A DNA stretch of 33,310 bases from NCBI GenBank assembly GCA_003972955.1, contig QOAQ01000136.1, positions 1-33,310 of the forward strand, in the 5' to 3' direction. The position numbers and the translations under genes are program-made. This document shows positions 1 through 33,310 of the stretch, piece by piece; within the stretch, counting starts at the first letter, position 1, and every line of letters starts with the position of its first letter. Origin of the DNA: Aquificaceae bacterium. GTDB taxonomy: Bacteria; Pseudomonadota; Gammaproteobacteria; Thiotrichales; Thiotrichaceae. The notes under the pieces are model-generated. The model made no database searches. It saw only the letters and a list, made by a program, of their open reading frames with translations, and had not been told where the DNA came from.

Positions 1-40
1 CCATAACGCCGTATTGGACGCTTTGGGTTGCTCCCATCGG

Positions 41-139
41 GCGAGCCAGAAAGCGGTCATCCACGTTGTTGCACTTTTTGTGAAGGGAGTGACCATTCCC
101 TGCAAAGTGCGCCTAGTGGCTAACCGCTTTCTGACTCGC
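41..139. repeat. Nested imperfect palindrome (99 nt)
   Basis: Outer arms GCGAGCCAGAAAGCGGTCA (41-59) and TAACCGCTTTCTGACTCGC (121-139) pair with 2 mismatches. Inner arms CCAC/GTGG, GCACTTT/AAAGTGC and AGGGA/TCCCT follow in register. Confidence 0.75.
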
Positions 140-144
140 TGTAT

Positions 145-185
145 CCATCGATACAATATTGTTGGAGTACTAGTACTCCAGCAAC
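145..185 (+). repeat. Dispersed repeat CCATCGATACAATATTGTTGGAGTACTAG plus palindrome GGAGTACTAGTACTCC; second copy at 22242-22284
   Basis: 29-nt match with 2 mismatches to the reverse complement of 22242-22270. Perfect 16-nt palindrome at 164-179. Confidence 0.8.
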
Positions 186-454
186 CTCGGCAATTATGAC
201 ATTATATCTATCGATAGGTTCTATTGTAATTATTTATTTTTATTATAAGTATTATGAATGCTATAAAATACCCTATTTAATTCTGAGTCTTTAGGAGTGA
301 GTATGATTTGCTATATGTCAATGACTTTTCATGAGGCTTTATATAGCTTATTCACTGTGCGGTAGTGAAGTCATGGATTCAGATTTAATTAAATTAGGAG
401 AAGCCCTTTCGCTATGTCAAAATACCCTGTTTCTTTATCTCGCTTTAACTTTTT

Positions 455-1036
455 ATGATTGAATATCTATTTATCATTATTGGTACGGTATGGGTCAACA
501 ATATCGTTTTATCCCAGTTTCTTGGCTTGTGTCCGTTTATGGGGGTTTCTCGTAAATTGGAAACAGCCATTGGTATGGGCTTGGCAACAGTATTTGTTTT
601 GACGTTATCGTCTATTAGTAGTTATTTAATTCATAATTATTTACTGGTTCCGTATGGCTTGGAGTATCTGCGTACTATTAGCTTTATTTTAGTTATTGCA
701 GGAATTGTTGGTTTTACAGAGCTAGTTGTGCATAAAACAAGTCCTTTATTGCATAATGTATTGGGGATTTATTTACCTTTAATTACAACCAACTGTGCTG
801 TACTAGGGGTTGCATTGCTGAATGTGCAAAAATCCCATGGGTTTATAGAATCAGGCTTATATGGTTTTGGTTCTGCGCTGGGTTTTACTTTGATTTTAGT
901 ACTGTTTGCCGCCATGAGAGAGCGCATAGCGGCTTCCGATGTCCCAGAAGTATTTCAAGGCAATGCTATCGCGATGATTACCGCAGGTTTGATGGCATTA
1001 GCCTTTATGGGCTTTACTGGTTTGATAAAGGCTTAG
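455..1036 (+). CDS. rnfA: Electron transport complex subunit RnfA/RsxA
   Basis: Polytopic membrane protein, [19 protein letters not shown] and [16 protein letters not shown] motifs; first gene of rnfABCDGE. Confidence 0.97.
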
Positions 1037-1042
1037 GGGCGT

Positions 1043-1645
1043 ATGGCTTCAGAAATAATAAGTGCAGTCTTGGTATTAGTAGGACTTGCAGGACTCTTGG
1101 GTTTAGTTTTGGGCTATGCTTCTGTACGCTTTAAAGTTGAAGGCGATCCCATTACCGATCAGATCGATAGCCTATTGCCACAAACTCAATGTGGTCAATG
1201 TAGCTTTGCAGGTTGTCGTCCGTATGCCGAGGCGATTGCTAAAGGCGAGGTTAGTATTAATCAATGTCCTCCAGGGGGCGAAGCGACGATTCAGGCCTTG
1301 GCAGATTTATTAGATGTTGAAGCAGAACCCTTAGATGCAGAGCTTGCCGAAAAAGAAAATATCCCAACGGTTGCCGTCATTATCGAAGATACCTGTATCG
1401 GTTGCACGCTTTGCATACAAGCATGTCCTGTTGATGCCATTGTCGGTGCTGCCAAACACATGCATACGGTTATCGCCTCGGAATGTACGGGTTGCGAGTT
1501 ATGTTTACCCCCATGTCCTGTTGACTGTATCGTCATGGAGCCTATAAAAGAAACACCCGAAAGTTGGAAGTGGCCTGAGCCGAGTCATCCTGTTACTGCT
1601 TTACAAGATATAGCGGTATCCGTTATTAAAAAAGAGGCGGCTTAA
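1043..1645 (+). CDS. rnfB: Electron transport complex subunit RnfB, Fe-S protein
   Basis: [16 protein letters not shown] and ferredoxin motifs [12 protein letters not shown] / [12 protein letters not shown]. Confidence 0.97.
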
Positions 1646-1647
1646 TA

Positions 1648-3273
1648 ATGACTACATCCTCAGCACGTAAATTATGGAAGTTTCACGGGGGAGTGCATCC
1701 CGAATTTCATAAAGATAGCTCGACGACGACATCCATAGCTTCTTTACAGCTTCCAAAGCGATTAATTTTACCTCTACAGCAACACATAGGAGCAACCCCT
1801 AAACTCTTAGTAAGCGTTGGCGATAAGGTAAAAAAAGGACAACCCTTAACAGAAATAGCCGATGATCAACTCGGTACATCGCTACATGCACCGAGTTCTG
1901 GTGTGATCACGGCTATACAGAAGCACGCCATTCCTCATATTTCAACACTAGATGGTGACTGCATATTACTAGAACTTGATGGTGAAGATGATTGGGGTGA
2001 TTGTCATTTAACACCTTATGATGATATTGAGCAGTGCGATACTTCAGCATTATTAGCACGTATTGAAAAAGCAGGACTGGTCGGCTTAGGTGGGGCGGCT
2101 TTTCCATCGTCTGTAAAAATAAACTCTTCCACAAAAAAGGGGATTGATACCCTCATCATTAACGCCGCAGAATGTGAGCCGTATATCACCTGCGATGATA
2201 TGTTAATGCGCGAACGTGCCGACGAAATTGTTATTGGTATCCGTATTTTATTAAAGCTATTAAACCCTAAGCAGTGTTTAATCGGCATTGAAGACAATAA
2301 GCCAACAGCAATCAAAGCGATGCAACAGGCAACGCAGCAATTAGATAAGGTACAGGTCTGTAGCATCCCAACGATTTACCCCAGTGGCGGTGAAAAGCAG
2401 TTAATTAAAATTCTAACAGGCAAGGAAGTTCCTGTTGGTGGTATTCCGCTAGACTTGAATATGCTTTGTCACAATGTTGCGACAAGCTACGCACTGTATA
2501 AAGCCGTCGTTGAGGGTGAGCCACTTATCTCACGTGTTGTCACGATAACAGGCGATGGTGTGCAACAACCACAGAATATAGAAGCCTTAATTGGTACGCC
2601 AGTGAGTGATTTAGTTGCACAGGCAGGAGGCTATACGACTAAAGCCCAACGTCTCGTCATGGGTGGACCAATGATGGGCTTTGCGTTAGCAAATGATGAT
2701 ATTCCCATGATTAAAGCAAGCAACTGTTTTTTAGTTGCCTCAGACTTTGCGTTACAACAAGCAAACTCACCACATTCCTCGCAAGCCCAAATGCCGTGTA
2801 TTCGTTGTGGCAAGTGCATGGAGGCGTGTCCTGCAGATTTATTACCCCAACAACTCTTTTGGCACACACAAGCAAAAGACTTTGAAAAGGTGACAGAACA
2901 TAAGCTCAATAGCTGTATTGAATGTGGTTGTTGTGACTTTGTTTGTCCTAGTCATATTCCTTTAGTGAGTTACTTCCGTTTTGCGAAATCCGAAATACGC
3001 GCTCAAGAAGAAGCATTAGCAAAATCCGACTTAGCAAGAAAGCGGCATGAATTTCTAGAGTTTAGAAAAATACGCGAAAAACAAGAGCGTGATGAAAAGC
3101 GTCGTAAACATAAAGAAGCGTTACAGAAAAAGAAAGCAGGTGCGACGGCGGGTAAAGCAAAAAAAGATGCGATTCAAGCCGCAATGGCTAGAGCTAAAGC
3201 AAAAAAAGTAGCAAGAGAAGCAGAGGCCGCCAAGGCTAATGCAAAGGATATTAAAAATGAGTCAGAGGCATAA
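1648..3273 (+). CDS. rnfC: Electron transport complex subunit RnfC
   Basis: HGGVHPEFHK N-terminus, NAAECEPYITCDD, two 4Fe-4S motifs, Lys/Ala-rich C-terminal extension. Confidence 0.96.
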   Translation: MTTSSARKLWKFHGGVHPEFHKDSSTTTSIASLQLPKRLILPLQQHIGATPKLLVSVGDKVKKGQPLTEIADDQLGTSLHAPSSGVITAIQKHAIPHISTLDGDCILLELDGEDDWGDCHLTPYDDIEQCDTSALLARIEKAGLVGLGGAAFPSSVKINSSTKKGIDTLIINAAECEPYITCDDMLMRERADEIVIGIRILLKLLNPKQCLIGIEDNKPTAIKAMQQATQQLDKVQVCSIPTIYPSGGEKQLIKILTGKEVPVGGIPLDLNMLCHNVATSYALYKAVVEGEPLISRVVTITGDGVQQPQNIEALIGTPVSDLVAQAGGYTTKAQRLVMGGPMMGFALANDDIPMIKASNCFLVASDFALQQANSPHSSQAQMPCIRCGKCMEACPADLLPQQLFWHTQAKDFEKVTEHKLNSCIECGCCDFVCPSHIPLVSYFRFAKSEIRAQEEALAKSDLARKRHEFLEFRKIREKQERDEKRRKHKEALQKKKAGATAGKAKKDAIQAAMARAKAKKVAREAEAAKANAKDIKNESEA

Positions 3274-3278
3274 GCAAT

Positions 3279-4325
3279 ATGCAATTTAAAACAGATAAAT
3301 CGCCATTGGGTGGTATGTCAAATGTTGCCAGTGTCATGCGCCAAGTACTTTATGCCTTAGTGCCTGGTATTGCCGTTATGACATATTTTTATGGCTGGGG
3401 CGTACTCATCAATATCGTCTTTTCGATCATGATAGCACTCAGTTTCGAGGCGGCATCACTGTGGTTAAGAAAACGTCCGCTTAAGGTCTTTCTCTCTGAT
3501 TACAGTGCGATAGTAACCGCCACTTTATTTGCCTTAACCTTGCCCCCCCTCGTTTCGTGGTGGATTATCGTGATCGGTTTATTCTTTGCGATCGTCATTG
3601 CTAAACAGTTATACGGTGGTTTAGGTTACAACCCCTTTAATCCTGCAATGGTAGGCTTTGCTGTTTTAATCGTGTCCTTTCCTTTAGAAATGGGGCAGTG
3701 GATGCGCCCACAATTTAGCGATGGTCATTTGCCCAGCTTATTAGAGTCTCTTACCGTTGTATTTAATGGTGTAACAGACGTATTTAACACGCAACAATGG
3801 GATGCCATGACAATGGCAACGCCACTCGATGACGTAAAAACTGAATTACGCAGAGGTGTGTATTTCTCAGAGGTCTTACAGACAAGGGATTATGGTTTCA
3901 TTTCGGGCAAAGCATGGGAGTGGGTGAGTAGTGCATTTTTATTAGGCGGTTTATGGCTACTCTTTAAAGGCATTATTAATTGGCGTATTCCCACCGCCTT
4001 ATTGTTCGTACTCGCAACAATGGCGTTTGTGGTCGGCTGGATAGAACCTGATGTGCATCAATCACCATTATTTCATCTATTCAGTGGCGCAACCATGCTA
4101 GGAGCATTTTTTATTGCAACCGACCCTGTCTCTGCCTGTACTACGCCGCGAGGGCAGTTAATTTATGGGGCGAGTATCGGTTTAATCATCTATATCATCA
4201 GAACATGGGGTAATTATCCCGATGCAATAGCATTCTCTGTGCTTATTATGAATATGTCTGTACCGATGATTGATTATTTTACTCGCCCACGTGTGTTTGG
4301 TGAAACATCAGGACGGAAACAATGA
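3279..4325 (+). CDS. rnfD: Electron transport complex subunit RnfD
   Basis: Membrane protein with GYNPFNPAMVGFAVLIVSFP and ATDPVSACTTPRGQLIYG motifs; operon position. Confidence 0.95.
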   Translation: MQFKTDKSPLGGMSNVASVMRQVLYALVPGIAVMTYFYGWGVLINIVFSIMIALSFEAASLWLRKRPLKVFLSDYSAIVTATLFALTLPPLVSWWIIVIGLFFAIVIAKQLYGGLGYNPFNPAMVGFAVLIVSFPLEMGQWMRPQFSDGHLPSLLESLTVVFNGVTDVFNTQQWDAMTMATPLDDVKTELRRGVYFSEVLQTRDYGFISGKAWEWVSSAFLLGGLWLLFKGIINWRIPTALLFVLATMAFVVGWIEPDVHQSPLFHLFSGATMLGAFFIATDPVSACTTPRGQLIYGASIGLIIYIIRTWGNYPDAIAFSVLIMNMSVPMIDYFTRPRVFGETSGRKQ

Positions 4326-4978
4326 AAAAACATGTCACTGCCATGAAAAAATCAGGCTTTTTATTGGCTTTTTTTGCATTTGTAGGCGTATTGTTTGTTT
4401 CTGTCTCTCATGTGTTAACCAAAGATAAAATTATTGAAAATAAACGCCTATTGCTACAACATAAGTGGAATGAAGTGCTGGATATTTCACGTTATAGCAA
4501 TGATTTGAATGATGATAATCGTATTATATCTGCCGAAGAATTAGACCTTCCCTATGACTCAACCGTGTATTTAGCACGCAGTAAATCAGGAGAGCCTGTT
4601 GCTGCTATTTTCAGAGTCACCACCTTAGAAGGTTATAGCGGTGGTATTACTTTATTGGTGGGAGTCAATTATAAAGACAAGCACTTAACGGGTGTGCGTG
4701 TTATCGAGCATCAAGAAACACCCGGTTTAGGGGATAAAATTGAGGTCAAAAAGAGTGATTGGATACTTGGCTTTAAGGGTAAATTTTTGACCACTCCAGA
4801 CGTACCCTCTTGGGCTGTTAAACGTGACGGAGGCGAGTTTGACCAATTTACAGGAGCAACAATAACCCCGCGAGCGGTTGTGGGATTGGTTGAGCATGTT
4901 TTAATGTATGCAAATACACACCTGCAACAGCTCTTTTTAGAAGCTCCAACCCCACCAAAGACAAGCGAGGCGCAATAA
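4322..4978 (+). CDS. rnfG: Electron transport complex subunit RnfG, FMN-binding
   Basis: One N-terminal TM, FDQFTGATITPRAVV flavinylation-type motif; overlaps rnfD stop. Confidence 0.95.
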   Translation: MKKHVTAMKKSGFLLAFFAFVGVLFVSVSHVLTKDKIIENKRLLLQHKWNEVLDISRYSNDLNDDNRIISAEELDLPYDSTVYLARSKSGEPVAAIFRVTTLEGYSGGITLLVGVNYKDKHLTGVRVIEHQETPGLGDKIEVKKSDWILGFKGKFLTTPDVPSWAVKRDGGEFDQFTGATITPRAVVGLVEHVLMYANTHLQQLFLEAPTPPKTSEAQ

Positions 4979-4979
4979 T

Positions 4980-5699
4980 ATGAGTGACGACATCATCGAA
5001 AAATCGCCAAAGGTCAATTATCAACAACTAATAATGGATGGCTTATGGCATAACAACCCCGGTTTAGTACAGTTATTGGGGCTGTGTCCTTTATTAGCGG
5101 TGACAGGAAATGTCGTCAACAGTATTGGCTTAGGGCTGGCGACATTATTTACCCTCGTTATTTCCAATGCGTCGATTTCCTTTAGTCGTCACTGGGTACG
5201 CAAAGAAATTCGTATCCCATTTTATGTGCTGGTGATTGCCTCAAACGTAACCGTTATCGACCTATTAATGAGCGCATGGTTGCCTCATCTACATTTAGTT
5301 TTAGGTATTTTTATCCCCTTAATCGTGACTAACTGCTCCATTATCGGCAGAGCAGAAGCCTATGCCTCACGGAACGCGATGTTACCTGCGATAGTTGATG
5401 GCATGATGATGGGGCTAGGTTTTATGTTAGTGTTAATAGTATTAGGCGCAATGCGCGAACTTATCGGTCATGGCACATTATTTGAAAATGCGGCGGTTAT
5501 GTTTGGCGATGGTGCAGAATTCTTAACAGTACAAGTGATTGATGATTACAAGGGCTTCCTCTTAGCCGTGCTACCCCCCGGCGCATTTATAGGGCTAGGC
5601 TTTTTGATCGCACTAAAAAATCTTCTCGACGGCTGGCTAGAAAAGAGAAAGAAATCCTCAGTTTCAGTGATTCCTGTTGCAGTAGAAAATATATCGTGA
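4980..5699 (+). CDS. rnfE: Electron transport complex subunit RnfE
   Basis: NNPGLVQLLGLCPLLAVT and VTNCSIIGRAEAYASRN motifs; operon position. Confidence 0.95.
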   Translation: MSDDIIEKSPKVNYQQLIMDGLWHNNPGLVQLLGLCPLLAVTGNVVNSIGLGLATLFTLVISNASISFSRHWVRKEIRIPFYVLVIASNVTVIDLLMSAWLPHLHLVLGIFIPLIVTNCSIIGRAEAYASRNAMLPAIVDGMMMGLGFMLVLIVLGAMRELIGHGTLFENAAVMFGDGAEFLTVQVIDDYKGFLLAVLPPGAFIGLGFLIALKNLLDGWLEKRKKSSVSVIPVAVENIS

Positions 5700-6328
5700 A
5701 TAAAGAGAAACGCTATGAAATTTTTAGGCGTTGGCGTGAAGATAATCGGCATCCAACGACCGAGCTAAACTATAGTTCTCCCTTTGAATTATTAATTGCG
5801 GTGATACTATCAGCACAATCAACCGATAAAGGGGTAAATAAAGCAACGGATAAATTATTCCCCGTTGCTAATACACCCGAAGCGATTCTTGCCTTAGGTG
5901 AAGACGGTTTAAAGGAATATATAAAAACCATTGGCTTGTATAATAGCAAAGGCAAAAATATCATTAAAACCTGTCAGATATTGATAGAAAAACACAACTC
6001 CCAAGTCCCCGATAATCGTGCGGCACTGGAAGCCTTGCATGGTGTGGGTAGAAAAACAGCCAATGTGGTACTAAATACCGCCTTTGGTCACCCTACTATG
6101 GCAGTCGATACACATATTTTTCGTATTAGTAATCGCACAGGCATAGCAAAGGGAAAAAATGTGCTGGAGGTTGAAAAGAAACTCCTGCGACATATACCCA
6201 AAGAGTTTATGGTAGACGCACATCACTGGCTTATTTTGCATGGACGTTATATTTGTGTGGCACGCAAGCCAAAATGCGGCGCGTGTTTGATCTCTGATTT
6301 ATGTGACTTTAAAGAAAAAACGGAATAG
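5696..6328 (+). CDS. nth: Endonuclease III
   Basis: LLIAVILSAQSTDKGVN, LHGVGRKTANVVLNTAFG, AVDTHIFRISNRTG and C-terminal CxxxxxxCxxCxxxxxC cluster; classic rnf-nth neighbour. Confidence 0.97.
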   Translation: MNKEKRYEIFRRWREDNRHPTTELNYSSPFELLIAVILSAQSTDKGVNKATDKLFPVANTPEAILALGEDGLKEYIKTIGLYNSKGKNIIKTCQILIEKHNSQVPDNRAALEALHGVGRKTANVVLNTAFGHPTMAVDTHIFRISNRTGIAKGKNVLEVEKKLLRHIPKEFMVDAHHWLILHGRYICVARKPKCGACLISDLCDFKEKTE

Positions 6329-6332
6329 GGCG

Positions 6333-6752
6333 ATGTTTAATAATGATAGAGACGCAATGCGTCAGCTTTATTGCGATAGCTGGAAAAAATTTACGACACA
6401 ACAATTATTATCAGAGTTAGAACAACAAATTGTCAGTGTGATTAAATTGCACCCTGAATATCATCAAATGATAGAAAACCCTGAAGTTTCAGTGCAAGCC
6501 GATTTTTTACCAGAGCAGGGCGAGAGTAACCCTTTTTTACACATGGGAATGCACTTAGGTCTACATGAGCAAATAACAACAAACCGTCCCGCAGGTATTG
6601 CAGAACTCTATCAAGCCTTAGTGGTCAAATACGGCGAGCATAATGCCGAACATAAGATGATGGAATGTCTTGGTGAAGCAATTTGGACAGCCCAACGCAA
6701 TCAAACTGTGCCAGATGAAGGTGCTTATTTGGACTGCCTCCATAAAATATAA
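6333..6752 (+). CDS. DUF1841-like family protein
   Basis: ATG at 6333 in frame with ORF 6303..6752. HPEYH.M and F.HMGMHL.LHEQI..NRP.GI motif. Confidence 0.7.
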   Translation: MFNNDRDAMRQLYCDSWKKFTTQQLLSELEQQIVSVIKLHPEYHQMIENPEVSVQADFLPEQGESNPFLHMGMHLGLHEQITTNRPAGIAELYQALVVKYGEHNAEHKMMECLGEAIWTAQRNQTVPDEGAYLDCLHKI

Positions 6753-6761
6753 TCTTATTTA

Positions 6762-6850
6762 TGTAGCCTGTGCTGAGGAACGAAACACAGGGATACTCGG
6801 CGCGGTGCTCTGTCTCTAAACCCGTGTTTCGTACCTCAACACAGGCTACA
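6762..6850. repeat. Inverted repeat TGTAGCCTGTGCTGAGG...CCTCAACACAGGCTACA
   Basis: About 30-nt arms (6762-6792 / 6821-6850) with few mismatches, in the intergenic space. Related half-copy at 14638-14668. Confidence 0.8.
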
Positions 6851-6903
6851 ACGAGCTGTTCCATTTTAAATTAATAGCCAAATATAATGACTCAGGTATC
6901 CTT

Positions 6904-7341
6904 ATGAATTCATCTAATTTATTGTGTCTTTCATTCCTTTTTTTCTCTTTAGTTGCATGTTCATCTAATACGCTTAAAGACACTCCAACGAGTACTTCAC
7001 AAGCGACAAAATCAGTTATGCCGATGGGCAGTATCAGCAAAGTAGAGTTAGGGACAATAGTTCAGTTAAAGAAAATCATCCAAACTAATGATGCAAGTTT
7101 GGCTGATAGCGGTAGTATTGGCGTAAGTGTTGGTAGTGGTGGACACTCTGGAATATACGGTTCGATTAATGCAGGAAATATTATCCGTGCGTTAAGGAAA
7201 CCGACTAAAAAGCTAGAGATTGTCATCAAGAAAAATAAGGGTGGATATGTTTCTGTGACACAGCCATTAGGTGGGCATTTCAAAGTAGGTGATAAAATTA
7301 AGATTTTATTACGCAATGGTCGTGCTGTCGTTCAGCATTGA
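6904..7341 (+). CDS. Lipoprotein with Gly-rich segment (SlyB-like C-terminus)
   Basis: Signal peptide with lipobox LVAC; Gly-rich SIGVSVGSGGHSGIYGSINAG; C-term FKVGDKIKILLRNGRAVV. Confidence 0.6.
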   Translation: MNSSNLLCLSFLFFSLVACSSNTLKDTPTSTSQATKSVMPMGSISKVELGTIVQLKKIIQTNDASLADSGSIGVSVGSGGHSGIYGSINAGNIIRALRKPTKKLEIVIKKNKGGYVSVTQPLGGHFKVGDKIKILLRNGRAVVQH

Positions 7342-7370
7342 TGTCTGAACAATCAAAGAAGTTGTAATTT

Positions 7371-8675
7371 ATGAAAGTACATTTAAAAGCATTAGGCTGT
7401 CGTTTAAACGAAGCAGAGTTAGAGCAATGGTCGCGCTCTTTTCGTGCATCAGGGCATGATGTGGTCGCCGAGCCAAGTACCGCCGATGTTGTGGTCGTTA
7501 ATACCTGTGCCGTGACGACCGATGCGACTAAAAAATCACGCAAATTAATGAATCGCCTGCACCGTGAAAATCCTCAATCCAAATTAGTGGTGAGTGGTTG
7601 CTATGCGACGCTTGATAGTGACCATGTGGCAGAGCGAATAGGCGTTGATTTAGTCGTACCGAATCAAGAAAAAGACAATTTACCACAGCATGTCATGGAT
7701 GCCTTTTCTGCCAATACCATGCCATTAGTCGCCATGGAGCCGGGTGAAAGCTCCTTATTTGTGCGTAGCCGTCAACGTGCGTTTATAAAAATTCAAGATG
7801 GGTGTCGTTATCGTTGTACGTTTTGCATTGTGACCATTGCAAGAGGGGATGAACGTAGCCGTAGCCTTGCGGACATTATTGATGAAGTAAATGCTTTGGT
7901 AGAAGAGGGTATCAAAGAAATTGTCTTAACAGGCGTGCATGTGGGAGGCTATGGTAGCGATATTGATAGCTCTCTTTACGATCTCGTAAAAATAATTTTA
8001 GATGAAACAGATATTCCTCGTGTACGTTTTGCCTCGGTAGAACCTTGGGATTTACCCGATAAGTTTTTTAGCTTATTTGAAAATTCACGTCTTATGCCAC
8101 ATATGCACTTGCCCCTGCAAAGTGGGGCAGACTCTGTATTAAGACGTATGTCTCGTCGCTGTAAAACAACGGAGTTTAAAGACTTAGTTGAGCAAGCGCG
8201 CCGCGCTATCCCTCACTTCAATGTCACCTCCGATATTATCGTCGGCTTTCCAGGGGAGACCGACGATGAGTGGCAACAAACAATGGAATATGTGGAGTCT
8301 ATTGGTTTTGGTCATTTACATATTTTCTCATATTCTCCGCGTGAAGGGACTAAAGCAGCCCGTTTAGCCAGTCCCATCGAAAATGAGATAAAAAAGCAAC
8401 GTAGTAGGGAACTACATGCACTAGCAGATAGCATGAAGCAAGACATGTTAGCGCAACAACAGGGCTTATTGCTTGATGTGTTATGGGAGCAGGCTAAAGA
8501 AGATAATAATGGACAGATGGTGTATACAGGCTACGCACCCAATTATCTAAAAGTTGAAACACGTGTCAGTCAGCCCCATAGTGAGTTTAATCACTCCTTA
8601 AAAAATCAAATAACGAACACTAAAATTGATGGGTTTTCTAAGGAAAATTTACATTTACAGGGCACAATACTATGA
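7371..8675 (+). CDS. mtaB: tRNA t6A37 methylthiotransferase MtaB
   Basis: KALGCRLNEAELE start, radical SAM CRYRCTFCIVTIARGDERS, VEPWDLPD and IVGFPGETDDEW. Confidence 0.95.
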   Translation: MKVHLKALGCRLNEAELEQWSRSFRASGHDVVAEPSTADVVVVNTCAVTTDATKKSRKLMNRLHRENPQSKLVVSGCYATLDSDHVAERIGVDLVVPNQEKDNLPQHVMDAFSANTMPLVAMEPGESSLFVRSRQRAFIKIQDGCRYRCTFCIVTIARGDERSRSLADIIDEVNALVEEGIKEIVLTGVHVGGYGSDIDSSLYDLVKIILDETDIPRVRFASVEPWDLPDKFFSLFENSRLMPHMHLPLQSGADSVLRRMSRRCKTTEFKDLVEQARRAIPHFNVTSDIIVGFPGETDDEWQQTMEYVESIGFGHLHIFSYSPREGTKAARLASPIENEIKKQRSRELHALADSMKQDMLAQQQGLLLDVLWEQAKEDNNGQMVYTGYAPNYLKVETRVSQPHSEFNHSLKNQITNTKIDGFSKENLHLQGTIL

Positions 8676-9247
8676 AAAAACATCTAATCCTCCCCTTCTT
8701 TTTACTGATCTTTTCTTTGTTCGGTTGTGGTAGCCGCGCAGATTCGCCAGAAGCAGTTGCCAGTAATTTTTGGCAGGCAGTGATAGCAAAAGATATGGAA
8801 AAAGCTAAATCCTTTGCTACGTGGGATACCGTCGAATATTTAAAATACCTCAATACCAACAAAACCCATCCCGAACGTTTTGATCTAGGTGAGAAAATGA
8901 TCGGCGAAAAAAATGCAGAGATAGCAGTAACCTTGTATACAAAAGCAGAAGGTCAACAAAGCGTACGTATACCCGGCAAAACAGTACTCGTAAAAACAGA
9001 ACAAGGCTGGCGTGTTGATGTGAAGAATTCATTAGGCTCAGTGGTAAAGCAAACCGTAAACAATGTCTTTGACCAGCTAAACAATATGCTCCAAAAAGGT
9101 GTCAATGAGTTAGATAAATCCTTCGCAAAGTCAATGGATGAGCTAGGAAAAAACCTTGAAGAGAGCGCAAAAGAATTAAAGCAAGAGCTAGATAAAGCAA
9201 TACCCAATTCCTCAGGAACAGAGAATTCTCGTGCTCAGGAAATATAG
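8672..9247 (+). CDS. DUF4878-like lipoprotein
   Basis: Lipobox LFGCGS; SPEAVASNFWQAVIAKDMEKAKSFAT; ATGA overlap with mtaB. Confidence 0.6.
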   Translation: MKKHLILPFFLLIFSLFGCGSRADSPEAVASNFWQAVIAKDMEKAKSFATWDTVEYLKYLNTNKTHPERFDLGEKMIGEKNAEIAVTLYTKAEGQQSVRIPGKTVLVKTEQGWRVDVKNSLGSVVKQTVNNVFDQLNNMLQKGVNELDKSFAKSMDELGKNLEESAKELKQELDKAIPNSSGTENSRAQEI

Positions 9248-9270
9248 CTAATTAGGACAAAGTTTGTTTA

Positions 9271-9302
9271 GGGAATGGAAATTTGATATGTGAAAGACTA
9301 TA
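9271..9302 (+). repeat. 32-nt dispersed repeat GGGAATGGAAATTTGATATGTGAAAGACTATA
   Basis: 30 of 32 identical to 11457-11488. Confidence 0.85.
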
Positions 9303-9417
9303 TGTAACAAGGCACTAGACAAACTCCTACAATCATAGAGTTTATGCCGTTCATCACTACTGATCATCACTTTTGTCATATTTTCCACTAGGTTTGTAGG
9401 ATATTCTTGGAGGATCA

Positions 9418-10158
9418 ATGAAAAGAACCATTGCAAAAAAGCATAAACGATCACTTTTAGCTATTATCAGCCTCACTATCGCTTGTCTGCTTTCAAATAG
9501 TCTACAGGCATACGAAGCCCCCTATAATATCCCTGTTTTTCGTCATGTACTAAAAAAAGCAAAGCTTCAATTTCCTAGTAAAGAACAAAGAAACTTTGGT
9601 GCATTCAAAGGCTGGGCAAGTGCTAACTTTTATCTAAGCAAAGGTCGTTATATGACCTTTAAAGCAAGAAAACGATATGAAAAACGTATTGTACGCTCCG
9701 AGTTACGCTTTGGACCTGGTGGTTGGTTAGTTAGCTCTAAAAGAGCCAAACTATTAAAATCTGAATTTGCTTTAGATAAACCTCGTAGCATTGAGCAAAT
9801 TACTATCCTACAAATTCATGCCAAAAAACCAAGCTTTCCACTCTTGCGTATTGTTTGGTTAAGAAAACATAAAAGTCTAAAAGATCATCTCTGGGCTATT
9901 GTCCGTCCAAGTCCTTATCATAAAAAAATACATTATATTGATTTAGGAAAACGCCCTAACAACCGCTTCACCCGCGTGAGTATCAGTGTTAGAAATAACC
10001 GTATGCAAATTTGGTTAAATAAACGACTCCGCACTACCCAATCGCTATCCCAATGGAGAGGCACAATAAACTACTATAAAGCAGGTATTTATCTGAGTGG
10101 TAAAAAAGATGTCGGCATGGCAACCGTGCGTTACCGTTTGTTGGAGCATAAAATATAG
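9418..10158 (+). CDS. Secreted polysaccharide lyase-like protein (PL7 / alginate_lyase2 fold)
   Basis: Signal peptide; RSELR, QIH and YYKAGIY match the three PL7 signature motifs R(S/T/N)EL, Q(I/V)H, YFKAG(V/I)YNQ in order. Confidence 0.65.
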   Translation: MKRTIAKKHKRSLLAIISLTIACLLSNSLQAYEAPYNIPVFRHVLKKAKLQFPSKEQRNFGAFKGWASANFYLSKGRYMTFKARKRYEKRIVRSELRFGPGGWLVSSKRAKLLKSEFALDKPRSIEQITILQIHAKKPSFPLLRIVWLRKHKSLKDHLWAIVRPSPYHKKIHYIDLGKRPNNRFTRVSISVRNNRMQIWLNKRLRTTQSLSQWRGTINYYKAGIYLSGKKDVGMATVRYRLLEHKI

Positions 10159-10261
10159 ACTTTACAAGAGAATGTGTTGGCAGCAACAGGGCTTATAATA
10201 GTTAAAGTGATGACTTAAAAATTTATCAGCGTAAATACTAAATTTAGTCTAGTCTTACACC

Positions 10262-11386
10262 GTGATTTATAGAAAAGAAATTGATGGTTTACGCGCACTA
10301 GCGGTTATCCCCGTTGTCCTTTTTCATGCTGGTTTTGAATGGGTCTCGGGGGGCTATGTTGGTGTTGATGTTTTTTTTGTTATCAGCGGTTATTTGATTA
10401 CCTCTATTTTACTAGGGGAGTTGCAAAGTGGTAGCTTTTCTATTCGTAATTTCTATGAACGGCGCGCCCGTAGAATCCTACCTGCTTTATTCTTAGTGTT
10501 ACTTTTTTGCTTACCGTTTGCGTGGCTGTGGTTGTTGCCAGAAGAGTTAGAAGCATTTGCAAGAAGCTTGATAGCCGTCATTGCTTTTGTCTCAAATATT
10601 TTATTTTGGCAAGAAACAGACTATTTTACTGCAAGCACCGACCTTATTCCTTTATTACATACATGGAGTTTGGCGGTTGAAGAACAGTTTTATATTTTCT
10701 TTCCCTTATTTTTAGCCATCTTTTGGAAAGCAGGGCGACGTATTTTATTGGCAGTGATCGCTGTTGTGGCATTAGTAAGTTTAGGTCTTACTGAATGGGG
10801 GTGGCGTTATTATCCTGAAGCTAACTTCTATTTAATTTTTACACGAGCATGGGAGTTGATGATAGGCGCGTTCGTGGCATTTTATCTTTTTTATAAGGAA
10901 CAGCCTCATGGCCAATTTAATGAAATAGTTAGTTTTATCGGGCTTGCTATGATTGTCTCATCACTCTTTTTTTTAGATAAAAGCCTCCCTTTTCCAAGTG
11001 TTTATGCACTAATTCCAACCGTTGGTACAGCACTTGTTATTCTCTTTGCAACGACAAATACCCTCGTTAATAAACTACTTTCCTTAAAACCATTCGTTGC
11101 GATAGGGCTGATTTCTTATAGCGCCTATTTATGGCATCAACCCTTATTTGTCTTTGCGCGCGCTTATTATATGGATGAACCAAATCGTTTGATTATGTCT
11201 GCATTAAGTATAGGCGCATTATTTTTAGCGTATTTAAGTTGGCGCTTTGTGGAGAAGCCCTTTAGAAATAAACAACGCTTTAGTCAAAAGCAAATATTTG
11301 TCTCAGCATTTGTAGTGAGTCTGTTATTTATTGCTGTAGGGGTATTTTTGATAATATCAGAGGGCGCAATGTATCGTTTTGCTTGA
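10262..11386 (+). CDS. Acyltransferase 3 family membrane protein (OafA-like), no SGNH domain
   Basis: YRKEIDGLRALAVIPVVLFHAG, GGYVGVDVFFVISGYLIT, NFYERRARRILPALF; GTG start; stops right after the last predicted TM. Confidence 0.9.
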   Translation: MIYRKEIDGLRALAVIPVVLFHAGFEWVSGGYVGVDVFFVISGYLITSILLGELQSGSFSIRNFYERRARRILPALFLVLLFCLPFAWLWLLPEELEAFARSLIAVIAFVSNILFWQETDYFTASTDLIPLLHTWSLAVEEQFYIFFPLFLAIFWKAGRRILLAVIAVVALVSLGLTEWGWRYYPEANFYLIFTRAWELMIGAFVAFYLFYKEQPHGQFNEIVSFIGLAMIVSSLFFLDKSLPFPSVYALIPTVGTALVILFATTNTLVNKLLSLKPFVAIGLISYSAYLWHQPLFVFARAYYMDEPNRLIMSALSIGALFLAYLSWRFVEKPFRNKQRFSQKQIFVSAFVVSLLFIAVGVFLIISEGAMYRFA

Positions 11387-11410
11387 TTATAGACATTCAC
11401 TTAAATAATT

Positions 11411-11460
11411 TCCCTTCGACTCCGCTCAGGGTACTAGCTCCCTGAGCGGAGTCGAAGGGA
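11411..11460. repeat. Perfect 21-bp hairpin repeat TCCCTTCGACTCCGCTCAGGG-8 nt-CCCTGAGCGGAGTCGAAGGGA
   Basis: Arms 11411-11431 and 11440-11460 are exact reverse complements; loop TACTAGCT. Confidence 0.95.
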
Positions 11461-11488
11461 ATGGAAATTTAATATATGAAAGACTATA
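11457..11488 (+). repeat. Second copy of 32-nt dispersed repeat GGGAATGGAAATTTAATATATGAAAGACTATA
   Basis: 30 of 32 identical to 9271-9302. Partially mirrored upstream of the hairpin (11391-11414, TATAGACATTCACTTAAATAATTTCCC). Confidence 0.85.
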
Positions 11489-11626
11489 GTTTTATTTTTA
11501 TCTGTTGATTTATCTCCAGCTACCTTGCCTTTTTTCCTTGTCATAGGTTAACGAAATAGAGCACTGAACGGTATAAACTTTAACTTGTATTAAAAATAAT
11601 CATTTAAAGTTAGATAGGAAAAGCCC

Positions 11627-12046
11627 GTGATAGTCATAGATACATTGCAAGAACAGAATCATCAAATAGCCGAATTATCCAATGTACTTGAAACACTGCT
11701 AAAAAATAGAGAGCTGTGTGATACTCAAGTAGCCTGTGATATGTTTTTTTCTTATATTGATTTAGTAAAGGAGCATTTACGAGTAGAGGATGAAAATATC
11801 TACCAGCCTATGTTGACGCATAGTGATGCTTCCGTAAAAAAAGTGGCGGATCAATTTATGACAGGTTCAAGTGAAATTAAACGTGTCTTAGGTCAATACT
11901 TAAAACGCTGGAGTCGAAAAAACACATTACGAATTAAAAATCATGATAAATTTTTAAGTGATACCAATGATATGTTTGAATTGATATGGAAAAGAATTAT
12001 TGATGAAACAGAGCATTTATACCCCGTTGTTAGAGAAGTTATGTAA
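11627..12046 (+). CDS. Hemerythrin HHE-domain-like protein
   Basis: All-helical; EQNHQ, VKEHLRVEDENIYQPML, DETEHLYPVV pattern; GTG start. Confidence 0.65.
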   Translation: MIVIDTLQEQNHQIAELSNVLETLLKNRELCDTQVACDMFFSYIDLVKEHLRVEDENIYQPMLTHSDASVKKVADQFMTGSSEIKRVLGQYLKRWSRKNTLRIKNHDKFLSDTNDMFELIWKRIIDETEHLYPVVREVM

Positions 12047-12091
12047 TTGATATTGCAGACTTTAGGACTCAGGATTAAAACTCAGTTGATA

Positions 12092-12153
12092 TATCCGCAC
12101 CCTTCGACAAGCTCAAAGAACTAGCTCCCTGAGCTTGTCGAAGGGGGCGGATA
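12092..12153. repeat. Hairpin repeat TATCCGCACCCTTCGACAAGCTCA...TGAGCTTGTCGAAGGGGGCGGATA
   Basis: 24-nt arms with one mismatch. Shares outer CCCTTCGAC and loop ACTAGCTCCCTGAG with 11411-11460. Confidence 0.92.
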
Positions 12154-12335
12154 GTTTACTATTGTTTAGCCAGTCTTCATGTGGCTGGGAAATGTAATAC
12201 CCTGCTCTTCTTTATCAAAACAAAAAAAAGGGAAAAAAATCCCAAAAAATGATAGACGGTATATATTTTGTAGAGTACTATGCACCCCGCTTCGATCTAG
12301 ATGCTTATTTTTTGAACAATCAAAGGGGAAATAAA

Positions 12336-12665
12336 ATGAAAAATTACATAGTTTCAACAATAGATGGGCTACCTATTGAAAATACATTTAATATACAAAA
12401 AGAAAATGAAGTTGCCGCATTAACAGCCGCACTATCAGGTCTTAGTAAAGGCTTAAGAGAAGATCTCGACCTTGGGGAAATAGGAACAATTATTATTAGT
12501 GGTGATAAAGGATGTTACGGAATGCGCTACATTGATAATGAGCGTATTTTAGGCATGATGGCATCGGATGTAACATCTGAAAATGAATTATTAGCAGATA
12601 TTGATAATTTAACGTTTGCAATGCAAAACAATGAAATATCAATTAATAGTTTAGCTAAGGTTTAA
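12336..12665 (+). CDS. Roadblock/LC7 (MglB-like) domain protein
   Basis: VSTIDGLPIENTF followed by EVAALTAALSGLSKGLREDLDLGEIGTIIISGDKG; ATG at 12336 preceded by AAGGGG. Confidence 0.6.
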   Translation: MKNYIVSTIDGLPIENTFNIQKENEVAALTAALSGLSKGLREDLDLGEIGTIIISGDKGCYGMRYIDNERILGMMASDVTSENELLADIDNLTFAMQNNEISINSLAKV

Positions 12666-12674
12666 GAGGGCGTT

Positions 12675-12860
12675 ATGAAAAAATTAAAAACATCACACAT
12701 AGTAAAAAATATTTTTTATGGACTTCTTTTATTAGTATCGGCATCTGTATTTGTTGTCTTTGCGAATACGAAAGAAATCTCTCCTATTGTTAATACATCC
12801 GATCTTCCTGTTTGCAATATTGAGACACTCTCCAGTTTAGGAGATGAATCACTGTTGTAA
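12675..12860 (+). CDS. Small membrane or secreted peptide (61 aa)
   Basis: One N-terminal hydrophobic segment; starts 10 nt after the Roadblock-like gene. Confidence 0.5.
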   Translation: MKKLKTSHIVKNIFYGLLLLVSASVFVVFANTKEISPIVNTSDLPVCNIETLSSLGDESLL

Positions 12861-12931
12861 TTTTTACTTGGTGTTATTTCTAGCTTCTAAGGAACGGTTA
12901 CCATATATTATTTGCCTGTGTTGTCTGTGGT

Positions 12932-12954
12932 TTTAAACCACGGAACACACTGAA
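12932..12954 (+). repeat. 23-nt repeat TTTAAACCACGGAACACACTGAA
   Basis: 22 of 23 identical to the reverse complement of 14716-14738; sits on a GTGGTTTTAAACCAC palindrome (12927-12941). Confidence 0.8.
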
Positions 12955-13016
12955 TACACGAAAGGTTTGATACTCCGCTACCTTATTAGAGCATGGAAGC
13001 GAGAAAATTTATCTCG

Positions 13017-13658
13017 TTAGCCAATAGTCTCAGCAAAATAAACCGTTTCAAACAATGTATCGTTTTTGTTAAAAAAACTAGGATATGCTTCTTTGATTTT
13101 TGGCATTGCAAATGAAAGAGTCTTATTTACAACATCATCAAGTGAGTAGTCGGGTGATGTCGTGGCATAGAGATGAATATGGTCTTTACCATAAGCCAAG
13201 ACTTCCAGATGACCATCAAATAGAGCACCAGATCCAGAAAACATTGAAGACAGATCAATATCTGTATCTACAAAAAGTGGCTCTCTAGCTTTGGTGATTA
13301 AGCAGATATGAAAGTTCAAGTCAGTAATTATTTGATCAGGGTTGGATGATAATTTTTGCAGTGCCAAGGCTTTTAGCCATTTATGTTTATTGGATAATTG
13401 GAAGTTGTTATCGCTCCATTTGTCATCTTCATTATTACCTTTCTCATCCCGTAAAACAGTATCAAATTTTTCATTATGAGCACTATCGATAATAGATAAA
13501 TTAGGTCTGTATGAAAAACAATCAATTTCACTATCATTTTCAGTAGTTTGTAAAAGAGAGCATAAAATTGTCTCCTCAAATGCTAGTTTTTGGCAAATAC
13601 TGCAATCCTTGGAAATTATATTGTGATGATATTTATAGCATTTATTACAATATGGCAT
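13017..13658 (-). CDS. Zinc-ribbon protein with IS200/RAYT-like HUH (Y1) domain
   Basis: N-term CNKCYKYHHNIISKDCSICQ; then LNFHICLITKAREPLF, LEVLAYGKDHIHLYATTSPDYSLDDVVNKTL (HIH = HUH motif) and terminal LFETVYFAETIG (candidate catalytic Tyr). Confidence 0.6.
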   Translation of the reverse strand: MPYCNKCYKYHHNIISKDCSICQKLAFEETILCSLLQTTENDSEIDCFSYRPNLSIIDSAHNEKFDTVLRDEKGNNEDDKWSDNNFQLSNKHKWLKALALQKLSSNPDQIITDLNFHICLITKAREPLFVDTDIDLSSMFSGSGALFDGHLEVLAYGKDHIHLYATTSPDYSLDDVVNKTLSFAMPKIKEAYPSFFNKNDTLFETVYFAETIG

Positions 13659-13739
13659 TTTTAATATACCTTTATTTCTAGTTTCTAGGCTCTGCGTGGG
13701 AATGAATAAATATCATTATTAGATAATCTCATCAACGCA

Positions 13740-13982
13740 TTAGTTTCGTAATAACCTCTGTAATTTTTCAATAAGAAGTATTTGATTTTTATCTTCTAAA
13801 TTTACATTTCCGAGTAATAAATCAAATAAAAGCGGGTCTTCATATTGCAGTAAGTCTCTAAAAGCTAACTGTTCCTTATCGCTTGCGTTGGTGTAATGTT
13901 GTTGTAGGTATGTGCTAAGTACAAGGTCTAGTTCTTTTACTCCGCGTCGGCATTGCCATTTTAAGTGTGATAATTTGCTCAT
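13740..13982 (-). CDS. sdhE: Succinate dehydrogenase assembly factor SdhE (CptB/YgfY)
   Basis: 80 aa with LKWQCRRGVKELDLVLSTYL (RGxxELD motif); near sdh operon. Confidence 0.88.
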   Translation of the reverse strand: MSKLSHLKWQCRRGVKELDLVLSTYLQQHYTNASDKEQLAFRDLLQYEDPLLFDLLLGNVNLEDKNQILLIEKLQRLLRN

Positions 13983-13990
13983 GGCGTTGC

Positions 13991-14572
13991 CTATAAAGTA
14001 TCTTTCATTGCTTGTGCTAGCTCTATAGAGTTTCTTTTTATACTTTCTTCGATGACGTGCAGGCGGTCGGCTTTAGGGCGGTTTTGGCTTAATTTATACT
14101 TTCCTTGAATTTCAGTTATTTCTATCTCAATCCCAATAATGGCTTTCAACATTGCTTCTTTATATTCAGGTTGCCAAGGTTTTTGCATGGAGGCTTCATA
14201 GGTATTACTCAGTGCTTCAACAAGTTTAGCGAGTGCTTTGTTTTCGGTGATGAGTGTAGCTTTACCGTAAATATGCACTGCTTGGTAATTCCATGTGGGT
14301 ACGCCTGCACTGCTGTACCATGAGGGGGATACATAATCATGCGCTCCTTGGAAGGTGATGAGTAATTCTTGATTTTCAATATTTTTCCATTGAGGATTTC
14401 TTTTTGCTAGGTGGCAGCTCACAGTTTTTTTATCGTCATCGAGAAGAAAGGGGATATGAGAAACAAAGGGGCGATTATCAATGGATGAGATAAGTTGCCC
14501 GAACGCATTGGCTTTGATAAAAGCAAAAAGCTCTTTTTGATCGCTTACATTAAAAGACGTGGGGATATACAT
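13991..14572 (-). CDS. paiB: PaiB-like FMN-binding transcriptional regulator
   Basis: MYIPTSFNVSD start, HLAKRNPQWK, FQGAHDYVSPSWY, VPTWNYQAVHIYG. Confidence 0.88.
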   Translation of the reverse strand: MYIPTSFNVSDQKELFAFIKANAFGQLISSIDNRPFVSHIPFLLDDDKKTVSCHLAKRNPQWKNIENQELLITFQGAHDYVSPSWYSSAGVPTWNYQAVHIYGKATLITENKALAKLVEALSNTYEASMQKPWQPEYKEAMLKAIIGIEIEITEIQGKYKLSQNRPKADRLHVIEESIKRNSIELAQAMKDTL

Positions 14573-14637
14573 AATAAATATTATATCAATTTCCTATATT
14601 GATGTTTCTTAGAGCAAGGCTTCGTATTTAGCAAAAA

Positions 14638-14668
14638 CCTGTGTTTCGCTCACTCAACACAGGCTACA
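14638..14668 (+). repeat. Hairpin CCTGTGTTTCGCTCACTCAACACAGG + CTACA, related to 6821-6850
   Basis: 8-bp perfect stem CCTGTGTT/AACACAGG; shares GTGTTTCG...CTCAACACAGGCTACA with 6821-6850. Confidence 0.75.
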
Positions 14669-14715
14669 TTAGTGCTTCTACGCGATTAAAACATCCATTG
14701 TCCAATGAGCAAGCC

Positions 14716-14738
14716 TTCAGTGTATTCCGTGGTTTAAA
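14716..14738 (-). repeat. Inverted copy of 23-nt repeat TTTAAACCACGGAAYACACTGAA
   Basis: Reverse complement matches 12932-12954 with 1 mismatch. Confidence 0.8.
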
Positions 14739-14761
14739 GATAAGGACTCAGATAATAAGTG

Positions 14762-15544
14762 CTACATTTTTCGTTTTATCATTAAACGCTTTATTTCAGC
14801 AATGGATTTTGCAGGGTTTAAGCCTTTTGGACAGGCTTCTGTGCAGTTCATTATGGTATGACAACGGTACAGTTTAAACGGGTCTTCTAATTCATCAAGG
14901 CGTTCTCCAGTGGCTTCGTCGCGGGAGTCGTTTATCCAACGGTAGGCGTTGAGTAGGGCGGCGGGGCCTAGGTAGCGGTCGCTATTCCACCAGTAACTGG
15001 GGCAGCTTGTGGAGCAACAGGCGCAGAGTATACATTCGTATAATCCGTCGAGTTTGTCGCGGTCTTGTTTAGATTGGAGGCGTTCTTTATCAGGTGATAC
15101 GGGGGCTGTAGTTTTCATCCACGGTTCTACGGAGGCGTGTTGCGCGTAAAAGTTGCTTAAATCGGAAACTAAATCTTTAACGACGGGTTGATGTGGTAGC
15201 GGATAAATGGAGACATCGCCTTCAATTTCGGCAATGGGTTTAGTACACGCTAGGGTATTGCCACCGTCGATATTCATTGAGCAAGAGCCACAGATTCCTT
15301 CACGACATGAGCGACGAAATGCCACGCTGGCATCGATCTCATTTTTTATTTTTAGTAAGGCATCTAACACCATTGGCCCACAGTTATCCATATCGATTTC
15401 ATAACGGTCGGTTGAGGGGTGTTTATCGGTCTCAGGATTGTAGCGGTAGATAATAAATGTCTTGATATTTTTTGCACCTGCGGGGGCGCTAAAGTGTTTG
15501 CCTTTACCAACGATGGAGTTTGCGGGTAGTTTAAATTCAGCCAT
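14762..15544 (-). CDS. sdhB: Succinate dehydrogenase iron-sulfur subunit
   Basis: [56 protein letters not shown]. Confidence 0.97.
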
Positions 15545-15553
15545 GATATTAAC

Positions 15554-17344
15554 TCAGTAAACGCGTTTTTTAGGAGGGATAACGTCGCAATCATCCGTTA
15601 AGGTGTACATATGTACAGGACGCGCATCAAAACGTACCTTACCTTTTTGATTGACCCATGCGAGGGTATGTTTCATCCAGTTTTCATCATCGCGGTCGGG
15701 GAAGTCTTCGCGGGCGTGTCCACCTCGGCTTTCTTCGCGTTGTAATGCACCTTGGATAATAGTTTGTGCTTGGGCTAATAAATTCTCTAGCTCTAAGGTT
15801 TCAAGGAGGTCGGTATTCCACTGCATACTTCGGTCAGTAATGCCGACTTGCTCAAAGCTGGCAAAAATCTCCTGCATTTTTTCTGCTCCTTGTTGCAGGG
15901 TCTCGCCAGTACGGAAGACGGCGGCATATTGTTGCATAGTGCGTTGCATTTTTTCGCGGATACTGGCAGTGCTGTGTTTACCAGAGGCATTGCGGGTTTT
16001 ATCAAAGCGGTTTAATAGCTGTTCAAATGTGCCTTGTTGTAGTGGCAGATGTGGTGTGTTGGGGGTGATTAATTCAGCGGCACGTATGGCGGCGGCACGT
16101 CCAAACACGATAATATCTAATAAAGAGTTTGATCCTAGACGATTCGCGCCATGTACCGAGACACAAGCTGCTTCACCGATTGCCATTAAACCTGAAACGG
16201 TCGCATCAGGATTATCTCCATCGAGCGTGACCACTTCGCCATGATGATTGGTGGGAATGCCACCCATATTGTAATGTACAGTCGGTAGTACGGGGATAGG
16301 GTCTTTGGTGACATCGACTCCTGCAAAAATACGCGCACTTTCGGCAATGCCAGGGAGGCGTTCGTTAATAATATCAATACCAAGATGCTGTAAATTTAGG
16401 TAGATATGATCCTTGTCTTCACCTACACCACGCCCTGCATTTATTTCCATCGTCATGGCGCGCGATACCACGTCACGCGAGGCTAAATCTTTGGCATTGG
16501 GGGCATAGCGTTCCATAAAACGCTCCCCTGTGGAATTGGTGAGATACCCCCCTTCGCCCCGCACGCCTTCGGTAATGAGTACTCCCGCGCCATAAACACC
16601 AGTAGGATGAAATTGTACAAATTCCATATCTTGCAGTGGCAGTCCCGCACGTAACACCATCGCACTGCCATCGCCTGTGCAGGTGTGGGCAGAGGTTGCC
16701 GAGAAGAAAACACGCCCACTACCGCCTGTGGCTAACACCACTTGATGACCACGAAAACAGTGTAGCTCGCCCGAGCTTAAATCCCATGCCATTATGCCCT
16801 TGCAAACACCATCTTCCATAATTAAGTCGGTAGCGAAGTATTCAATAAAGAATTCGGCTTTGTGTTTGAGCGATTGCTGATACAGTGTATGTAAAATGGC
16901 ATGACCTGTGCGGTCAGCGGCGGCGCAGGTACGTTGAGCAACGCCTTCGCCATTATGTGTTGTCATGCCACCAAAGGGACGCTGATAAATTTTGCCATCG
17001 GCGGTGCGCGAAAAGGGCACACCAAAATGTTCTAATTCGATAACCGCAGGCGCTGCTTCACGGCACATATATTCAATTGCATCTTGGTCACCTAACCAGT
17101 CAGAGCCTTTGACGGTATCGTACATATGCCATTGCCAGCTATCTTCGCCCATATTGCCCAGAGCAGCCGACATGCCACCTTGTGCGGCAACGGTATGACT
17201 GCGCGTAGGGAAAACTTTAGTGATACAGGCGGTGCTAAGCCCTGCCGCTGCCATGCCTAAGGTGGCACGTAAACCTGCACCACCTGCGCCGACAATCACC
17301 ACATCGTATTGGTGTTCTATAATGTTGTAGCCGTTTATTTCCAT
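15554..17344 (-). CDS. sdhA: Succinate dehydrogenase flavoprotein subunit
   Basis: [65 protein letters not shown]. Start taken at MEINGY, just after the sdhD stop. Confidence 0.97.
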
Positions 17345-17345
17345 G

Positions 17346-17732
17346 TTATACGCCCCCAAAGGATATTTTTAGAATGGAATATACGCCTAATGCCATCATA
17401 AAATAACTGATAAATTTTACCGTTAAGATAGTGCCTAAGCGGTAGCGATAATCGGCAATGTAATCTTCAATAATCACTTGTAACCCTAAATGCGCGTGTT
17501 GGAAGGAAATAATGACGATAAGTATCATCATCACTGCATTAAAAGGGGATGATAGCCACGTAACGACATGGGCATAACTCGCTTCAGGCAATAATGCGAT
17601 GCTAAAGCAAAACCAGAGAGTCAGTGGAATAAGTGCTAATGCGGTAAGGCGTTGTAGCCAAAAATGATGCGAGGCATCCGGCGACACACCAAGACCTTTA
17701 ACCTTAGCTAAGGGAGAGCGTAAATCGTTCAT
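17346..17732 (-). CDS. sdhD: Succinate dehydrogenase membrane anchor subunit
   Basis: Three TM segments, [34 protein letters not shown]. Confidence 0.92.
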
Positions 17733-17733
17733 G

Positions 17734-18111
17734 CTAGGCGATTATCCATGTGAGTAACGTCAATATAAGGGAGCTAATGAGTACAATGCGCGCGGAGAAG
17801 TGGACTTGTTCGAGTGATAAACCCTTGCCCATATCCCAGAGTAAATGACGCATACCATTACAGAGGTGGTAATAAAGGGAGAAACTAAAGCCAAATAACA
17901 CAAATTTCCCCAACCAGCTCGATAAAAAACGGTGCATGGTTTGCCAACTATCGATGCCACCCGCCGCAGCCACAAGCACCCACACCATCAATAATAAGCC
18001 TAAAAATAAAACAGCGCCTGTACCACGGTGTAAAACTGAGAGTTTTGCGGTAATTGGCATTTTGTAGATTTGTAAATGTGGCGACATGGGTCGCTTATCA
18101 TCCCAAGACAT
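17734..18111 (-). CDS. sdhC: Succinate dehydrogenase cytochrome b556 subunit
   Basis: RPMSPHLQIYKMPITAKLSVLHRGTGAVLFLG; HLCNGMRHLLWDMGKG. Confidence 0.94.
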   Translation of the reverse strand: MSWDDKRPMSPHLQIYKMPITAKLSVLHRGTGAVLFLGLLLMVWVLVAAAGGIDSWQTMHRFLSSWLGKFVLFGFSFSLYYHLCNGMRHLLWDMGKGLSLEQVHFSARIVLISSLILTLLTWIIA

Positions 18112-18373
18112 TTTTTACCCTTGTTTTTTGGTGTTCGGTTGGTTGTAATTATTCAGACCTGAATTTGTGACTTCCTGAAACTATTTTTACAGCGCTTAAC
18201 TCTTTATAGTGTATCTACAGAAAATTATGCATGATTTAACACAATTTATAGAGATATTTACAGCAGTGTATAAAGTTTTCTGATTGTCGGATAAATGCAA
18301 TAAAGTTTTTCGCTCAATTATGTACTATCGTTGTAAATATCTATTGTTATTTCTAATCGAAGGAGAAAATAAA

Positions 18374-18799
18374 ATGAAAATAAACAAACAATTTTTAGCC
18401 ATCTTAATCGGTAGTTCTATCGGTTTGGTTTCATGTGGAGGTAGTGATGCCGTAAGGTCTCAGCCGTCCTTAGTCGGTACACAGTGGCAACTGACAAGCT
18501 TTAATGGAAGGACACTAGGTAAAAGGCTTTCAAAACGCGTGACGCTTAACTTTCACAAGAAACGCGCCACAGGCTCGGCTGGATGCAATCGCTATTTTTC
18601 TAATTATAAAACAGCTACAAACAGCGATTCTTTACGTTTTAATCAAATAGGTAGCACAAGAATGTTATGTAAGCCTCGTTTTATGAAAATGGAACATAAA
18701 TTTTTAGGTGCTTTAAAAGGCACATACGCTTATGTCATTAGTAATGGGGAATTATCCCTATCGAGTAATGCGGGACTACTTAAATTTAAACGACCTTAA
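18374..18799 (+). CDS. META-domain lipoprotein (HslJ-like)
   Basis: Lipobox GLVSCGG; GTQWQLTSFNG, GSAGCNRYFSNY, STRMLC; ATG at 18374 after AGGAG. Confidence 0.85.
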   Translation: MKINKQFLAILIGSSIGLVSCGGSDAVRSQPSLVGTQWQLTSFNGRTLGKRLSKRVTLNFHKKRATGSAGCNRYFSNYKTATNSDSLRFNQIGSTRMLCKPRFMKMEHKFLGALKGTYAYVISNGELSLSSNAGLLKFKRP

Positions 18800-18825
18800 A
18801 ACGTATCAAATAGCAGGATGTAATC

Positions 18826-21198
18826 ATGAGTAAAAATATTATTTGGTTTAATGACCTTGGTATGGATGATGTCAATAAGGTGGGTGGCAAAAATGCATCA
18901 TTAGGGGAGATGATTAGTCGTTTATCGACAATGGGTGTTTCTATCCCTAATGGCTTTGCAACAACGACCTATGCCTATCACGGTTTTTTAGAGAAAAATC
19001 ATTTAATAGAACGCATTAACGACCTGCTTAAAACCTTAGATGTTGATGATATTGCCGCGTTGACACAAGCAGGTGCTGATATTCGCGCATGGATTATGGC
19101 GGCAAATTTACAGCAAGATTTATTGGATGATGTGACCACCGCGTATCAGCAAATGGTGGCAGAATCAGGGGGCGAGCTTGCGGTTGCTGTACGCTCTTCC
19201 GCAACGGCAGAGGACTTGCCAGATGCTTCATTTGCAGGTCAGCAAGAGACCTTCCTGAATGTGCGCGGGCTGGATGAAATTATCGCGGCAATCAAAGAAG
19301 TATTTGCCTCTCTGTATAATAATCGTGCTATTTCTTACCGTGTGCATCAAAATTTTGATCACAGTAAAGTACTGTTATCCGCAGGTATCCAAAAAATGGT
19401 ACGCAGTGATATTGGTGCAAGTGGGGTGATGTTTACGCTAGATACAGAATCAGGCTTCCGTGATGCTATCTTTATAACAGGGGCGTATGGCTTGGGTGAA
19501 ACTGTAGTACAAGGCTCGGTCAACCCCGATGAATTTAATGTATACAAGCCCAATATCGAGGCAGGGCGACCTGCTGTTATAAAGCGTCATTTAGGTGAAA
19601 AAGCCATTGAAATGGTGTACTCCGATGCGGCGGGGCATGATAAATCGTGTATTGTGCGTGACGTAGAGGAGGCACGGAGAAATAAATTTTGTATTAATGA
19701 CGCGCAACTCGAAGAGCTTGCCAAACAAGCCATGACCATCGAAAAACACTATGGTCGCCCGATGGATATAGAGTGGGCGTTAGATGGTGGCAATAATAAG
19801 CTTTATATTGTACAAGCTCGCCCTGAAACGGTGGAGAGTCAAAATACGGGGAATATTGTTGAGCGTTATCAGTTACAAAAAGAAGGTGAGATTTTAGTTG
19901 AAGGTCGCGCCATCGGGCAACGTATTGGGCAAGGTGTGGCGAAAGTCATCAAAAGCATAGAGCAAATGGATGAGATTCAAGAGGGCGATGTCTTAGTAAC
20001 CGATATGACCGACCCCGACTGGGAGCCAATAATGAAACGTGCCTCTGCCATCGTCACCAACAGAGGCGGGCGCACCTGTCACGCCGCGATTATCGCACGC
20101 GAACTAGGTGTCCCTGCAATTGTTGGTTGTGGTAATGCCACTGCTAAAATAACCACAGGTCAAATGGTGACGGCATCGTGTGCGAGTGGTGATACAGGTA
20201 TTGTTTACGCAGGTGAACTTGAATTTGAACATATCAAAACCGATACAGGCACACTACCCGAATTACCCGTAAAAGTAATGATGAACGTAGGCAATCCATC
20301 GCGTGCTTTCGCATTTGCACAAATTCCCAATGAAGGCGTAGGTTTAGCGCGCCTAGAATTTATCATCAATAATATGATTGGTGTGCATCCTAAAGCACTA
20401 CTCGGATACAGTGATTTAGCCGATGATATAAAACAGCAAGTCGATAAAAAAACAGCAGGGTATAGTGACCCTGTAAGCTTCTATGTCGATAAATTAGTAG
20501 AAGGCATTAGCACATTAGGGGCAGCTTTTGCACCTAAACGAGTGATCGTGCGGATGTCCGACTTTAAAACCAACGAATACGCGAATTTACTGGCAGGTGA
20601 TCTCTACGAACCACACGAAGAAAACCCTATGATCGGTTATCGCGGTGTTTCCCGCTACTTATCCACCGAATTTCGTGAATGTTTTGAATTAGAATGCCGC
20701 GCGATAAAACGTGTGCGTAACGACATGGGCTTGACCAATGTAGAGATCATGATTCCCTTCTGTCGCACTTTAGAAGAAGCACAACAAGTCACCGAGCTAT
20801 TAGCTGAAAATGGTTTAAAACGCGGGGATAATGGACTGCGTATTATGATGATGTGCGAACTCCCCTCCAATGCCGTATTAGCCGAAGAATTTCTAGAATA
20901 CTTTGACGGCTTCTCCATCGGCTCAAACGATATGACACAATTAACACTAGGCTTAGACAGAGACTCAGGTTTAATAGCGCATTTATTTGATGAACGGAAT
21001 CCAGCGGTTAAAAAAATGCTAGAAATGGCAATAACAGCCTGTCATAAACAAGGAAAATACATCGGCATCTGCGGACAAGGCCCTTCCGATTATCCTGACT
21101 TTGCCGAGTGGTTGTTAGAGCAGAAAATTAGCTCCTTATCGTTAAACCCCGATACAGTGGTGGATACTTGGTTGTATTTGGCGGAGTCGCAGAAGTAG
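18826..21198 (+). CDS. ppsA: Phosphoenolpyruvate synthase
   Basis: [72 protein letters not shown]. Confidence 0.97.
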
Positions 21199-21206
21199 CA
21201 CGAAAT

Positions 21207-21246
21207 AGTATCAAGCTGTATTTTATAAATACAACTTGATACTTTT
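21207..21246 (+). terminator. Rho-independent-type terminator after ppsA
   Basis: AGTATCAAGCTGTATTT...AAATACAACTTGATACT stem followed by T tract, 8 nt past the ppsA stop. Confidence 0.75.
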
Positions 21247-21247
21247 A

Positions 21248-21407
21248 CCTGAATCCGTGAGGCAACTACGGTATGATGAACAAGCTATTGATTCCACAGT
21301 GATTTAAAAAATACCCGCTTAACCTATGGGTGAAGCTAAGATTTGTTAATTTCACTGTGAAACCAATATCTTATCCCTCATATCCGCATTTGCCTCACGG
21401 ATTCAGG
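21248..21407. mobile_element. MITE-like 160-bp palindromic element with TSD
   Basis: Perfect 18-bp TIRs CCTGAATCCGTGAGGCAA (21248-21265) / TTGCCTCACGGATTCAGG (21390-21407), flanked by direct repeat TTTTA (21243-21247 / 21408-21412). Interior imperfectly self-complementary; no ORF. Confidence 0.85.
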
Positions 21408-21409
21408 TT

Positions 21410-22240
21410 TTATTTACCAACAAACACAAGCACCGAAAGATAAGCCCAAATCGCTAAGTGTCCAATACAAGCTATTTTATATCGCTTTAATAATTTATCA
21501 GGATGAATGCTACTGATAATAAAAGGTCGTCCGTCTTCTGGTTGGCTGATGATATGCGTGGCAGGTTCTTGGTAGCTCATTTCTAATTCTTCATCGACCA
21601 TGCGTTCTGCGCTGGCTCGGGCGGTTTGGAATTCGTCGGGGTCTATTTTGCCATTGTTATTTTTATCGAAGTAATCTAAAAAACGGAATTGGTTGCGTTT
21701 TAATTCTGCGAGTTTATGACTAATTAAGTTGTTTCTTTCAAACTCTGTACGGTGTTGTTTGAGTGTTTCTAAATTCCCTAAAACATAAATAGTTTCGCCA
21801 GGGAATATTGCCCAGTAATAGTGCATATTGTAGCTTTTAAGAGGGGCGATAACTTCAGCATAGCGTGGGTCGATGGTGCAGCGTCCTTCGTCGTCATGCA
21901 ATAAAAAACCTGCGGATGAGGTGCGATAAAAATTACGAAGCCATACGCTTGGTGGTAGTTCTAAATGTCCTCTGGCGACTTCATTATCGTATAAACTGGT
22001 TTTTCCTTCTAGCTCGACATAACCTTGTGCGGCAGATTTTAGCTGAGCAGGTGAGGTGTCACTAAGCAAACGATAGCGACGAAAAAATATCACGGCTAAA
22101 AATAGGCTTAGTATCGCTAATGTGGCGATATATACGGACTTTTTATTATCATTAGCCATTAAAAAGACAGCGATAATAAGCAAAGGGTACAAGAAGGAGC
22201 TTGATAACGAGATCAAATGACCTTTAATGCGTGTATACAT
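21410..22240 (-). CDS. GIDE-like membrane protein with EF-hand
   Basis: Partner of lemA; canonical EF-hand loop DKNNNGKIDPDEF (21629-21667); GRPFIISS near C-terminus; start taken at MYTRIKGH. Confidence 0.65.
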   Translation of the reverse strand: MYTRIKGHLISLSSSFLYPLLIIAVFLMANDNKKSVYIATLAILSLFLAVIFFRRYRLLSDTSPAQLKSAAQGYVELEGKTSLYDNEVARGHLELPPSVWLRNFYRTSSAGFLLHDDEGRCTIDPRYAEVIAPLKSYNMHYYWAIFPGETIYVLGNLETLKQHRTEFERNNLISHKLAELKRNQFRFLDYFDKNNNGKIDPDEFQTARASAERMVDEELEMSYQEPATHIISQPEDGRPFIISSIHPDKLLKRYKIACIGHLAIWAYLSVLVFVGK

Positions 22241-22241
22241 G

Positions 22242-22284
22242 CTAGTACTCCAATAATATTGTATTGATGGAGTACTAGTACTGG
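22242..22284 (-). repeat. Second copy of CCATCAATACAATATTATTGGAGTACTAG repeat with adjoining imperfect palindrome
   Basis: 27 of 29 match to 145-173; spans the lemA stop codon and the lemA-GIDE gap. Confidence 0.8.
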
Positions 22285-22862
22285 GCTTTAGCACCAAATT
22301 CTGCTGATATATCAATATCTTTCATTTCTTCTTGACGAAATTCCATTAAATCGAAGGCTTTAAAATTGAAAAGGCTGGCAACTAAATTGTCGGGAAATTG
22401 TTCGATGCGGGTGTTGCAGGTGTTTGCGGTGTCGTTATAAAACTCACGACGGTCGGAGATGCTTTCTTCTAAGGTGGTGATGCGGGTTTGTAAACGTAAA
22501 AAGGCATCGCTGGCTTTTAGCTCTGGGTAATTCTCTGCAACCGCAAATAGCCCATTTAAACCGACTTCAAGCTGTTGCCCTGCGTTACTTATCGCAGCAA
22601 TATCTTTTGATTTTAACGCCGATTCCACCAAGTTACGCGCTTTAATCACCTTTTCTAAGGTTTCTTTTTCATATTGCATGTGCTGTTGGCAGGTGTGGAT
22701 AAGCTTTGGTAATTCACTATTACGTTGCTTGAGTAAAATATCGATATTACTCCATGCTTTTTTACTATTATTTTTTAGCGTTACAAGATGATTGTAAAGG
22801 CTAACTCCCCAAAGAACAGGGGCGATAATAATACCTGCAAAAATGATAAGTCCTACGTTCAT
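22275..22862 (-). CDS. lemA: LemA family protein
   Basis: N-term TM, YNHLVTLKNNSKKAWSNIDILLKQRNSELPKLI, ENYPELKASDAFLRLQ, YNDTANTCNTRIEQFP. Confidence 0.94.
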   Translation of the reverse strand: MNVGLIIFAGIIIAPVLWGVSLYNHLVTLKNNSKKAWSNIDILLKQRNSELPKLIHTCQQHMQYEKETLEKVIKARNLVESALKSKDIAAISNAGQQLEVGLNGLFAVAENYPELKASDAFLRLQTRITTLEESISDRREFYNDTANTCNTRIEQFPDNLVASLFNFKAFDLMEFRQEEMKDIDISAEFGAKAQY

Positions 22863-22985
22863 GGCTACCTTGGTGTTTTTATTAATTGGATAATGATTAT
22901 TTTATCAACTAAATGCAAAGTTGCGATGGCTGTCTGATAACTGGATAAGGAGCGTGCATGGAAAATAAATCAAAATTCTTTGTTG

Positions 22986-23032
22986 CATACCGATTGGTAT
23001 GTCTGTATTGTTTTCCATACTGATCGGTATGG
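22986..23032 (+). promoter_or_regulatory. Tandem TetR-type operator palindromes
   Basis: CATACCGATTGGTATG (22986-23001) and CCATACTGATCGGTATGG (23015-23032), centres 30 bp apart, just upstream of the tetR start. Confidence 0.75.
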
Positions 23033-23044
23033 AAGTGTTAAATC

Positions 23045-23710
23045 ATGTGTAAAAAAAAGAAGTCTAGAGGTGATCCGTGGTGGCATCTATGGAAGTGTAG
23101 TCGCTGTGAGAAGGGGCGTGGTGAAGAGACACGTCAGAAATTATTAGAATCAGCGTTTGATGAAATCCACAAGGTAGGTTTTCAGGCTGCGAGCTTGAGT
23201 AAAATTCTTAAAAATACAGGCATAACCAAGGGCGCACTTTATCATCATTTTGATAATAAATTAGAACTTGGCTATGCGGTATTAGATGAAGTGATTGCTA
23301 CCTTTTTTAATGAGGTGTGGTTAGAGCCGTTGAAAAAAACGGACGACCCGATTACGACACTGCAAGACATTTTAACCCTTTCTGGCGACAGCATGACAGA
23401 AGAAGATGCGCGACTAGGTTGTCCTTTGCACAACCTTTCGCAAGAAATGTCACCACTAGATGAAGGTTTTCAACAGCGTACCGTCGCTATTTATGATAGT
23501 TGGCGACGTGAGCTAGAAGCAGCCGTTGAGAGAGCTAAGTTAGTAGGAAATATTATTGAAGATGCTGATGGTCGGCGTTTAGCTATTTTATTTGTCGCGA
23601 CCTTAGATGGCTGTATGGGGCTTGCTAAAAGCACCCAAAGTTTGGATATGTTGATGGAATGTGGGCGTGGTTTAACCGAGCATTTAGAGATGTTTCGACC
23701 TAAAACCTAA
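23045..23710 (+). CDS. TetR/AcrR family regulator with Cys-containing N-terminal extension
   Basis: HTH ASLSKILKNTGITKGALYHHFDNKLELGYAV; N-term MCKKKKSRGDPWWHLWKCSRCEKG. Confidence 0.92.
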   Translation: MCKKKKSRGDPWWHLWKCSRCEKGRGEETRQKLLESAFDEIHKVGFQAASLSKILKNTGITKGALYHHFDNKLELGYAVLDEVIATFFNEVWLEPLKKTDDPITTLQDILTLSGDSMTEEDARLGCPLHNLSQEMSPLDEGFQQRTVAIYDSWRRELEAAVERAKLVGNIIEDADGRRLAILFVATLDGCMGLAKSTQSLDMLMECGRGLTEHLEMFRPKT

Positions 23711-23735
23711 AGCGTAAAAATACAGGAAAAAATAG

Positions 23736-26042
23736 ATGATAGAACAATATGCAAAAACACTCATAAAATGGCGTTGGTTAGCTATTTTATTAGTGCTAGT
23801 TGGCGTTGTGCTTGCGAGTAGTGGTGCGCGTTTTCTTCACTTTAATAATGATTATAAAATTTTCTTCGATGCCTCCGATAAACGGCTTATTGCCTTTGAA
23901 AATCTACAAAAGACCTATACCAAAAATGACAATGTGCTGATGGGACTTGCACCAAAAAATGGGAAGGTTTTTACACGTGAGACATTGGCAGCGATAGAAG
24001 ATATAACCGAAAGGGCATGGAAAACACCGTATTCATTGCGCGTCGATTCCTTATCAAACTATCAACATACGGAATCAGTAGACGATGATATGTCGGTGGC
24101 AAATCTCTATGAAGAGGGTAAGAACCTGACAGATGCGGAGCTAGATCGTATCAAAAAAATTGCCGTTAATGAGCCGTTGCTTGTCCATCGTTTAGTCTCA
24201 GAAAAAGCAGATATGGCGGCAGTGAATATCACGGTTGAAATTCCACCCGATGCTGATGTCACAAAAATCACCCCAGAAATTGTGAAATCGGTACGCGATT
24301 TAAAAGCATATATTAAGGCAACTTACCCTGAGTTAGACGTTTATCTAACGGGTATTGTGATGATGAATAATGCCTTTGCCGAAGCATCGCAATACGATAT
24401 GTCACATTTAATACCACTAACCTTCTTTATGATTTTGTTAATGGTCTTTCTCCTGTTACGCAGTTTTAACGGTATTGTGGCAACGATGTTGGTGGTGCTG
24501 TTTGCGATTACTACTGCTATGGGAATTGCAGGTTGGTTAGGCATGGAATTATCCCCACCTGTTATGTCCGCCCCCGTTATTATTTTAACTCTTGCCGTTG
24601 CCGACAGTGTCCACATACTCTCAACATGGATGCAGCAGATGCGGAGCGGTATTGAGAAAAAAGCAGCCATGGTAGAAAGTTTACGCATTAATTTTGGACC
24701 TGTTTTCCTGACCTCCGTAACAACAGCCATTGGTTTCTTATCACTGAATTTTAGTGATGCGCCTCCATTTAGAGATTTAGGTAATATAACGGCAATAGGT
24801 GTAACCGCTGCCTTTTTGTTCTCAATTATCCTCTTGCCAACGTTGGCAACTCTATTGCCATCACGTGTTAAACCAAAGGATGCATCCAAAAATATCAGCT
24901 TAAAATTAATGACATCACTTGCAGATTGGGTGATTAAAAACTATAAAATTTTACTGATTGGTATGAGTGTTTTGTCAATTCTGTTAATAGTGCTTATTCC
25001 AAAGAATGTATTGAATGATGTTTATGTCGAATACTTTGATGAGCGTATCGAATTTAGAACCGATACTGATTTTGTGGTCAAAAACCTAACGGGTATTTAT
25101 TTTGTTGATTATTCTTTAGATACCAAGGAGGCAGGTGCTATTTCTGAGCCAGAAGTATTAGTACAAATTGATCAATTCACGCAATGGTTACGCACTCAAC
25201 CCGAAGTTATTCATGTGAACACCTTAAGCGATACGTTTAAGCGTTTGAATCGTAATATGCATGGTGATGATGACAGTTGGTATCGTCTACCTGATAGTAG
25301 AGAGTTGGCGGCACAGTATCTATTGCTCTATGAAATGTCACTGCCGTATGGCTTAGACCTTAATAACCAAGTGGATATTGATAAAAAAAGCACCCGTTTA
25401 AGCGTAACGCTGAAAACAATCTCAACCCAACAAGTCTTAGCCTTTGAAAAAAGAGCGAATGATTGGATGGAGAAAAATACACCTAAAATTAAAAGTGTCG
25501 GTGCAAGTCCAACCATTATGTTTGCCCACATTGGTATGACCAATATAAAAAGTATGTTGACAGGAACGACGATTGCTTTGGTCTTGATTTCATTGATTTT
25601 AATTGTGGCACTAGGCTCTTGGCGTTATGGCTTATTAAGTTTAATTCCTAACCTTATTCCTGCGGGAATGGCCTTTGGTTTTTGGGCAATCATAGATGGT
25701 GAAATTGGTTTAGCACTGTCTGTTGTTACGGCAATGACCTTAGGAATCGTGGTGGATGACACCATTCATTTTTTAAGTAAATACATGCGCGCACGTCGAG
25801 AGCAAGGCTTGAGTGCTGAGAATGCCATTCGTTATGCCTTTTCTACCGTCGGTGTTGCACTGTGGGTGACATCGTTAGCACTCATTGCAGGTTTTATGGT
25901 GTTATCGACCTCATCTTTTGAACTAAATGCAGGAATGGGTTTACTAACCTCTATTGTGATCGTTTTTGCTTTACTGGCAGACTTTTTGTTACTGCCACCG
26001 TTATTGCTTAAATTAGATGGCTGGTTGAGTGCAGGGAAGTAA
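23736..26042 (+). CDS. RND superfamily MMPL-type exporter
   Basis: 768 aa, duplicated TM modules, VADSVHILSTWMQQ and GIVVDDTIHFLSKYMRAR motifs. Confidence 0.92.
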   Translation: MIEQYAKTLIKWRWLAILLVLVGVVLASSGARFLHFNNDYKIFFDASDKRLIAFENLQKTYTKNDNVLMGLAPKNGKVFTRETLAAIEDITERAWKTPYSLRVDSLSNYQHTESVDDDMSVANLYEEGKNLTDAELDRIKKIAVNEPLLVHRLVSEKADMAAVNITVEIPPDADVTKITPEIVKSVRDLKAYIKATYPELDVYLTGIVMMNNAFAEASQYDMSHLIPLTFFMILLMVFLLLRSFNGIVATMLVVLFAITTAMGIAGWLGMELSPPVMSAPVIILTLAVADSVHILSTWMQQMRSGIEKKAAMVESLRINFGPVFLTSVTTAIGFLSLNFSDAPPFRDLGNITAIGVTAAFLFSIILLPTLATLLPSRVKPKDASKNISLKLMTSLADWVIKNYKILLIGMSVLSILLIVLIPKNVLNDVYVEYFDERIEFRTDTDFVVKNLTGIYFVDYSLDTKEAGAISEPEVLVQIDQFTQWLRTQPEVIHVNTLSDTFKRLNRNMHGDDDSWYRLPDSRELAAQYLLLYEMSLPYGLDLNNQVDIDKKSTRLSVTLKTISTQQVLAFEKRANDWMEKNTPKIKSVGASPTIMFAHIGMTNIKSMLTGTTIALVLISLILIVALGSWRYGLLSLIPNLIPAGMAFGFWAIIDGEIGLALSVVTAMTLGIVVDDTIHFLSKYMRARREQGLSAENAIRYAFSTVGVALWVTSLALIAGFMVLSTSSFELNAGMGLLTSIVIVFALLADFLLLPPLLLKLDGWLSAGK

Positions 26043-26120
26043 AGAATAAAGAAGAGAGGGGGCGTTATACATATTAGAAGCCTCCTAGATTTTGTTATAG
26101 AAATAATTAAGGAAAATAAA

Positions 26121-26909
26121 ATGATGAAAATAATGATCAACGTTGCGTTACCCCTAGCGGTAAGTTTATTTGCACTCAACGCGGTTGCAGAGACACCCGA
26201 GGAGCATGGTCTGCGTATCGCTAAAGAAGCCGATGCACATGACACAGGCTTTGGTGATAACACCGCCGACATGACCATGACACTAAAAAATCGTGCAGGT
26301 CAAACCAGTACCCGTAAAATTCGTAGTAAAATATTAGAAGGTAAAGGCGATGGTGATAAATCATTATCCTTGTTTGATACCCCTGCCGATGTAAAAGGAA
26401 CTGCCATGCTAACCTTTTCGCATGGTTTAAAAGCAGATGACCAATGGCTTTATCTTCCCGCATTAAAACGTGTAAAGCGTATCAACTCACGTAATAAATC
26501 AGGGCCTTTTATGGGCAGTGAATTTGCTTTTGAAGACTTAGGCTCTCAAGAAGTTGAAAAATACACCTACAAATACCTACGTGAAGAAGCCTGTGGCAAG
26601 GGGTGGAAATGCCATGTTATCGAACGTAAACCTGCTTACAAATACTCAGGTTACAGCAAGCAAATTGGCTGGCTCGATACCAAAGAATATCGTAATGTAA
26701 AAGTGGAGTTTTATGACCGCAAAGGCAGTAAAATGAAAACACTTACCGCAACAGGATTTAAGCAATATTTAGGTAAATACTGGCGTCCTAGTGTGATGAG
26801 CATGCAAAATCATCTCACAGGAAAAAGCACCGTATTACAGTGGAGCAACTACAAATTCCGCACAGGTTTAACCACGCGTGACTTTAATAAAAATGCTCTG
26901 TCTCGATAG
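26121..26909 (+). CDS. Outer-membrane lipoprotein-sorting (LolA-like) protein
   Basis: Signal peptide, DQWLYLPALKRVKRINSRNKSGPFMGSEFAFEDL; downstream of the MMPL gene. Confidence 0.88.
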   Translation: MMKIMINVALPLAVSLFALNAVAETPEEHGLRIAKEADAHDTGFGDNTADMTMTLKNRAGQTSTRKIRSKILEGKGDGDKSLSLFDTPADVKGTAMLTFSHGLKADDQWLYLPALKRVKRINSRNKSGPFMGSEFAFEDLGSQEVEKYTYKYLREEACGKGWKCHVIERKPAYKYSGYSKQIGWLDTKEYRNVKVEFYDRKGSKMKTLTATGFKQYLGKYWRPSVMSMQNHLTGKSTVLQWSNYKFRTGLTTRDFNKNALSR

Positions 26910-26911
26910 GG

Positions 26912-27286
26912 ATGCCTGAGCTTACTATTTTAATCCACCTGATAGCAGCGTCAATCGCATTGTTATTAGGTGGATTTATAGTCTTTACCCAAAAAGGAAC
27001 ACAACGCCATAAAATACTAGGGCGCATTTGGGCTGTTTCCATGTTAGTGACTACCATCGGCTCCTTTGCGATTCAAACATCAGGGCAACTAAGCCAGATA
27101 CATATTTTATCTGTCGTATCACTTGTTAGTTTATTCTTCGGCATTTTTGCCATCCGTAAAGGCAATGTCAGACGACATAGAGGTTTAATGATCGGAGGAT
27201 ACACAGGATTGTTTATTGCTTTTTTATTCACCTTCGATCCAGAGCGATTGGTGGGGCAATTTTTCTTGAGTTTGTTTAGATTTTAG
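26912..27286 (+). CDS. DUF2306-like small membrane protein
   Basis: Four TM; GTQRHKILGRIWAVSML and RRHRGLMIGGY. Confidence 0.75.
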   Translation: MPELTILIHLIAASIALLLGGFIVFTQKGTQRHKILGRIWAVSMLVTTIGSFAIQTSGQLSQIHILSVVSLVSLFFGIFAIRKGNVRRHRGLMIGGYTGLFIAFLFTFDPERLVGQFFLSLFRF

Positions 27287-27302
27287 TGAAATAATTTTAG
27301 AC

Positions 27303-27902
27303 TCACGCTAATGACAGCGCCGCAACCATAAGCGCGCTTGCCGCTAACCATGAACCTAAAATACGAATAGCCACCTCTTGCCAAAAGGCTTTATTAAAGG
27401 TTTCAGCAAGTGTGATGGGGTATAAAATTAGTAGATAAACCGCAACAATATTCCCCAGTAGAAAACTCCATTTCTCTTTAGCAATTAGTTGTTCGGTACT
27501 GGAGTCTAAGCCAATAAAAAAACCACCAAGCGACATAATGATAATGGTAATCGCGGTGGGGAGGCGTTGTTGTATTATCACAAAAAGCGCAGCAATCAGC
27601 GTCATCGCAATTAGTAAATATTCACGATGCAGATCATTAAGCGTATTAATAGTTGATAGAGCATTGATCAATAAAGCAATGATAACAGCAGCGATAAAGC
27701 TAAAAAATGCACGGTGTGTTTTATCATCTTGCTTACCTAATAATAAGCCTAGCGTCAGAATTAACATGATTTGAGCAGGGACAAATAAGGGGTGTAATAG
27801 CCCATTGTAAAAACTACTTAAACCTTTAAAAACACCGTGTGCATAGACGCTATCAGGCAATAAAAAAAGCACTAAGCAATAAAAAACAAGTGATGGTTTC
27901 AT
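27303..27902 (-). CDS. HupE/UreJ-like membrane protein (divergent)
   Basis: Signal + HGVFKGLSSFYNGLLHPLFVPAQ; multiple TM; start taken at MKPSLV to avoid overlap. Confidence 0.6.
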   Translation of the reverse strand: MKPSLVFYCLVLFLLPDSVYAHGVFKGLSSFYNGLLHPLFVPAQIMLILTLGLLLGKQDDKTHRAFFSFIAAVIIALLINALSTINTLNDLHREYLLIAMTLIAALFVIIQQRLPTAITIIIMSLGGFFIGLDSSTEQLIAKEKWSFLLGNIVAVYLLILYPITLAETFNKAFWQEVAIRILGSWLAASALMVAALSLA

Positions 27903-27909
27903 GGCGGAG

Positions 27910-29073
27910 TTATCCATTAATAAGTTGCAAACGGTCAAGTGTCCAGTACAGACCTGTTACGCCAATTAATAAAGAGGCGGGGATAACCACGCGGGTTTTA
28001 TACCAAGGGCGTTGCTTAAACCATAGAGATAGCCCAAAAAAGGTCATAAAAATAATACCAAGTTGTCCTAATTCAACACCAATATTAAAACTAATCAAGG
28101 CAGTAAAAAAGGCATCTTTGGGCATACCAAAATCACCTAAGGCACTGGCAAAGCCAATACCGTGCAAGAGTCCAAAAGCAAACACTAATAACAGACGACT
28201 GTTATGGAGTTTTTTTGCAAAAATATTTTCAAAACCCGCATAGGCAATCGAGAAAGCAATTAAGGGTTGGACGATATTTGCAGGTAAGCTAATAATGCCA
28301 TTCACCGATAAGCCTAAGGTAATCGTATGTGCCACAGTAAACATAGTGACTTGTAGCAATAGAGGTTTTAATTTAGTGCTAAAGAAAAACAATGCCAGTA
28401 TAAAAAGAATATGATCCATACCACGCGGGAAAATATGCACAAAACCCAGTTCGATATAGTTTTTAATCACCGTTAAAATCGGTTTTTTAATCTCAATTTT
28501 ATCCAATGAAAAGGCATCACTAGGAATATCTTTACGAATCCATTGCCATTCCGACCAATGCCAGAGTCCTTTTTCTTTATCAATCTGGCGCAAACGCACG
28601 GCATTATCACCAAAAGAAAGCGGGTAATACCATTGCAAAGCATGTGAATTAGGTGGAAGCTTGCCCGTTAAAGTAATCACACTAATACGAGGTACTTTAA
28701 CGTAACCCCGCTCAGGAATCTCCACCTTAGTAATTGTTAAAGGAATTACTTTTCCATCTTGATTACTCAGTTTTACCCGCTCAATAAAGGTCTTTTTAAA
28801 GGATTCAAAAGGTACGGCTAATGCCTCACTTTGCAGTTTACGCAAGGCATCATACTGACTCGCATTAGGGGCATCTTTGGTATTTTTATAACGCCCATTA
28901 ATACCCGTTAGCAATGCCTCAATACTCGCGCGCGCTTCAATATTAATAGCACCACTGGCATCAACATTAATTTCGATTAAGGCAGGTTTTACTAAATCAG
29001 CCATGCTGTTTAGTGGCAATAGCAGTAATAAGTATAAGAAAAAAAAGGGGAGACGCATTGCTTGTTTGCTCAT
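27910..29073 (-). CDS. HupE/UreJ family membrane protein
   Basis: Extracytoplasmic N-terminal domain, then LGFVHIFPRGMDHILFILALFFFS, FTVAHTITLGLS, GLLHGIGFASALGDFGMP. Confidence 0.85.
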   Translation of the reverse strand: MSKQAMRLPFFFLYLLLLLPLNSMADLVKPALIEINVDASGAINIEARASIEALLTGINGRYKNTKDAPNASQYDALRKLQSEALAVPFESFKKTFIERVKLSNQDGKVIPLTITKVEIPERGYVKVPRISVITLTGKLPPNSHALQWYYPLSFGDNAVRLRQIDKEKGLWHWSEWQWIRKDIPSDAFSLDKIEIKKPILTVIKNYIELGFVHIFPRGMDHILFILALFFFSTKLKPLLLQVTMFTVAHTITLGLSVNGIISLPANIVQPLIAFSIAYAGFENIFAKKLHNSRLLLVFAFGLLHGIGFASALGDFGMPKDAFFTALISFNIGVELGQLGIIFMTFFGLSLWFKQRPWYKTRVVIPASLLIGVTGLYWTLDRLQLING

Positions 29074-29082
29074 TTTGTGTAG

Positions 29083-29472
29083 CTATAGGAAGGGGTTAAG
29101 CAATCGAACACCACAAGATTCAAAGTCTTTTATATTACGAGTCACCAATGTCAGATCATGAATAACCGCAGTGGCTGCAATTAACATATCAGCTTGCGTG
29201 CGTATTTTTCCCTGTGCTTGTAAATTGCCACGACTTTCACCTGCATAGCGTGCAATATTATCGCTAACGGCTAATACGGTGCAGTAATCTTGCAGAAAAT
29301 TGTCCAACCATAAACGAATACGTGGATTAGGCTGCCATGATAAACCAAAATATAACTCATCCACCGTAATGCTACTGAGATGAATATGTTGATGCTGACT
29401 TGCCCATGTCCAAACACCTTTATTCGGTTGCGGACGCGCTAACTCGCTAATAATATTGGTATCACACAACAT
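29083..29472 (-). CDS. vapC: PIN-domain toxin (VapC/FitB-like)
   Basis: MLCDTNIISELARP, IRTQADMLIAATAVIHDLTLVTRNIKDFE. Confidence 0.92.
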   Translation of the reverse strand: MLCDTNIISELARPQPNKGVWTWASQHQHIHLSSITVDELYFGLSWQPNPRIRLWLDNFLQDYCTVLAVSDNIARYAGESRGNLQAQGKIRTQADMLIAATAVIHDLTLVTRNIKDFESCGVRLLNPFL

Positions 29473-29474
29473 AT

Positions 29475-29717
29475 TTACAGCTCATTTGCAAAAGGGTTGG
29501 GACGATTCTGACGTTTTACCTCAGGAAAAGGATTATTATTTAATTTAAGCTGATGCAGTGTTTTAAACGCAGTACACAAGCCTTGTGTCGTTTCCTGCTT
29601 TTTCATGCGAATAAGTTCTCTCAGTGCAAAGTCTATTAATTCGCGTTTGGTTTTTAGCCCTGTTAATAAAAAAGCTTCAGTGGTTAGCTGGTCATTTAAG
29701 ACGATATTTGTACGCAT
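29475..29717 (-). CDS. vapB: VapB-type antitoxin
   Basis: MRTNIVLNDQLTTEAFLLTGLKTKRELIDFALRELIR; perfect AGGAGGT SD; immediately upstream of the toxin. Confidence 0.9.
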   Translation of the reverse strand: MRTNIVLNDQLTTEAFLLTGLKTKRELIDFALRELIRMKKQETTQGLCTAFKTLHQLKLNNNPFPEVKRQNRPNPFANEL

Positions 29718-29731
29718 AGTACCTCCTGCTT

Positions 29732-29760
29732 CTATACACCATTATAATACACCTATACAC
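29732..29760 (-). promoter_or_regulatory. vapBC promoter/operator with GTGTATAG repeats
   Basis: On the minus strand GTGTATAG-GTGTATTATAATG-GTGTATAG: repeats flank a perfect TATAAT. Confidence 0.6.
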
Positions 29761-29797
29761 ATTTATCTTAAAATAACATTTTTAATGAATTCCTCTT

Positions 29798-31249
29798 TTA
29801 ATCTCGCCAAAAAGTAGGTGAAAATAACACCAATACTGTAAATATTTCCAACCGTCCCAACAACATCGCAAAAATTCCTACCCACTTAACAAAGTCATTC
29901 ATAGGGACAAAAGTTGAGGCGACTTTTCCTAATCCTGGACCCACATTATTGATACAGGCAGCGATTGCTGAAAATGCGGTGACTTGGTCAACGCCCGCTG
30001 CTATGACTAATAACATCAGTACCGTAAATGAAAAAACATATAAGCCAAAAAATCCCCAAACGGCATTGGTGACACGATCGTCTACTTTTTTATTATCTAA
30101 TTTAATCGGCAGTAAGGCATTGGGGTGAACTAATTGTTTAATCTCGCGTAAGCCTTGTTTGGCAAGTAGTACTACGCGAACGACTTTAATCCCACCTGCG
30201 GTTGAGCCTGCACAGCCACCAATAAAGCCACTTAACACTAATAAAAGTGGCACGAAGCTTGGCCAGCTACTAAAGTCGGCAATGCCAAAGCCTGAGGTGG
30301 TCATAAAAGAAACCAGTTGAAAAGAGCCGTGGTGTAAAGCGGTTAGGGTCATTTTATAGCCATCGTGAATGGCTAATAAAACGGAAATTAATAAACTGGC
30401 AATCACTAAAATATAAAGATAGGTTTTAAACTCGGTATCTTGCCAATATGCTTTTAAATTACGCGAACGCCATGCGGTGTAGTGTAAGGCAAAATTAACA
30501 CCCGATAGGCTCATAAAGAAAATGGCGGCAATTTCTAAACTGGGGCTATCAAACCATGAGAAACTGGCATCGTGGGTAGAAAATCCGCCATTAGCGACAG
30601 TGGATAAGCTGTGCGCGATGGCATCAAACCAGCTCATTCCCAGCACTTTGTAGACTAAGGCGCAGATTAGTGTGATGACGACATAGATAAGATAGAGTGC
30701 TTTTGCCGTTTCGATAATACGGGGTGTTAATTTGGCATCTTTATTGGGGCCGGGTGCTTCGGCTTTAAACAACTGCATACCACCAATACCCAGCACAGGC
30801 AAAATAGCTACTGCTAACACGATAATGCCCATGCCTCCGAGCCATTGTAATTCTTGTCGGTAAAATAACAGCGATTGGGGTAGAGTATCTAATTGTGTCA
30901 TGACCGTTGCGCCCGTGGTGGTAAAGCCTGACATTGACTCAAACACGGCATTGGTAAAAGACATGCTCACATAGTCAGAAAGCATAAAAGGGATCGCACC
31001 AAGAATGCTGAAAATAACCCAAAAAAAGGTGACAACAACAAAACTATCACGGTTACGCAGTTCTTTTTCATAATGACGCACAGGGTAAAACAATACAAAA
31101 CCGATAATTAAGACCAAACTAAAGGTTTCAATAAATGCGTTTTGATCGCGCGCACTGTCTTGCAGTGAGATAAGAAAAGGGGGGAGCATACTGAGACTAA
31201 AGATCAGTAATAACAGTCCAAAAATCTTACTCAGTAGGCGAAAATCCAT
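29798..31249 (-). CDS. trkH: Trk potassium uptake protein TrkH
   Basis: SMSGFTTTGATV, SLSTVANGGFSTHDASF, FMTTSGFG, GGCAGSTAGGIKVVR, NNVGPGLG. Confidence 0.96.
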   Translation of the reverse strand: MDFRLLSKIFGLLLLIFSLSMLPPFLISLQDSARDQNAFIETFSLVLIIGFVLFYPVRHYEKELRNRDSFVVVTFFWVIFSILGAIPFMLSDYVSMSFTNAVFESMSGFTTTGATVMTQLDTLPQSLLFYRQELQWLGGMGIIVLAVAILPVLGIGGMQLFKAEAPGPNKDAKLTPRIIETAKALYLIYVVITLICALVYKVLGMSWFDAIAHSLSTVANGGFSTHDASFSWFDSPSLEIAAIFFMSLSGVNFALHYTAWRSRNLKAYWQDTEFKTYLYILVIASLLISVLLAIHDGYKMTLTALHHGSFQLVSFMTTSGFGIADFSSWPSFVPLLLVLSGFIGGCAGSTAGGIKVVRVVLLAKQGLREIKQLVHPNALLPIKLDNKKVDDRVTNAVWGFFGLYVFSFTVLMLLVIAAGVDQVTAFSAIAACINNVGPGLGKVASTFVPMNDFVKWVGIFAMLLGRLEIFTVLVLFSPTFWRD

Positions 31250-31270
31250 TAAGTGAATCTCTTTGTTTGA

Positions 31271-32626
31271 TTATTCAGCGATCTGGAAGTGATTTTCAAT
31301 ATGGGCAATTAGATTTTGCGGGGTGAGCAGTAGGATACGGTCTCTTGCTTGTAGCATGATTTCATCGGATGGTCTGAATAATTGATTGTCTCGAATAATT
31401 GCGCTGATGCTGATGTCTTCAGCTAGCTCGATTTGGGTAGGTGTCAAGCCAATAATACGTGAAGTTTCAGGTGTGCCTTCAAGGATAATTTCTAAGACTT
31501 CTAATGCAGTGCTGTGAATAGGGCAGACATTGACGATACCACCACCTCGCACATAGCGCAAAATACTGGCAGAGGTAATACGCTCAGGAGAAAAAACCGT
31601 ATCAATGGCGTCACTCGGTATCATATCGGCATAGGTGACTTTATTCACTAAGCATAAGGTTCGTTTTACGCCTAATTTTTTCGTTAACATACTGGAGAGA
31701 ATATTTACCTCATCGCTAGAGGTTAAGGCACAAAATAAATCACTGTCGGCAATGCCTTCTTCTTTTAATAAAGCGGGGTTGGTCGCATCGCCACAAAGTA
31801 CCATTACTTTTTCAAGATCTTCGGCAAGATCATTGGCGCGTTGGCTGTCTTGTTCGATAATTTTAAGGTTAAATTTTCCCTGCAAAGCCTTCGCAAGGCG
31901 TTTTCCGATATGTCCGCCTCCTGCTAAGATAATCCGTTTATAGTGTTGTTGATCAGTCATAAAAAGCGCGAGGCTTTCATCTAAATGATCTTCGGACACC
32001 AGATACAATAAACGATCCCCTGCATTAATAATCGTCGAGCGTTCAACCGCTACTCTTTGTTTTTCTTGGAAGAGGGCGACACAAAATAACTGTGGGGCAA
32101 GTGATCGCAATGATTCAATACTACATTTATCTGCTGATGAATTTTCTTCAATATCAATCGAAACCAGTTTGACTATACCCTGTGCAAAACTATGTAATTG
32201 TTGCGTTCCAGGGTACTCAATAATATGTTGAATATGCTCGGTGACTAAGGATTCAGGGCTAATTAAGGTATCAATGGGGATGTTATTTTTAGTGAATAAT
32301 TCAGGATGGGCAAGATAATGGGCATCACGAATACGCGCAATAATCCGCGGGGTTTTAAACAATATCCATGCAATATGACACGCCACCATATTGTCTTCAT
32401 CTTGATGCATCACGGATATTAATAAATCAGCCTCTTGTATATTCGCCTGCTTCAAGGTTTCAGGAAAAGTACCTCTACCCACAACGATCGCAATATCGCT
32501 ACTCTCTTGTAACTGCCGTAAATGCCCCGCATTGGTATCAATAACAACAACATTATTACCTTCATTAGAAAGGCTTCTAGCAACAGATGCCCCCGTGTGT
32601 CCTGCTCCTAGAATAATAATATTCAA
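31271..32626 (-). CDS. trkA: Trk potassium regulator TrkA
   Basis: Two Rossmann RCK modules: MNIIILGAGHTGASVARSL and RIILAGGGHIGKRLAKAL. Confidence 0.96.
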   Translation of the reverse strand: MNIIILGAGHTGASVARSLSNEGNNVVVIDTNAGHLRQLQESSDIAIVVGRGTFPETLKQANIQEADLLISVMHQDEDNMVACHIAWILFKTPRIIARIRDAHYLAHPELFTKNNIPIDTLISPESLVTEHIQHIIEYPGTQQLHSFAQGIVKLVSIDIEENSSADKCSIESLRSLAPQLFCVALFQEKQRVAVERSTIINAGDRLLYLVSEDHLDESLALFMTDQQHYKRIILAGGGHIGKRLAKALQGKFNLKIIEQDSQRANDLAEDLEKVMVLCGDATNPALLKEEGIADSDLFCALTSSDEVNILSSMLTKKLGVKRTLCLVNKVTYADMIPSDAIDTVFSPERITSASILRYVRGGGIVNVCPIHSTALEVLEIILEGTPETSRIIGLTPTQIELAEDISISAIIRDNQLFRPSDEIMLQARDRILLLTPQNLIAHIENHFQIAE

Positions 32627-32880
32627 GATAGACTCCTTTACTCAAAAAAAACTTCTAAATATTATTGGATGATGGTGTAAAGCTGTGATTATTTTTCTCC
32701 TAAATCCTAAGCTTATTAAAAGGGGCAGGGGTAAAATCACAGGGTAATACCCTTATTAATTGAGGCATTATAGAAAAAATTGATAAAGGTAAATACCTTT
32801 TTTCTGAAAAATACTAAATTGCCCCGAAAATTACAAAAGTTACAAACTATAAGACTGCATCATGCGGTATAGTTGCTCCT

Positions 32881-33310
32881 ATGCAATCATTAAACCCTCA
32901 AACCGTTCCCCTTAAAGATATCAACCTGATCGAAGCCAGTGCAGGTACAGGTAAAACCTACACTATTTCATTGCTTTACCTGCGTTTTGTGTTGGAGTCT
33001 GAACCTGCTTTATCGGTTGATCAAATTCTCGTGGTCACTTACACCACCGCGGCAACAAAAGAATTAAAAGACCGTATTCGCTTACGTTTAAGCGATGCCT
33101 TAATGGCGTTTATTAATGAAGATACTGTTGGTGAGTATGCGGATTTTTGTGAAAATTATGAGCGTATCGAGTCTATTTTGCGCTTATCTCGTGCGTTATT
33201 AAACTTTGATGAAGCGGCTATTTTTACCATCCACAGTTTTTGTCAGCGTGCCTTAAAAGATACCGCATTTGATGCAGGTTTAGCCTTTGAAACCGAGTTA
33301 TTAGATAACG
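32881..33310 (+). CDS. recB: Exodeoxyribonuclease V subunit beta, 5' part (runs off the window)
   Basis: Translation from ATG 32881: MQSLNPQTVPLKDINLIEASAGTGKTYTISLLYLRFVLE...ILVVTYTTAATKELKDRIRLRL; Walker A GTGKT. Missing from the ORF track because it is open-ended. Confidence 0.92.
   Translation, partial: MQSLNPQTVPLKDINLIEASAGTGKTYTISLLYLRFVLESEPALSVDQILVVTYTTAATKELKDRIRLRLSDALMAFINEDTVGEYADFCENYERIESILRLSRALLNFDEAAIFTIHSFCQRALKDTAFDAGLAFETELLDN

Follow-up and report, generated by a model that had tools for sequence, protein, structure and literature searches.

What might a transposase-like protein do when the part of the fold that should carry its catalytic tyrosine is missing? The question is raised by an open reading frame (ORF) of 213 aa on the minus strand (13658-13017) of the window, by which we mean the whole stretch of 33,310 nt that was analysed. 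An earlier note had proposed that this ORF encodes a domesticated or divergent RAYT (TnpA_REP) with an added zinc ribbon, acting on the palindromic repeats in its surroundings.

An IS200-type core that ends before the tyrosine helix

The ORF is present where the earlier note placed it, and its 213 codons are open, with no internal stop or frameshift. In this frame the codon usage is coding-like (+0.13 bits per codon, compared with -0.19, -0.17 and -0.04 in the other readings), although most neighbours score higher (0.12-0.38 bits per codon) and the coding signal is about zero over the first 60 codons. The GC content is 33% against 41% for the window; the adjoining sdhE is as low as the ORF in both GC and coding score. 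No promoter or terminator stands out at the ORF, and a defence-system search gave no match. The features of the gene are as follows.

13017..13658, minus strand: ORF of 213 aa, an N-terminal region followed by a Y1/HUH core without the C-terminal Tyr helix (ORF listing, profile matches, codon usage)
13593..13649, minus strand: CxxC-x11-CxxC, residues 4-22, a possible metal knuckle (sequence)
13020..13325, minus strand: Y1_Tnp core, residues 112-213, profile positions 3-107 of 121 (Pfam, AF2 model, Foldseek)
13173..13181, minus strand: HIH (HUH) motif, residues 160-162 (translation)
12961..13016, minus strand: sequence after the stop, where the Tyr helix would be expected to be encoded (three-frame translation, folding)

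Residues 112-213 match the Pfam family Y1_Tnp (PF01797) with E = 3e-9 (37.5 bits, cut-off 23) and include HIH at residues 160-162, the HUH motif noted earlier. The protein also matches NCBIfam NF033573 (IS200/IS605 transposase) with E = 8.6e-10 and 38.9 bits, below the cut-off of 55, and PHROG 2577 (a phage transposase family) with E = 1.1e-9. When the core is aligned with TnpA sequences, the identity is 23-28%, and D159 and H160 are invariant.

The ColabFold (AF2) model was built on an alignment that contained seven TnpA core rows, IS200 TnpA sequences among them; between residues 111 and 210 its pLDDT, averaged by blocks, is about 71-92. A single-sequence model, of low confidence (mean pLDDT 42), places the core elements in the same order. 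In a Foldseek search of the model against the PDB, places 1-29 are all IS200/IS605-type transposase chains, with E of about 4e-5 to 1e-3 to ISDra2/IS608 TnpA (ISDra2 2xm3, E = 4e-5), while E. coli TnpA_REP (4er8) stands at place 30 (E = 8e-3, TM 0.31-0.38); since the model alignment included IS200 TnpA rows, this ranking leans to IS200 and cannot count as evidence separate from the sequence matches. The core, as aligned and as modelled, thus appears to resemble IS200/IS605 TnpA more closely than TnpA_REP.

The nucleophilic tyrosine of IS608 and ISDra2 TnpA is carried, together with a glutamine metal ligand, on a C-terminal helix. In the ColabFold model the final element is a strand (residues 203-212) that no helix follows; VYFAETIG are the last residues of the protein, and of the 121 profile positions the Pfam match reaches no further than 107. 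Intact TnpA relatives in other genomes (L005 and L014) give full-length Pfam matches with the segment YFAGS.GG...QYIEQQ, in which the catalytic tyrosine of QYIEQ lies near profile position 117. The protein had been described as ending almost right after the tyrosine site; this has to be corrected, as the stop comes some 10 profile positions too early to include the catalytic tyrosine. The codons beyond the stop read RDKFSRFHALIR and then another stop, and a three-frame translation of the sequence downstream contains no Y...Q (Tyr/Gln) helix in any frame. The Y----Q motif of TnpA_Y1 class 3 is likewise absent from the protein and from the downstream frames, and the folding z-score of -0.75 for 12961-13019 indicates no significant hairpin. 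Because the C-terminal Tyr/Gln helix is absent, the ORF polypeptide alone should be unable to carry out Y1 cleavage, and we infer from the sequence that it should be cleavage-incompetent by this mechanism.

The N-terminal region, its distribution and the locus

The CNKC and CSIC motifs reported earlier are found in the sequence, with cysteines at residues 4, 7, 19 and 22. A profile search with the N-terminal ~110 residues matched no known family, and the designation "zinc ribbon" is therefore unproven. Residues 1-94 are mostly unresolved in the models, which are of low confidence there; the single-sequence model draws the cysteine region as a hairpin and a helix with a pLDDT of about 44-50 only. 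What stands of the zinc ribbon claim is the spacing of the four cysteines, without a profile match or a confident model, and on the strength of this spacing the region may bind metal.

The protein was found in 1 of the 63 family genomes searched, the source genome. Proteins sharing the N-terminal region were not found among 95 relatives, in 369 genomes of the class, 399 of the phylum and 78 of another class, in a single-protein scan of the contigs of 84,980 species (which reaches close relatives only), or in IMG/VR, phage and plasmid searches; the genome, viral, phage and plasmid searches gave no full-length relative either. The matches obtained are ordinary IS200-type TnpA cores of 22-35% identity, apart from L003 (Thermoplasmata, 43% over 40 residues), which we rejected as a chance match in a long archaeal reading frame without Y1 context. 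No report of a fusion between a reverse transcriptase and a Y1 domain came up in a literature search. No relative has the same N-terminal region or the same early stop, so there is nothing against which selection on the protein could be demonstrated.

In ten relatives, the spot after sdhE lacks the gene and the downstream gene differs. The neighbours in the window are sdhE and a PNPOx-like gene, neither of which is recognisable as a partner. The latter, an FMN-binding gene (13991-14572, minus strand) placed between sdhB and sdhE, was looked for in 12 genomes, including 8 congeners, and was seen elsewhere only in congener G002, adjoining sdhB. Positions 12249-12860 (plus strand), which run convergently to the Y1-like gene, encode a Roadblock/LC7-domain protein and then a short ORF whose N-terminus is signal-like. 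By eye, positions 29083-29717 (minus strand) resemble a toxin-antitoxin pair with a toxin of the VapC (PIN) type. Three repeats lie close to the gene.

12874..12889, plus strand: direct repeat TTATTTCTAGCTTCTA on one side of the gene, 15/16 match with 13672-13687
13672..13687, plus strand: direct repeat TTATTTCTAGTTTCTA on the other side, the pair of 12874-12889
12930..12960: 31-nt copy of a dispersed repeat of 23-31 nt (TTTTAAACCACGGAACACACTGAATACACG... / CCGTGGTTTAAA...), with an inverted relative at 14716-14738 and matches in four other contigs

None of 300 shuffles reached the 15/16 match of the 16-nt pair, and no further copy of it was found in a 384-kb sample of the genome. These direct repeats, which were noticed after the fact, are compatible with a late arrival of the 0.8-kb segment between them. 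An IS200 insertion was considered as their origin and rejected, since elements of the IS200/IS605 group are not known to duplicate their target sites. No hairpin in 12930-13019 or 13659-13739 is better than those of shuffled sequence, and subterminal IS hairpins were not found flanking the gene.

Palindromic repeats as proposed substrates

The hairpins that had been put forward together as candidate substrates belong to two unrelated families, one at 11410 and 12092 and the other at 6762 and 14638.

11410..11461: perfect TTCGAC-type palindrome, 22-nt arms (hairpin search)
12092..12153: TTCGAC-type palindrome, 31-nt arms, 87% complementary (hairpin search)
6762..6850: inverted pair of GTAG-tagged REPs, REPIN-like (hairpin search, pattern count)
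14638..14668, minus strand: single GTAG-tagged REP (pattern count)

A genome-wide count placed both families many times above control: the TTCGAC family has 138 half-sites in the 1.78-Mb assembly against 0 for a reversed-pattern control, and GTAGCCTGTGTTG (≤1 mismatch) has 24 genome sites against 1, several of them in REPIN-like inverted pairs. The repeats near the gene are thus real, as had been noticed, but they are not locally enriched: counting perfect stems of 12 or more in genome stretches totalling 384 kb, window included, we obtain a density of 0.6 per 10 kb for the window and of 1.07 per 10 kb for the whole sample. Matches to Rfam miRNA families at 11386-11488 and 12092-12153, below gathering scores, were discarded as artefacts of perfect palindromes.

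GTAG-tagged REPs are of the type that has been linked to RAYTs (PMC3733652, PMC6006769). The one nearest the gene is about 1 kb off, past sdhE and the PNPOx-like gene. The source genome also contains a genuine E. coli-type TnpA_REP of 175 aa with HFH and YNPVKHG (L001:1375-1899, contig C47, minus strand; Pfam E = 7e-11, 4er8 match E = 1.1e-26), which is adjoined by GTAGGGTCGGT inverted repeats of the GTAG type in a REPtron-like locus. This protein is the expected partner of the GTAG REPs at 6762 and 14638.

The TTCGAC pattern occurs in 26 of the 63 family genomes, the source genome included, and the other 25 have no match to the ORF protein. One of these 25, congener G004, carries this palindrome (CCTGAGC..GTCGAAGGG) at 620 half-sites in a genome of about 2.9 Mb. 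Since this palindrome is abundant in genomes without the ORF protein, the protein is not needed for the spread of the repeat. A REP family that flanks and tracks the gene, as for a RAYT, was not found among the family genomes, where TTCGAC palindromes abound in the absence of the gene, and the proposal that the local hairpins are substrates fails for the TTCGAC family and is not supported for the GTAG REPs. As a by-product, the CCTGAGC..GTCGAAGGG palindrome emerges as independent of the ORF protein in its own family, with a copy number that jumps between congeners: 138 half-sites in the source genome, 0-15 in other congeners and a sudden expansion in G004.

Alternative readings and known systems

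We read the ORF, with a probability of about 0.4, as an orphan IS200/IS605-type TnpA derivative that is non-catalytic and, if expressed and kept, most likely a binder of ssDNA or hairpins. In such a protein the HUH core, from the first strand to the last, would sit behind an N-terminal region of ~110 residues, and without the Tyr/Gln helix it would neither cut nor rejoin ssDNA by the Y1 mechanism. Its TnpA-like surface would bind ssDNA or DNA hairpins non-catalytically, and the N-terminal region may add contacts. A more specific role, in which a nucleophile-free HUH protein joins hairpin recognition by the TnpA core to a cysteine-bearing N-terminal domain and serves as a hairpin-dependent regulator or a repair accessory rather than a transposase, is rather doubtful. 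The retention of HIH without the tyrosine is odd for a long-standing non-enzyme and counts against the retained binder.

The reading of the earlier note, a domesticated RAYT that processes local palindromes, has become highly improbable. The Y1 family, the HIH motif and palindromes repeated genome-wide speak for it, but the catalytic tyrosine is absent, IS200 TnpA outranks TnpA_REP in similarity, and a real TnpA_REP stands on C47 beside GTAG-type repeats; moreover, the TTCGAC palindrome is commonest in G004, occurs in other family genomes that also lack the protein, and hairpins are not enriched in the window. What survives from that proposal is a divergent protein of Y1/HUH descent, extended at its N-terminus; the RAYT identity is not supported. 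A far stronger competitor, and a real possibility, is a truncated relic, namely a once-active TnpA-like gene whose 3' end was deleted or replaced and which is by now silent or in decay. The gene is present in one species only, at an intergenic spot after sdhE that varies among relatives; the TnpA tail is missing exactly at the site of the catalytic helix, a dispersed repeat occupies the 3' flank, and the coding signal is weak and the GC low, although sdhE next door is equally low in both. Partial copies are also reported to be frequent among IS200-subclass genes, and in some members of class 3 the HuH or Y motif is not conserved (PMC6006769). Against a relic, the 213 codons contain no stop or frameshift, the stop is located at a domain boundary, and the lost helix has no recognisable remnant downstream. 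The intact frame and the stop at the domain end lead us to favour the retained hairpin or ssDNA binder slightly over the relic.

The early stop could also be the natural C-terminus of a rare, unsampled family, whose HUH core acts in hairpin-dependent regulation or with a partner that supplies the nucleophile. This is unlikely: the stop directly after the last core strand, the conserved D-HIH and the large N-terminal extension would suit such a family, and a class that is rare and conserved over a longer N-terminal stretch has been reported (PMC6006769), but the genome searches found no second member, and neither sdhE nor the PNPOx-like gene is a recognisable partner. Should selection maintain the orphan TnpA derivative, it would illustrate how the core of an HUH transposase can be turned to binding DNA that it does not cut; as a relic it would be nothing unusual.

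Among known systems, E. coli-type TnpA_REP/RAYT (4er8) shares with the ORF protein the HUH-Y1 superfamily and a REP-bearing genome; the ORF protein differs in its weaker structural match, the lack of the tyrosine and the lack of a flanking REPtron. TnpA_Y1 class 3, which we compared by its description, is rare and has extended N-terminal conservation, a signature Y----Q and a 155-aa profile (Quentin et al. 2018, PMC6006769); the ORF protein is similarly rare with an extended N-terminal part, and lacks that signature, as some class 3 members lack the conserved HuH or Y. Hairpins with a CnGA foot were not noticed among the repeats that came to light. Compared with the IS200/IS605 TnpA proteins (ISDra2 and IS608; TnpA_Y1 subclass 1.1), the ORF protein has about 110 extra N-terminal residues and no Tyr/Gln helix, and its gene is single copy with edges free of IS-end hairpins, while the core fold, the strand order and an HUH motif with U = I are alike in both.

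Follow-up and report, generated by a model that had tools for sequence, protein, structure and literature searches.

A hairpin-forming MITE family that shares its terminal inverted repeats with IS1380-family insertion sequences, found behind ppsA in a deep-sea bacterium

The 160-bp element lying between ppsA and a convergent gene in the stretch of DNA analysed here (33,310 nucleotides, referred to as the window) is mobile DNA, a real transposable element, and with a probability of roughly 0.88 it is a miniature inverted-repeat transposable element (MITE) recognised and inserted by an IS1380-family transposase acting in trans. It has the attributes of a bacterial MITE, being short and non-coding, having perfect terminal inverted repeats (TIRs) in common with an autonomous insertion sequence (IS), occurring in many copies with target duplications, and leaving sites unoccupied in relatives. 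The initial annotation of the window had proposed a non-autonomous MITE mobilised in trans, which is supported by the many copies, the 5-bp duplications and the IS1380 elements with the same ends; added to it here are the IS1380 family itself, the spread over multiple taxa, the covariation of the hairpin arms, a wobble bias toward one strand and an IHF-like motif. The IS1380-linked MITEs constitute a real and apparently undescribed family, of an ordinary element kind with one unexplained feature, the strand bias.

The MITE occupies positions 21248-21407, and judging from fold energies its minus strand is the better-folding 'RNA strand'. The sequence and a TIR pattern scan place the 18-bp left TIR (CCTGAATCCGTGAGGCAA) at 21248-21265 on the plus strand and the right TIR, its exact inverse (18/18), at 21390-21407 on the minus strand, and copies of the TTTTA duplication, which has no strand, abut them at 21243-21247 and 21408-21412. 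The length, the perfect TIRs and the flanking TTTTA pair are exactly as first described, as is the location of the stop codon of the convergent gene (TTA on the plus strand, 21410-21412), which the ORF list places within the right duplication. The 160 bp contain no ORF of 80 aa or more, and the element is not itself an autonomous IS1380 member, as no transposase matching PF13701 or NF033539 is encoded. The family's most conserved stretch is the central part of the hairpin (21306-21347, no strand assigned), where column conservation among 142 copies is mostly 0.9-1.0. A single arm carries, at 21281-21293 on the minus strand, the IHF-like motif AATCAATAGCTTG (consensus WATCARNNNNTTR), a candidate site judging from the consensus match; the match recurs on the same strand, mostly at one position, in 126 of the 142 copies, compared with 1.8% of shuffled copies when either strand is counted.

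The ppsA gene (18826-21198, plus strand) encodes a 790-aa phosphoenolpyruvate synthase with matches to Pfam PPDK_N, PEP-utilizers and PEP-utilizers_C, and at its 3' side an inverted repeat forms a terminator-like hairpin (21204-21246, plus strand), the 20-nt arms of which (21204-21223 and 21227-21246) are 90% complementary and precede the insertion. The convergent ORF (21410-22315, minus strand), drawn from the ORF list and Pfam, has weak GIDE and EF-hand matches; its earlier designation as a GIDE gene agrees with the clear LemA gene beside it but not with its Pfam GIDE score of 16.9 bits, which is below the cut-off of 23.6. Removing the element and one TTTTA in silico restores the joined sequence ...CTTGATACTTTTATTTACC, as had been claimed, and therefore the T-tract TTTTATTT has been split by the insertion. 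The further claim of an insertion into the ppsA terminator is upheld as to the hairpin and the split T-tract, but a consensus terminator scan called no canonical intrinsic terminator at the insertion site, and 'ppsA terminator' accordingly denotes here a terminator-like hairpin plus T-tract. In the proposed sequence of events, the element would have landed between ppsA and the convergent gene, dividing the T-tract behind the ppsA hairpin and leaving a 160-nt hairpin between the two genes. Transcripts of the plus strand would then contain the element hairpin followed by the old TTTTATTT tract, a combination that may substitute for the disrupted terminator.

The host, a deep-sea bacterium represented by a 1.78-Mb assembly in 164 contigs that is 70% complete (G000), contains at least 40 copies of the element, 23 of them at 96-100% identity, and we infer that the family may be active at present. 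When up to 3 mismatches are allowed, this assembly contains the TIR 18-mer 49 times, versus 0 for a reversed control. Around a dozen of the host copies are situated at the ends of contigs, where near-identical repeats would be expected, and the MITE copies help to explain the break points of these metagenome assemblies. Eight host copies lacking most of one TIR (L007, L008, L011, L012, L015, L016, L019, and L022) break just inside that TIR, at points where contigs also terminate; assembly gap closing is probable and true truncation possible, and these copies were not used as evidence for a biological loss of one TIR. Family matches were obtained in 10 of 58 genomes, the host included, and in each of three relatives the copies number in the tens, so that the copy search proposed in the initial annotation was productive in both host and relatives; a search of a plasmid collection gave no match to the element. 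Accordingly, this is neither a single-copy sequence nor one found at the same place in all relatives, and its TIRs do occur on IS elements. One 161-bp copy, from Ca. Desulfobulbus rimicarensis (L175), is 95.7% identical to copies in a Thiotrichaceae metagenome-assembled genome (MAG), which would reflect either interphylum transfer or a misbinned contig.

Among the loci fetched across genomes, 71 insertions were collected, each with both TIRs and a match at 4 or more of the 5 flanking bases. A perfect 5-bp duplication accompanies 61 of these, with an A/T content of 93%, a consensus of TWWWA, T as the first base in 50 and A as the last in 45. Element length is 158-163 bp in 56 of the 71, with a few near 108 and 210 bp, and a fixed module of ∼50 bp underlying length classes of 108, 160 and 210 bp was rejected, since the ∼50-bp inserts of the longer forms differ between lineages. 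The longer forms measure 209-213 bp (L137, L218 and L229; L205 and L207) and carry their ∼50 extra bases inside the palindrome, the sequence differing between Thiotrichaceae and an Osedax symbiont. With respect to sites in relatives, the rplU-ispB intergenic region (L089) is occupied in the host and element-free in five congeners, where it is too diverged for a single duplication to be read, and the readable flanks of ppsA in four congeners (G001, G002, G004, and G007) and of the GIDE-like gene in two (G002 and G007) are element-free as well. In the congeners examined, ppsA and the GIDE-like gene were not seen side by side. The empty sites sought by the initial annotation are thus represented by element-free flanks and the rplU-ispB site, but the exact ppsA site with a single TTTTA was not found among the relatives.

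The same TIR flanks IS1380-family transposase genes in about ten bacterial groups, as found by an exact-pattern TIR scan of genome contigs and then of all fetched loci; because these loci were chosen by their TIR, they establish that IS1380 elements use such an end and do not give the frequency with which they do so. A Methylococcales MAG contains a complete IS of 1656 bp with these TIRs, a TTATA duplication and an IS1380 transposase, a Fodinibius contig of 1674 bp has the TIR at each end and an IS1380 transposase gene, and in Ca. Venteria ishoeyi an IS1380 transposase lies within an element bearing these TIRs. All three transposases match PF13701 as well as NF033539, the latter at 301-328 bits (cut-off 180). 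On contigs from Marinobacter, Desulfobulbaceae, Magnetococcales, and Polaromonas the TIR points outward from IS1380 genes. Within the host's own family, the MITE-rich genome G023 has decayed IS1380 genes with internal stops near the ends CCTGAATCCGTGACTTCA and CCTGAATCAGTGACTTCA, and its MITEs bear the ends that lie, exactly or nearly, beside these decayed genes. At one locus of that genome (L277, 10519-10800), a 76-bp piece of one IS1380 end lies just upstream of another, TATTA separating the two, a pattern of related elements inserted in tandem or one inside the other.

Through these identical ends, the MITE family gains a plausible transposase family. A 5-bp duplication together with IS1380-type ends, both read from sequence, would place the element among those mobilised by IS1380 transposases. 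An IS1380-family DDE transposase would recognise the MITE via the common CCTGAATCCGTGA... ends and insert it into A/T-rich 5-bp targets, producing duplications of the TWWWA type. The transposase gene with the same ends that had been predicted exists elsewhere, also in a genome of the host's own family, but no IS1380 transposase was found with the PF13701 and NF033539 profiles in the host's assembly, which breaks at these repeats, and the ORFs next to unpaired TIRs of the host are ordinary genes in which no transposase was recognised. Since the MITE is non-coding and the assembled genome contains no IS1380 partner, the transposase would have been supplied in trans, from an IS that is unassembled or has since been lost. 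Beyond the TIR, the interior of the MITE has no evident homology to IS1380 ends, and the MITE therefore need not be a deletion derivative.

Within the IS1380 family, IS1247 is described as 1672 bp long with an inverted repeat of 16/13 and a 5-bp duplication (PMC3281130). The MITE resembles that family, whose complete member in this analysis measures 1656 bp, in its common TIR and A/T-rich 5-bp duplication, and differs in its 160-bp length, its missing transposase and an interior that is not evidently IS-derived. Closest in kind are the Correia elements of Neisseria (CREE/NEMIS), MITEs that form hairpins, measure 104-108 or 153-157 bp, contain an IHF site and show effects of RNase III (PMC2649163; PMC2229807); like the present family, they are short non-coding hairpins with long TIRs, a high copy number, an IHF-type motif, and expected hairpin transcripts. 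The length classes are similar too, the present family being mostly 158-163 bp long with a few members near 108 and 210, but its ∼50-bp length differences vary between lineages, unlike those of Correia elements, and its TIR is different; where Correia elements have a TA target, the duplication is TTTTA in the window and of the 5-bp TWWWA type family-wide. The link to IS1380 sets the present family apart as well, as does the experimental demonstration of RNase III cleavage for CREE. The ERIC/IRU elements of enterobacteria are also imperfect palindromes, 127 bp long with a reportedly orientation-dependent effect on mRNA, but have TA at their termini, a 7-bp TIR and an unrelated sequence, and no IS partner is named for them (PMC2229807). 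TIMEs, miniature elements derived from Tn3 whose mobility was shown by trapping (PMC4133298), are comparable as MITEs assigned to a parent family via the TIR and have duplications of 5-6 bp, but their ends are of the 38-bp Tn3 type, their length is 262 bp and they are usually single copy. In the open-access literature searched, no earlier account linking the present MITE family with IS1380 was found, and the TIR string appeared solely in an unrelated paper.

The self-complementarity noted in the interior extends to the whole element, which folds end to end on the plus strand at -68.1 kcal/mol (z = -11; none of 200 shuffles reaches this stability) and at -88.7 kcal/mol on the minus strand. The minus-type strand is the better-folding one in 69 of 71 copies, with a mean of -80.6 versus -62.2 kcal/mol. 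In a set of 18 diverse elements, whose pairing was defined by aligning the DNA folded back on itself with G.T and A.C given equal treatment, covariation of the hairpin arms clearly exceeds that of the shuffled and slid controls: 85.4% of arm cells are paired versus 74.1% when shuffled, 40 pairs are altered on both sides versus 22.4, and the covariation score is 0.366 versus 0.168, with slid controls at or below 0.121. Transition-type mismatches read as G.U in 155 cells on the window minus strand against 20 on the plus strand, a count that could lean through the orientation of distant elements by similarity to the window copy, and distinct wobble column states number 39 (minus) and 15 (plus), the pairing having been chosen without wobble bias. 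Single distant elements are asymmetric as well, for example 9:1 and 12:2 in Alcanivorax, which is independent of the choice of orientation. T-runs follow the hairpin in 26 and 19 of 142 copies on the two strands, with no clear bias.

A fixed structural or regulatory repeat, of the REP or terminator type, would not be a transposon, and the nearly exclusively intergenic placement of the 142 distinct insertions (3 possibly inside genes, as called by a simple ORF rule) fits such a repeat; the clean 5-bp duplications of differing sequence at unrelated sites, the near-identical recent copies, the unoccupied orthologous sites and the TIR common to IS1380 make it highly improbable. Alternatively, the family would be no mere passive MITE but would have one strand kept as a structured RNA (a 3'-UTR processing or stability element, or a terminator) and source copies selected for their fold, in parallel with reports for ERIC and NEMIS. 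The covarying arms, the wobble asymmetry and the near-uniform preference for folding on the same strand all argue for this, as does the orientation of copies between codirectional genes, where 54 have the better-folding strand in sense and 30 in antisense orientation (binomial p about 0.01, uncorrected for relatedness). Gene 3' ends within 20 nt of the two sides of the element differ weakly, however (26 versus 13, p = 0.05), many wobble columns are common by descent, and Rfam yields no family above its gathering score, with long-hairpin miRNA models alone matching, far below cut-off. Moreover, rare, recent transitions at paired positions divide evenly (46 preserve pairing and 43 disrupt it, p = 0.83), so that single copies change freely with respect to RNA folding and RNA selection on individual copies is not supported. 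We therefore consider a retained structured RNA somewhat unlikely.

The even split of recent substitutions is what neutrality predicts if the wobble bias is without function and stems either from one ancestral sequence or from strand-biased mutation or hairpin template switching in source copies, an origin that we consider fairly probable. Long palindromes are known to convert their own arms, which also yields apparent covariation. Less readily accommodated by such an origin are the same-strand wobbles at different columns in distant lineages (Alcanivorax, Desulfuromonadales, and Chromatiales), the switching between G.U and U.G at one pair among distant lineages, and the occurrence of C-to-T as well as A-to-G type routes. 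The strand bias is nevertheless more likely due to ancestry or source-copy mutation than to RNA-level selection, and the fullest form of the latter, in which a mobile hairpin retains one strand for an RNA function in gammaproteobacterial and desulfobacterial lineages alike, wobble pairs interrupt the palindrome in DNA without loss of the RNA fold, and insertion in sense is preferred, is unlikelier still. Were the wobble bias to reflect RNA-level selection, the long-standing idea that hairpins of MITEs work within mRNA would gain support from sequence. A further short palindromic repeat, of the CCCTTCGAC...GTCGAAGGG type, lies beside MITE copies in the flanks of two host loci (L003 and L004), and a similar repeat is found at the start of L276.
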